Shown here piece by piece: positions 1 through 64,000 of a DNA stretch of 64,000 nucleotides. Location of the stretch: NCBI GenBank assembly GCA_037903475.1, contig JBAJFG010000100.1:62001-126000 (forward strand), read 5' to 3'. Within the stretch, counting starts at the first letter, position 1. Every line of letters starts with the position of its first letter. Under the pieces are notes generated by a model, which had not been told where the DNA came from, did no database searches, and was given only the letters and a program-made list of their open reading frames with translations. The translations under genes were made by a program, and so were the position numbers. The stretch comes from Ancylostoma caninum. Its lineage: Eukaryota; Nematoda; Chromadorea; Rhabditida; Ancylostomatidae.

Positions 1-184
1 GACACAGCGCGACCGCGTTACGCGCGCCGAGATCGGTGCCGACTGTCGCCAGAGTGCTATTTCTAGGCTCTTTTCTTTCTGCTTTGGTCGAGAATCCTTA
101 AAATCGGGTAGAAACACTATAGGAACGGTAGAAATAGCAGCAGAAAACTCGGTTACAGCGTGCGCGGCGCGGTCGCGCTGTGTC
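1..184. repeat. short inverted-repeat (MITE-like) element
   Basis: Positions 1-17 (GACACAGCGCGACCGCG) are the exact reverse complement of 168-184, enclosing a 150-bp AT-richer core. This is the form of a small non-autonomous DNA transposon. The window starts exactly at one arm, so the true left end and any target duplication cannot be seen. A partial match to the arm (GCGGTCGCGCTG) recurs near 1570. The superfamily is unknown. Confidence 0.5.
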
Positions 185-630
185 GTTCTCGAGGCCGTGG
201 ATGGGCCACCGTCATTGCCGTCCACTGTAACTTCCCGTACGACCCACCGGTGGGTCGTATTGTCCGTTATGTGTTAAACTTGAGGTTATTGCTAGCCTAG
301 AACGGGGCTGAAGATGGACGATACAAAGGGACACGTTGAAGATGTCCTTCTGTTGTAGCACCACCTAGCTGGTGAGGGATGACCACAAACTCTCCAGTCT
401 TATCACTCATCGATAGGCTTATCCCTGTAGATTAGACAAACTCTCGAATATGTTTGATAACATCTCTTTGTGGAGAGGATAAGTTAGAGCGAATCCTCTT
501 ATGCCTCTCCATTGAATGTGTAGAAATTGGAAGTTAAAAAGTAGACATCGTTCAAAAACGTAGTGGTCGTAAACTGTCATGAGCACCAGCCAAGGACTTC
601 TGGTTCACCTTGTATCTTACTTCTTGATTG
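185..630. other. no gene recognised
   Basis: Unique-looking AT-moderate sequence. Frames are short and resemble nothing known. No RNA gene or element boundary was found. Confidence 0.4.
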
Positions 631-835
631 GCAGTTCATGTGTGTGCGTATGTGTGTGCAAAAGAACCAGCCACTGTCATCAGAAACTAACTACACCTTC
701 GTGTTCGGCACGTCGAGTTATGTACGAACATGTTGTATATTTTGATTTTTACCTTGCTTTACAGGTGTTTCGGGCCATTCTTGTCACGTTCAGACATGTT
801 AAGTTCTTTTGCTAACCGAAAATTGTTTACAGTTG
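631..835. repeat. interspersed repeat, partner at 25,030-25,210
   Basis: The segment runs from a TGTGTGTG-rich start through AAGAACCAG, TTTTGATTTTTACCTT and ACAGGTGTTT to AATTGTTTACAG. The same landmarks occur in the same order at about 25,035-25,195. A Helitron-like 3' end lies downstream of both copies (1786-1849 and 25,585-25,657). These may be the two ends of one element family, the first copy interrupted by the MITE at 850. This is inferred from landmarks, not a full alignment. Confidence 0.4.
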
Positions 836-849
836 GAATGAGTGAGATA

Positions 850-1098
850 AAAGCAATTTATACTGGATGCGTGCGACTGACGCGCGTGCGTCTATATGAT
901 GAAGAATAGGGCACACTCGCATTGCAGTCGCATCGCAGTCGCAGCTCAGACGCACGCGTTTACGGCTTCGCGACGGCCGCGCGTTCTTTTTATTGAGGAT
1001 GTACATGCCATGTTGACCGGTCTTCATCGAGAATCCCTTGCAAATGGATGCGTGCGACTGATGCGCGACTGACGCACGCAGCTAGTATAAATTGCCCT
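850..1098. mobile_element. 249-bp MITE, PIF/Harbinger-like (copy 1)
   Basis: Non-autonomous element with long terminal inverted repeats. It starts AAAGCAATTTATACTGGATG (decayed from AGGGCAATTT) and ends AGTATAAATTGCCCT, with subterminal GCGTGCGACTGACGC motifs on both sides. It is flanked by ATA at 847-849 and 1099-1101, a 3-bp target duplication. Full-length copies lie at 32,601, 35,486 and 44,727 with lengths of 249, 246 and 249 bp. A 3-bp duplication fits PIF/Harbinger, but no transposase is present to prove it. Confidence 0.75.
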
Positions 1099-1785
1099 AT
1101 AAGCGCATGATCATGAGATCCTATAACAGGGAAAGCACGGTTAGGATGCATTTAGAAGGAAGAGAAGGAGCCAGACGGACGGGGACTGACACGGGTGAAA
1201 GGTGGGCTGACAAGGATGAGAGACGGGGGGAGGGGGGGGGGGCAAAGTTTCGGACGCCGACGTCGACTTCGTTTCGGACGCGATACTGCGACGGTTCGAG
1301 AAACGCATCCCCTCTATTGGGAATACAACGCACGTCGCATACCACCTTCGTGGGCGATTATCACACAACTCTTTGATGACGGCGCCACCGTCGTCACCCC
1401 CCCCCCCCAAGCGTCGATCATGCAGGATGGGGACGATCATCGTCGCTGCAGTGGCAAATTAGGGTTTTTCAAATCGCTGTTCGTCGTATTTGATGTCAAT
1501 TTTCAAGAAAACTAACTATCAAGAAAACCCTTTAGTTTATTGCCCCGAAAAGGTTTCAGGGTCAGCGGAGCGGTCGCGCTGCGTGCTTTTCGATGCCGCG
1601 AGTAACCAACGCCATTGAAGCTCACTGTATATAGTGTGTTTCACCGGAAAGCGTAGTTGTGAAGACATTAGAGGAAGAGAGAAGACAAGAACTAATGCCG
1701 CGTTCGGGGATGCAGCCAAGAAATTCAGATCATGGGCACAAATACTCAACTGTCGTCGTTTTTGAAATAGACTATAGACGACTGA
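1099..1785. other. no gene recognised; low-complexity tracts
   Basis: It holds a G run near 1226-1242 and a C run near 1398-1407. The stretch GCGGAGCGGTCGCGCTG near 1566 resembles the arm of the first element in the window. No coding frame with recognisable content was found. Confidence 0.4.
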
Positions 1786-1849
1786 GATGCGAGCAAAGCG
1801 AGCACAAAAGAAACCTGAGAGTCCGGCGTTAGCCAGACGATTAGGTTGG
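1786..1849 (+). repeat. Helitron-like 3' terminus (divergent)
   Basis: ATGCGAGCAAAGCGAGC is followed by GAGTCCGGCGTTAGCCAGAC, a short hairpin, then a TTGG end followed by T. This matches the 3' end of the complete Helitron at 46,551-47,446 (GCGAGCGAAGCGAGC, hairpin, CTGG then T). The body to the left is different, so this is a related family or a chimeric or decayed copy. Confidence 0.45.
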
Positions 1850-2567
1850 TAATATATAAATTTGCGGTCGGGTGTAAGCTCTGATTCTTGCCTCCACTTC
1901 GGCGGAAATGGGCGAGTCATGCGAGACTTGCCTAGCTGGCTGTGGCCCTGTTGAAACCCGTTTACGGACATCTAATACCCGACCTCATTTCTAGCCAATC
2001 GCGGCGGGCGCATGGAGGGATCCTTCTTAACATTATCTGTAAGCAGTAACTTTGGGAGTCAATCGAAGTGCTCAGTACAGTGTTTTAGGTCTCTGCAGAT
2101 GAGTTCTATGGATAGTCTGAGACTGTGAAAGACTTCTAGTCTTTTTGTGAGCCACTTTCTGAAGGACTACTAGGCCTCATCGATGCTGAAGAACTGCAGC
2201 AGAGAGTGTAAAGAACACCTCAACCAGAATTGCTTCTGCTGCAGTTTTTGTGGGTGCATCAGTACTGACGGTTCTTTTGGAAGGTTCTCTGAATAGAACT
2301 CTGTGATCAAGAGTGTCTTAATCCTCCTACATGAATCATTTTTTAGTTGTAGTACTGTCTGGTGCTTGCAGTTGGTCGGCCACGCCCCGGTCAAGTTGGG
2401 TATTAGATGTCCCGCAACCGTTGAAACCGTGGGCCGGGGTAACGAATGGTCAGACTAGATGCATGAGATTCGGTCACGTGCGGATGCGGAGCTGATGCAG
2501 GAATCCGTCTCGCCATGACAGCCCGGCCCGTTTGTGGGTAGAGAACTACATGCTCATTATTATACCA
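1850..2567. other. no gene recognised
   Basis: No supported gene, RNA or element termini. The short open frames on both strands look like chance. Confidence 0.4.
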
Positions 2568-3276
2568 CCAATCTGGCCGTCTGGCCAACCGCTGGACTTC
2601 CGGACTTCTATTGATGGTCGCTTCTCTCGTATACTGCAAGTTGAAAGCAAACACAAAGGTGTAAATGAATTGATAAAATCTGTAGCCTTCCACAGGGTTC
2701 TATCGCTCTCCTGAGAAGCCCTGGATCCGGTAGGTGGTAGCTTTCCCCCATATGAACGAAGTTATGCTCTCCCATATGCGCGAACTTAGTGGCCGTGAAG
2801 AATTGAGTGTAATCAATTCAGTGCAAATGTTATCTTGAAAAGATTAAAGCTCAACTGGTTGTTGTGGTAATTCAAGTGATAAGGGTCGACCGGTGTATAT
2901 AAGCGGAAAGGAAGGAGTGGTTCATTCAGACACAAACGGAATGGGAAGAGAACACGGATGCGAAAGGAAACAATGTACATCTAGGTGATTTAGATAGAAG
3001 GATCCGCCGGAACAGGGGAGGCGTACCCCTCATGCAGAAATAGACCCGCATAGCGAATTCCAATTACTTGTGGAAGCCGGCGCACCCTTATCACACCGTT
3101 GGACCCGACATCCAGGCGTTTCCCCACTTTTCGACGCCGGCGCACTCCTCAGCAACAGTGAACCCGTTGTAGAGCATTTTCTTCGGTCTAGGCCACGCCC
3201 TCGAATTTCGTTTCACACACATACACACGAACACACACACGTGACAGACTTTATAAGTCATGATTATAAGTCATGA
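2568..3276 (-). mobile_element. non-autonomous Helitron, copy A
   Basis: Read on the minus strand it begins TCATGACTTATAA and ends in a hairpin followed by CCAGATTGG and T (CTGG decayed to TTGG). The order of parts matches the other copies: 5' end, short CA-type microsatellite (about 3215-3240), two minisatellite units (about 3075-3160), the conserved TATATAA segment near 2895, and the hairpin 3' end. The terminal TTATAAGTCATGA is duplicated at the right edge (ends at 3263 and 3276). Confidence 0.75.
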
Positions 3277-6200
3277 TTTTTTAGCTCACACTAGCAATAG
3301 AGCGTGATCTACCTTGTTTTCTCCGTCGGGATGGCAGGATCAAGACGAGCCAGAAGCTGCAATACTCGCAGTTTAGGCAGGGTTAAACAAAATATCTGTG
3401 CACACGTATGTGCTTGGAGCGCAAGTATTATGTGGGGCGAAGCGAAGTGAGCCTACGCTCCAAATGCTATTGTCTGAGATGGTACGCAGTTTTTGCAGCA
3501 TGAGGGAGAGCCTGGGGACTGTTCTTATGTTAGCTAAGAGCACTGCATATGCAAACCAATTGGTATATGTGCATGGTGGAAATTTTTCATGCTTAGGTAA
3601 CAAAGAGAGCCAGGAAAAGGCTACGGAGAAAGGAGAGAAGCGAGCGGCAAAATCCAATCAGAGGCAATGAGATGGTGTACGTGATGCGGTCGCCGAGTTA
3701 CTGTGAAAGAAATGATTCCGCTGGTTCGTTTGCAAGTTATTCTAGTAGTTGTTATTCTTAAACCTTGTTCTCGGAAGTGAAGCTTCTGCTACCACTTCCA
3801 TGACACAGCTTTCTACATAGGCGTTGTTTCATCGAGGATATTGCTCATCTATAGGTTTCACCTTATATTTTTCATTGTTTCCACCCATTCAACGGGTTCT
3901 TTTCTTTGAAAATTTTTTCGTTCGCATGAGCATTGGGCTGGGGTTTGCTGTTTTGCATTTTGGCACGCACGGAAACAAATTTTCAATTACCTAAATTAAA
4001 GGAAACGTTCATCGAATATGTGCTGATATCTTGTGCCAACGTGTTTTGTTAAGTGAAACATCTTTATTGGCGTGACTGGCCAGCAATGAGACAGGTTCTG
4101 AGCTATCTAAAGTCTAGCCTGCTAAGCATCTATTCACCTTATCATAGAAGCCCAATATCGTTAAAAGCGTGGAAAGTAGTAGGTTGTCCCATAAAAAATG
4201 GCCGCAACTTAGTAATGCATTTTTGGAAGTTTATAAATCCATTATTTTAGAAGCTAGATAGACAAACTTTGAATTATTACGAAGAGAAGGACCTGCTCTA
4301 CCTGAATTCTAAAAATTCTTCTTCAATTGCACTTTCTACGGCTTCTGCAGACGCAATTGTACGATGAGGCAAAACATGGCTTTTGTGCTCTCTCGATTTT
4401 TAGACTATTTTTCTTGCACTAAAGGGACAAAAGCCAGATTTGGTGTTAGCTTTGCATTTGGCCAGGTAGTCGCGTTGTAAGCCCGCAGAAGCTGTGACTA
4501 GAGAAACACTTCCAGAACGATAGGAATTTTCAACTTTGACCAGGTTATGGTCCTGAAACTTCTCATATACGAAAGCATAGTTTTTGAGGCGGGACGAGAA
4601 TTTTGAAACAATCCATAAAAATGTTCGCAGCTAGGTTGGGCGCAACTAAATCACTGGTCGCTCTGCCTTCGGCAAAGTGGATTCTGAATAAAAGCGCTGC
4701 CGGTCAGTGCCTCACTTGCGACACCATTTAATTTAATCCCTCTAAAAAATACTGTTGCGAAATTTTCCGGAAAAATGGGTCACTTTCAGTGATGAGAAGG
4801 CATTGCTTGTTAAAATGAAGTTTTGTTTTGTTTGTTTCGCTGAGGGAGATATGGATAAGTAAAGGTGATTTTTTTTCTGATAGATGAAATGTTGCTCGAG
4901 GTGTTCGACAGTAGCTAGACCAGGGCACTAGCAGGATTTACCGAATGTCTAGCCTGTTACCATTTTAGGCTTGGCTTTGAGATTCGATTGAAAATGCCTC
5001 AGTTCTGGTGAGCCGAAGAAGTGCATGTCCACTGGCGGGGCGGGCAAATCCACACAGGTTCACATGCTACCAAGAAAAATTTCACTGAGTGGGGCGTTGG
5101 ACCTCTCCTTCTAATATTGTGTTGGGCAGACCTTTGCCTAATAGAGTATCCTTTCGAGCTTGCGGTGAACCCAGTTTTTGGCTAGAAAATTCATGCGAAT
5201 CAAGGTGTATTGAAAATTGACCTTTCGCGCTTCGTTGACCCCTGTGATTTGGGCTCCTTTCCTTACACAAGTTACACTGTAGCGCTAAAATGTGCAAGAA
5301 ATGCTGATCATAATCTTTTTATTCTAAGGGAAAATCTCAAGTTTGAGCTGAGTTATGCACCTTGGAATGCGCACCGCCATTATTTATGGGACAACCTAAT
5401 AGAAATCACGCCTGCCAAAAGTAGCTATCCATTACTTCATCAATAGTGCTCCTGGCGCACTATACTGCCAAATGTGAAAGACTGACAAGTAAAGTGCACG
5501 AACTTAAACTGCCATCCCAGGACGAAACCTGTGCATGTAGTTAGGGTGCTTGTTCAACAAGATGTTAAAGGCTATACTTGAAAACAGGCTATACTTCACT
5601 TGCCAAATGGTTTACAGAAGCTCAGAATTACTACAGAAAACCGAGAAAATTGCCGATTCTGGCAGGAACATGGGAGATGAAGTTGATGTTCATGCAAATG
5701 ATATTGGTAGTCGTGATCAGCGCCTGAAAATACTCCTACTTACAAAAATTCGGAAGATATTGCGAGACCCCGTAACTCCCCTATGTCCACTGCTGTGTTC
5801 CAACTATGGGCTCTGCACGTGCACTGCGGTGTGCCTGTGCGAAAAAGGGCATAACTCTTGATAGAGACAAGATTCGGGGAAGTCAAAAAACTGATTCAAA
5901 ATCAGCGTCGGAATTGGACAAGGCAATCGACAATTTGCTGTAGAAGGAACGGAGGGTATGCCACACCGGAGTATCCTTCCCTTATCAGCACGTTCGGAGG
6001 TCATCGATGTGGAACTCTGGGCTTCTTAAACCATACAGCAGATTCCAACTGTAGCCTCTAACATCACGTTGGTCATGCTGTCTAACCATCTAGGTGATGT
6101 GAATCATGATTCCTAGCCTAAAATGTTTACAAGGTCACCGCTGCCAATCTCGATACCAGTTTATTAACTTTAGAACCATTGTTATTTGTTCCATGATTGT

Positions 6201-6600
6201 AAGATTTTCATTATATGTACATGTGTAAACGGTGTTGATGTAGATCAGGCAAGGTACGTAGTGGGTAGCTGGATATGAAATCAATACCAACGGTAAAAAA
6301 CGGTGGAGTTGCTAAATATAATACAGTGTACTGACAACATCACCATTCAGGTTTGGCGATCTGTGGTGATAACTCCGGTGATGAAGGTTGAACGGAAATA
6401 TATGTATTAGAAATACACGGCACTGACGAACATACTTACTGTTAGCTCATAATGATGTTTGAATCACAGGTTAGCTCATAATAAGGTTTGAATCACAGAT
6501 TAAAATGGAATGAATTCCTTCATATCCATTCAAACCCGGAAAATAAACGAAAGGCAGGTACTGGTCCATTCAAGTAGGAAGGTTTCGACCAGAAAGTTTT
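3277..6600. other. no gene recognised (3.3 kb)
   Basis: Mixed-composition single-copy-looking DNA. The longest open frames (about 90 codons near 3398, about 103 codons near 5550) show no motif or family resemblance. Upstream exons of the Wnt gene could lie here, but none of the conserved Wnt motifs was found. Confidence 0.35.
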
Positions 6601-6619
6601 GCCCCAGGATCACCCAGGA

Positions 6620-6885
6620 ACTGCATTTCCCTTTCCATGTCGCGCGCGGCGAGCTTCCTGAGCCGGGACTTTCATGTGTAGCATCCCAGGAGCTTACGAT
6701 ACATGCATTGCATGCGCACTCCTGTGACAGGATGCACAAAGTTTGTGGAGTAGTTGGCGTTCTCGCGAATGTAGTCCAGGTTCGTCAAGTTTTTGCAATT
6801 TCTAACATTTCGCTGTGGACGACAGCTCCCCATATCACATACCTCTGCATAATAGCATTGTGGTTTGCTAAGCTACGAGCGTCCG
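6620..6885 (-). pseudogene. decayed Merlin-type (IS1016-like) transposase fragment
   Basis: Merlin transposases are DDE enzymes with an ISXO2-like core. Read down the minus strand from about 6885, one frame gives IMQRYVIWGAVVHSEMLEIA. A frame change follows near 6790, then NLTNLDYIRENANYSTNFV and HPVTGV, then a stop near 6670. In Merlin proteins a run of this kind (RHV.PG..VHSD.W.AY, then NLGY....VNHS.NFVDP.TG.HTQ) spans the second catalytic aspartate and the conserved NFVDPxTG segment. In this copy the expected Asp is Glu and the following HTQ is lost. Frameshift, stop and substitutions make it a dead remnant. No terminal repeats were found. The assignment rests on pattern recognition of this core. 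Confidence 0.55.
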
Positions 6886-7726
6886 TAATTCCCATGAAAA
6901 CAAGTTCTTGATACCTCTAATGAGCCAGCCCCGGGGCCTATATACTTCGTACTTTCGACTCCTCTGATTCGCGTTACTTTCGTGTGTGTAGTAATCGCAA
7001 ATATGTCGCTAGACCACTGAGGTGCAACATTTTATTTCTATACATATAGAGTGTTACTGATAGAGTCACCTCATAACCTCTTAGATTATTACTTTAACAA
7101 GCAATAAGAATAAAAACAGAAAGGAACATCTGGAGTGTCATACTTTCTACACATAAAGTTTACATACATGCAGTTTTTCATGATTTTTCTAGGAGAGAAT
7201 TTATTTTTGTCCGGCACTATTTTGCATATATAGTTGGGCAGGCTCAAACAGGTAAATAATAAAGCAGATATAGTGAGGGTCAATGACAATGCATTTTCCC
7301 CTTACATCTAAAGAATACTATTGAATTAAAAAAAACTCGACAGTACCTTTAGACCAGACTAGGTTATATTCGCATGAAGCAAAAATTATTCCATCAGAGG
7401 CTGAAAGTACAAATCTATAAAAGTATTAGGTGAAATAATAATTAATTTAAATGAAATAGAAAGTTGGGTAAGAACAGCATACAGGTACGGTGAACTAATA
7501 AAAATTACGAATAGGAGATAAGATATAAGAACGTTCGAGGATAAATGGTTGCAACGACACTGTCGTCGTGAAGTATGCTGTCATATGCCTCAGCAACGGT
7601 TACTCACGCTGAAAAAAGTCTTCTCGCATTTATTGTCATTTCAAAGGTGCCATCAACGGGATGATGCAGGATCGATCAGTATTTTCGGATAGCGGTGATC
7701 CTTTCCACACCTCGGTGGCCGCACCC
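6886..7726. other. no gene recognised
   Basis: AT-rich sequence. A fragment resembling the GGCATACTTC MITE end (GTCGTCGTGAAGTATGC) sits near 7560-7580. Nothing else is supported. Confidence 0.4.
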
Positions 7727-8364
7727 CTCAGACATTCGGGCGCGAGTCCCGTCTCACAAAACCATGACTCCCGCTCGAGTGTGAGCGGGAGTCATCAAAA
7801 ACTGCGCGTTTTTGCCCCGCAACATCCCGATTTCGTCCCGCGAGCCCTGGCGGGAGACCGGAATCTGTCCCGACGATGGTACCCAACATCATGTTCCGGA
7901 AGATCGAATTTTGTCCCAGAACGGAAAAGCACAAGAAAACAAAAACGCGCATCGAGTTCAGGAGCGCACGCACTCCATCCGCCGACGCCGGCCGCTACTA
8001 GCGGATCAGATCAGATCAGACTTCTGCATTCGAGCCGCATTTGCGTGCGACCGCTTCCCACGCATCTCGCCTTGTCCCTGCACTGGGCCACGGTTTCAAT
8101 CGGGCTTCAGTGGGCCAGAAGAGTCCCGTAGGACTTCACTCTCCGCCGAGGCGGAAAGTAGACTGAAGTCTACCTGCAAACTGATGCCCTTATATACCCC
8201 TCGCTGGGAGCGAATACCGCCACGTGACGACCACAATCCTGCAAAATTTTCCGATCAATCCCGCAATAAAACCAAAACGATGTCTCCCGCTGGAGCACCG
8301 GATTTTGTCGCGAAAATGAAAAAGGGGCGTTTTGTCAGGCGGGACTCGCGCCCGAATGTCTGAG
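7727..8364. mobile_element. 638-bp terminal-inverted-repeat element
   Basis: CTCAGACATTCGGGCGCGAG plus TCCC at 7727-7750 is the exact reverse complement of 8341-8364. An internal hairpin (GACTCCCGCTCGAGTG against GAGCGGGAGTC) follows at about 7768-7796. A related truncated piece lies at 41,490-41,745 and ends in the same AATGTCTGAG. No clean target duplication is visible. The open frames inside are GC-rich and resemble no transposase, so it appears non-autonomous. Confidence 0.65.
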
Positions 8365-9278
8365 CCATCTCAGGCGATAAATCTCGTCCGCATGGGCATT
8401 TATTGGCAATATACAACATAGTGTATCTCGCAAACCTTGTCTTTTTGGATGGTTTTTTTCTCTACCAGGGACACAAGAGTAGCCTCCAGAATAGAATTTC
8501 ATGGAAAAATCGACGACGTTTTTCATCGTGAGTGCTGTCTTTAAGTAAGTTATTCGACCAATGACTTTTGTAGCGGTGAGCGATACTTTGGACAAAACCT
8601 GGAATGAACTCCCTTGTAGTTCCGAAAAGCACTGGTGAGAACTGTAGACGACTTCCAGAAAATATGAGGAACGGCATTTATGCAAATGGTTACTATTACG
8701 AAGACTGCCCTAATTTGCAAATATGTTTGTTTTCGTATGTCCAATGGAATTAGTTTGCTGAAAATTTGGAATAATTCTCTAAAAATAGCGCTGAACCCGT
8801 TCATAATTTTTTGTCACCTTGTACATTAGCAAGCACAATCTTTGGGTTCTCATTTATCAACTTCTTTCGAAGTAGAGAGTAGAAGCCTAAATTTTTTATG
8901 ACGGTTGGAAATACCTACACGGAATAGAAATGGATTAAAATCTTTATATTTCGCAGAGTACTTCCCTCAAGAGAAACTTTTTATTCACACATGTCAAAAA
9001 ATCTGTGATTTGATGGCATCCACCTCCACTCATTTCCTCCCAGTAATAGTGTTACAGAGAATTCCAGCCGTCGAGGGCTTAACGGCACGGCACAATCTTC
9101 CACAGAGAGGGAGATGGTGAAAAGTCAAGTGTAGTTTAGGCGTTGCGGCGAGTAGCCAAAGGAGCGCGCCACGGGGACTGCGCTGGTCCGTGAGAGTCTC
9201 GACAGTTGGATTTCCCTGTACCGACACAATTATGAAGCCACTGACTTACTTATTGGCTGTTGACTACTCACACTTCAG
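8365..9278 (+). other. probable intron of the Wnt gene
   Basis: It lies immediately 5' of the Wnt terminal exon and ends at CACTTCAG (9271-9278), a nematode-style splice acceptor. No other exon is recognised in it. How far the intron extends is unknown. Confidence 0.45.
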
Positions 9279-9475
9279 GCATCTTGGGAACGAGCGGTCG
9301 AGAGTGCAAGCATTCATCGTACAATTCGGACAGCTGCGACCTCTTGTGCTGTGGTCGTGGCTACAACACGAGGCTGGAGCGCCGGATGACACAGTGCCAC
9401 TGCAAGTTCGTTTGGTGCTGCCAGGTGAACTGCAAGGAGTGCATCGAGGACGTGCAGGTGCACACGTGCAAGTAG
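9279..9475 (+). CDS. Wnt ligand, last (C-terminal) exon only
   Basis: Wnts are secreted, lipid-modified glycoproteins that bind Frizzled receptors. This exon encodes about 65 residues, beginning [13 protein letters not shown] and ending VQVHTCK before TAG at 9473-9475. Diagnostic features are [26 protein letters not shown] and a terminal cysteine pattern (11 Cys) typical of the Wnt C-terminal cysteine-rich domain, the thumb-like part that contacts Frizzled. The start is set by the acceptor CACTTCAG at 9271-9278; the exon opens with two bases completing a split codon. The reading frame is open upstream of the acceptor to about 9260 without Wnt-like residues, supporting the splice site. Upstream exons, which carry the palmitoleoylated serine motif, were not found, so long introns or exons outside the window are likely. 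Which Wnt subfamily it is cannot be decided here. Confidence 0.93.
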
Positions 9476-10041
9476 GGACCGGTGGTGCTCATTACTTCAA
9501 TCCCCAGCGAGGGTGCTACTTCGACGATTCTCGGTGAAAGCATTTGGTGCCCAGTTCGAAGCCGACACAGCTCTTCATCAGACGAATAGGCGACTTCCTA
9601 TGATAGTAGAGATGTTGATGCTTTAACCTCCCAGCCCATCAGGGTGGATGTTCAGTCCAGCCTGCACTTCTAACAGGTCTGCTAGTCCTCACTTCCACAT
9701 TGCAAACGGTGTTTTATTGAAAATTCCACTGATCTTATTACTATTGTGTCAGAAGTTGGTATTCAATTTTTTTGCGACAATCTGTGTGAATACATGCACA
9801 TATATGTTCGAATTAGCTGAGCTACATTCATGTTACTGTTCCGATAAATTCTTAGCTATTTATTTCCTAAGAATAATAAAAGCAATAATTGAAAGGAGCT
9901 GTGCTGACGTATACCCTTCTGTGACACGAGCGATTGGCCGTGATAGTTGATTTCTTTATTTCCGCGGGGTCGTCTTCATCAGAACTTGGGAAGCAGAAAC
10001 GTAATGAAGGAAGGAAAATGTAATTTATCCTCTCTTAGGCC
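9476..10041 (+). other. probable Wnt 3' UTR and downstream DNA
   Basis: Non-coding sequence after the Wnt stop. An AATAAA hexamer at 9875-9880, about 400 bp past the stop, is a candidate polyadenylation signal. Nothing else is supported. Confidence 0.4.
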
Positions 10042-10229
10042 TATGACATACTTTACAGCGTCACAGTCGCGGTGAAGAAAATGAATGGGAATGATGAGAA
10101 CGAAATGTTATGAGTTCTTATATCTTATCACACAGTTTGCATGGAATACCATGCTGGCATAGAGCCACTGTGAGTAAACTCGTGTTGGTGAACGGTCGCA
10201 GCGAGCGCGTCGCTGTGAAGTATGTCCTA
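10042..10229. mobile_element. ~190-bp MITE, GGCATACTTCACAGCG family
   Basis: The left end TATGACATACTTTACAGCG pairs with the right end CGTCGCTGTGAAGTATGTCCTA as inverted repeats. The internal sequence GATGAGAACGAAATGTTATG and TATCACACAGTTTGCATGGA recurs, inverted, in the copies at 36,888-37,070 and 54,921-55,099. Partial copies lie near 22,740, 29,247 and 31,605. No transposase is present, and the superfamily is undetermined. Confidence 0.6.
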
Positions 10230-10984
10230 GACCTTAACGTTATCGTACAGTAAGTTATATTCGGACAGAAAATGAACGCAAAACAAGCCAAGGGCGCGGA
10301 AACCGATCTCTCAGGTAGATAATCATGTAGCCGTTATGTAGCGGATCCCAGTGTACAATATGTTCTGCCTGGTGAGTAGTAAATAGCTCGTGTTTCCGCT
10401 CACACAACACCCAAATTCGATTGCGCGCGCATACGCGCATGGCGTTCGCGCGGCGAGATCTACGAACACACAATGAGATGCATGAAGGACAGTACCCCGA
10501 TTTCTCGGATTTCTCGCCCGTTCCACGCTATTTTATCATCATCATCGTTCTAGGTTCCCTTAAAAAAATGAAGATTTCCATGATTGCTGTCTTCAAAGAG
10601 CTCAAGATCGTGTTTTTTTTTTGTTTCGAAGATGTGCTCAATGGACGCAAGAAGGTACATTGCAAAAGCATCATATCACCTACATCCATTTACAGTCCTT
10701 GTTGAAAGGGTAGACGAGTTGCGCGTGCGGGTTCACAGCGTAGCGGTCGCAAACTCAGAGAAGACCTACTCGACCCTTTCACTCGGAACATGCTCTCTTC
10801 GCATTCATCGTTCAGGTCCCACCGCACTCCTGTATTCACAGAATCCGTTCATTTTTCCGAGAAGTAACCGTACAGTCTGTTTTGGAAAAATTGTCGGATG
10901 TTCTATGCTTGGCGGCGTGAGAAGCGTGATGGGACCTGCTCGGGACTCTCACCAGAACATGCCCTTATCACGTCATGGGTTTGG
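10230..10984. other. no gene recognised
   Basis: Short frames only, none recognisable. A run of T near 10,612-10,622. Confidence 0.4.
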
Positions 10985-11095
10985 ATCAGGGTGTGTGGAA
11001 TTTTCCGTTTTCCGTTTTACGCTTTCCGTTTTCCCCCATTTTTGGCCTACTGTTTTACGTTTTACGGGTTCTTGCCCCGGAAAACAGAAAATCTC
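10985..11095. repeat. TTTTCCGTTTTACG repeat, partner at 16,640-16,725
   Basis: Both places carry AATTTTCCGTTTTACGCTTT-like text with CCCATTTTTGGCCT and CGTTTTACG in the same order. It is a short interspersed repeat with internal near-repeats of TTCCGTTTT. Boundaries were not determined. Confidence 0.5.
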
Positions 11096-11802
11096 GAAAA
11101 ATTATGGAAGAAGAGGGATCGTTGTTTTCTGTGTACATGTATCCCTATCCTGAAGTGGATTCACGTGTTTCGATGAGCAATGTACGTAAGTTCACAACAA
11201 TGGCACTAAAATTGACGTCCAGACGCTATTTATGAAATTCGAACTATTTTGTTTGACTTTTTGGCCTCCATCATTGCTCCAAATATGCCATACAAGTGCC
11301 CTGCTCTCCTCGAAATTTCCAAAAAAAGTCCTAAAGAAATGTGGAGTGAACTGATATAAAATTTCAATGAGACTGTGACATGTCATGGCAAGAACATCAA
11401 ACATTCTAGCGAAGCAACGCATGATGTATGTAGGCTTTCTTTCAACCCGACAAAAGCATAAGGCTACTTTGTACTTGTCACTGTTTCAATCAAAAGATGA
11501 TCCTCAGCTCCACACTTGCGCCGCTGGCGCCTGATGGTTTGCGTAATGTTGGCATGCTTGTGTTTCACGTTCCCCACATACTGTTCTCCCCCTCCTTCCT
11601 CCATCGATAACTGGCTCTTACGGGATCCTTTGTGAATAACCGGATCCTCCTCAGATTCCAAACGCATTAGCTACGTAATTGCCTTCTTGTCTGAATTTTT
11701 GCAGAAAGGTCTGCTCCAAAATAGAGGAAAGGAGTCGCACTTGTCACATTTTACACCTTCTCGCCTACTCAAACCTTTAGTGAGAAAGCTACTTATTGAT
11801 TA
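11096..11802. other. no gene recognised
   Basis: Unremarkable mixed sequence. No supported coding, RNA or element signal. Confidence 0.4.
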
Positions 11803-11875
11803 CCAGTCTGGCCGTCCGGCTACCGCCGGCCTTCCAGACTTCTTCTAATGCTCGCTTCGCTCGCACTAACTCATC
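11803..11875 (-). repeat. solo Helitron-type 3' end
   Basis: CCAGTCTGGCCGTCCGGCTA at the left edge, preceded by A, is the same terminus as the minus-strand Helitrons at 12,860 and 28,015. The TGCTCGCTTCGCTCGC block follows as in those copies. After about 11,875 the similarity stops, so this is a truncated copy or a different body with the same end. Confidence 0.55.
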
Positions 11876-12479
11876 TTATAACCACACCAATGTAACATAT
11901 GGTCCTACCGATTTTCCTAATGGAAAATCAACAGGAAATGTGGCATTGCATTGCTTTTTCTAGCTATCTTTCCTTCACGCTACAAAGTGGATAGGCTACA
12001 AAGTAGTAACATCCTGTTTTGGTTCAGCTTTCGGTTGATTGCAGCAGCTACCTACAACCGATTTACCACGGAATGATGAGAGAAAATGTTTCCCGGTTCT
12101 TGCATGTTATGGTTGCTAAAGTGATAAGGGTTAGCATGAGTATACAAAAGAGGGCGCTGGGGTATGATTAGGTGCAAATGAGATGGAACCAACAGTGAGG
12201 TGGTGGCAGATGGAACGAAGGATAGAAACGCACACTGTACACCTACTATAGGGTGCCATGGTTTGACACATACCAATATTGGGCCATCACTTGGAGGAGA
12301 ACACGTAGTATGCTGTTCGTTCCTCTTCCTAATTGGCGCAGTCGCACTTCTCCAACAACACCTAGTTCCGCCTACGGATAGATGGCTACGACGCGACTAT
12401 GGCTGTGGCGTGCAATCTTGAGTAGAGCTGCCCAGCGTACAGATGTGGGGAGTCGCCGGCCGACGTGTCCAATAGTGTG
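11876..12479. other. no gene recognised
   Basis: No supported feature. Open frames of about 75 codons on both strands show no motif. Confidence 0.4.
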
Positions 12480-12857
12480 ATAAGAGGATGTGCTGAATTA
12501 TCCCCGCGTCTTAACGCCTTCAAACTTTTAGGCTTCGGCGCGCCCTTACCACAGCAGGGACCCGTCTCCTCACTTCTCGGTGCCGGCGCACCCTTATCAC
12601 AGCAGGGGACCCGTCTCCCCCACTTCTGGGCGCCTGCGCACCCTTATCACAGCAGTGGACCCGTCTCCCCACTTCTCGGCGCCGGCGCACCCTTATCACA
12701 GCAGTGGACCTGCAGGGAGTCTGCTAGCAACCTCGAGGTATGATTGGAATAGGACAACCGCCCTACTTTCTCTTCAAAACAGGATGAACGAATTTCGTGA
12801 CACACAGACAGACACACACACACACATACAGAATAAGCCCGTTATTATAAGTCATGA
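12480..12857 (-). mobile_element. non-autonomous Helitron, truncated copy B0
   Basis: It holds the minus-strand 5' end (TCATGACTTATAATAACGGG, complement of 12,838-12,857), a short CA microsatellite (about 12,815-12,830) and three to four minisatellite units at about 12,535-12,720. Those units are about 50 bp and lack the CCAGGCGTTT part of the usual 59-bp unit. The TATA segment and hairpin end are missing on the left. It abuts copy B with only TA between. Confidence 0.65.
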
Positions 12858-13187
12858 TACCAGTCTGGCCATCCGGCTAAGTCCGGACTTCCAGAACTTC
12901 TGTTAATGCTCGCTTCGCTCGCATTCTGCACGTTGAAAGCAAACACAGAAGTGTAAATGGATTGATAAAATCTGTATCCTTCCACGCAGTTCTATCGCTC
13001 TCCTGAGAAGCCCTTATTCTCGTAGGTAGTAGCTTTCCCCCATATGAACGAAGTTATGCTCTCCCGTATGAGCGAAGTTAGTGGCCGTGAGGAATTCAGT
13101 GTAACCAATTCAGTGCGAATGTTATCTTGAAATGATTTAGGCTCAACTGGTTGTTGTGGTAATTGAAGTGGTAAGGGTCCACCTGTG

Positions 13188-13250
13188 TATATAAACGGAA
13201 AGGAAGGAGTGGTTCATTCAGACACAAATGGAATGGTAAGAGAACACGGA
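13188..13250 (+). promoter_or_regulatory. conserved TATA-containing segment inside Helitron B
   Basis: GTGTATATAAACGGAAAGGA followed by AGGAGTGGTTCATTCAGAC is kept nearly unchanged in copies A (about 2893), C (about 28,330) and, inverted, D (about 47,085-47,125). A TATA-like box with a conserved downstream stretch suggests a polymerase II start site reading toward the minisatellite. This is inference from conservation only. Confidence 0.3.
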
Positions 13251-13364
13251 TACGAAAGGAAACAATGTACACCTAGGTGATTTAGGTAGGAGGGTCCACC
13301 GAAACAGGGTAAACGTACCCCTCATGCAGAAATAAACCGTCTAGGGAATTCCTATTATTTGTGG

Positions 13365-13530
13365 AAGCCGGCGCACCCTTATCATATCGTTGGAGCAGAC
13401 TCCAGGCGTTTTCCCGCTTTTGGACGCCGGCGCACCCTTATCACACCGTTGGACTCGACTCCAGGCGTTTTCCCGCTTTTGGACGCCGGCGCACTCCTAC
13501 AGCAACAGTGGACCCGTCGTAGAGCATTTT
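13365..13530. repeat. 59-bp-type minisatellite, ~3 units
   Basis: Units carry GCCGGCGCACCCTTATCACA, then GTTGGA and CTCCAGGCGTTTTCCCGCTT. They are homologous to the longer arrays at 28,515-29,125 and 52,747-53,545. Confidence 0.8.
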
Positions 13531-13562
13531 CGTCGGTCTAGACCACGCCCTCGAATTTCACT

Positions 13563-16002
13563 TCACATACATACATACATACATACATACATACATACAT
13601 ACATACATACATACATACATACATACATACATACATACATACATACATACCATACATACATACATACATACATACATACATACATACATACATACATACA
13701 TACATACATACATACATACATACATACATACATACATACATACATACATACATACATACATACATACATACATACATACATACATACATACATACATACA
13801 TACATACATACATACATACATACATACATACATACATACATACATACATACATACATACATACATACATACATACATACATACATACATACATACATACA
13901 TACATACATACATACATACATACATACATACATACATACATACATACATACATACATACATACATACATACATACATACATACATACATACATACATACA
14001 TACATACATACATACATACATACATACATACATACATACATACATACATACATACATACATACATACATACATACATACATACATACATACATACATACA
14101 TACATACATACATACATACATACATACATACATACATACATACATACATACATACATACATACATACATACATACATACATACATACATACATACATACA
14201 TACATACATACATACATACATACATACATACATACATACATACATACATACATACATACATACATACATACATACATACATACATACATACATACATACA
14301 TACATACATACATACATACATACATACATACATACATACATACATACATACATACATACATACATACATACATACATACATACATACATACATACATACA
14401 TACATACATACATACATACATACATACATACATACATACATACATACATACATACATACATACATACATACATACATACATACATACATACATACATACA
14501 TACATACATACATACATACATACATACATACATACATACATACATACATACATACATACATACATACATACATACATACATACATACATACATACATACA
14601 TACATACATACATACATACATACATACATACATACATACATACATACATACATACATACATACATACATACATACATACATACATACATACATACATACA
14701 TACATACATACATACATACATACATACATACATACATACATACATACATACATACATACATACATACATACATACATACATACATACATACATACATACA
14801 TACATACATACATACATACATACATACATACATACATACATACATACATACATACATACATACATACATACATACATACATACATACATACATACATACA
14901 TACATACATACATACATACATACATACATACATACATACATACATACATACATACATACATACATACATACATACATACATACATACATACATACATACA
15001 TACATACATACATACATACATACATACATACATACATACATACATACATACATACATACATACATACATACATACATACATACATACATACATACATACA
15101 TACATACATACATACATACATACATACATACATACATACATACATACATACATACATACATACATACATACATACATACATACATACATACATACATACA
15201 TACATACATACATACATACATACATACATACATACATACATACATACATACATACATACATACATACATACATACATACATACATACATACATACATACA
15301 TACATACATACATACATACATACATACATACATACATACATACATACATACATACATACATACATACATACATACATACATACATACATACATACATACA
15401 TACATACATACATACATACATACATACATACATACATACATACATACATACATACATACATACATACATACATACATACATACATACATACATACATACA
15501 TACATACATACATACATACATACATACATACATACATACATACATACATACATACATACATACATACATACATACATACATACATACATACATACATACA
15601 TACATACATACATACATACATACATACATACATACATACATACATACATACATACATACATACATACATACATACATACATACATACATACATACATACA
15701 TACATACATACATACATACATACATACATACATACATACATACATACATACATACATACATACATACATACATACATACATACATACATACATACATACA
15801 TACATACATACATACATACATACATACATACATACATACATACATACATACATACATACATACATACATACATACATACATACATACATACATACATACA
15901 TACATACATACATACATACATACATACATACATACATACATACATACATACATACATACATACATACATACATACATACATACATACATACATACATACA
16001 TA
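13563..16002. repeat. CATA/TACA microsatellite, about 610 units
   Basis: About 2.44 kb of uninterrupted ACAT tetranucleotide with a single phase slip at 13,650-13,651 (TACC). A 4-bp unit without stops opens every frame. The long YIHT and CMYV frames here are therefore artefacts. The extreme purity could be real recent expansion or an assembly product. Confidence 0.97.
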
Positions 16003-16245
16003 CCCCCCCCCGAGAATGGGTCGCCAAATTTTCGAAATTACTTTACAATACAAATAAAAATCTTGTGTTAGTTTATTTTTAATTGTTTATTTTTATTATT
16101 ATTTTTAATATATTTTTTATTTATTGTTTATTATTATAATTAATATTATTATTAATTTTATTTTCCGTCTGGGTCCCCAAAACGGCGGAGACCCCACTTT
16201 TCTTCCCACGCCCCCCCTCCCGCCCACTTTCTGCGTCCGCCACTG
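16003..16245 (-). mobile_element. hAT-type MITE inside the microsatellite (one end lost)
   Basis: Inverse copy of the element at 31,848-32,123. It shares GAGAATGGGTCGCCAAATTT, the TTATTTTTATTATTATTTTT-like AT-rich core, GGGTCCCCAAAACGGCGGAG and the end CTGCGTCCGCCACTG. The left end stops at a C run next to the array, so the CAGTGGCGGACGCAG terminus and the left duplication are missing. Array resumes directly after 16,245. Confidence 0.8.
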
Positions 16246-16355
16246 ATACATACATACATACATACATACATACATACATACATACATACATACATACATA
16301 CATACATACATACATACATACATACATACATACATACATACATACATACATACAT

Positions 16356-16411
<56 letters not shown>

Positions 16412-16415
16412 TGAG
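16246..16415. repeat. microsatellites: CATA, CA and GA tracts
   Basis: CATA units run to about 16,372, then CA repeats to about 16,385, then a GA tract of about 13 units to about 16,411. This is the Helitron's 5'-proximal microsatellite, continuing on the far side of the inserted MITE. Confidence 0.95.
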
Positions 16416-16435
16416 CCCGTTATTATAAGTCATGA

Positions 16436-19400
16436 TCATAACTCTGATAATCTCTCGTAACTCGATGAAGGATAAATACTCCTCGATCTATCTATATTCT
16501 AGGCGTTTGAGGTAAGCACCATCAGTAGACTTGAAGTTACTTAATAACTTGAAAGAGTCACCACTCATGCTCACGAAGAAGATACCGAGAGAATCCAATG
16601 TTGAAGAGGTCTTTTGGTCACAAACCTATACTTGGGTGGGCAAAATTTTCCGTTTTACGCTTTCCGTTTCCCGCCCATTTTGGCCTTCCGTTTTCCGTTT
16701 TACGTCTTGCGGGATTTTGATTTACTTCTGCACATGCATTTTGGATCCCGCCGCTTCTTGAGAGTATTATCCGACAATCAATTTGAGACAAGACTGTACT
16801 TAACGTTCATTCATATCTGGCTTGTACGCTACATAAGATGAAATGTTTACTTTCAATTATACCAAATCAGCGAGTGAGGATTTGATTAGAATTCACAAGC
16901 AAGGGTTTTGATCGAATGCCCTTCGTTGTCAGTGAGCGATAAAACGGCATTTTCTCTAGTTTTCTCCAGAAAAATCTTGCGACCGTCAGGGCAGCTCAGT
17001 GCATAGGCGACGTCCTGGAAAACGCTACGTACGTATTGCGCATGAAGCATGATCAAATTAAGCGATATTTGAAGTGAAAAAAGAGTTCAGAGAAAGTAGC
17101 TGCTGCCTGAATCTGCTGAATGTAGAGAGCTTGAGAGATAAAGATCAAAATGTAGATATTGTGAAATAGAAGCTTTAGCTATTCTCTCAAATTCTCACGT
17201 CTACTCGTTGGGGCACGACTGAATCGCTCACTTTCTAGCGTCTTATTCTTGGAAATAGCTTCAATTTCATTCCTTTCATGTAGGTTTCTCACTCCAACAG
17301 ACTTCTCCGTTAGGGGGCCGGGGAGGGGGGCGGGAGCCTTTCCTTTCTTCACGTTTTTCAGGTTTTTTTTTCAGTGTCCCCTTAATTTAACCCAACCTGC
17401 AGTGCTCTATAATCGCTTTATTTCCTTTTGTCATAACAAAGCAATTTGTACTAGGTGCGCGTGTCGGTCACGCGTCAGACGTAGGCAATCATTTCTATAG
17501 GATTTTTCGTGAAGGTTGATCAATATGGCACGGCATTTTCACAAATTACGGAACAGGTATGCTTAGAAGTTTAATCGGAGGACTATACCAGTTTGAAAAG
17601 ATGCAGTTCCTTCCAAAACTAATTGGGAAACATGAATTGAACGAAAGACTTTCTAGCTGGAATGACAATGCTAAATGAAGAAAACAAGTATGAACGAAGC
17701 CTAAGATCTTAGTTTGAATGGGAAGCAACAGTTGCGACTCCTCACAGGAAATGCTTTGCAAAAACATCACGTAGAGTCGGTGCTTCCCAATGATGTGCTT
17801 GCACGATAATGTGCATGCGCACGCATGCGACGTAGATGCATGTCCATATCATCGGGTATCTACCCAATCACACGGATTACGCGTCAGCTTATGGTGTTTG
17901 GCGAATCAATGCTTCACTGGCGCCCGAGTAGCACAGTCCTGGCCCAATTTCAAACGCATTCTGCTTGTATTTTTGTTTCGGCGTTTCGAATTAAAGTCGT
18001 TGGACGAGAACAACTGCCCGCCATTCGGAGGTGAACACGTTATGGATAGCAGGGCGAATTTCACCGCACCCATTTTTTTATTTTGATAGGTTTCACATGT
18101 TTATTGATAGTTGATTTCTGTATGTTTATTATACTATATTGGTTTTGATTGTTGTCAGTAGTCTGTAGGCTGCGGTCCCTTTGCCGCAAAACTTCAAGAA
18201 ATGAAGTCATCTCAAAACTTGCACACTAGGATAGTTGGAGTTCCTGAACACGATTGTCATGCCCATTTTGCAACGTGTGGTCTACTGCACACTGCATAGC
18301 GACAGTTGTTGCGACCGCTTACCCTCACTTGTTTATCGTACAATAGCGTCGGTAATATTTCGAAAAAAAGACGAAAAAGACGCAAAGGCGCGTCTCGTCT
18401 TTTGCGCCTTTTTGTTATAAATCAGCTCAGGGTAGAGATACTCTCTAGCATGTACATATTTTGGAATCAGCGTGTCGAGATCTATATGATGGTGTTGTGC
18501 TGGTTTTTGGATGCGTGCAAGCTTATGTCCTCAGGGCATTAGCGTCCAGAACTTCATTGAGAATTAGATTGTCAAGTGCAAAACACAAGCTTTTGCCGTG
18601 AATGTTAACAAAATGTTATTGTAATAATGTGCGCACCGCAGTCGAACAAATTTTCATTATTTTTGCTTCATTTGGCAAACTTTGAAATTTTCGATTTTTG
18701 CTGAAATAGTGCCTTGTAACTACGGAATTGTTGAGCCTAGTGGGCTCTTGCTCCACAGGGTTCGGGTGACATTAGTCCACTACACAAGAAACTTTTCACG
18801 ACCTGGAGGGGTTCCATCGATGGTGGAAAAAGTGTCCTTAATATCACACCTCACATTACGTCACATAACATGGGAGCATAATGGTTAGTGTCCCTAACTG
18901 AGAAGCTATGAAAGTCGGATTTTGCCATATAGTACAAAACTTCTTGCTGCATCCCAACACACAATCCCACCGAAACTCGTCTGCCCACTTTTTAGTTTCA
19001 GTCTAAAGATTTGCTTTGCTGCGTTTGAGAATACACCAATAGAAGGCTTGGCGAGGGGCTGTATTAGCTGTCAACCATACTTTTCGCCTCAACCTGGTAT
19101 TGTCTTTCAACAGTCCCTGAAACGGCAGCTTTGGATTCATGTCATTTTTTGGCTGTTTTTATGCCACCTGTCAGTTAACGCAGGACTGCAGCCTACTCCA
19201 GCAACGCTGTGTGACTGCAGCCGAGGAGAGGCAAGATTGCTGGAAACAACTATCGTAGTTTTTTAGGCCATACTGGGGGCAATAGAAATGGAGGGGTGGG
19301 ATCGATCGATAGTGGGCGGACCCTGCGCCAGGTTTGGTTGCCCAGTGCATCGCACAGAAGAGTTCCGGGTTTTACGCCGCTGTGGATCTGTAGTGATAAA

Positions 19401-19485
19401 AGGGCAACATAAATAAGCAATTTATCATCAAGAATAGGAAAATATGGCTCTTTGGTCGCTTCGTGCTTCCGTTGTGCTAGCTTTA
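16436..19485. other. no gene recognised; one short repeat at 16,640-16,725
   Basis: The segment 16,640-16,725 is the partner of the TTTTCCGTTTTACG repeat near 10,985. Near 18,370-18,415 there is a short imperfect inverted repeat (AAGACGCAAAGGCG / CGTCTTTTGCGCCTT). No frame in this 3 kb has recognisable content. Confidence 0.35.
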
Positions 19486-19489
19486 TTCT

Positions 19490-19575
19490 ACCATCGAGTG
19501 GATTCGAACCAACCTGACCACTGTTCATGAAAATTTGAGAGTCTGCTGCTTTATCCACTCGGCCATTCGTACTTT
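19490..19575 (-). repeat. tRNA-like sequence (SINE head or tRNA pseudogene)
   Basis: On the minus strand GGCCGAGTGGATAAAGCAGC resembles a Leu/Ser-type tRNA box A region, and GGTTGGTTCGAATCC is a good box B. The outer sequences do not form an acceptor stem. A second relative at 34,690-34,770 shares GGTCAGGTTGGTTCGAATCC, which favours a tRNA-derived interspersed repeat over a working tRNA gene. Confidence 0.4.
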
Positions 19576-19624
19576 TAATATGCTTCAATCGGCCAATGCC
19601 TCCATCCTCTGTCAGTTCATCATT

Positions 19625-19850
19625 ATCCGATCATTCCAATCGACCGGCCGAAAGGCTGGATTTGTCGACCCGCCGGCCAGTGATTTGCTGCTGCCCATTC
19701 GGTAGATGGTGATGAGCGCCGGGCGCCAACCGGTAATCAACAGCCGCCCGGCCGGTCATAGCTATGGTAGAGTGGGCCGGCCGGTGATGGACTGCAGCCC
19801 GGTCGGCTGGCAAATACTGCTCGGTCGGGCCGGCCGGTCCAAGTGTCTGA
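19625..19850. repeat. GC-rich block with repeated GGCCGGCCGG motifs
   Basis: GCCGGCCGGT-like words recur at least six times at irregular spacing, interleaved with CAACCGGTAATCAACAGCCG-type text. It overlaps a 159-codon minus-strand frame (19,631-20,110) that shows no family resemblance, so the frame is not called a gene. Confidence 0.45.
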
Positions 19851-20350
19851 GATGATAGAACCCATACGCCCAAGGAATTGATACCTACAACATCAATTCG
19901 ATCACGGATTTTTGATGAATCTGTGATCTCTCGGGCATCTCGCCCTCTATCTCTGGGATTGTTTGGCGAGCTTGCCAAAAGATACTCATCAAGTGTCCTG
20001 AACCGGTTCTCCAGGAATGGTACCACGTAAGATCGTGAATACTCCTTCCTTTCAGCCGTTGCAAGCGGAACTGAGATCATGCGTGACGCCAACCAGGTTT
20101 CAAAGTACACCCTATCTGCTCCACATTAAACTCTCCAGTTAGCAGTGGTATGAGAAGCCAACCGTGAAGAAATTGTTCGAGGAGCTAGCGACTTGAGGAA
20201 ATTGTTTGAGGGCCTTCCACCTGTGCATATTACTGACTAAACGATTGGTGATTCACCGCTCAGCTGTTAGTTAGAGATAGACATGACAGTTGGAACTTAG
20301 TTCCTGTGTAAACAGCATCCGAAAAACCACCTGCAAAACACTTGTTCCGG
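19851..20350. other. no gene recognised
   Basis: The upstream half of the 159-codon minus-strand frame lies here. It has ordinary composition but no motif or homology that I recognise. Confidence 0.35.
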
Positions 20351-20425
20351 CGAAGTTTTGAGCTAGGGACCGACTTCACTGCGATAAGGCCTCTCTGCCA
20401 CTACACCACTCAGTACAAACCATTT
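20351..20425 (-). repeat. weak tRNA-like sequence
   Basis: Minus strand GAGTGGTGTAGTGGCAGAGA resembles a box A and GGTCCCTAGCTC a poor box B, about 25 bp apart. No convincing stems, so a tRNA-derived fragment at most. Confidence 0.2.
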
Positions 20426-20574
20426 CTGGCCTTCGCAAGCACATCAAGCATTTTTCACCCATCAGTGGTGGAGAATCCTTCAGCGTGATAATTGGAGCCA
20501 ATAGTTAGAAATTGAAGCCGCTTTCTATGCAAAAAGCACATGAAAATTTTTTTGGAAAGCTCTGACATTGCAGC

Positions 20575-20650
20575 GGAATCGAACCATCGGCCGACTCCAC
20601 GATGAACAAGCCATTGACCACTATGCCATTGCCAACCATTTGTGGGCAAT
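20575..20650 (-). repeat. tRNA-like sequence
   Basis: Minus strand TGGCATAGTGGTCAATGGC (box A-like) and GATGGTTCGATTCCGC (box B-like) are spaced as in a tRNA. The acceptor arms do not pair, so it is probably a SINE head or pseudogene. Confidence 0.35.
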
Positions 20651-20969
20651 CAATGATCTCCGATCAAGTATGTGGTGTGGGTAATGATGTTCTTTGCATT
20701 ACCTGTACCTCTTCGTCAATGGACAATATGTGCGCTCAGACTGCAGCAGTGTCTGCGTCCCGCTTTATTACGCGCTCTTCCACGCATGCTGACCAATTAT
20801 TGACGAGCTCGGACTTAGGGCTAGGTCAGCATCATGCGATCTCGGGCTCGAGATGTCGATAAAAGCTCGAGATTCTCTCCAGCTTAGGTGCCAACTTTCA
20901 ATCCAAGCATGATAATTGGTTATATCACCTCGAGAACAGCATATTTCTAAAGGTTAGGATGGCTGTTAA

Positions 20970-21620
20970 CCTATTGACGACCGCGCGCATTTTCGCGTGT
21001 CTGGCTCGTGGGACCAACGCCCATTTCAAGAGCGCGGCGCCTGCATAGTTCCACGCTGTTGTGATAAGATAATTTAGACTAAAACTCGAAGTTTTGTGGA
21101 AATAATTTGAAATCTAGTTCTGGAAGCTGACTAATGTCATCGGACTAAAAACCCTGAGAATCTTAACGCTTGCCACTTCATCTAACGGCGAAACAAGTTT
21201 GTTAAAGATGTTTTGAGTGCTATGAAGAAGTTTCCCGAGAGTATACACGTTTTTATTCCTCTAGCCTGAAGAGTAATGAAGTGCAAGATGCAATGAATGC
21301 GTTTTTGTGCAGAAAATATAGCTCTCGTACAGTTTATTCCCAACCACTACACAAGAAATGTAATGCGAACTTGCTCAATTTTAAAATCCCATCATTTTCA
21401 TGGTATTTGGCACTACAAAAAAGGATATCTTTCTCGAACCACAGTTATATCAGCTTTGTTCGGAAGTGTTGTACTCGATTCATATGGAAATACTGCAAAA
21501 TATACCGAAAGTAAGGGTGGTCAGTATTTGATAATAAGGGCGCGGCTCACCGGTGAGCCGCGCGGTCCTACGCGACCAAAAAAGCGCGGCTCACCGGTGA
21601 GCCACGCGGTCGTCAATGGG
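20970..21620. mobile_element. 651-bp piggyBac-type MITE
   Basis: TTAA at 20,966-20,969 and 21,621-21,624 flanks inverted ends CCTATTGACGACCGCG and CGCGGTCGTCAATGGG. TTAA duplication plus ends beginning CCY are the hallmarks of piggyBac elements. Near the right end lie two copies of the 20-bp perfect palindrome GCGGCTCACCGGTGAGCCGC (second copy with one change). Internal frames are short and show no transposase. Confidence 0.8.
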
Positions 21621-21624
21621 TTAA

Positions 21625-23400
21625 TTGGCACTTAAAGGCAGCACTCACGGAAATTCTCACTTCTAAATTGAGTCGTTTACCATGTAGTGGACAGCCGGAC
21701 AATCGCAACAGTAAGTTGAACACCGTGGTAGCCGCCTACCTGCGAAGATACTGCCGTGGACACATCTGCCGCTCTGGACATTAGGGTTTCGTCGCACCAG
21801 CTAACGCCCTTGACAGGGGATGCGCATGTGGTTCAGCGGAGGCTCGTTTATGGAATTCGTACCATTTGGAGGGTATCGTGGCGGGACCCATCACGGAACA
21901 CTGGTCCGCGCTGTGGACACTCATGGAATACAGCTATCATTTTCCGTGTTTTCCGCGTGTTTCACGCTAATTCATCGTTGTCAATGAGTTCATCTTCCCT
22001 AAAAACCCCGATATATCGCGAAATCTTCGATCCAAAAATTTCCGTGAGTGCTGCCTTTAATTGGGACTTATGTCTCAGATGAAGATGGCAGTTTCGGCCA
22101 AATTACTACCACCCCAGATAACTTCTTTTTCTTTAGAATTTGGGATTAGCTACAATGCGGTCGCAAGAAGCAAAAGTACAAGAATATCGAGACAACAATC
22201 AAAGTCAGTAAGCCTACAATAATTAACGATCAGTGAACAACGGAAAACAAGCAAAAAATAATAAATGTGGTGAAAATATGCCGTTCTATTTACAATGTCT
22301 ATCACATAGGCGATCGGCACTGAGCTCTTCCTTATCATCTTCATTAATATACAAATAATCGTTCCCCATCATGAAATTAAATCCAGACACTGTAATTATA
22401 AGTATGCTACTTGACTCGTGCTTCTTAGCACAAATTAAGTGACAGTATTTGAGCATATGGGCAAGACTTAGTAAAAGAAAAAAACAGACGATGGAAAATG
22501 CTGCAAAAAGTGAAACCATGAATAAGATTAAGAATAAGAATTATTGCGGAACCTTCTTGTATGGGTTGTAGATACGAAGTGGTAATTGCAACCCAACGAT
22601 ATTATTTTATGTTCTTTTCTACATGATTGAGCAGCTTCGCCCATTGTTCTCTGATCGCGCGAAGCTCCAATCATGAGCGTAAACACGTACGTTGCAAATC
22701 CTGCTATAAAATGTGATAACTTGGGACATACTGTTTTGACCAGCAACGGTGTCGTTGTGAAGTACGCCGCGAGTATGCCGTGACTCTAACATTATGTGCT
22801 TGCAATAACAACATAGAACAGGCCTCTTTCTAATTAACCACGGCATGCGTTAAGAATACAACGGTCCGTTTTTTCAAGGAAAAAATGCATCGAAGGTGAG
22901 AAACCAGAGTTCGGCACAAGCTTAGCTCGAGCACAAAAAAGAAGTCCACTTTGACCAAGCCAAGAATCTACGAAGCCCCCATTGTAGACAAGTTAAAACA
23001 AGTTCTTGCGAAGAACATTGGCGAGTTAACAAGTGTTAACAAGTACACTGGCGGTGGAGCACGTTAACACGCTGGCACCGTCATATAATTTTTGAATTTC
23101 TAGCTAAAACTTGAGAATGATAGGAGATTTTGGAGGCTTCTGCCACTGATGTGATAGAGCAATATTTCCTGAATACAACAGTACGAATAAAATAGGAAAT
23201 AATTGATTTTGGAAGAAGTTATTTGAAGAAATGTGCCCAAGTGGTGTTGAAGACCGTTTTCAGCTATTTTTTTACGCTGTAACTGTATAAACGAGGCAAT
23301 TTTATTATTCACTGGAAAAACGGTCGTCTAGCTAACCGCGCCAGTACAATTGGAAATATTTGACTTTAGAGAATGTTGTTTGACGAAAATTCTCTGGACC
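21625..23400. other. no gene recognised; one MITE fragment
   Basis: A partial GGCATACTTC-family MITE end (AACGGTGTCGTTGTGAAGTA) lies near 22,745-22,790. The remainder, AT-rich, shows nothing supported. Confidence 0.35.
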
Positions 23401-23445
23401 GGTGCTGAACCCTAAATTTTAGGGTAAATTTAGGGTTCAGAGAAT

Positions 23446-24215
23446 TCCTGAGCAATATCTCCTTTCAAAACCAAATAATTCCAATTTCCTCTGGCAGTTG
23501 GCGGTAGATGTGTACTCGTAATCTCACCACAAAGTTTGAACAGGATCCATTCAGTACTAACGGTGCTGTGGGTACTGCGAGGTACTTTTTCACCTATAAC
23601 TCCCACCAAAATCACTTGAATCAAATTCTTTTTTGAATTTGGATAGGCGTTGTCAGATGCAGCTATGCGCCGATTTTCAGCTGGATCTGTGCAGAATCTG
23701 TCCTTTTTTGAGTGCTGGAAGCAGTGCTGCAGGCTGAATTTCCGCATCATAACCGGGTCAAACTCGTTTCAAAATCAAACAATTCCAATTTCCTCTAGCG
23801 ATTGATGCTAGAGTCGTATTCGTAATCTTACTACGAAGTTCGAGCAGGATCCGTCCAGTAATAACGGTGCTGTGGATACTGCAGGTACTTTTTCAGCTAT
23901 AACTCATATCATATTCAGTTTAATCCAACTCTCTTTGAGGTTTGGATAGCACGTTGCCAGACGCAGCTATCTGCCCATTTTCAGCCGGATACGCGCAGAA
24001 CCTGTCCTTTTATGAGTGCTGACAGCAGTGCTTTTGGCAGAATTTTCGCATGATAACCCCACAAACTCTTGCCAAAATAAATTGATTCCAATATCCTAGG
24101 ACAGTAAGAGTATGACTAGTATTCGCAAACTTACTGTGAAATTTGAGGAGGATCCGCCCAGTACCAACAATGGTGTGGGTACTGCTGGGTACTTTTTCAA
24201 GTGTAATTTGTGAAA
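23446..24215. repeat. ~305-bp tandem repeat, about 2.5 units
   Basis: The units begin near 23,446, 23,757 and 24,058. Each carries AATTCCAAT(T/A)TCCT, a variable 20 bp, TA(A/T)TCGTAATCT-like text, CAGGATCC, CAGTA.TAACGGTGCTGTGG, GGTACTTTTTCA, and (in the first two) TTTGGATAG...GCAGCTAT and CTGTCCTTTT.TGAGTGCTG. Divergence is roughly 15-20 percent by eye. A 36-bp palindrome of CTGAACCCTAAATTT type sits just before, at about 23,407-23,441. Confidence 0.75.
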
Positions 24216-25029
24216 CAAATATTAATTTTACTCTTATTTCAGCAAGAACTAATAGAATTAATGAAAGAAAAATTCTTAAATTCAATCTCCCTTCGTTGCT
24301 CTTATTTCCAAAAAAGTGGATGATTAATTAACCAAGGTTCAAGTCCCAGGTACGAACTTTCTCTTGCTCACCTCATCGCTTGCAAAACCCCGCTTGCCTT
24401 CAGTCAAGTCTTTGCCGAAGTCTGTGAGCAACAGCCCTGTAGGGAAAGCGGAGTTGGGATGAGCTATCAAAAGGCGTGTAGTGACGTCAAATTTTTATAG
24501 TGGCGCAATAGTGCGAGATATCCGTGTCGAGGAAATGACTTCGCAGTGCGAGAACTGTCCAATGTTTGTAGTCCCCGTATCCGATTTACACCGCTCCCCA
24601 TTTCTATCTTCCTGGCTCTTGTTGGAACTCACTCCGTTTTTCTTCTTCTGCACAACGAGTTTACCTCCTGCGCGGAGGTGGTGAATCATTTTGACATCTC
24701 CAGGGTTTAGGGTAAAACTTGGACTCACTTCTGCTGGATACCTTTAACATTAATAAATGCAATGCTTAAGTTTTACTAAAACATGTATTCCTAACAAACT
24801 CACGAGGAAGGGACGCTTTTACTTGATTCCGAGTTGGTTACTGTCACTCCACTTGAGCTCTAGAAGTAGTTCAATAGTTTCTATTTCTTTTTTCTTTGGA
24901 GTTCCCATACTTGTAGTGACCTGCTCGCTAAGGAATATCTCTCATTCTTACCGGCGCGAGCAATTTGTACAAGGTGATAGCACCTAGTAATGCCAGTATC
25001 ATATATCATAGTTAATATTAATTGGCATT
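24216..25029. other. no gene recognised
   Basis: No supported feature. Frames up to 77 codons without motifs. Confidence 0.4.
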
Positions 25030-25657
25030 TTATGTCAGTGTGTGTGTGTACAAGAGAACCAGACCCTACCGGAAAAATTGCATCACGACGTCCAACGTGT
25101 CAAGTTATGCAGGAAAAGTGTGCAAATTTTCATTTTTACCTTAATTGACAGGTGTTTTGGTCCACTTTTCGTCGGTTGGAAGACCCACAGTTGTTTACAT
25201 CACAGTAGAAATGAATGAACCTCGGTATTTATTTGCCTATATTTATCAAGTCATGTGTAGGATAACATCCGGATGAGTATGGTTTAGAGAGAAGGGGTCC
25301 AGCCAGATAGACGTGAAACAGCAAGGGCGGTGGGGAAATTAGGGGAAACGGGCTACTGCTATGGAATAGCTGCGCCAGCTTTCTGTAGTGGAAACTATGC
25401 CACTGTACGGGTCCACGGATGCGAGTTTGATGTACCGGAGTGCAGCAATGGGTAAGATGCCACTGGACGGGTCCACAGCTGCAAGAGTGGTGCGCCGACG
25501 CCGAGAAGTGGGAGAGATGCTACTGGAAGGGTCCGCGTATGCGAGAGTGGTCCGCCGGCCAGTAGTAGAGTACGTATCACTCGAAAGCGTGGCGAGCGAA
25601 GCGAGCCTAAAAGAAGCCCGAGAGGCCGGCGTTAGGCGGACGATCAGGCTGGTGTAA
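25030..25657 (+). mobile_element. Helitron-like element with 60-bp minisatellite
   Basis: Its 3' end (GCGAGCGAAGCGAGC, GGCCGGCGTTAGGCGGACG hairpin, CAGGCTGG then T at 25,658) follows the same plan as the complete Helitrons. About four 60-bp units occupy 25,335-25,565 (GGTCCAC at 25,410, 25,470 and 25,530). The left part matches 631-835. The 5' TC terminus was not located, so the left boundary is approximate. Confidence 0.5.
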
Positions 25658-26615
25658 TATAATATGAACACTATGCATGCATACATAATAACATGTGCAT
25701 GGGATTGCTCGCTAGAGAACGTGGCCGCGGCAAAGAAACATGAAGGCTACTATTGTCACATCTATGCCACCGGATGGCACCGACCTAAAATCTCGACCAT
25801 GAGCGACGGTCGAGTGAAAAGATGATAAATGCCCTTAAAAATCTTTCTGAGAGAACTGAGGAAATAGTTCAGCGTTGGACTCTTACAATTTCTGTTGTAT
25901 TAGGTGTTAACATAACTTCCTGCGCTTTTTTCAGATGCCTTTTTTTCTACCTATTTGTTATATCTCAGGTGGAGTCATATATGAGTCTAAAGCGCTAATC
26001 TTTCTCTACAGGAAAGTTCGAGACAGTTTTTTTTTCTTCTGGGACGACTGTTTACGTAAATTTTAAACCTGCGAAGTGGCGCAACGAGTCAATGGAAAAC
26101 AGCGCAACCGACAGCTATCTACTCTGACACTCAGCTGAAGCTCTGAAGGCCATCAAAATTAGCCAAATGACCTGTGCTATGTGTAAAAGAGATGGATTGC
26201 TCAAAATCACTGGTCATCAGTGATTTTCTCAGCTCAAAGAAGACATATTTGGTCTGAATGACATCAATCGCTTAGACCAAACACATTTCTTTCACAAAGA
26301 GCCCGGGAATTGCTCCAAATTAATCGTGTGGACTAGCTGGACATCAAACTCATCAAAGCTACCAAATACCCAACGTAATTATGCTAAAAGAATCCAATCG
26401 CAACCCCATGATAACATCTGAAGCTACCCTTACCCACACCGTCAAACTGGCCCTGCGGTATTTCCATCAACGGCATTCTTCCGAGTTTATATTCTACAGA
26501 GCTAACATGTTCAAACAGCATTGAGTGCTTTCTGGTCCCTGTTGATTACAAAGAAGAAAAGTTTTTTTCTCGAATAGGAGAAGAAGAAAAGTTTTTTTTT
26601 CTCTCTTCATAACTC
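25658..26615. other. no gene recognised
   Basis: AT-rich DNA with two near-identical GAAGAAAAGTTTTTTT tracts (26,552-26,602). Nothing else is supported. Confidence 0.4.
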
Positions 26616-26985
26616 AGACAATGGAACGGGCTGACCGCGGTGCCAAAGTGTGCTTCGCGGGCTGACCGCTGTACCATGAGATACGGAACGAGCTCACCGC
26701 GGTCCTTCCTTGAAAGGTTGGCCGACCGCGGTACTGTCCGCGGTCAGCCAAATTCGGCCCGTATGACCCGCACGGTGTACGTTGCAACTTTCGTGAAGAT
26801 AGTGACAGTGATAGATGGGATGTATATGAAACGACCGTCTTTCTCTGACGATGGTGAAGAGATTAGCTGACCGCGGACCTTTCGCGGGCTGACCGCGCAC
26901 CCATAATTGGCCGACCACGCTCAGTTAGTAGAGTTGGCTACGGTCCGCCAAATATTGGCACCGCGGTCAGCCCGCTTTATTGTCT
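26616..26985. mobile_element. 370-bp inverted-repeat MITE
   Basis: AGACAATGGAACGGGCTGAC continuing CGCGGTGCC at the left pairs with GGCACCGCGGTCAGCCCGCT continuing TTATTGTCT at the right. CTGACCGCGG motifs recur throughout (26,641-26,975). No clear target duplication and no transposase. Confidence 0.7.
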
Positions 26986-28014
26986 AAGAAGCCCGAAAAT
27001 TGAGTGATTTAATAGTTCTGTAAAAACATATAATGATGAACTGTAAAGGAAGGGAAGCGCTTTCATAGGTATAGAGCGCTTGACGTCAAATTGGCGACGG
27101 GGTGGAAAGAATCGCAACTGAAAAAAGCGCAAGGATTTATGTTGAGACCTAATACATGGAGAGTAAAAATGGTGGTACAAGCACTCCGAAAATAGCGGTT
27201 TTTGCAAGATTAGAAAGTTGTAAAACGGCATGTGGAACAAAGCAGACAATTCGCCATAGGCAAAACCTGCTCAATGTTTGAAAAACGTAGGGCACGCATA
27301 CAGGATTGGGTCTGGGATTGGAACTTTTCCTGATCAGTGAAAACAAGGTGAACACATAGCAGGCAGCTTATTGTTAGATCAGTGACCCACTCTTTCGTAT
27401 TCGTAATAATTCGTAGTTTTCATCACTATTCAGTGCAACAATTTCACTGGAACTTTTCGGGATGAGGGAAAACAACCTTAAAGCCAATGATGAGCCACTA
27501 GAACGCTCCTCGTACAAATAAGGGCCTTCCAGAGGGAAAATCATGGATCGTGTCCCGCGTTATGATTGAGATTGTGATTTGCTCAAAGGGTTAAAAACTT
27601 AACTGAAAGTCGATACCATTTTGTTCAATGCAAAACACTGTGACCTACTGTTTCGGATTTCCCATGAAGGCCTTCTTTTTGTGGAGTCTGAAAGCTTCTC
27701 GTTATCTACTACTACTCGCTTTTCTGAAAATGCACTACACGTAGGACAACACACCTTTTCCAGAAAGCTGTTAACAATGTTTCTGTATGAGTAGTTCTTG
27801 GGATAGTGTGCTGGGGTGGCGTCGTTGGTGTTTCCTGAGCAGTTCATTCTCACTAAAACGCTACTGTTTATTGTCGGACTACCATTCTCCTACCATTATC
27901 GCTCGACGAACAAGAATTTTATCGACAGCACGCACTAATGATGAAGAGTATCCTCAGACTTCGCCAACTCAAAATGAATCAGAATCAAGCAGCGATGTAA
28001 GGCTTATACATGCA
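26986..28014. other. no gene recognised
   Basis: Overlapping frames of 82-84 codons at 27,599-28,035 on opposite strands have coding-like composition but no recognisable motif. They are not called. Confidence 0.35.
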
Positions 28015-29245
28015 CCAGTCTGGCCGTCCGGCTAACGCCGGACTTCGGGACTTCTATTGATGTTCGCTTCGCTCGCATACTCACATTGAAAGCAAACACA
28101 AAGGCGTAATTGGATTGATAAAATCTGTAGCCTTCCACAGGGTTCTATCGCTTTCCTGAGAAGCCCTTGATCCCGTAGGTGGTAGCTTTCCCCCATATTA
28201 TGCTCTCCCATATGTGCGAAGTTAGTGGCCGTGAAGAATTGAGGGTGACCAATTCAGTGCAAAAGTTATCTTGAAAAGATTGAAGCTCAACTGGTTGTTG
28301 TGGTAATTCAAGTGATAAGGGTCGACCGGTGTATATAAGCGGAAAGGAAGGAGTGGTTCATTCAGACACAAACGGAATGGGAAGAGAACACGGATGCGAA
28401 AGGAAACAATGTACATCTAGGTGATTTAGCTAGGAGGATCCGCCGGAACAGGGGAAGCGTATCCCTCAAGCAGAAATAGACCCGCGTAGCGAATTCCAAT
28501 TACTTGTGAAAGCCGGCGCACCCTTACCACACCGTTGAACCCGACATCCAGGCGTTTCCCCATTTTTCGACGTTGGCGCACCTTTATCACACCGTTGAAC
28601 CCGACTCCAGGCGTTTACCCAATTTTCGACGCCGGCACACCCTTATCAAACCGTAGGACCCGACTCCAGGCGTTTCCCCACTTTTGGACGCCGGCGCACC
28701 CTTATCACACCGTTGGACCCGACTCTAGGCGTTTCCCCACTTTTCGACGCCAGCGCACCCCTATCACACCGTTGGACCCGGCCCCAGGCGTTTCCCCACT
28801 TTTGGACGCCGGCGCACCCTTATCACACCGTTGGACCCGACTCCAGGCGTTTCCCCACTTTTCGACGCCGGCGCACCCTTATCACACCGCTGGACCCGAC
28901 TCCAGGCATTTTCCCACTTTTGGACGCCGGCGCACACTTATCACACCGTTGGACCCGACTCCGTGCGTTTTCCCACTTTTGGACGCCGGCGCACACTTAT
29001 CACACCGTTGGACCCGACATCCAGGCGTTTCCCCACTTTTGGACGCCGGCGCACCCTTATCACACCGTTGGACCCGACATCAAGGCGTTTCCCCACTTTT
29101 CGACGCCGGCGCACTCCTACAGCAACAGTGAACCCGTTGTAGAGCATTTTTTTCGGTCTAGGCCACGCCCTCGAATTTCGTTTCACACACACATACACAC
29201 GCACACACACACGTGACAGACTAAGCCCTTTATTTTAAGTCATGA
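28015..29245 (-). mobile_element. non-autonomous Helitron, copy C (complete)
   Basis: On the minus strand it begins TCATGACTTAAAATAAAGGG (preceded by A) and ends GGCCAGACTGG followed by T (complement of A at 28,014). The 3' hairpin is the perfect GTCCGGC-TAAC-GCCGGAC. In + order it holds the hairpin end, the TGTTCGCTTCGCTCGC block, the TATATAA segment (about 28,330), about ten minisatellite units (28,515-29,125), a CA microsatellite and the 5' end. It encodes nothing; any mobility would depend on Rep/helicase supplied elsewhere. Confidence 0.85.
28515..29125. repeat. 59-bp minisatellite, ~10 units
   Basis: Unit CGCCGGCGCACCCTTATCAC, ACCGTTGGACCCGACTCCAG, GCGTTTCCCCACTTTT(G/C)GA. No stop codon in any plus frame, so open frames of 100-200 codons arise without coding meaning. 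Confidence 0.95.
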
Positions 29246-29246
29246 T

Positions 29247-29362
29247 ACTTCACAACGACGCTGTTGCAGCGTATGTTCACCCTCAACAACTTCCGTAGAA
29301 CTGCTCCAATTCCCGCATGCTTTTCCACGCGAATTGTGTGATAAGATATGAGAACTTGTGAC
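29247..29362. repeat. partial GGCATACTTC-family MITE
   Basis: TACTTCACAACGACGCTGTT at the left and GTGTGATAAGATATGAGAAC at the right match the first half of the copies at 36,888 and 54,921. It abuts the 5' end of Helitron C. Confidence 0.55.
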
Positions 29363-29574
29363 ACTAGCGTCCCTTCGGGACGCTAGAAAGTGGGGTGGGG
29401 CAGCCACTTGGGACATGTGCTAACGCTTCACACTTGCCAAATCTCTAGAAAATTGATAGAGAAGCAGAATCAATCTTCTAATGGGACCAAACATGAAGTC
29501 CTTCTTATGAGTTGAGTATGAGAATGAGAAGTTTGTTCTCCATCGTATGGCGTATTCGTGCGTATTCCTCACTT
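29363..29574. other. no gene recognised
   Basis: Short spacer. GCGTCCC TTCGGGACGC near 29,368-29,384 is a small perfect hairpin. No other signal. Confidence 0.35.
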
Positions 29575-30135
29575 TCGGGCCAACGCAGACGCGTTCTCCA
29601 TCGGCGGAACTGTATCCTGCCGTTCCCCACACTACTGGATAGAGCGAAATCGTATCCGAGTGTTTTCCACACTACTGGGCTGCAGCGGACTTTCCTCCAT
29701 CGTTGGACCCGTATTGTGGAGCCATCTTCACTATTAGGCCTGAACCGTATCCTAGTATTCTCCACTTCACTGAGTCACAGCGGACCAATCCTATATCGGC
29801 GGACCCGTATCCTGGTGTTATCCATACTACTGAGCAACGGCGGCCCTTCCTCCATCAGAGCGCCCGCATTCTGGCGCCTTCCTAACAGGCAGCGCAAGCC
29901 GGACACGTTCTCCAGAGGCGGGTTCGCATCCTGGCATTCTCAACACTATCGGACTGAAATGAACCCGTATCCTGACGTTCCCCACAGCACTGGGCCACGG
30001 CGGGCCCTTTCTCCATCGGTGGACCCGTATCCTGGCGTTCCCCACAGCACTGGGCCACGGCGGGCCCTTTCTCCATCGGTGGACCCGTATCTCGGCGTTC
30101 GCCGCACCATTGGGCCACGGCGGGCCCTTTGGCCC
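29575..30135. repeat. 60-bp minisatellite, ~9 units
   Basis: The last units are nearly identical, with CCCGTATC at 60-bp steps (29,964, 30,024, 30,084); earlier ones are more diverged. The unit GGACCCGTATCCTGGCGTTC, CCCACAGCACTGGGCCACGG, CGGGCCCTTTCTCCATCGGT aligns with the Helitron 59-bp unit. Because 60 is a multiple of three it reads as a 20-residue repeat, but I see no gene signals around it. Confidence 0.9.
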
Positions 30136-30157
30136 CTTATATAGTTGATTGGATATA

Positions 30158-30936
30158 TTAGGGTGGTAAGAAAGTCTTGAGCCGATTTTTACAAAAGTTC
30201 CAGAACTTTTGCTTATTGCGACGTCAGTTCCACGCGAGGTCCCCCTAGCCAAAATCAGTTTTTCCTGCTCTATCAACATCGAAAGGAGTTTCTAGAATAC
30301 CTAATTATTGGAGATGAGAGTGGGGTCCTCTACGATTTTAAAACGCACCGTGCCATGTGGTTCCGTCAAGGAGAAGATCGGCCAAATCGCACCCCCACCC
30401 AAACATCTGTCTCTATTGCTACTTCTGGAATTCGCTAGAGATATTGTATTATGAGCGGCTCCCGCAAACACACACGGTCACCGGTAACACATACGCCAAT
30501 CAGCTCCAGAGAGCCGCGGATGCTGTTTGAGAAAAACGGTCGAAACGAGTTTCTTGTACACCTACGCTATGATGAGGGTAGGCCCCAAATAGCTAAAGAG
30601 ACCGGTGAAAAATTTGCGGAGCTGGGCTGGGTTTCTCACTCACCCTATTCTCCTGATGTTGCCCCTTCCGATTACCACTTATTTTGCTCTTTCAAGGCAT
30701 TTCAAGTCAAGAAAAAATCCGCCAAAGTTGACCATGTTGGAAGGGAGGTCAGCGATTTCTTTGGCTCCCAGTCTTCCCATTCCTGGGAAAAGGGGACCGC
30801 TAACCTGCCCATTAGGTGGGAAACTGCAGTGACTAACTATGGCTATTATATTGCTGAGCAAATTAGACTGTGTGCTGAGTAATAAAATAAAGCACAAAAA
30901 AGTCTAAAACGGCTCAAGACTTTCTTACCACCCTAA
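30158..30936 (+). mobile_element. mariner deletion derivative, 779 bp
   Basis: Perfect terminal inverted repeats TTAGGGTGGTAAGAAAGTCT continuing TGAGCC, and GGCTCAAGAC continuing to CACCCTAA, are flanked by TA at 30,156-157 and 30,937-938. About 500 bp shorter than a typical 1.3-kb mariner; the N-terminal half of the transposase and an internal piece are gone. A local duplicate at about 31,005-31,060 preserves the empty TA site. Confidence 0.92.
30285..30882 (+). pseudogene. mariner transposase remnant
   Basis: Mariner transposases cut and paste DNA with a D,D34D catalytic triad. Here a first stretch (about 30,288-30,380) reads EYLIIGDESGVLYDF, holding the first catalytic Asp in its IGDE context. 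After disrupted sequence, the frame 30,451-30,882 reads GRPQIAKETGEKFAELGW and SPYSPDVAPSDYHLF, the third-Asp region, to a stop at 30,880-30,882. The second-Asp motif (usually HDNARPH) is degraded to RYDEGRPQ, and the N-terminal helix-turn-helix region is missing. It cannot be active; the intact termini could still be mobilised by a full-length relative. Confidence 0.88.
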
Positions 30937-31839
30937 TACAATGTCATGCATTCCTAATTAGAGGCTTTTACTCTTTGTTTCTCCATCGGCGGACCCGTAT
31001 CCATATATAGTTGATTGGATATACAATGTCATGCATTCTTATTTAGAGGCTTTTACTCTTTCTTAGTGCAGAAGCTTTCTCGAAACGAACGGATGTCGTG
31101 ACTACACAATCGCCGCGAGAATTCAGCAGGGGATGTGGCAATGGCATCCACCAGATGAGGCGACCGCGTAGATCCAGCCTTCCCGAAGCTTCCGAGACGC
31201 TGCAGCTCTCATAGCACCCGTCCGTTTCTTCGTACAAGTGGAGACAGCGTCACAACAGTGGAAGGCTGGTTTTCCTGCTGCGTACATTGTGCAGCCTGAA
31301 AGCTCGTAAACACTCCCTCACTCCTATGCGGCGAGACCGCCAGCGAAGGTGATGAAATCACCATCCCGTGCATGCGGGAGAGCCAGCCGTGACGTAATTG
31401 CGAGTCCCGAAACGAACGTGTCTGCGTCCATGGAAATCGGCCATTTCGCCCCACAGTCTGCGCCTCAAGATTGCGGTGTCTATGAGTGCCGCCCCGTATC
31501 TCTAACCGCTCTAGCCCCTTTACGGCGCTTTGCTTAATAGATTTCGTTCCCATCATTTTCATTCATATTCTTCAGTGACATTTCGTTCCCATTATTTTCA
31601 TTCATATTCTTCACAGCAATGGTGTTGCTGTGAAGTACGCCATAAGGCTACTCTGAAGTTCAGTGGCGATACATTTGCGAGAGAATGTGGCAGTACATTT
31701 TACCTTTAACATCTTGCTTGGCAATACTTTTCCGGAACAAGATGAAAAGTTCAGAGCGGATTGCAAAATGAAAAGTTCAGAGCGGATTCTCTTACGAAAT
31801 TTTGGCGCGTGTGATAAAATGTGGTCCAAATATAAATCA
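30937..31839. repeat. local duplications; no gene recognised
   Basis: 31,000-31,075 repeats the sequence flanking the mariner (TATAGTTGATTGGATATACA, TGTCATGCATTC, GAGGCTTTTACTCTTT). A 39-bp tandem duplication (ATTTCGTTCCCAT.ATTTTC) lies at about 31,541-31,618, followed by a fragment of the GGCATACTTC MITE. A second duplication (GATGAAAAGTTCAGAGCGGA) lies at 31,740-31,790. Minus-strand frame 31,209-31,562 (117 codons) is unrecognised. Confidence 0.5.
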
Positions 31840-31847
31840 GTAGGTGT

Positions 31848-32123
31848 CAGTGGCGGACGCAGAAAGTGGGCGGGAGGGGGGGCGTGGGAAGAAAAGTGGG
31901 GTCTCCGCCGTTTTGGGGACCCAGACGGAAAATAAAATTAATAATAATATTAATTATAATAATAAACAATAAATAAAAAATATATTAAAAATAATAATAA
32001 AAATAAACAATTAAAAATAAACTAACACAAGATTTTTATTTGTATTGTAAAGTAATTTCGAAAATTTGGCGACCCATTCTCGGGGGGGGGCGCCCCCCCC
32101 CCCCCCCCCTGCGTCCGCCACTG
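31848..32123 (+). mobile_element. hAT-type MITE, 276 bp, complete
   Basis: Inverted ends CAGTGGCGGACGCAG and CTGCGTCCGCCACTG are flanked by a perfect 8-bp duplication GTAGGTGT (31,840-31,847 and 32,124-32,131). An 8-bp duplication with CAG/CTG ends is the hAT signature. The core is AT-rich, then GGCGACCCATTCTC and G/C runs (32,083-32,109). A second copy sits in the microsatellite at 16,003. Confidence 0.88.
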
Positions 32124-32309
32124 GTAGGTGTCAACAGATATTTGAAAAACTTTACCAAACTTTATCCTTTTTCTATTATTCTTTGGACCAAAGCACCACT
32201 GAGCCACTAGGCCTCGAACTTAGCTTTTTTACTTCTTTTTGTTTGTTTCAGATGATCACTTTTATCTCATTGTTTGTGTTTGTTATTTAGGTGTCCTGTG
32301 CTTGACAGT

Positions 32310-32575
32310 CAGACAATCGTGCCGCCGAGGAGCAGGTCGAACCCCCATCGCCCCGCCCACTTTTTGAACTGGGGGAACGTGTCACGTCGGGGGTATGAGC
32401 AGCACGTTCTGCTATAGCAGGCGTGCTGCTCATACCCCCCGACGTGCTGCTGTTCGCCGGAATTCTCCAGACGTGCTGCTGTCCACCGGGACCGTGATAA
32501 CACGTGTATATGTAGTTAATCAACAACTTCATTTTCCCTCACCTTCACTTTCATCATTTAACTTCCTTGGAGCGG
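32310..32575 (+). repeat. interspersed repeat, inverted partner at 39,520-39,790
   Basis: Shared landmarks are GACAATCGTGCCG, AGCAGGTCGAAC, CCGCCCACTTTTTGA, GTATGAGCAGCACGT, GACGTGCTGCTGT, GGGACCGTGA and CTTCATTTTCCCTCACCTTC. Here the centre carries an extra GTATGAGCAGCACGTTC / GTGCTGCTCATAC inverted repeat. Family unknown. Confidence 0.7.
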
Positions 32576-32600
32576 CGGTAAGTGTTCACGAGTTCTCATA

Positions 32601-32849
32601 AGGGCAGTTTATACTGGATGCGTGCGACTGACGCGAGTGCGTCTCTATGATGGAGAATAGGCCCCAGTCGCATAGCAGTCGCATCGCAGTCGCAGCTCAG
32701 ACGCACGCGTTCACGGTCTGGCGGCGGCCGTGCGTTCTTTTCATTGAGGATGTACATGTCGTTTTGACCGGTCTTCATGGAAAATCCCTTGCAAATGGAT
32801 GCGTAAGACTGATGCGCGACTGACGCACGCAGCTAGTATAAATTACCCT
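32601..32849. mobile_element. 249-bp MITE, PIF/Harbinger-like (copy 2)
   Basis: AGGGCAGTTTATACTGGATG to AGTATAAATTACCCT, flanked by ATA (32,598-600 and 32,850-852). It has the same internal CGCAGTCGCAGCTCAGACGC and GACCGGTCTTCATGG blocks as copy 1. Confidence 0.85.
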
Positions 32850-32868
32850 ATAATAGGGTAATTACTCA

Positions 32869-34242
32869 CAAGGGAAGGATACCAAATGTCTGTGGCACTT
32901 CATAATGGAATGTGCCTCATAATATGAAGTTGACGATGCTGATCTCGATTATGTTCTCCATTAGTGCCTAATACTACTACGCAAAAAGTTATAGCCTTGT
33001 CTGTGCAGTATTATGAGCAGTTTCTGCACCAACTCACCTTAACCCCACGTAGTAGGCGTTGCCGTGAAAAATGAATGCAGAATTCGTGATCAGCAGTCCA
33101 AGTAACCCTGTATGCAAAATCTCAGCGGAAAATGCATCACTACGGGTAAAGAATTGCGCCTTGATCAGTCGCTACTACTACTAATTACAAGGGAACTTTG
33201 CTTCATCGGAGACTTCCTCGTGGGGAGTGTACACTGCCTTGTGCATCTCGAAGCTCTGATTTCAAAACTATCTTGACCTTGGCCCAGCCTCGCGTCTGCA
33301 ATGATTTATATTTATTTTTCCAGACGCAAGTGATAAGAAGGTATACATAGAATAAGGTATGTCAGGTAGGTCAAGGAAGTGTGGCGCAGTGGTAAGTGTC
33401 TCCGTTCCCGTGAATACCCTCACGGGTTCAATTCCCTTTAGGTGTCGCACTTTTGCATTTTCTCCCATTTACTGATTTTCTCTAAAAATCTATTCTATGC
33501 AGTTTTTTGTAAGTGTTTCTACTTGCAAATACATATTCTAAAAGCTTGAAAGCGTTTTCAAAGACCTTCACTACCCGACTTCGTCGACAGTGGAACTGCT
33601 GATGGACCCACGTGAGCCCAAATTTTCAAGGAATTCTTTTCTGCTGAAAATTTCCATAATAGGGTTATCTGAAGTGCTGAACACGAATATAATATCCATT
33701 TCGTGACGTCACTACATTCTTATAGGTTTGCGGTAGAATGAACAGCAAATACTGTAGAAAACCAAACAAAATTGTTGAATTTCGACATTAAAATGCTAGA
33801 GGCTTGCAAAATGATGCTGATAATCGTGATCAGCACCTGAATTACCCCTATGTGCAAAATTTGGATGGAATCTGCGAGATGCCTGAACTACCCTATACCC
33901 AATGACCGTTTCCTCGTGAGTGGTAGTAGTAGTAAATGATCAACGGGTGATTGTCTAACCGTAATTCTTGCCTCTTTTCGCTGAAATTTTGCATACAGGT
34001 TCAGTTGAGCTACTGATCGCGAATTCTGCATCCATTTTGCACTACAACGCCTATTTTGTGGGTTCACGGGAGGTGGATGTAGAAACTGTACCTTCGAATG
34101 TACTGCACAGACAAGGCTATAACTTTTCGCGCAGTAGTATTAGGCACTAATGGAGAACATAATCGAGATCAGCATCGTCAACTTCATATTATGAGGCACA
34201 TTACATTATGAAGTGCCACAGACATTTGGTATCCTTCCCTTG
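32869..34242. mobile_element. 1.37-kb foldback element with ~320-bp inverted arms
   Basis: Left arm 32,869-33,190 (CAAGGGAAGGATACCAAATG, CACTTCATAATG, ACGATGCTGATCTCGATTAT, AGAATTCGTGATCAG) is matched in inverse by about 33,920-34,242. TCA flanks both ends (32,866-868 and 34,243-245), a possible 3-bp target duplication. The loop is about 730 bp, contains a tRNA-like sequence at 33,377-33,452, and has no recognisable protein. Confidence 0.8.
33377..33452 (+). repeat. tRNA-like sequence inside the foldback element
   Basis: AAGTGTG at the start pairs with CGCACTT at the end as a 7-bp acceptor-like stem. GGCGCAGTGGTAAGTG is a box A-like D arm and GGGTTCAATTCC a box B. Between them is a CCCGTG / CACGGG hairpin rather than a normal anticodon arm. 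It is more likely a tRNA-derived repeat or pseudogene than a working tRNA. Confidence 0.35.
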
Positions 34243-34685
34243 TCAGACAATTTCGGGGGCAAATCCCGTTCGGAACGAGGGCGGGGCGAGGGTCGAAGCG
34301 AGCGCTTGGGTGTTTTGTCCCGAGAAGTGGCTGCGTTCAGGCCGCTGTAGGGCCGCTGAAAACTGGACTTGCATTCCTATCCACCCAAGTACTGTGCGCG
34401 TTCAGGCCGCTATGAAGTCGCAGATCGTCAGGCGCTACTGCCCCAAATTCAGTGCATACGGCAGCATTGTCCCCAATTCCCATCAACTGGACGACGAGCG
34501 CGCGACAACCCTGGCAGTTAGGTCACTGTTTGCGTACATTCTCGGACGGGAGAGCCCCGAACTCAACTCCACTTTGGATCCAAAGTGACCCACCTGCGTA
34601 TAAAAGCAACATAAGTATGCAAATTCTCATCGGAAATACAAAAAGATGGCTTTTTGCAAGGTCCATCCGTTTTCGTAGTGCTTGC
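34243..34685. other. no gene recognised
   Basis: A plus-strand frame of 126 codons (34,208-34,588) begins inside the foldback arm and has no recognisable motif. GTTCAGGCCGCT occurs twice (34,335 and 34,400). Confidence 0.35.
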
Positions 34686-34689
34686 TTTG

Positions 34690-34770
34690 TTCTATAGAAA
34701 TTACTGAGAGGATTCGAACCAACCTGACCATTCTTTATGAATGACGGAGAGTCCCCTGCTTACGTAGCTC
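34690..34770 (-). repeat. tRNA-like sequence, relative of 19,490-19,575
   Basis: Minus strand GGGGACTCTCCGTCATTCAT, AATGGTCAGGTTGGTTCGAA and TCCTCTC share the 3' half (box B region) of the copy near 19.5 kb. Two diverged copies suggest a SINE family. Confidence 0.35.
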
Positions 34771-34910
34771 CCACTCACATAGCGGGCGGAACCCCGACGA
34801 TGGTGCTTTAGCCCGAATGACTCTGCGTCGCCCGCTCTGGCAAAACTCTGAGTGGAGCTTAATGCATCAGTGAAGATGTTTTTATATGCCTTAGATTCCA
34901 CAAGGCTGAA

Positions 34911-35105
34911 CCTCGGGTCGCCCTGTAATTTTTAGCATTCCCTCGGCTCACGCGGTGGTTTCCTATCTTGCCCTCGGCTTCCCCGGTGCCATGTGTCATA
35001 CCTTCGAGTCGCCCGAGGGTTCAAGTAATTCCGTCGGTTTGCCCGGTAACACTTTTTTTGGTAGCTCGGGTGGCCCAGTCCGGCTGACTAGGCCGCCGGG
35101 TCGCA
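34911..35105. repeat. degenerate ~30-bp tandem repeat
   Basis: Six diverged units begin with (C)CCTCGGGTCGCCC, CCCTCGGCTCACGCGGT, CCCTCGGCTTCCCCGGT, CTTCGAGTCGCCCGAGG, CCGTCGGTTTGCCCGGT and GCTCGGGTGGCCCAGT. The inter-block text is not conserved. Confidence 0.55.
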
Positions 35106-35130
35106 CAGTGTTGTTGTTTGAGTAGGTCAT

Positions 35131-35160
35131 TTAAAGGCAATGTGTCACCTCATGATACAT
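35131..35160. repeat. TTTAAAGGCAATGTGTCACC terminus
   Basis: Same terminal sequence as 37,794 (AAAGGCAGTGTCTCACCTCA) and, inverted, 39,418-39,442. It is an end of that element family, and no partner immediately downstream is obvious. Confidence 0.5.
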
Positions 35161-35485
35161 GTCACCTCATCGCTCATGTACTACATGAGTGCGTTAGTCG
35201 CGCATCAGACGTACGCTAGGGTTTAAGGGGAATTTTCCACGAAGATCGGACACAAGGAGTCACGCGGAGCCGATGCGCCGGCGCATAGAAGTGGGGGTGA
35301 CGGGTACAAAGTGATGTTAAGGGTGCGCCGAGGTCTAAAATTGCGGAAACGCCTGAAAATGTTACCACCGACGGAGGAGGGTGCGTCGGAGTTCAGTACT
35401 GATAAAATGCCCATCGTTGCTAGCAAAGATGGGCTTTAGTACCATACAGACATGTTCCAATCAAGATCGGTGCGCTAGCGCTTAA

Positions 35486-35731
35486 AGGGTAATTTATACC
35501 AGCTGCGTGCGTCAGTCGCGCATCAGTCGCACGCATCCATTTACATGGGATTTTCCATGAAGACCGGTCAACACGGTCAGATCCTCAATGAAAAGAACGC
35601 GCGGCTGCCGCGAGGTCGTAAACGCGTGCGTTTGAGCTGCGACTGCGATGCGACTGCTATGCGACTGGGGCCTATTCTTCATCATATAGACGCACGCGCG
35701 TCAGTCGCACGCATCCGGTATAAATTGCCCT
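35486..35731. mobile_element. 246-bp MITE, PIF/Harbinger-like (copy 3)
   Basis: AGGGTAATTTATACCAGCTG to CGGTATAAATTGCCCT, flanked by TAA (35,483-485 and 35,732-734), the classic TWA target. Inverse orientation of copies 1 and 2, same internal blocks. Confidence 0.88.
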
Positions 35732-35960
35732 TAACATCGATCGCATGTCAGAGCTGAGGCAGTGGGTAGTGTGCAATCCGTGTGATTCCAAGAAATCGCG
35801 CGAACAAGAAAAAACTAGCCAAGCGGGTAAACACATTCATCTTCACATTTAGTGCGTTTAGTGTGTTTGTATTCGTGTTATACTTTAGATACATTAGACC
35901 ATGTCAGGATTGCCTCCACTAAATGTACTTAGACGGGAATCGTCATTATAACCACAAACT
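35732..35960. other. no gene recognised
   Basis: Short unique spacer without supported features. Confidence 0.4.
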
Positions 35961-36285
35961 TGTAACGTCGGCCGGGGGCACGTGGGGGGGGGACGTCTGT
36001 GGGGGCACGTGGGGGGACGTATGTGGGGGCACGTGGGGGGACGTCGGTGGGGGCACGTGGGGGGACGTCGGTGGGGGCACGTGGGGGGACGTCTGTAGGG
36101 GCACGTGGGGGGAACGTCGGCCGCGGGCACGTGGGGGGACGTCTGTGGGGGCACGTGGGGAGGGGGGGGGGGCGTCGGCCATATGTGGGGGGTAGGTGCC
36201 CCGCGATTGGGGGTCCACCCCCAGGTACAACTGGGGGTGGACCCCTTTTCTACCTGCAGTCGACCCCCACCCCCAATGTCTGAGA
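35961..36285 (+). repeat. G-rich 24-bp minisatellite plus long hairpin
   Basis: Seven to eight units of GGGGGCACGTGGGGGGACGT plus a 4-bp variable end (CGGT, CTGT, ATGT) run to about 36,175. GGGGTCCACCCCCAG and CTGGGGGTGGACCCC (about 36,209-36,245) form a perfect 15-bp hairpin. An inverted copy of the whole arrangement is at about 37,312-37,510. The purine-rich strand has many G5-G6 runs. Open frames here are repeat artefacts. Confidence 0.85.
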
Positions 36286-36540
36286 TGGCCTATCGACGTC
36301 GATCCCCCTATCAGTGTAGATTCTTGCTCTGCAGTGGGTGGTATGGAACCAGTACGCTTGGAAATTTCGGTAAGATTGTTTGCTAACCGGTCTGGACTTT
36401 TCATCTTGTTTTTTTTCGCGAGGACGAGGCAAGAGTCTGCTCGACAATATAGGAGGCGAGGGAAAGTGTCAGCGAGGTAAGATGACGGTAACACGTTCAT
36501 TTCATTCTCAGTTGAAGGTTTAGCCACCTAAGTGTCCGCA

Positions 36541-36612
36541 TGGATTGCTCAGCTGGTGAGGCAGCGGACTCCGAAGATTGGTATCATGGCACGATCCCGG
36601 ATAATATCGGAA
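36541..36612 (+). repeat. weak tRNA-like sequence
   Basis: GATTGCTCAGCTGGTGAGGC (box A-like) followed by GCAGCGGACTCCGAAGATTG (anticodon-arm-like) and GGCACGATCCC (poor box B). The stems do not close. Probably a tRNA-derived fragment. Confidence 0.3.
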
Positions 36613-36887
36613 CTTTCGCACGGTTAATAGTCCTTTTGGTTGATGATGCATTTGGCAAGATTGCGTGGTGACATAATTGGAAAAGGTTGCGCGGTGATGC
36701 TTTAGGAGAGGCTTGCTTAGCAATGCATTTGACGGACTTCGTTTGACTGGGCAGTTGGCAAGCTTGTCTCCGAGGTTGCCGAGCGAACCTCGCCAAATGT
36801 ATCACCCCAGGGTGAAAGATAATAATGATGGAAACGGTGTTGATCACCCTTCGTCTACTCCGTTATCATTGCGTGTCATAGGCGTAG
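36613..36887. other. no gene recognised
   Basis: Unremarkable spacer between a tRNA-like piece and a MITE. Confidence 0.4.
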
Positions 36888-37070
36888 GGCATACTACACA
36901 GCGACGCTATCGCTGCGACCGCTCACCACCACAAGTTTTCTCATAATGGCTCCTACGCCAGCACGGTATTCCATGCAGACTGTGTGATAAAACATGAGAA
37001 CTCGTGTCACTTTGTTCTCATCATTTCTATTCATTTTCTTCACTGCGACGGTGTCGCTGTGAAGTATGCC
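36888..37070. mobile_element. ~183-bp MITE, GGCATACTTC family
   Basis: GGCATACTACACAGCGACGC at the left and GGTGTCGCTGTGAAGTATGC (ending C at 37,070) at the right are inverted repeats. Inside are GATAAAACATGAGAACTCGT and TTTGTTCTCATCATTTCTAT as in the copy at 54,921. Confidence 0.7.
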
Positions 37071-37250
37071 ATGAGCCATAGCCATCCATCTCAGACAAGG
37101 TATCGCACACATGCGTAGGACTACTGCAGGGCACTCGGAGGGCTTGGTCAGGGGACTCCGTCTGTTACAAATCACAAGTCTCGATTTAGTCCTCCGCAAG
37201 TCCTGGTACCCTCCTCCGCATGTCCCGAAATGGGGGTTTTTGAACAAAAC
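37071..37250. repeat. half copy of the GGACATGCGGAGG element
   Basis: ACAAGGTATCGCACACATGC, GTAGGACTACTGCAG and CCTCCTCCGCATGTCCCGAA match the right part of the element at 42,505-42,765. The left inverted end is missing. Confidence 0.65.
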
Positions 37251-37311
37251 TTATCACCCGCCCAACAGCTCGAGGATTTTGAACTGACCTACCGATCATT
37301 TACCCTCTCAG

Positions 37312-37510
37312 ACAGTCGTGAGGGTCGACTGCAGATACAAAAGGGGTCCACCCCCAGTGGTACCTGAGGGTGGACACCCAATCGTGGCAGACGTCCCCCC
37401 ACGTGCCTCAAACAGACGTCCTCCCACGTGCCTCAGGAAACGTCCAACCACGTACCCCCAGCAGGCGTTCCCCCACGTACCCCCAGTAGACGTCCCCCCA
37501 AATGCTGTCG
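37312..37510 (-). repeat. inverted copy of the G-rich minisatellite element
   Basis: GGTCGACTGCAGATACAAAA, GGGGTCCACCCCCAG and then C-rich units (GACGTCCCCCCACGTGCCTC type) are the reverse of the 35,961-36,285 element. The hairpin here is less perfect and there are five units. Confidence 0.8.
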
Positions 37511-37790
37511 CGGCTACACCCGACGTCATGTATATCCTCGCAAAGAACGTGGAAAGAACGCGCGACTGCGAAAGGCCGTAAACGCGTGCATCTGGGCTGC
37601 GTCAGCGGTGCGACTGACCCCGTGCTCAAAGGCAATTCATACTGGATGCACGCGTTTGACGCTCATGCGTCTGTAAGATGAAGAACGCATCGTGAGGGGA
37701 AACTACTGTATTGTATACGCAGACAAGATAAAGTCCAAGAGTCTAAAGTGGAACCATCCGCCATATAAGTCGTCACCAATCGCCCTCAAA
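37511..37790. repeat. rearranged fragment of the Harbinger-like MITE
   Basis: AAAGAACGCGCGACTGCGAA, GGCCGTAAACGCGTGCATCT and GGCAATTCATACTGGATGCA are pieces of the 249-bp MITE in a broken order. The remainder is unremarkable. Confidence 0.5.
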
Positions 37791-38106
37791 GGCAGTGTCT
37801 CACCTCATGTTGGGTATCGAGATATCCACAAATCCAGGTGCAGCTCGAGGCGCTGATTCCAATGATGTGCTTGATGTCAGAAAACACCTTCAAAAACCCC
37901 TACTTTTAAGGCAAAATTGGATACAGGAGCGGACGAGTTTTCTTGCTACGTAGCTAGCAAAAGCGGAGCTGAGAAGCTGAGATTGCACCTTAAAATGAAC
38001 TTCTCAGCAGCAGCTATTATCAAACAAACAAACGTTTCCGTGTTGGAAAACCATGCCGCACCCTCAGCAAGCTCTTACTGGGGAATGAATGAACTCTCTC
38101 GTCCAC

Positions 38107-38134
38107 TGGCCGAGAATTTCGAAATTCTCGGCCA
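38107..38134. repeat. 28-bp perfect palindrome
   Basis: TGGCCGAGAATTTC followed directly by its reverse complement, centred at 38,120/38,121. Confidence 0.9.
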
Positions 38135-38150
38135 AAGAAACCTGCAACTT

Positions 38151-38424
38151 CTCAGAACCCCAAAAACAAGTTTCTGATCGCATCTGAAACTAGCTTCCTC
38201 AAAAGCTTGTCGACAAGTTGTTTTCACACTTCCTTGCCGACAAGTTGTTCGCCCGAAAAGTTTGTCGACAACTTGTTTTCACTGCTTCGTTGTTGAAAAC
38301 AAGTTGTCGACAAGCTTTTCGGGCGAACAACTTGTCGGCAAGGAAGTGTGAGAACAACTCGTCAACAAGCTTTTGGAAAAGCAAGTTTCGGATGCGATCA
38401 GAAACTTGTTTTTGGGGTTCTGAG
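38151..38424. repeat. 274-bp near-perfect palindrome
   Basis: The left arm from CTCAGAACCCCAAAAACAAG (38,151) is matched by the right arm ending TTTTTGGGGTTCTGAG (38,424). The centre is near 38,287 with almost no loop. The arms contain repeated CTTGTCGACAAGTTG, itself palindromic. Frames on both strands read the same peptide, as expected of a palindrome. Confidence 0.92.
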
Positions 38425-38458
38425 TTATGGGGTTTTCGACGTTTCTACGAAACTTAAA

Positions 38459-38662
38459 GTACAGGAAGCTCCAAATGTCCGCAGTCAAGAGGGACGTGGC
38501 CACGACGCGGCTTTAGGCAGAGACACAGGCGCTCTGCATGCTGCCACTGGTTGTCTGCAGAGTCAGAGAAGCCAGAGGCAGCATAGAGAGCGCCTGTGTC
38601 TGATCAAGGAGCCGCGCCGTGGCCACGCCCTCCTGACTGCGGACATTTGGAGCTTCCTGTAC
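38459..38662. repeat. 204-bp inverted repeat
   Basis: GTACAGGAAGCTCCAAATGT at the left pairs with ACATTTGGAGCTTCCTGTAC at the right. The pairing continues inward through GCAGTCAAGAGG, CGTGGCCACG and ACACAGGCGCTCT. Spacer about 30 bp. It starts 34 bp after the previous palindrome. Confidence 0.9.
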
Positions 38663-39099
38663 ATCCTTGTGCTCAGCGGCCCGCGTATGTTCGACTGAGA
38701 TGGCAATCTCGAATGCGGCCTATGAGCTGAGACACTGCCTTCAAAGGCAGTGTGTCATCTTAAGTATCGCGTTCGAGATCCTCTCCTCAGGTGAACATAT
38801 GCGAGCCGCTGAGCGCAAAGGTACATTTCAGGTCTCAGAGTAACATCAAAAACCCATAAGTTACGGGATTCTTTGGTTCTTTGTTCTTTTGCATTATTCC
38901 GAAATTTTTGACTAGTCGACGAGAGGCTTCATGCGCATCAAAAGCTTGCTGAGGGCTGACGGCAATGTTCTCCAACGCGACAATGCTTATGACAATGCTT
39001 TGCCTCTAATAGCTACTGCTGAGAAGATCGTTTTAATGAGTAATCCTAATTTCTTAGCTCCGCTTTTTCTAGACTCCTAACAAGAAGACTCGCCCGCTA

Positions 39100-39350
39100 A
39101 GGTATCAAATTTGGCCTCCAAAGAAGTTTGACCATTTCGGGCAAAATGAAGTTGGGGGCCACTTACTATAAATCGATAATATAGCCTGTCCTGCACGTTC
39201 AGACTTGTTAGCTGAACGCTTTCACTTGTTAGCGCTCTTAACGTACAGTAGTCACCTGAAATGCAAACAAGTCTGAACGTGCAGGACAGGTCATATTATC
39301 CACTTATAACCAAATGCCCCCCCCCACTCCATTTTAGTCCATTTTTCCTT
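39100..39350. mobile_element. palindromic MITE, GATAATATGACCTGTCCTGC family (copy 1)
   Basis: AAATGAAGTTGGGGGCCACT to ATGCCCCCCCCCACTCCATT with inverted cores GCCTGTCCTGCACGTTCAGA and TCTGAACGTGCAGGACAGGT. Further copies lie at 41,063-41,330 and (half) 41,331-41,495. Approximate boundaries. Confidence 0.75.
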
Positions 39351-39519
39351 GTTTCAAGCACGTCGTTGGAATCAGTGCGATGATTAGGACCGGATTCTTT
39401 TGATATCCTCATGCCCATCATGAGGTGACACATTGCCTTTAAATTGCCTGGTTGCCCTATTATGAAAACTCATGAACACTCACCAACGCTCAAGGAAGTT
39501 GAGATGAGAACACTCACCA

Positions 39520-39790
39520 ACGCTCAAGGAAGTTGAGATGAAAGTGAAGGTGAGGGAAGATGAAGCTGTTGTTTAACTACATATACATTTCTTGTCACGG
39601 TCCCGGCGGATAGCAGCACGTCTGGAGGATTCCGGCAGACAGCAGCACGTCGGAGGGTATGAGCAGCACGTCGGGAGCATGAGCAACACGTTCTGCTAAA
39701 CCAGAATGTCGACACCCACTCTCTCAAATCAAAAAGTGGGCGGGGCCATGGAGGTTCGACCTGCTATTCGACGGCACAATTGTCTGAGAT
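39520..39790 (-). repeat. inverted partner of the 32,310-32,575 repeat
   Basis: Same landmark words in reverse order and strand (GAAGGTGAGGGAA, TCACGGTCCC, AGCAGCACGT, AAAAGTGGGCGG, TTCGACCTGCT, CACAATTGTCTGA). A 32-bp tandem duplication (CACTCACCAACGCTCAAGGA) precedes it at 39,475-39,540. Confidence 0.7.
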
Positions 39791-39794
39791 TGCT

Positions 39795-39860
39795 CTTAGT
39801 TTGCTTCACAGTCCACTGCTTTACCTCTGCTCCATCCGTGCCCACAGCCTAGAGACTACT
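39795..39860 (-). repeat. tRNA-like repeat (copy with 46,405-46,480)
   Basis: Minus strand GGGCACGGATGGAGCAGAGG and TAAAGCAGTGGACTGTGAAG match the better-preserved copy near 46.4 kb, which also carries a box B-like GTCAGTTCGAAATCC. A third, 3'-only piece is at about 37,258-37,305. Confidence 0.4.
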
Positions 39861-40015
39861 CGAGGCATCCACTAAATGTTTTTATCATATTATTTATTTT
39901 ATTTTTATCATTCCCCAGAGAATGGAATGTTATACAGCCCTATCTATGCTAATCGCGACCAAACGTTGAATACATAACTCCTAAGGGCCTGTGGAGATTT
40001 CGGCACCTCCAAGAA

Positions 40016-41070
40016 CTATGGACTGCTTTAGCGTTCACACTGATTCCATTGAATTTTGCTTAATTTTGTGCAGAAATCGCTGATGACATGTCTATTGGGT
40101 TGTTTGATACGCTGAACACAAACATATCTATAGCTCCGTATAAAAGTATTGGTTAAACCATTGATTTTATCGAGTTTTACGTTTTTCATCGGGGGATAAT
40201 GAATACATGCCCACTGAGGGTGTTCTAATGCGCTGAACAAAATATGACGAAACTTTTGGTGCAAAATATCGGCTCGTTGACTGTTTACTAATTTTTTATT
40301 CAAACTAATTTTCAACTCTCGTTCAGAGGTGGGTCAGTGAGGAAATGTGCATTATGTGCATGAAACGTCCACCCAATTCCAAAAAACATGGTCCCATACA
40401 ATGTAGTGGCGCATGAAACCCATGGAAAATCGCAGAGCCATGCGAATTCCGTAGACTTAGCCACCTTTTGCCATAGCTCTGGTCTTGAAGACTAAACAAC
40501 AGTCTCAGTACGAGTATTCCCTCAGTGGTATAGTCTGTCCGAAACGACGAGTCCGCCCACGCACGCGGGGATCGAAAGGCGGCGCGGCTGGGATGGATTC
40601 TGTTGGCTGCCACGTCGTTCACATCACAGCCAAATCACTGGTCAATACCAAGAAGATAACGATGAAACGTGATACGCAGATCAGAGATGATGACGTGGAA
40701 CGCTGGCAAACGTGGCAGCTTCTTGATCCCCGCGTTCGTGGGCGGACTCGTCGTTTCGGACAGACTATACGTACTTGCGGCAGGTGTCGACTTGTACGTT
40801 AATATAGAGAAAGTCTTTCTGATTGCAAACGTGCGCAATTTTCGACGTTATAGAAAAGTATTAGAACGCTTCAGCTCTCGATTTCCTCGTGCAACACTCT
40901 CTTCCTGGCCACGCTACAATTCACATCCGTAATTTGATCAAGCATAACTCGTAGCCTGGTCTGTAGACAGCGACCTAGAGTCCGTATAGGCAACATCAGA
41001 GATTACAGTCAGTTCTGGTGTTGACCCACAATTTCTCCAAGCAACATAAGAAAGTACTGATTCAGCCGAA
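40016..41070 (+). repeat. ~0.8-kb repeat (plus MITE), inverted partner at 51,402-52,603
   Basis: Outer landmarks are TATGGACTGCTTTA, TGCTTAATTTTGTGC, GTTTTACGTTTTTCATCGGG and TTTTCAACTCTCGTTC, then GGTCTTGAAGACTAAACAAC. After the 237-bp MITE come CGTACTTGCGGCAG and ACATAAGAAAGTACTG. All are found inverted in the partner. Family unknown; no coding content recognised. Confidence 0.8.
40531..40767 (+). mobile_element. 237-bp TA-target MITE (TAGTCTGTCCG ends), complete
   Basis: TAGTCTGTCCGAAACGACGA and TCGTCGTTTCGGACAGACTA are inverted ends extended by GTCCGCCCACG / CGTGGGCGGAC. They are flanked by TA (40,529-530 and 40,768-769). The partner repeat at about 51,700-51,715 lacks the insert (CTCAGTGG next to CGTACTTGC in inverse), confirming the boundaries. 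Another copy, itself interrupted, is at 56,918-58,782. TA duplication suggests a Tc1/mariner-type mobiliser. Confidence 0.9.
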
Positions 41071-41330
41071 GGTATCAAAATTGGCCTCCAAAGAAGTTTG
41101 ACCATTTCGGGCTAAATGAAGTTGGGGGTCACTTAGTATAAATCGATAATATGACCTGTCCTGCACGTTCTGACTTGTTAGTTGACACGTTCTGAACGCT
41201 CTGACTTGTTAGCTCTCCTAATGTACACTAGTTACCTAAAAAGCAAACAAGTCAGAACGTGTAGGACAGGTCATATTATCGGCTTATACCACGTGCCCCC
41301 CCCCCAACTCCATTTCGCCCCTACTTTGTA
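41063..41330. mobile_element. palindromic MITE, GATAATATGACCTGTCCTGC family (copy 2)
   Basis: Very similar to 39,100-39,350, including the outer TTGGCCTCCAAAGAAGTTTG and the C-run right end followed by AACTCCATTTCG. Confidence 0.75.
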
Positions 41331-41495
41331 CTAATCAATAATGTGGCCTGTCCTACACGTTCTGACTTGTTTGCATTTTAGGTAACTACTGCACGTTAGA
41401 GAAGCTAAAATGTCAGAGCGTTCTGGACGTGTCAATTAACAAGAACGTGCAGGATAGGTCATATTATCGACTTATACCAAGTGCCCCCACCCCAA
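41331..41495. repeat. third, partial copy of the same palindromic MITE
   Basis: AATAATGTGGCCTGTCCTAC at the left and GTGCAGGATAGGTCATATTA at the right are inverted. It begins where copy 2 ends, giving a tandem arrangement sharing the C-rich terminus. Confidence 0.65.
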
Positions 41496-41745
41496 CGCGC
41501 TCGGCTCCGCTAGTAGCGGCCGGCATCGGCGCACGGGGTGCACGTTGTGCCCGACGTGTATTTTTGCTTCCTCATATTTTCCAGTTTCGGTACAAAATCA
41601 GATCTCTCGCACCATGATAATGCTATCAATTCCGGGACAAAATCGAGATGTTGCCGGGACAAAAACTTTCATTTCTAGATGACTCCCGCTCACCTTCGAG
41701 CGGGAGACATCAATTTGTCAGGCGGGACTCCTGCACGAATGTCTG
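41496..41745. repeat. truncated relative of the 7,727-8,364 element
   Basis: TAGTAGCGGCCGGCATCGGC, GACTCCCGCTCACCTTCGAG and CAGGCGGGACTCCTGCACGA plus ATGTCTGAG correspond to internal and right-end parts of the 638-bp element. Confidence 0.55.
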
Positions 41746-42500
41746 AGATATGATGATGGATAGGCCAGTCGCATCGTTGACGCAGCTCAGACGCAAGCAT
41801 TTATGTGAAGGTGCGGCGATCGCACCTTCCTTTCTCTAGCTACATTTACGTGCATCGGAATCCGATCCGGTCGAATAACAAAAGATAGGTATTGATCTTC
41901 GTTATCCGAAGATCGATACGTATCATTCGTTATCCGAACGAGTCGGCCTCCGATGAATTATAAATATAGCTGTGGGGGATACAAATGCCGCGTTGACGGC
42001 CCTTACGAATGTCTGCGTTTGATGCATGCACCATGGTATGAGTTGCCCTATCCTGAGATGAGATGATGAGCGAGAAATGAGCACGCGATTCGAGTTGTAG
42101 CGATATAGAAGCGATGCCTCTCCATACTGATTCTCATCGGTCATCTTTCTCACGTCTGGAGCCTCCACATGCTCACATTCATGTGACGACCGCCGGCTGT
42201 CGTGGCGAACGCGACGATTACCGACGGAGTCTGGGGATACTCGAACAAGCGAGAATGCCGACACTGAGAAGGGCAACTCGCGAACAGCAAGGTAGTGCTT
42301 ACCTCCCATAGAGCAGCACTGAATGTAGTTATGTGATCATTACCACCGACAAGAATGTGATAAATGTTGAAGGCGTTCACATGTAAACATCAACAGCAGA
42401 ACAAAATCTGCCCGTAGTAATCCTTCATCTGACCACTCACTGCCGAGTTGAGCGGCTGGACGAGTTTTCCGAAATGAGGCCAACTTGAACTTATCGATTT
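41746..42500. other. no gene recognised; MITE fragment at 41,755-41,830
   Basis: ATAGGCCAGTCGCATCGTTG and ACGCAGCTCAGACGCAAGCA come from the Harbinger-like MITE. Minus-strand frame 41,923-42,309 (128 codons) has no recognisable motif. Confidence 0.4.
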
Positions 42501-42504
42501 ATCT

Positions 42505-42765
42505 TGGGAGGACATGCGGAGGACGTAGTCAAGGGGTGCGATTTAGGCCCGAAAAACCATCGGGACTTGCGGAGGATGTAGTCGGGGTGCGACATACTCT
42601 CGAACACTGACAAAACACAGATAAGGTATTGCACACATACGTAGGACTACTGCAGAGAACCCGGAGTGCTTGAACTGGAGATCCGGTCTGTTACTCCCCG
42701 CAAGTTCCGATTTAGTCCTCCACAAGTCCAGGTACCCTCCTCCGCATGTCCCGAAATGAGGGTTT
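42505..42765. mobile_element. GGACATGCGGAGG inverted-repeat element
   Basis: GGGAGGACATGCGGAGGACG at the left pairs with CTCCTCCGCATGTCCC at the right, with internal ACTTGCGGAGGA / TCCTCCACAAGT also inverted. Related copies lie at 37,071-37,250 (half) and 50,747-50,990 (diverged). No target duplication identified. Confidence 0.65.
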
Positions 42766-43103
42766 TTGTTCAAAACTTATCGCTTTTCTGAGTTACTAAG
42801 ACTCTTTTCCGATGTCTTTATTCTTGTTAACTTTCGGCATATGCAATGCTTTCGTCAGACCTTAACATTCAGAACGATTGCAAAATTATCAGATAGAGAA
42901 CAATGAACGATCTAATTAGCAACAAAACCGTGAGGCAAGACGTTGGTGATGATTCTAGCAACACAGTACTGTAGACCCATAGAACGGAATCTCACTTAGA
43001 ACGGAAGAGAAAAGCGTGAGACAGAGAAGGACCTCACCATTTTTTTCAACAATGGAGTGAGGGGTACTGAACCAGAGCGCCTTAAAAAGGAAAGGAGATC
43101 TAA
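42766..43103. other. no gene recognised
   Basis: Sequence downstream (in the minus sense) of the GIY-YIG remnant. No supported feature. Confidence 0.4.
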
Positions 43104-43435
43104 TCATGTGATCAGCCGCAATATCTCCATCAGCTCATCCTTGTTGCTTATCTCGGGCTCGTGCCTTCTGATTTCTCTGGCTTCCATTATTTTTCTCCTC
43201 GAAGTTCTAGATGACGATGCAACACTCGAACAGTGAACACTGGTGGTTGCTGAATCGCGTGTCTGAGGGCCCCGTGTGGCGAAAAACTTTCCTTTGGGTA
43301 GGAAGCCGGTTGTAAAAGCGCTCTTCTGTGCTCGCCCAACCTTTTGCGCAGTGGCCTCATTGTCTCACCTATATACTTTTCGCCACATCCACTGCATATA
43401 ATCATGTACACAGTGCCTCGGAGCTCGCATACTCT
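43104..43435 (-). pseudogene. GIY-YIG endonuclease domain remnant, Penelope-like element
   Basis: Penelope-like retroelements carry a C-terminal GIY-YIG nuclease that nicks target DNA. On the minus strand from about 43,435 the frame reads RVCELRGTVYMIICSGCGEK, YIGETMRPLRKRLGEHRRAL and later TVRVLHRHLELR. The TVY...YIG pair, the CxxC and the basic R.RLGEH helix are diagnostic. A frameshift near 43,190 moves the C-terminus to another frame reading IMEAREIRRHEPEISNKDEL then MEILRLIT and a stop at 43,104-43,106. No reverse transcriptase was found upstream (higher coordinates), so this is a 3' fragment, consistent with the frequent 5' truncation of such elements. The frameshift makes it non-functional. 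Confidence 0.75.
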
Positions 43436-43588
43436 GAAGCGAAAATCCTAGGTATTCATTTGACTTTTGTAGTCAGTGCATTTGTTTATACACCAAATTC
43501 CAAGGCGTTGAAATGAAGAAAATGCCCTTCTCATGCATGGATAGATAGATGACAGAAACCGAGAAAAAGTCTAGGTTCAAAACAGAGG
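43436..43588. other. no gene recognised
   Basis: Reverse transcriptase residues expected upstream of the nuclease were not found here. Confidence 0.35.
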
Positions 43589-43750
43589 TGCCTAGGCTTT
43601 CAAGGTTTGAATTCGTGGCTACACTGCGGAACCGAATAATGCACAGCTTTCGAGTGGAGATGCCTAGGCCTTCATGACCCGAATACGTACCCACTCCAAA
43701 ACCGAATAATGGTCAGCTTTCGAGCGAAGATGCCTAGGCTTTCAAATTCC
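43589..43750. repeat. ~67-bp tandem repeat, ~2.5 units
   Basis: TGCCTAGGCTTTCAAGGTTT, then CGGAACCGAATAATG and CAGCTTTCGAGTGGAGATGC, recur with moderate divergence three times. Confidence 0.65.
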
Positions 43751-44726
43751 CTCAGACATGGCTAGACAGAATGTGCACCTCCTCGCACCTCCTTTTCACC
43801 GGAAAATGTCTTAGCGCTGGACTAAGACCTTTCCAGATGAGAAGGATGTGCAATGAAAAAAAAAACAAAAAGTAAAAGTAAACCCTCAAAATGAGCACTA
43901 ATGTAAAACGTACCTTTTGGAATTGAGAAAGAGGCGACTGTGAGGTAGTGTGAGCATACACATAGTGAGTTCTTGCGCTGTGCATAAAGTTCAAATTGCA
44001 CGTATGAGACCCTTCATTCGTCGAGCTCGTCGCTAGTGCTCTTCTCGTCGTCGTCCTCAAAATTTCTTCAGTTGCCGTCTGTTGAAGTCGCTAAATAGCT
44101 GTACTGTAATAAAGTTCTGCGGAAAACACTGATATCGAGAACGAGAAAATCACAGGGCGACTTGGAGACAATGTGGTGTCCTGCGCTCCGTGCGAGTCCA
44201 GAGGATGTTGTCATAGTCAATGCAGAGGACTGCACCGCCCAAGCTCATTGCCTCTGTGAGAAAACGTTAAAATTCAAAGTTGTGTTTTGAGAACTGTCAA
44301 GTATGATGACCATTTAAGATGAAAATGTTGATTTAAAACCGAAAACTACAACAAAACTCAAAACTAAACCGCCTCATGGGGACAAAGTCGGAGAAAATCA
44401 GTAAAATCGAAGCTGTCATGCAAAACCTATGTTGCATTCGTTAACAGCACCTTCAAAAAGTTTCCCATGAAATTTTTCAAGGGGATCAGAAAGATGAGTG
44501 GAACTTAGAAAGACCACACACATCCACCTACGAAGGATCTGTACACAAGCTTCGGGCCGACAATGGGGTCGCTGAAGTAAAATAGCAGAAAAATCAACAT
44601 CAGATAGTTAGAGAATCAAAATCAGAGTGGAGGAGTAGGAGAAAAACCACTGACTGAGTTCAGGAGCAAAATCTTCCTTTTCTTCTCTTTCACCTGAGAA
44701 TGAAAACGGTTAATGGTAACACGATA
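43751..44726. other. no gene recognised
   Basis: AT-rich sequence without recognisable frames or element ends. Confidence 0.4.
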
Positions 44727-44975
44727 AGGGCAATTTATACTAGCTGCGTGCGTCAGTCGCGCGTCAGTCGCACGCATCCATTTCCAAGGGATTTTCGGAG
44801 AAGACCGGTCAACACGGCATGTACATCCTCAATGAAGAGAACGCGCGGCCGTCGCGAGGCCGTAAACGCGTGCGTCTGAGCTGCGACTGCGATGCGACTG
44901 CTATGCGACTGGGCCCTATTCTTCACCATATAGACGCACGCGCGTCAGTCGCACGCATCCAGTATAAATTGCCCT
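44727..44975. mobile_element. 249-bp MITE, PIF/Harbinger-like (copy 4)
   Basis: AGGGCAATTTATACTAGCTG to CAGTATAAATTGCCCT, flanked by ATA (44,724-726 and 44,976-978). This is the best-preserved copy and is inverse to copies 1 and 2. Confidence 0.9.
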
Positions 44976-45445
44976 ATAGTGGGTGCCCTTGATGAATGAA
45001 GTGAGCATGAGAATAGAAAAGTAGGGGAAGTTCTCAATAGTTACGAGCTGAAACTATGATTTAATGAGAAGAATGAGCAGAAGATTTGTTGGTGAGAAAA
45101 GAAGGAAGAATTGAAGCACGTACTGCATCACCACTGTCCTGCGTTCGGAGCTGTTCACCTGGGTCCACATGAGACGTCCTCGCTTTTGTACCACAATCCA
45201 TTGAACTGGCCTGATACGCGGAATCACTCGACATGATCGTCTTAAAATTTATCCTAAAATCAAGATATATTCCGTAAAAGGTTGAAATAAAACCATGGAA
45301 CTATGAATCGATAGCGACGGGCACAGAACGATAGACAGATAGATAATGATAACGAATTAAATACATAGAAACTCCAAAATCGCAGTTGCATCGTCTGAAA
45401 CATCTCTCAAACTAATTAAGAAACTGGTCTTTAAAAATCAGTTTC
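44976..45445. other. no gene recognised
   Basis: Spacer, AT-rich, with GATAGACAGATAGATAATGA near 45,330. Confidence 0.4.
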
Positions 45446-45697
45446 ATGTTCGATGATGCAACTGTGACGTTTGAAGACATTCCGATGTGCCCTCATTATG
45501 AAATGAGACATGATGAAGATACATCGGAGATAGAACAACAAATTCTGCACAATTCGACCACATATGGTCGATTTTCGAAAGTGATGATAATTATGATCGT
45601 CTATGTGGTGTGTCGACCGCGTCAAACATTGGCGCGCGACTCGAATTTCCCACTATTAAAACCCTTAAAACACCTGAATTCGAAAAAATGCCAATAA
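45446..45697 (+). CDS. uncertain 83-codon open frame, possible exon
   Basis: The frame starts MFDDATVTFEDIPMCPHYEM and continues with the acidic RHDEDTSEIEQQ. A short hydrophobic run VMIIMIVYVV lies around residues 46-55, which could be a membrane segment. Its composition is more protein-like than neighbouring chance frames, and it is not part of any repeat I identified. There is no homology I recognise, no second exon and no clear promoter. It could equally be chance. If real, it may be an N-terminal exon of a small membrane protein; the part after about residue 55 looks like read-through. Confidence 0.15.
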   Translation: MFDDATVTFEDIPMCPHYEMRHDEDTSEIEQQILHNSTTYGRFSKVMIIMIVYVVCRPRQTLARDSNFPLLKPLKHLNSKKCQ

Positions 45698-46404
45698 GGA
45701 CCACGCAGATGCTTCGTCCGCATTTTTTCACGTCTGCACGGTGTTTCGACCGTGTGAAATTTCGCGTGTGTAGCCACGCAATCTTGCGTACGTGCGAATA
45801 ATGTCCTGTCGGCAGGACAGTAAGCCCAACACTACCGGAAAAATGCCTACAATGCGCCTATTCACAACGAGATGGGTAGGAACATTCGGCAAACTCATAA
45901 ATGCTTTCGAAAAATGCCCAAATTTAGAATATCGCCCAGGGAGACAAGCTTTGCTAGAGAGTGACTAGGATTTTCGCTTCAGAGTATTTTCTCCGTAGTG
46001 CAGTATCGGCGATTAACGTCATGGCATCTGCTTTCGTATATGCGAGTGAAGGTGAGAAGGTCTTTCAAGGTCGGGGGTGGACGGAACACAAGTCTGATCG
46101 GCAACCGGGAATCCTTCACCGCTTGATTAGCTTTTCGTGCCGAACTGTCCCCCACATATGGGAGGGAAAGCGTTGTTCCATCCATACTTGAATGCGGGAG
46201 CCAGGTATATGGAGGTTCTGCACAGTAACCGTTCTCTTCGACTATGCGAGCGACATTGTTTTCAACTGTTTCATCCGTTGTCGTGCATAGCCTGTCTTTT
46301 GTTCTGAGAATGTTCCGCATCACATTTGCCTCGACAAAAATTGGGTAGGCGCTAAAAACTTATCACCCCCACTACCGCTCGAGGATTTCGAACTGACCTA
46401 CCGA
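45698..46404. other. no gene recognised
   Basis: The minus-strand frame 45,979-46,323 (114 codons) is unrecognised. No element termini seen. Confidence 0.35.
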
Positions 46405-46480
46405 TCATTTACCATTGCTCCTCGATGGCTTCACAGTCCGCTGCTTTACCTCTGCTCCATCCGTGCCCACAGCCGAGGGA
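46375..46480 (-). repeat. tRNA-like repeat
   Basis: Minus strand GGGCACGGATGGAGCAGAGG, TAAAGCAGCGGACTGTGAAG and GGTCAGTTCGAAATCCTCGA give box A- and box B-like blocks, but a longer gap than in a normal tRNA. Pieces recur at 37,258 and 39,795. Probably a SINE-like repeat. Confidence 0.4.
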
Positions 46481-46550
46481 CTACTCGAGGCATGCACCAA
46501 TGTTTTTATCACAATGCATTCCCAAGAGAAGGGAATGTTACAGAGCCCTA

Positions 46551-46584
46551 TCATGACTTATAATAACGGGCTTACATCGTCTGT

Positions 46585-46678
<94 letters not shown>

Positions 46679-47446
46679 GAAATTCCCTGATTGGTCAGTG
46701 ATGGTGATTACGAGGTCAACAAGATCATAGGGACGGGTGTGGTGAGGTTCAAAGAATGAAGAGAAGCTCTAACGGAAGGGAAAGTGGAGAGGGGTGCACC
46801 GCGGTGTAGAGGGTGCGCCGGCGCCGAAAAGTGGGGAAACGCCTGGAGTCGGGTCCAACGGTGTGATAAGGGTGCGCCGGCGCCGAAAAGTGGGGAAACG
46901 CCTGGAGTCGGGTCCATCGGTGTGATGAGGGTGCGCCGGCTTGCACAAGTAGTAGGAATTTGCTAGGCGGGTCTATTCCTGCATTAGGGGTACGCTTATC
47001 CTGTTTCGGCGGGCCCTCCTACCTAAATCAGCTAGATGTACATTGTTTCCTTTCGTATCCGTGTTCTCTTATCATTCCGTTTGCGTCTGAATGAACCACT
47101 CCTTCCTTTCCGTTTATATACACCGGTGGACCCTTATCACTTGAATTACCACAACAACCAGTTGAGCCTAAATCATTTAAGATAATATTTGCACTGAATT
47201 GGTTACACTCAGTTCTTCACGACCACTAACTTCGCTCATATGGAAGAGAATAACTTCGTTCATATGGAGGAAAGCTACCACCTACGGGATCAAGGGTTTC
47301 TTAGGAGAGCGATAGAACTGCGTGGAAGGATGCAGATTTTATCAATCCATTTACACTTTTGTGTTTGCCTTCAACGTGCAGTATGCGAGCGAAGCGAGCA
47401 TCAATAGAAGTCTGGAAGTCCGGCGTTAGCCAGACGGTCAGACTGG
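46551..47446 (+). mobile_element. non-autonomous Helitron, copy D (complete, forward)
   Basis: It starts TCATGACTTATAATAACGGG preceded by A (46,550) and ends AGTCCGGCGTTAGCCAGACG, GTCAGACTGG followed by T (47,447). These are canonical Helitron ends (5' TC, hairpin, 3' CTRR, insertion between A and T). Between them lie a GT microsatellite (46,589-46,674), a spacer shared with copy E, about 2.5 minisatellite units (46,795-46,940), the inverted TATA segment (TTTATATACACC near 47,115) and GCGAGCGAAGCGAGC at 47,386-47,400. No Rep/helicase is encoded. Confidence 0.9.
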
Positions 47447-47650
47447 TCTCTGATAACTGTGCAGGACGAACGCAGACCAAACGGCGTAATGGTTCGGGTA
47501 GAAACCCTAGCAGCAACGGTTGCCTGTTGCTGCCATTCTCCTCTCGATTGCTGCTCAATCTGTCGGCCCTTTAGCAGCAATTGCTTAGGGACGGCAGCAA
47601 GAGGATGGCAGCAACTGGCAACGTTGACGATCTCAATAGTAGTTTGAATA
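47447..47650. repeat. GAACGCAGNCCNAACGG element, partner at 56,440-56,640
   Basis: TGATAACTGTGCAGGACGAA, CGCAGACCAAACGGCGTAAT, CCCTTTAGCAGCAATTGC and GGATGGCAGCAACTGG are shared (inverted in part) with 56,440-56,640. There CACGAACGCAGGCCGAACGG and CCGTTCGGGCTGCGTTCGTG form inverted ends. Helitron D inserted at its edge. Confidence 0.6.
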
Positions 47651-47899
47651 GATCTATTAGGTATTGAAATGAGTCCTTGCGCTTTTTTCATTCGCAATTT
47701 TTAAGCGTTCTTTCGAGGAATGATCGCTATGATCCGCAGGTTCTTATGTTCCTCCACAATTTGGTCGTCTCTCGAAAATGTTGAGTTACTTAATTTTCAC
47801 GACTAGGAGGAAAAATTCCAAGTTAGAAAAAACACCATTTTCTCTTTATATCCATTAGAAAACAGAAAGACTCCAACGCTGGACGAACGCATAAAGAAC

Positions 47900-48127
47900 A
47901 ATTTATAACGATGCGTGCGCTTGACGCTTCATTCATTTCTCCATTTGAGAAGGATTTTCCACGAAGACCGGTCAACGCGGCATGTGCATTCTTAATCAAA
48001 AGGACTTGCGGCCGTCGCGAAGAAGTAAACGCGTGCGTCTGAGCTGCGTTAACCAGTGCGACTAGCGCTATCCTTCATCACATAGATGCACGCGCGTCCA
48101 ACGCACGCATATAGTACGAATTGCCCT
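47900..48127. repeat. decayed Harbinger-like MITE
   Basis: AACAATTTATAACGATGCGT, GAAGACCGGTCAACGCGG, GTCTGAGCTGCG and ACGAATTGCCCTT follow the order of the 249-bp MITE with many changes and small deletions. Confidence 0.6.
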
Positions 48128-48425
48128 TGTCGGTAGAATTTAAATGTGAAAGAGCACAATCAATTTCTACTTTTTCAAGTAATTCCCTCTCCTCCATGGA
48201 ATAAATTCGGATAGTCGTGATGATTCGCGTCTCCAAGACAAAATATGTACTTTTTGAAGCTATGAGACCGCTGATGAGCGATTTTTTCGAGCCCAATTTG
48301 TCTTTCTTTTGTAGGATAGGTCGTTTAAGGAGTTTTGATGGTGTTTCGAGCTTTAACAGAATGCTAGGACAGGCAGGTGTCGATAGTTTGTTTCTCATGG
48401 AAACAATACTCTATCTCGTAATCTA
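48128..48425. other. no gene recognised
   Basis: Frames of 70 and 106 codons on opposite strands overlap here. Neither shows a known motif. Confidence 0.35.
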
Positions 48426-49701
48426 TTAGGTTGTTGCGAAATTAATTGCCGAAGTGGACACACCAGTTCAAAGTGTTTTAACTCGGCTCAAACACAATTT
48501 TTTTCATCGCTTCAGCAACCGTTCAAGTCAGTAGATCCTCCCCGACAATTCTACGGGGATTGCATGCCTCCACTACTTAAACCGAGATCACAAGGATCCG
48601 CAAACTTTTGGAAGGCGATTTCAGCATGCTCCAGATCAGCAATCTGCTGCTGTCGCAAGATTGCATCTGGAGCTCGGAAAAAAGACGTACAGTGGGGTAA
48701 TGGTCTGAGGAATGAGGTCAATGAGTGAGAGCCTTGATGCCTTACTACATCAGTTTTATCATGTGAATTTTGGAGAGTGAGGCTTAACGTTACCTTGGAA
48801 AAGGGGGAAATCAGTTTTTGTTCGCCACTGCCCACCACATCTATAGCAGATTTGCTGGTATCAACTCGAAATTACAATACCAGGACTCTGATGTTAGTGC
48901 TTGACTAGTTTGGAGAAGACTGTAGTAGATCACACTCTTACAACATCACCACACTCCTGACACAACCTCCCCAGTGCGAAGACTTGATTTAGAAAAAGTT
49001 GGAGATGGGAGGAAGTGTCTACCGAAACGAATTCACGTTTCTTTTTGTCGCACAGGAACCGAGCTCCATTGATAGCTGTTGCGCGGTGTAGAAATGGGTA
49101 GTTTTTGAGGCGAGAAACTAAGTTAGAAAAGATGGCACAGCGGGTGAGACGCTGGTCATCTGTCAGATCGTGGGGTGTTCACTTCCGCACCTTTCCTGCC
49201 ATGTCGATTGAAGTCAAATGTTTTGAAACTGTAGCATAGTGAGCCCCCATCCCTGCCCTCAAAGTCAAATGGTTGGACCCGGATTAGGTTCCACGACTCT
49301 TCTCAACGCTTGATCGTCAGAGAACAAACTGTGGTCACGACCACGGTTGCTTTGGGGATCAAAGTCGACGGAAGAAAAGTTTGCGACCGAATAGCTCACT
49401 GCCCATTTGGAAGGCGATTCGAAGCCAAAACAAATGCAAGATTACCGCAAGCATCCGACAAAGAGTGATCGAGTTTGAAGTCATGAACCATAATCACCCG
49501 AAAATCACGTCGGCCCATGATTTGTTCGCGACTTCACAAAAACCCTAAGAGCTAGCCAGAATATTCAAGAAGCATTCGAAAGAGGAGGAAAAGCCCTATC
49601 AGTAGGTCACATAAATTGGGCTGAAGTTGCTCAAATTGGGCAGAAGAGAAAGGTTCAAGTGAGCATACCCCAAAACGGCAATTAATTTCGCAACAACCTG
49701 A
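48426..49701 (-). mobile_element. mariner element, 1,276 bp, full length but decayed
   Basis: TTAGGTTGTTGCGAAATTAA continuing TTGCCG at the left and CGGCAATTAATTTCGCAACA continuing ACCTGA at the right differ by one base. TA flanks both ends (48,424-425 and 49,702-703). The length is that of an undeleted mariner. Its termini differ from those of the 779-bp mariner at 30,158, so two mariner families are present. Confidence 0.88.
48500..49560 (-). pseudogene. decayed mariner transposase
   Basis: Minus-strand reading gives TPHDLTDDQRLTRCAIFSNL followed by VSRLKNYPFLHR at about 49,185-49,090, then CDKKKREFVSVDTSS. This is the linker just before and around the first catalytic Asp of mariner transposases (usually PHxLTxxQ...R...C..LL.R....PFL.R). 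The expected GDE motif is lost. N-terminal helix-turn-helix residues (49,560-49,330) are recognisable only vaguely, and the C-terminal half (48,900-48,500) is badly eroded. Multiple stops and frame changes; no activity expected. Confidence 0.75.
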
Positions 49702-49703
49702 TA

Positions 49704-50090
49704 CAAACTTATGCAAATCGTTAGTTTAATAAGAATCGAGCACGACAACCACCCGCATCATCCGCCTTCGTTTATTTGGTCATCGCTATCGACGCCCATT
49801 GTAGGCGAAGGAAACTGCATCTGAATTAAGCGCAAGGACATGGGTCAGCACTCAATACTTTGCTTTTTCTTTGTTGTGGCTCTTCTTTTTTCCTAATTCT
49901 TAGTTTTGATCCACTTTTTGATATGATTTGCTTGGACTAGTTGGAGGCACTTAGAATTTATTTTTTGAATTGATTCCCCAGGGTGGATTACTTGAAGGGT
50001 TTTGCTGGTTTATACATATTTGAAGGCGGTTGCAAAATGTGTTCTAAATTGCTGGAGTCTAGAGCCTATTTAAACTTTCATATTATGACT
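49704..50090. other. no gene recognised
   Basis: No supported feature. Confidence 0.4.
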
Positions 50091-50200
50091 TTCATCCAAA
50101 TGATTTATTCGAATAAGTTATTTGGATGATTATTCGGCATTCGTATTCGAAAGAGCCGATTTTCGAATATATTCGAAAATTCGAATACTCGAAGTTTTTC
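50091..50200. repeat. TATTCGAA-rich hAT-like subterminal fragment
   Basis: TTATTCGAATAAGTTATTTG and GATTTTCGAATATATTCGAA resemble the subterminal palindromes of the hAT-like element at 57,115-58,734. No terminus is preserved. Confidence 0.45.
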
Positions 50201-50746
50201 AGAAATGTGTAACTATGTATATTGTGTACAGGTACAACAAAGTCATTGGTCGAAGACTTTGTGGCAATTACTTCTTGCGCTTCGCTGGGAAACCCATGAC
50301 TTTGTATTGGTTTTGATTACCGAAATGTCTCGAACACACGTGCAAAATTTTAGTTAAATTTCACAGCTCTATCTGAAGCCTGTCTGATCTGCAAACTTAA
50401 AACGAGGTGGAGATGGGAATGGCCGCATGTAGAGTGTCCATGACATCTTTTCCAAGAATTTCCTCTAGTTGGCTCTCCAAATCACTAAATTTCTGCCCAA
50501 TATTCAAGAGGTTAGAAACTTCCTATCCTCGGGGAATCACTGGTTTTGTTGACCGGAAAAGGTGAATAGATTGCCACCACCACTTTTTGCCACTAAAACT
50601 CACAAAATAACGTAAGCATACGTATCTGATAAAAATAAAGTGAACATCTGACAAAAGTTTCCATTCATGTTTCAAAAGAAAAAAGCAGTAGAATGTCGGT
50701 TTAGAGTTCTTTACCAAGTCTTTCATACTCAGACAAAAATGTCAGG
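50201..50746. other. no gene recognised
   Basis: No supported feature. Confidence 0.4.
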
Positions 50747-50995
50747 ACATGCGGAGGACGATAGCCCTCATTTTTTAAGGAAGTTTATTGGCCATGCGGT
50801 GACCACCTGCTTCGGGATATGCGGAGGAGGTAGTCGGGGGGTGCGATCAAAGCCCGAAAAACCATCGGGACTTGCGGAGGACATATTCGAGGGGTGCAAC
50901 ATACCCCCGAACTTTGATAAAAGCTTCGGGTGGGTACGGAGGAATATGGCAGGTAACTTGAGAACTCCCCGATGCTTGATCTCTGAGAGCAGTGA
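50747..50995. repeat. diverged copy of the GGACATGCGGAGG element
   Basis: CAGGACATGCGGAGGACGAT, CGAAAAACCATCGGGACTTG and GCGGAGGACATATTCGAGGG match 42,505-42,600. The right half is rearranged. Confidence 0.6.
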
Positions 50996-51401
50996 GCAGT
51001 GACTTCTGCCTATTTTTTCCGCTACTTGTAGCCCTACACTCCATCCTTCTTCTATAATAACGTATAATACGCTTTTTATAGTCATAATCTCTCAGGAAGT
51101 TTCACTTATAATAATGTTTGTTGAGTTTCTTATTGTCATATTCACTCTAAAAACGGCACTAATCATTTGAATCTCCGAAGTGTCTCTTTTACAATTTCAG
51201 CGAACTTCCTACTCACAAAAGCATCTATTTCGGTCCCCGACAAGAATATAGCACTTTTAGCTCTGTGTGTGAACTAATAGCAGCAGGGTCTTACCTCAGA
51301 AATCGCTTTCAAGATTTTTATGGTGAGAAAACCAGTGCGAGCTAGCGTGAACGATGGTATACATGACAGACCTCAAAAAGGGTGACCCTGTCTCTTAAGA
51401 G
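50996..51401. other. no gene recognised
   Basis: No supported feature. Confidence 0.4.
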
Positions 51402-52603
51402 GCCACGGCTAAATCAGCACTTCCTTATGTTGCTTGGAGAAATTATGGGTCAACACCAGAACTGACTCAAACCTCAGATGTTGCCAATAGGGACTCCAGG
51501 CCTCGCTGTCTCCAGACCAGGCTAGGGTTATGTCTGATAAGATTACGGATGTGAACGGTAGCCTGGCCAGGAAGCGAGTGTCGCGTGAGGAAATCGAGAG
51601 CTGAACCTTTCTAATACTTTTCTATGACGTCGAAATTTGCCCACTTTTGCAATCAGAAAGATTTTCTCTATATTGACGTACAAGTCGAAACCTGCCGCAA
51701 GTACGCACCACTGAGCGAATGCTCGTACTGAGACTGTTGTTTAGTCTTCAAGACCAGAGCTGTGGAAAAAGGTGGCTAAGCCTACGAAACCAGTGTGGAG
51801 TTGCTCGTCTCTGCGATTGTTCAAGGTGAAAAGAGTTGTACTTGACTCTGGTGGATCAATGAGCGTGACAACACGGATAGCGTACGACTTTGTAGCCTCT
51901 AACTTGGGTAATTAAACCTTTTGCAAACCACACTTCAAACACGTACAAAATGGTGATACACAACTACAGAAATGGATCAAATTAGACAGTAATGTAATCT
52001 AAGCTTAAAAAGTGCGTAAAAGAGTGTCTACAAACCTAAACCCGTTAACAGGGTACATAAAAAGAACTACAACTAAGCACGGAACAAAATATAATGCCAC
52101 AAGAATCTAAGCGTGCCGAGGCAAGGTGGCTAAGCCTACGAAATCAGCGCGGAGTTGCTCGTCTCTGCGATTTTCCAAGGTAGATTTACATGGGTTTCAT
52201 GAGACACTACATAGTATGGGCCATGCTATTTGAAATTGGGTGGACGTTTCATGCACATAATGCACACTTCCTCACTGACCCACCCTCGAACGAGAGTTGA
52301 AAATTAGTTTGAATAAAAAAAATAATAAACAGTCAATGAGCCGATATTTTGCCGCAAAAGTTTCGTCATATTTGTGTTCAGCGCATTAGAAAACCTCAGT
52401 GGGCATGTACTCATTAATCCCCCGATGAAAAACGTAAAACTCGATAAAATCAATGGTTTAACGAATACTTTTATACGAAACTGTAGGTATATTTGTGTTC
52501 AGCATATGAAACAACCCAATAGAGATGTGATCAGCGATTTCTCGACAAAATTAAGCAAAAATCAATGAAATCGATGTGAACGGTAAAGCAGTCCATAATT
52601 TTT
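51402..52603 (-). repeat. inverted partner of the 40,016-41,070 repeat, empty-site allele
   Basis: Reverse complement of most of the copy at 40 kb, without the 237-bp MITE. It has gained a duplication: GGTGGCTAAGCCTACGAAA and GAGTTGCTCGTCTCTGCGAT occur at 51,773-51,822 and again at 52,127-52,176, bracketing about 300 bp absent from the other copy. Confidence 0.8.
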
Positions 52604-52746
52604 GGCGGAAAGGTTGGGAAGAGAACACGGATACGGAAGGAAACAATGTACATCTAGCTGATTTAGGTAGGAGGGCCCACCGAAACAGGATAAGCGTACC
52701 CCTAATGCAGGAATAGACCCGCCTAGCAAATTCCTATTACTTGTGC

Positions 52747-53545
52747 AAGCCGGCGCACCCTTATCACACCACTGGACCCGACTCCAGGCGTTTCCCCACT
52801 TTTGAACGCCGGCGCACCCTTATCACACTGTTGGACCCGACTTCAGGCGTTTCCCCACTTTTGGACGCCGGCGCACCCTTATCACACCGTTGAACCCGAC
52901 TCCAGGCGTTTCCCCACTTTTGGACGCCGGCGCACCCTTATCACACCGTTGGACCCGACTCCAGGCGTTTCCCCACTTTTGGACGCCGGCGCACCCTTAT
53001 CACACCGTTGGACCCGACTCCAGGCGTTTCCCCACTTTTGGACGCCTGCGCACCCTTATCACACCGCTGGACCCGACTCCAGGCGTTTCCCCACTTTTCG
53101 ACGCCGGCGCACCCTTATCACACCGTTGGACCTGACATCCAGGCGTCAGGCGTTTCCGCACTTTTCGGCGCCGGCGCCCCCCTTATCACACCGTTACCCG
53201 ACTCCAGGTGTTTCCTCACTTTTGGACGCCGGCGCACCCTTATCACACCGCTGGACCCGACTCCTGGCGTTTCCCCACTTTTGGACGCCGGCGCACCCTT
53301 ATCACACCGTTGGACCTGACATCCAGGCGTCAGGCGTTTCCCCACTTTTCGGCGCCGGCGCCCCCCCTTATCACACCGTTACCCGACTCCAGGTGTTTCC
53401 TCACTTTTGGACGCCGGCGCACCTTTATCGCATCGTTGGGCCCGACTCCAGGCGTTTCCCCACTTTTGGACGCCGGCGCACCCTTATCGCATCGTTGGGC
53501 CCAACTTCAGGCGTTTCCCCACTTTTCGGCGCCGGCGCACCCTCC
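52747..53545. repeat. 59-bp minisatellite, ~13 units
   Basis: Exact 59-bp spacing in the best units (CGCCGG at 52,925 and 52,984). A higher-order block, units with CAGGCGTCAGGCGTTTCC and GCCCCCC, occurs twice (53,130-53,220 and 53,310-53,400), showing recent multi-unit duplication. The 268-codon open frame across it is an artefact. Confidence 0.95.
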
Positions 53546-53678
53546 ACACCGCGGTGCACTCACCCCTCTCCACTTTCCCTTCCGTTAGAGCTTCTCTTCA
53601 TTCTTTGAACCTCACCACACCCGTCCCTATCATCTTGTTGACCTCGTAATCACTATCACTGACCAATCAGGGAATTTC

Positions 53679-53895
<217 letters not shown>

Positions 53896-53930
53896 GACAG
53901 ACGAAGTAAGCCCGTTATTATAAGTCATGA

Positions 53931-54700
53931 TAGCGGCTACCTAAGGGATGACTAAAACGCCTTGCATGCTGTTAGGGGGGGAGGGCCTTTCGGTCCCGTC
54001 GAAAAATGGGCGTGGCTAACGATGCCCCATTGATATGCAGGTGCCACGTAGCTTCTGTTGACAGCCAGGCGCCGCCACAAGGAAGGGAGCGACTGTTGGG
54101 CGTTTGCAGCAATTCTGTAACCGGTAAAGATGAATAACATCGAGGATTTCAATAAATAAAAGCAAGACGTCTTTGATGCACTGTTAAAATTACGGGTTCG
54201 AAATCATGGATGGTGTATGTAGAAGTGGTTTTATCGTAAGTGCTCGAAAATTACAGCATGTGATGAAGTGGACGGGGATTCTGTAACTGGCGCAACAACT
54301 AACCTTCTGCGTCAAACGGAAAATATCCCACAAAATTTCTCAGGAATACATATCTCATCTCAAAGTTTGATCTCAAAATCTCAATTTTTCGAAACTAAAC
54401 AAAAATTTCATGGAGGGCTTCTTAGCTTTTATTTATCGTTATTTGTAAGAAAGAGTGGTCCAAATGCTCAATAGTCACCCCCTCCCCTTTCTTTAGGAGT
54501 GTGTGGCTGTCAACAAAAGCACCGCATCACCAGCATATCCTAGGGGCATCATATGCCTAGCCCCTTTTCCGACAGGACCCAAAGGCTATGCCGCCGCTGT
54601 TAGCCTAAAAAGAAATCGTCGCGAAACCACTCTGTATGCGCACTCACGGTTACTTCGTTCGGTTCAAAACTGAGCCAACAAACAAGGCAAACACCTCTGA
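53931..54700. other. no gene recognised
   Basis: Short frames only. No supported feature. Confidence 0.4.
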
Positions 54701-54920
54701 ACCATTTCATATGATCAGAATATCGAATATTCGAGCGACGCGTTCGAATAGTGGGGGCTCCCGAATATTCGAGTAATCGAATATATTCGAAAATTGAATT
54801 TTCGAGTGTCCGAATTTCGAATATGTTTGAAAAATAAAAATTTCGAATATTCGAATTTTTAAATGATCCCATTCTAATGACTTATTCGAATGACCGAATA
54901 AGTATTCGATTCGGTTGCAA
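54701..54920. repeat. hAT-like terminus fragment (TATTCGAA-rich)
   Basis: Repeated TTCGAATATTCGA palindromes ending in AATAAGTATTCGATTCGGTT resemble the right end of the 57,115-58,734 element (TTTTATTCGATTCGGTCAAA). The terminal AAAACTCTA is missing. Confidence 0.5.
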
Positions 54921-55099
54921 GTACATACATTACACATCGACGCTGTCGCTGTGACCGTTCACCACCAAAACATTCGTACAACTGCTCCTATGCCTGTACG
55001 CTATTCCACGCAAGTTGTGTGATAAGATAATAACTTTAACGTTTTGTTCTCATCATTTCTCATTTCCTTAACAGCGACAGTGTTCTTCACAATGTATGG
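54921..55099. mobile_element. ~179-bp MITE, GGCATACTTC family
   Basis: GTACATACATTACACATCGA plus CGCTGTCGCTG at the left and CAGCGACAGTGTTCTTCACA plus ATGTAT at the right. The internal text is shared with 36,888-37,070. Confidence 0.65.
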
Positions 55100-56439
55100 T
55101 GATATAGTGATATGTCCAGAAGGGACCAGCATTTAAACAGAATGAAAATGACTATATATACATGCTCTTTCAGAATTTTTCAAACATTCTGCAAAACAAT
55201 GAATTAATGCTGATAGGACGATAGTTGCCTGGATCAGAAGCAGTACGATGCATCTAAATTTCATCTCACGTGATTCTACAAGCTTCAGCTTGAGAGGTGC
55301 TGTTATAATAGAACTATAATTGGCAGGCACACATTTCTACACCCTCATTAGGATACCTCATGGGCCTAATGCTGTGCAGGAATCCTGGTCATACGAAGCT
55401 TGAGCACTGAAGCCACTAGACGTATGAAAGAGAACTGGAAAGGGTTAGGCGGCGATGTTCGCTAGAACAAGCAGTTTCAATGAGCGGAAACTCTACACTT
55501 TCACTGTGGTTAGTACCGATGTGTTTCTTCTCAGAAATGTTCCGCTTCAAATAGGAACAGTTTCAGATAAGCAGGCACTACTTTGAAAACGCTGCAGTCA
55601 CAAATCTTCAATGAAATCCATGCTCCCCTGTCCAGAACAGAAAAAGGTAGGTTCTCTTGCAAACCCATTTTTCATACAGTGGGTGGTGATGTGGGGGGGG
55701 GGTAACCGGATAAACGTAGGAAGTACTGTTAGGATCAAAAATTCTCAAATAATTTCTATTTGAAGAAGTATCTTCCGTGCACGCAGCTGAGATCGTTATA
55801 TCGCTGAGTAGGTCTTGACGTAAAAAAAAAGAATTCGCTCATTCTCAGGAACATCCAAAACTGTGATTTCATCAAAAGACCGACTGCTTGAGAAAACCGC
55901 AATTGGCATTAGGTGAGCACGCAATGGGAGACGACCCCAGCGTTTGCATACTGGTTGTGCCAGAAATTCGATGCTTGTATCAAAAAACCCAAGGTTTTTA
56001 GTTGCGAAGTTGAAAATGCAGGTTAAAGTTCTGTGAATATCACTCACAACTGGCTCTGTTTATAATTGATCGCAAGGCGATGAGGGTCGTGGCGGCAGCC
56101 ACGATATGTGACATCCACAACGTCAGTGATCGCTGCACGCAACAAACGCGACTCTATTTGGGCCCACTGTGCGGTACTACGTGGTGGACTGTACTCGAAG
56201 GAAAAAAAAGTATAAACAGCACACAACGGCGACCCACGACACCACATCACAACCACTAATTGTCAGAATGCAACCGTACTATTCGCATGTTCCCAAACGG
56301 AACCAGCCAGCTTTTGACTAGTTGCACGTGCGCGAAGAACGCGCCTTTCTGACGTTTGAGTACGGCCATTAAAGATGGTATTATGCAAAGGTGTTCGATA
56401 TCACCTCTTGTTGAAATCGTGCAGATATTTATCAGGAAC
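55100..56439. other. no gene recognised (1.3 kb)
   Basis: The minus-strand frames 55,796-56,047 and 56,044-56,256 abut but show no motif I recognise. G run at 55,690-55,701. Confidence 0.35.
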
Positions 56440-56645
56440 GGAAATTGTGCAAGTCCTACGTCAGCCACGAACGCAGGCCGAACGGTATAGCTTTCGACCC
56501 TTTAGCAGAAATTGCCGAGGGATGGCAGCAATTAAGGGGAGGATGGCAGCAACTGGGAACCATTGCTGCTAGGCTTTGTACTCGACCCATTACGCCGTTC
56601 GGGCTGCGTTCGTGCAGCACAGTTATCAGAGTCCTCATTTCCAAA
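56440..56645. mobile_element. inverted-repeat MITE, CACGAACGCAGGCCGAACGG ends
   Basis: CACGAACGCAGGCCGAACGG (56,466-56,485) pairs with CCGTTCGGGCTGCGTTCGTG (56,595-56,614), with GATGGCAGCAA repeats between. Relative at 47,447-47,650. Confidence 0.65.
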
Positions 56646-56917
56646 GATTCTGCCTGCCCTGCCCTTCAAAACGTCATGCTCTAAATATGACCTACAGCAA
56701 ACACATCAGCACTGCCATAGCATATCACTATGTACGGCCTCTAAAATCGTCCTACTAGAATTTTCCACAGGCCTGCTTAGTCGAGAAGTCGAGAAGTGAC
56801 GTTTTGTGAGGACGATCATTTAGATGTTGAAAAATCCAAGGGTCAAGACCCACAGCAAGCACTAGCCCACATGAAAACTGCCAGTGTAGTCACCGTGTTA
56901 CCTGGATTTCATTGTTA
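56646..56917. other. no gene recognised
   Basis: No supported feature. Confidence 0.4.
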
Positions 56918-58782
56918 TAGTCTGTCCGGAACGACGAGTCCGCCCACGCACGCGGGGATCGAGAAGATACCACGTTTGCCAGCGCTCCACGTCATCATCC
57001 CTGATCTGCGTATCACGTTTCATCGTTATTTTCATGTTATTGACCAATGATTTGGCTGTGATGTGGACGACGTGGCAGCCAACAGCATCCGTCCCAGCCG
57101 CGCCGCCTCTCGATTAGAGTTTTACATTCGAAAATATTTTTCGAATATTCGAATATTCGAATTTTCGAACTTTTGGGAACCCCCGAATTTTCGAATATTC
57201 GAATTTCCGAATTTTTGCGAACCATCGAATTTTCGAATATTCGAATTTTCGAATAAACCCGGACCCTCGAATTTTCGAATATTCGAACTTTCGAATTTCT
57301 AGGGATCTCCGAATTTTCGAATGTTCGAATTTTTGCGAACCACCGAATTTTCGAATATTCGAACTTTCGAATATTCGAATGTTCGAATATTTATTCGAAT
57401 AACATTCCATTTGGTAAAAACATTTTGTACTCATGCATGTAGGCGAACAAGGCGATATTTTTGCCAATCACAACGGGCATGAAACTTTTCGGGTAGTAAG
57501 TTTCATCTGCCGTTTTGGAATTTCTCACAACCTTCTCATGAGTGGAAGCTTGTGCTGCTGTGGATTTGGTCCCTCATCCGTTTTAGAATTGCAACTGGTT
57601 GAAATTCCTAAGCTTAAGAACGCTTATCTCACTTGAGGTCTGTAACCATCATTAAAGGATCGTAAAGTGGATGAAACCCTTCGAACGTGAGAAGGCTTTC
57701 GCTTTAATATCTCTGCGTTGTAGTTTAACAAAACGAGCCATGGTAGTGAATGTAGAGGTAGAGGTTTTGACGCGGAAAAATAATGTTGGGTACAGTGGTT
57801 CAGTTACCTTGCTCATGAATGAGTTTCCAGCTATCAACAAAAAAGCGCCAGCGACATAAAAAAAACACTGCGTGTTATCCCGTTTCTCATTATTACTTCT
57901 GTTTATCGGGTCCAACTGCATGCTTGTACGTTGAATGTTAAGACCAACAGAACTTCTATAACAAGAAGTCGGAGTATGTTTGGGCAGAAAGGTTAATAAG
58001 AGGATCTCAAGATTTTGTGTGAGCTTCGAATTCCATTGCTGACGGTTATGCACTTAGAAAGAGTTTCAACGAAGCAGTAGTCGGGAATCAGCTAAATATA
58101 AGGAGGAATGCTGTGTAAAAGTTATTATTGTTGTTTGCAGTTCACTTACTTCACTTACATAGTTCTGGAGAAAAGGTTTGGATAATCGGAACTTTAGTTG
58201 AAACTGCTGGTTTCTCAAGTGTCTAGAAAAGCACATACGCACGTTTTACCGGAGAGATCATCGTCGCCAATGTCGTAAACCTCGTAGGATTGCAGTTTCA
58301 AAGCTTTCAAATGCAGTTGGTGACTTTCGAATGCGTGCAAAGATGTGAGCAGGTTTTTGGGAAAATTGAGATTAAAATGAGGAATTGGACTGGAGTTTCA
58401 GTGGGAATGGTTCTTCATCGAGAAAATGGAACTGAAATAACAGTTGCGAAGCAGAACAATTGCAAATATTCGAATTTTCGGCCTAAAATTTTCGAATATT
58501 CGAATTTTCGAATAATCCCGAACCCTCGAATTTTCGAATATTCGAACTTTCGAATATTGCAGGGCCATCGAATTTTCGAATATTCGAATTTTCGAATTTT
58601 TTGGGACCACCGAATTTTCGAATATTCGAACTTTCGAGTTTTTCGGAACCTCCGAATTTTCGAATATTCGAATTTTCGAATATTCGAACATTCGAATAAA
58701 TATTCGAATTTTATTCGATTCGGTCAAAACTCTACTCTCGATCCCTGCGTGCGTGGGAGGACTCGTCGTTTCGGACAGACTA
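56918..58782 (-). mobile_element. 237-bp TA-target MITE, split by a hAT-like insertion
   Basis: Inverse copy of 40,531-40,767. The parts 56,918-57,114 (197 bp) and 58,743-58,782 (40 bp) sum to exactly 237 bp, the length of the intact copy. The ends are TAGTCTGTCCGGAACGACGA and CGTCGTTTCGGACAGACTA. TA precedes the left end; the right flank is CA, decayed. Confidence 0.92.
57115..58734. mobile_element. hAT-like element, 1,620 bp, TATTCGAA-rich ends
   Basis: The perfect 8-bp duplication CTCTCGAT (57,107-57,114 and 58,735-58,742) flanks inverted ends TAGAGTTTT and AAAACTCTA. Subterminal arrays of TATTCGAATTTTCGAA-type palindromes occupy 57,126-57,405 and 58,460-58,720 and are mutually inverted. 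The AT-moderate interior (57,410-58,455) has frames of 60-130 codons with no recognisable transposase, so it is non-autonomous. The assignment to hAT rests on duplication length and the TAG/CTA ends. Confidence 0.88.
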
Positions 58783-58856
58783 CAGGGTGCGCACGAATTA
58801 TTGGCGCGTGGTTTTTTGAGCCCCAATCATTAAGGATTGAGCGAAATCACAAGTCA

Positions 58857-59286
58857 TGTTATAAGTGTCCTTCCTTGAGCCATCTCTACCGTAGATATCA
58901 ACTGGTTTCTCGAACGACCTTTTCCTGTGCCTACATGGGCTTCGAGAAATCTGGTCGAATCGCTGGTGGCACGGGGTCGGTGACAGCGCCCTTCCTTCCA
59001 AGATGTCCTGATATTTGCATCAGGACGCTCTAAAAGTCCCAGATGTGCGATCCTTTGTGCCTTTGTGGTCCATATTGTAAACATATAATCAAGATAGAGG
59101 GCGGTATCTCACCAAGACGACCGCCCTCCCGCTTTATTCCTGTTTTCGTGGCTCATAGCGAGCACTTGTGGATAAAATCGCAGATAAATCTTGTTATTAT
59201 CACTGAACCACCGTCTAAGGGATCAGATCCCTCCACACTAGTAACTGGTGTGAAGGTAGGAGCCTAGAATCCTACGCGCCAGTACA
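58857..59286 (+). repeat. probable 5' LTR of the BEL/Pao element
   Basis: The right edge is set by ...CCAGTACA at 59,286, three bases before the primer-binding site. The left edge is uncertain: TGTTATAAGTGTCC at 58,857 would give a 430-bp TG...CA repeat, but TGTGCGATCC at 59,044 and TGTAAACAT at 59,075 are alternatives. The 3' LTR lies outside the window, so the length cannot be checked here. There is no obvious TATA box. Confidence 0.5.
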
Positions 59287-59289
59287 TTT

Positions 59290-59302
59290 TGGTGCATCGG
59301 CC
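59290..59302 (+). other. primer-binding site, tRNA-Gly type
   Basis: TGGTGCATCGGCC is complementary to the 3' end of an animal tRNA-Gly(GCC), whose acceptor arm reads GGCCGATGCA plus CCA. It sits 3 bp after the presumed LTR end and 148 bp before the gag-pol start, as expected for priming minus-strand synthesis. Confidence 0.75.
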
Positions 59303-59449
59303 TAATAAAAAGCCGAGATCCTCAAACGGATCGCAAAGTCCAGCCCACCCATCGCTGGCAGCAGCAAGCCCCTAGCTGCTTAATCTGTCTGGTGCAGTCT
59401 ATCGTCACTGCCGGCAGTCTGCCATCGCTGTTACGTCACAGAACAAGCG

Positions 59450-62400
59450 ATGACGCTGGTTTTTCACAAAAAACCGATAGCGTTGAGTGCTAAAACGCTA
59501 CAGTCACTATTGGAAAAATATTCCACGTATTCAGAAGAAGTAAAACCTTCCGGAACAGACGAAGAGAATTATGAGGAGTACATGAGCGCAATAAATTTGC
59601 TATCTGGGAGTATTGAAACAATAAAAATGAGCAGAAATGCTCTGCAGTCATTAATCGACAAGCTTCAAAAAGAGTTTGAAGAAGCGAGAACAAAGGGGAA
59701 CAAAAAGGATCTCACAAATGAAGTTGAGGAGATCGAAAATGATACACAATTCACGGAAAAAATTGCGAAAGCCAACGAAATGATTTACATACTAAGTGCA
59801 AGGGTTACTGAAGCCAGGAATCAAATGGGAAAACTTGCCAGAAAAATGGGAATAGCTCAGAAAGAGCTCAAAAAGACAAAAATTCCAGGAAAAACTGAAG
59901 CAAACGTAGACCAAGCTACTACGTCAGGACCAGGTATCGCCGACGAACCTGAAGACACTCCTCTTTCGCCAAGCGATGCAATATGGCTTTCAGAGGACAG
60001 TTCCAATTCGGAACGAAGTAGAGAAGACGACGAAGATGTTATATGTCGCACTCTCAAACCAAGGCAACTTAAATTGCCACGATTTTTCGGGGATGAAGAA
60101 GAATTCCCCGAGTTTTGGGCAATCTACGAGACACTCGTAGACCAAAGTAAAGTTCTGAGTACAGTCGAGAAAATGCTCCTACTCAGAGATAGCCTTAAAG
60201 GAAGGGCCGAAACAGCCGTAAAAGGCATCCAACTGATTCCACAAAATTATAAGTGGATGATTAATGCACTAAAAAAGAAATACGGCAATAAACCGACTAA
60301 TAGAGCAAAAATTGTTCAAAAATTGATTGATCTACCAGCTGCAAAGAACAATGCTGACAGCTGCATGCTCATATTCGACAAAATACGAATGTTAATGAAC
60401 CAGATGATCTCTGCGGGGCAAAATATACCCCAAATGCAGGATGCGATGTGGACAGAGAAAATTTTAGAAAAATTTCCGTACACCATTGTGAAAAATGTTC
60501 TTGTTACAATACAAGATCAAGACGAAGTAAAGATCGAAGATGTAATGGACCATCTCGAAAAGGAAATCAATGCCAAAAAATTCGTAGATACGCGTTTGAA
60601 AAACCGCGTAAGGTTTGAAAATGAACCTAGTATAAGGCGCTTTGTGCCAGATGCTACAGAATCCCCGAAAATCGGAAAAGTTTGTCATTTCTGTGGCAGT
60701 TCAGACCACAATTCAGGAAACTGCCGAACAGTTTCTGATATTAAAACAAGAAGGGATATAGTGATAGAAGCTAAACAATGTTGGAAATGTTTCTCTGATA
60801 AACACAACAGTTTCAACTGCCAAAGACCAAATTGCCCCAAATGTGGCAGGATGCACGATGTGAGTCTCTGCATTTCTGGTACAAATGATGGTAACAGACC
60901 CAGGTACAATGCGCCAAGTCGATTGCGCAATCAGGGGACTTCAAATACCGCGCCTGCTGCGGGAAATACGAGTGCTCCTCGTAACCAATACGGATTGCGC
61001 AACAATGCGGTCCGCAGGAATCAGCAGACAAATTCTCATACAGCCAATGATGGAGCTAACCAATTATCCGAGGGTTGCGTTCACATCGATAAGAGAAAAG
61101 AGCAGGTGGTCTTGATGACAGCGGAGGGAAATGTGTGGAATCACAACACTGGACAGTTCGAAAAACTCCTGTTTTTCTTCGACACAGGAGCTCATAAAAC
61201 CATTATTCGAGAGCAAACCGCAAAAGAATTTGGTCTTGAAGCGCAGAAAACGGAAATCTGCACTATGTCCGGTATAGGTGGACATACTGAAAAGTACCAA
61301 ACAAAGATTGTCTCGTTGAAAATCAGCAACGTTTTCGGTAAAGAGCTGAATTTGATAATTCAAACGAAACCAGTAATAACCAATGGTTTTTCCTCTGCTC
61401 GTCTTAGCGATTCGGATAAGCAATTTCTCCAAGATAAAGAAATTTGCATAAGCAATCCCAGAGTTCGCGGTGAACATCAAAACCCGCAAATATTAGTGGG
61501 TTTAGATTACTATTACGATCTCGTAAACAATATAGACACTGTCACTCTGCCATCTGGTTTGCGCATCGCGCGCACTGTCTTCGGACCTACGATACATGGC
61601 AAGGGGTCAACTCACTCAACAAACGAGGAGCCTCAGATAACACATGGCCTCAGCCTCGTTCACGAACAAAGCGAATCTGAGATTTTGCAGAAGATATTTG
61701 AACTTGATGGGTTGGGAATATCTACAGCAGAATGCAAGAAGGACGAAAATACCTTCGAGTACTTCGAAAAGTATTCAAAAACCATATCCTTTGAAAATGG
61801 TGTAGTTACAGTACCTTTTCCTTTAAAGGACAATGTAATCGATCTGGCCGACAATTACGCAATAGCATACCGTCGATTGATTTCTTTACAAAGGCAGTTA
61901 GCTAACAACCCTAACCATAGTGAATGGTACGCGAAAATCATGGCTGAATATATCCAGAAAGGAGTAGTTGAGAGAGTCACTGAGCAAACTGACAGTGCGG
62001 CTGGCATCTACTACATGCCACATTCTGGAGTTTGGAAACCGGAAAAAAGCAAACCATTGAGGATAGTTTTTGATGCATCCTCAAAAAGAATTGGACAACT
62101 TTCCTTGAATGACGTGATCTACACAGGAGAATCATTCGTAAATAAAATTCACGACATTTTAATTGCAAGTCGAACAAGCAAAATTATCCTTCTATGCGAT
62201 ATTGAAGGGGCTTTTACACAAATTAGACTCATAAATGAGCACAAAGACTTATGTCGCTTTTTATGGTTGGAAGATCTGAATAAGTCTCCAACTCGAGAAA
62301 ATATAGTGGAATATCGATTTAATCGATTGCCATTCGGGAATACCTCAGCACCCAGCATTCTAAATATGGCTATTTTGGCATACCTTAACCAGAAAAATAC

Positions 62401-64000
62401 TCCAATTTCATTGGAAATCGCAAAGAATATTTATGTAGATAATATTCTTCTCTGTGCTGATACCGAAGAAGAAGCATTGGAAAAATACGTTGCTTCAAAG
62501 AAAATTTTTCATGAAATTGGCATGAATTTACGCGAGTATATTTCAAATTCAGCGGTAGTAAATGCCGCTATTCCTCAGGAAGACAGAGCGCCAGCTGGCA
62601 TGATCAAGTTTCTCGGGGTCAACTACGACAGTAACATTGACGAATTCGTAGTAAAAGTGAACATTCCATCGAAAGAGTGCCTGACAAAGCGTGATATTGT
62701 CAGCCAAATAAATTCTATTTACGATCCCATTGGTCTCTCTAGTCCGCTAATTATCAGACTTAAGTCTTTGATGAGAGAAATTTACTGTACTGGAATTGAG
62801 TGGAAAGATCCTGTTCCTGAGCAACTATGCCTGAAGTGGAGATCAACAGCTCAAGAAATAAATAATGCTTGTATACGAGCGCCACGTTATATTTTCCATT
62901 CAACGTATTCTCGCACCTCAAATAAATGTTTGTGGGTGTTCTGTGATGCTAGCAAGATAGCCATTGCAACGTGCGCGTATGTAAGGTGCGAAAACACTAA
63001 TGAGGTCACTCAATTGATTAGTGGAAAAAGCAAGTTAACTCCAAAAAAGATCCAACAAACAATTCCACGATTGGAATTGCTGGGAGTTTTAATTGCATTA
63101 CGTATGGCAAAAAATATTCTTGATTCAATGAATATAAATATCAACAACATAAATATTGCTAGTGATAGCGAAGTTGCGCTTCAGTGGATAAAGTCTTCGC
63201 GCAAGCTACCGACGTTTGTCACCAACCAGAAAGATCGAATCTGGAAATTGAAAACCGAAATTGAGATGAAATCTGTCTCCGTACACTTCTTTCATATTCC
63301 AACGCATAATAATCCAGCAGACGTTGGAACTCGAGGCACCACTGCAAAGCTCATTAGTGAGCATGACTGGGTGAGAGGACCCAGATGGTTAGAGAACGAT
63401 CCGCAGACATGGCTAATTAGACCCATTACCAGTCTGCGCACAGATCAGTTATGCGAAGAAGTAGAAAATTGTGAAAATGCCAATATCACAGTCACGACAG
63501 AATCAGCGGAAACGTCCCGTTTAGTATTAGATCTAGCTCGGTTTTCTCGCTACAAACGTGCTCTTCGAATCCTTTCAAGAGTTGGAAAATTGCTCAAAAA
63601 ATGGACGCATCGATGTAATTACAAGAGGTCAACATCGATTACGCTAAACGTCCTCTCCGCATACAACTCTGAGGACAACATAATGGCAGAAGACATAATA
63701 ATATCGGAGCGGCTACTTATAGCAGCTATTCACGAGAACATTGACTTGCAGAAATTGCAAAAGAGATTCCCAAATCAAAAAGTTGTAAGGGACGAAAATG
63801 ACATCATTCGTTACAAGTCGCGCATTCAAAACGCAAATTTACCTCATGATACAAAAATGCCTATTTATGTTCCAAATAATTCGGAATTGGCAAGGTTAAT
63901 TATTCTTGACCTCCACTACAATAATGCGCACTGCGGCAAAGACCAGACATTAGCGCTTGCAAGACAGCGATTCTGGATACCACAGCCATCACGGGTAATT
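59450..64000 (+). CDS. BEL/Pao retrotransposon Gag-Pol polyprotein (3' end beyond window)
   Basis: Encodes the structural and enzymatic polyprotein of an LTR retrotransposon that copies itself through an RNA intermediate. The ATG at 59,450 is the first in frame after a stop at 59,381; all 1,517 codons to the window edge are open. Order: Lys/Glu-rich, coiled-coil-like N-terminus (about residues 75-150); capsid-like LKLPRFFGDEEEFPEFW block from 207; three zinc knuckles, CX2CX4HX4C at 412-425 and 444-457 and CX2CX3HX4C at 462-474; aspartic protease FFDTGAHKT with catalytic Asp 578; reverse transcriptase with CDIEGAF (Asp 917), LPFGNTSAP and YVDN at 995-998; RNase H with Asp 1166, Glu 1209, Asp 1239 and Asp 1291 (PADVGTRG); integrase zinc domain beginning HX4H at 1489-1494, then FWIP. 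The rest of the zinc finger, the integrase core and the 3' LTR are outside. Single-frame Gag-Pol, protease before reverse transcriptase and a DUF1759/Peptidase_A17-type layout fit BEL/Pao. YVDN in place of YVDD is the only odd catalytic residue. Confidence 0.95.
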   Translation, partial: MTLVFHKKPIALSAKTLQSLLEKYSTYSEEVKPSGTDEENYEEYMSAINLLSGSIETIKMSRNALQSLIDKLQKEFEEARTKGNKKDLTNEVEEIENDTQFTEKIAKANEMIYILSARVTEARNQMGKLARKMGIAQKELKKTKIPGKTEANVDQATTSGPGIADEPEDTPLSPSDAIWLSEDSSNSERSREDDEDVICRTLKPRQLKLPRFFGDEEEFPEFWAIYETLVDQSKVLSTVEKMLLLRDSLKGRAETAVKGIQLIPQNYKWMINALKKKYGNKPTNRAKIVQKLIDLPAAKNNADSCMLIFDKIRMLMNQMISAGQNIPQMQDAMWTEKILEKFPYTIVKNVLVTIQDQDEVKIEDVMDHLEKEINAKKFVDTRLKNRVRFENEPSIRRFVPDATESPKIGKVCHFCGSSDHNSGNCRTVSDIKTRRDIVIEAKQCWKCFSDKHNSFNCQRPNCPKCGRMHDVSLCISGTNDGNRPRYNAPSRLRNQGTSNTAPAAGNTSAPRNQYGLRNNAVRRNQQTNSHTANDGANQLSEGCVHIDKRKEQVVLMTAEGNVWNHNTGQFEKLLFFFDTGAHKTIIREQTAKEFGLEAQKTEICTMSGIGGHTEKYQTKIVSLKISNVFGKELNLIIQTKPVITNGFSSARLSDSDKQFLQDKEICISNPRVRGEHQNPQILVGLDYYYDLVNNIDTVTLPSGLRIARTVFGPTIHGKGSTHSTNEEPQITHGLSLVHEQSESEILQKIFELDGLGISTAECKKDENTFEYFEKYSKTISFENGVVTVPFPLKDNVIDLADNYAIAYRRLISLQRQLANNPNHSEWYAKIMAEYIQKGVVERVTEQTDSAAGIYYMPHSGVWKPEKSKPLRIVFDASSKRIGQLSLNDVIYTGESFVNKIHDILIASRTSKIILLCDIEGAFTQIRLINEHKDLCRFLWLEDLNKSPTRENIVEYRFNRLPFGNTSAPSILNMAILAYLNQKNTPISLEIAKNIYVDNILLCADTEEEALEKYVASKKIFHEIGMNLREYISNSAVVNAAIPQEDRAPAGMIKFLGVNYDSNIDEFVVKVNIPSKECLTKRDIVSQINSIYDPIGLSSPLIIRLKSLMREIYCTGIEWKDPVPEQLCLKWRSTAQEINNACIRAPRYIFHSTYSRTSNKCLWVFCDASKIAIATCAYVRCENTNEVTQLISGKSKLTPKKIQQTIPRLELLGVLIALRMAKNILDSMNININNINIASDSEVALQWIKSSRKLPTFVTNQKDRIWKLKTEIEMKSVSVHFFHIPTHNNPADVGTRGTTAKLISEHDWVRGPRWLENDPQTWLIRPITSLRTDQLCEEVENCENANITVTTESAETSRLVLDLARFSRYKRALRILSRVGKLLKKWTHRCNYKRSTSITLNVLSAYNSEDNIMAEDIIISERLLIAAIHENIDLQKLQKRFPNQKVVRDENDIIRYKSRIQNANLPHDTKMPIYVPNNSELARLIILDLHYNNAHCGKDQTLALARQRFWIPQPSRVI

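Follow-up and report, generated by a model that had tools for sequence, protein, structure and literature searches.

Canonical Helitrons begin with TC and end with CTRR, carry a palindrome of 16-20 nt about 11 nt from the 3' end, and insert between A and T without duplicating the target. Helentrons and the HINE/DINE-1 elements are characterised by subterminal inverted repeats of 11-15 nt, a TT target and an endonuclease. The closest match in kind to the family reported here is found among the Helitrons of C. elegans, where satellites beside the transposase gene are already known: Helitron1_CE and related elements are described as nematode Helitrons in which satellites flank the transposase gene of full elements, while incomplete elements bear one satellite family (PMC9918286, PMC4595182). 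The repeat units given in these descriptions measure 15, 31 and 32/35 nt, whereas those reported here measure 49, 50 and 59 bp. The C. elegans elements are further described as containing heat-shock elements (PMC6765114, PMC6927752). The bat element Helraiser/Helibat1 is alike, according to its description, in its TC and CTRR ends, a hairpin 11 nt from the end, a Rep/helicase and exact 3'-to-5' junctions, but it ends in CTAG where the hookworm family ends in CTGG (PMC4778049). The outer hairpin stem and the internal arrays of the hookworm family may be further differences from Helibat1. DINE-1/HINE elements, including the oyster Cg_HINE, are described with a 5' microsatellite, a central satellite-like array and a 3' palindrome (PMC4067079, PMC7492417); the layout of a 5' microsatellite with central repeats is common to them and the hookworm family, membership is not.

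We analysed a window of 64,000 nucleotides (C165:62,001-126,000 of the searched assembly, which comprises 348 Mb in 638 contigs), in which a first-pass annotation had proposed six copies of a Helitron family with internal tandem repeats. We are nearly certain that these copies belong to a canonical non-autonomous Helitron family, most likely of the Ancylostoma caninum genome, that would be mobilised in trans by Rep/helicase Helitrons sharing its ends. The family is ordinary in kind and unusually complete as an example, for a single assembly offers nearly the full set of an open autonomous element, 3' termini, empty sites, end-to-end junctions and variable arrays. Among the titles listed by full-text searches on Helitron together with Ancylostoma or hookworm, none describes the family; Repbase and most subscription papers lie outside that scope, and the family may be named there.

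Copies, termini and target sites

A BLAST search of the window with parts of copy E returned six 5' ends (at 3,276; 12,857; 16,435; 29,245; 46,551; and 53,930), all six with the TCATGACTTA start and a preceding A. It also found copies A, C, D and E with complete tails and copy F with 130 bases of tail; of three more 3' modules, the one at 11,803 was assigned to copy B by pairing of ends. Copies A, B, C, D and E are complete and copy F is 3'-truncated. The features are as follows.

46551..47446, plus strand: copy E, a complete non-autonomous Helitron of 896 bp, A|TC...CTGG|T, placed by its ends and by BLAST
46551..46587, plus strand: 5' terminal module of copy E (TCATGACTTATAATAACGGG...), sharing its first 24 nt with the autonomous C16 element
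46588..46674, plus strand: (GT)43 microsatellite of copy E
46675..46809, plus strand: spacer of copy E, 76% to the autonomous C16 element over 74 aligned positions
46810..46940, plus strand: 59-bp minisatellite of copy E, 2.2 units
46941..47383, plus strand: body of copy E, which matches neither the C16 element nor the C39 stretch significantly
47384..47446, plus strand: 3' module of copy E, a two-storey hairpin and the CTGG end
2568..3276, minus strand: copy A, 709 bp, a single minisatellite unit, TTGG|T end, initial 13 nt doubled
11803..12857, minus strand: copy B, 1,055 bp, 49-bp units, a differing body, CTGG|T end at 11,803
12860..16435, minus strand: copy C, 3,576 bp, with an ACAT/GTAT repeat of about 2.4 kb
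16003..16245, minus strand: unrelated repeat within the microsatellite of copy C, boundaries approximate
28015..29245, minus strand: copy D, 1,231 bp, ten 59-bp units
52619..53930, minus strand: copy F, 3'-truncated, (CA)105 and thirteen 59-bp units
25592..25652, plus strand: 3' end belonging to a Helitron subfamily of the related C39 type, ...GATCAGGCTGG|T
1787..1839, plus strand: fragment of a 3' module

The evidence supports the first-pass interpretation as correct in kind and corrects its details for copies A, B and F. Six copies had been given TC...CTGG ends; five of them have both ends, copy F lacks the 3' end and copy A ends in TTGG. Copy B had been made to end at 12,480, where there is no CTGG, the true end lying at 11,803 on the minus strand, and 52,616, the proposed end of copy F, is no element end, since tail similarity stops at 52,619. 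Copies A, C, D and E follow the internal order of TC end, microsatellite, spacer, minisatellite, body, hairpin and 3' end. A 59-bp minisatellite had been attributed to all six, which has to be amended for copy B with its 49-bp units and for copy A with only one unit. At an E-value of 0.001, copies B and E match in the minisatellite, in 58-68 bp at the start and in 63 bp at the end, and nowhere else. Only two bases separate copies B and C, which are arranged tail to head.

Several smaller observations concern the window itself. The tandem duplication of the initial 13 bases of copy A (TCATGACTTATAATCATGACTTATAA) occupies positions 3251-3278. A short dispersed repeat with a CAGTGGCGGACGCAG start and an AT-rich interior is present at 16003-16245 and at 31848-32081, the former splitting the ACAT array of copy C. 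Minisatellites of 60 bp lie near Helitron copies at window 29963-30130, which was matched by the 59-bp minisatellite query, and at L034 7635-8001; both possibly come from another Helitron family. The stretch from 54762 to 58697 has several tandem repeats of the AATTTTCGAA type (41-42 bp), which do not seem to be related to the Helitrons.

The termini were followed into further copies. The window and the 30 loci from the initial search supplied twenty-three copies with both ends, a set without copy B and without L014, where another 3' end is fused to a 5' end that misses its first bases. All 23 are preceded by A and 22 are followed by T, in agreement with the A/T flanks proposed for the window copies; the one exception, L019, has C after the element. 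A wider non-redundant set holds 50 3' ends (47 found by BLAST together with those of C16, C39 and window 25,652, with copy A and the fragment at 1,839 not included), of which 44 read CTGG, three CTGC, and one each CTAG, CCGG and CTTG, and 49 are followed by T. At the other end, 36 of 38 5' matches start with TC, the exceptions being the decayed end of L032 and the fused end of L014, and A stands ahead of 36; the 38 include window 3,263, the inner half of the duplication in copy A. The ends stay constant as copies are added, which the first-pass annotation had named as a check on its reading.

Genome-wide, the 30-nt 3' terminus followed by T occurs 1,910 times at up to two mismatches, as against zero for the reversed-pattern control, an abundance that exceeds chance; a first-look tally of 2,686 candidates is not a copy number. 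Exact 18-mer 3' ends are followed by T in 1,341 of 1,361 cases, and 14 of the 20 others are followed by C. Thirty-one exact 5' ends stand after a base other than A (23 of them after G), a count that covers the non-A ends alone.

The 3' end has the consensus GAAGTCTGGAAGTCCGGCGTTAGCCGGACGGCCAGACTGG. Its inner stem of 7 bp, closed by a 4-nt loop, stops 11 nt from the terminus, and each inner pair is formed in 46-49 of the 50 ends, which bears out the claim of a hairpin just before the 3' end. An outer 7-bp stem (AGTCTGG/CCAGACT), set off from the inner one by a 2-by-2 internal loop, reaches into the CTGG and stops two bases from the terminus, with each outer pair formed in 45-48 of the 50 ends. 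Pairs 5-36 and 9-32 show two-sided changes in the C39 and window-25,652 ends; because these two ends are mutually related, the changes count as one or two events, not many.

Empty sites, which the first-pass annotation had expected to read as plain AT, were found for two insertions. The insertion at L019 is hosted by a dispersed repeat and has three empty paralogues (window 16,012-16,252, window 31,848-32,081 and L003 181-417). Alignments to the two window paralogues read ACGGAAAA|TAAAAT, a plain A|T across the site, and the match of L003 181-417 to the L019 locus spans the junction. For the L009 insertion, one empty relative at the same locus reads ...AAAA|TACAAAT, again with a plain A|T. No base is gained or lost at the aligned empty sites (L019 against the window, and L009). 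Target duplications bounding the copies were considered and rejected: among the 23 copies, flank matches longer than two bases occur only at L007 (at least 14 bases) and L026 (six bases), both in TA-rich repeats. A junction-spanning match between copy C and its own 5' region was likewise discarded as an empty site, being an artefact of the 5' end of copy B in the right flank of copy C.

An autonomous element with the same two ends

A search of the genome with PF14214 gave 96 matches from 108 candidates, all of which were scored. The DNA downstream was read for seven of the 96, over 3 kb each at C39, C16, C171, C509, C160 and C258 and over 2 kb at C44. The 3' module of the family lies on the coding strand at two of the seven, C16 (64 bp, 87.5%) and C39 (64 aligned positions, 79.7%). 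No matching coding-strand 3' end was found within 3 kb at C509, C160, C258 or C171, C258 having one on the opposite strand, and none was found within 2 kb at C44. Among the seven loci read, both family ends were found only at C16.

The full-length autonomous element at C16:1,307,224-1,318,236 measures 11,013 bp and is the partner that the first-pass annotation had suggested looking for, a Rep/helicase element that has its ends in common with the family. Its 5' end matches in 24 of 24 nt and is preceded by A. There follow a degenerate GTCT/GTAT stretch at the position of the microsatellite, the ACGAAATTC anchor, a spacer, a minisatellite of 20.2 units of 50 bp, a frame of 1,709 aa and a further 2.2 kb. 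The frame is open and contains the Helitron_like_N, PIF1 and Pif1_2B domains (PF14214, PF05970 and PF21530). Over residues 620-1120 (501 residues), the protein is 100% identical to ANCCAN_01988 of Ancylostoma caninum, and the next match at full coverage, from A. ceylanicum, reaches 84%. Among the examined loci and the window, matches to the C16 element are confined to its end and its first 3 kb, where almost all of them lie in the initial 2 kb that holds the array, and the 0.44-kb body of copy E is absent from it. With every feature that could be checked agreeing with canonical Helitrons, membership in that group is well supported.

The C39 locus has a frame of 1,554 aa with 27.3 units of 59 bp upstream and decayed units after the frame. 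In these decayed units, the 59-bp unit scores 50 as against a maximum of 25 in 200 shuffles, and the 50-bp unit scores 26 as against a maximum of 29; in the region after the C16 frame, no unit score exceeded the shuffles. An array stands upstream of the gene at both C16 and C39; the C39 array may or may not lie inside its element, whose own 5' end was not found. Although the C16 and C39 transposases share only 44.8% identity, the consensus unit of the C39 array and the unit of the non-autonomous family agree in 56 of 59 positions, which would fit a working minisatellite. It is conceivable, if rather unlikely, that the minisatellite acts as a cis part, for example as clustered binding sites that serve the transposase or its gene's promoter, and that it has been maintained by selection or passed between lineages.

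Variation and origin of the arrays

In most of the 27 copies examined, the microsatellite occupies one site, TGTCAC(GT)n...GAAACGAAATTC. Its GT/TG runs range from 4 to 280 repeats in these copies, some with TA or GTAT units, and L017 (plus strand) has no such run. The minisatellite counts one to several dozen units across copies, though with a bias in the distribution of these numbers, because the first 40 scored copies were chosen by likeness to the two-unit copy E. Over 33 pairings of ends, including a 3-bp artefact at L014, total length reaches 3,576 bp, and length minus arrays has a median of 683 (IQR 663-689), with L016, L041, B and C among the outliers. Copy length thus varies mostly via the two arrays, and the great variation in array length noticed at first pass is confirmed. 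A link between microsatellite and minisatellite length was rejected (rho -0.16, p 0.37, over the 33 pairings including the L014 artefact).

We compared 248 monomers from 45 arrays, a set that counts copy E two times, under L001 and in the window, and includes the duplicates L024/L025. Monomers of one array show 94.5% identity and those of different arrays 91.2%, and 71 of 246 monomers have their closest relative within their own array, as against 9.5 expected. The loci L039 and L040 are inverted copies of one duplicated segment, with 98.1% identity over 4.2 kb, and carry 12.3 and 13.3 units of 50 bp; because these duplicates differ by one unit, arrays change by whole units after insertion. The earlier description of the family as a generator of tandem repeats holds in this sense only, as change of array length. 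Slippage or unequal exchange is the usual explanation for such change. At L033 (C629:507000-516500), three 3' ends lie in series within a single TRF entry (112 copies of 59 bp), and the resemblance between the 3' flanks of two of them, some 2 kb apart, suggests that arrays have exchanged unequally. As a natural system, the family would be well suited to ask whether the length of Helitron arrays changes during or after transposition and whether an array benefits the element. It also explains part of the dispersed GT/ACAT microsatellites and 50/59-bp minisatellites of this genome, which is relevant for users of such markers.

The arrays bear on two other readings of the family. If the arrays were satellites captured separately by different copies and foreign to the ancestral element, the coexistence of 49/50-bp and 59-bp units would be readily understood, and Helitrons are described as able to capture tandem repeats (PMC12628747). 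We nevertheless hold such independent capture to be very improbable, since the C16 element has the microsatellite remnant, spacer and minisatellite in order between its 5' end and its gene, both unit lengths occur within a single array in L039 and again in L040, and a single 9-bp gap with a few mismatches suffices to align the 50-bp unit with the 59-bp unit. Because the C16 element has both arrays in the same order, they are most probably long-standing parts of the autonomous Helitron, from which the family would have inherited its 5' microsatellite and minisatellite. The earlier suggestion that the arrays travel with the element is well supported by the arrays of this autonomous element. A different assignment, to the Helentron-associated elements of HINE/DINE-1 type with a 5'-proximal microsatellite, central tandem repeats and a 3' palindrome, draws on module order and satellite content, which fit the descriptions of DINE-1 and the oyster Cg_HINE (PMC4067079, PMC7492417). 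It can hardly be maintained against ends of TC/CTGG, a target of A|T rather than TT, and a C16 frame of 1,709 aa in which no Pfam endonuclease domain was found. Subterminal inverted repeats stayed at shuffle level in seven of eight tests on copies A, C, D and E, and the eighth, an 11-nt repeat with one mismatch in copy A, was equalled by one of 60 shuffles. With the inverted repeats, the TT target and the endonuclease domain all failing, Helentron/DINE-1 membership was rejected.

Heat-shock elements in the hookworm arrays, as in C. elegans, were also considered and rejected. The core GAANNTTC/TTCNNGAA is absent from copy E, from the C39 array and from the first 1.4 kb of C16, and the whole C16 element has seven cores as against a shuffle mean of 5.7.

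Exact end-to-end junctions and transposition

The junction pattern CTGG|TC, at up to two mismatches, occurs six times genome-wide and zero times in the reversed-pattern control. All 31 5' ends without a preceding A were read with 60 upstream bases: five directly abut a 3' end of the family or of the C39 type, two more (L087 and L088) abut, by eye, other hairpin-like 3' ends, and the remaining 24 do not. Among the six junctions, two join a C39-type 3' end to a family 5' end and three join the family's own ends exactly; the sixth (C638) is known from the pattern alone, the five others having been read further upstream. The junctions at L065 and L079 have identical 45 upstream bases and may represent one event copied.

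Such junctions need not be traces of circles or read-through. Helitrons could have inserted exactly at the 3' ends of other Helitrons, as the two C39-type junctions would suggest and as the hairpin-like 3' ends directly upstream at L087 and L088, recognised by eye, would also fit. We regard this as a real possibility that falls somewhat short of an even chance, against which stand the three junctions (two of them perhaps one event) that link the family's own ends exactly, as described for the 3'-to-5' end junction of Helraiser circles (PMC4778049). The resemblance of the six exact junctions to that circle junction would be an indirect sign of rolling-circle transposition.

For a family transposing by rolling circle, we infer a sequence of nicking, peeling and joining, with mobilisation in trans. 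A Rep nuclease would nick at the 5'-TC, and a single strand would be peeled off and copied as far as the 3' hairpin and CTGG. The ends would then be joined as a circle or concatemer, the strand would be inserted between A and T, and the arrays of each copy would afterwards lengthen or shorten independently.

Two further arrangements of 3' ends were observed. Those upstream of L087 and L088 resemble, by eye, other Helitron families, one of them ending in CTAG. Among the matches listed, 3' ends also occur in tail-to-tail pairs at C4:25602-25679 (18 bases apart) and C19:47790-47858 (9 bases apart).
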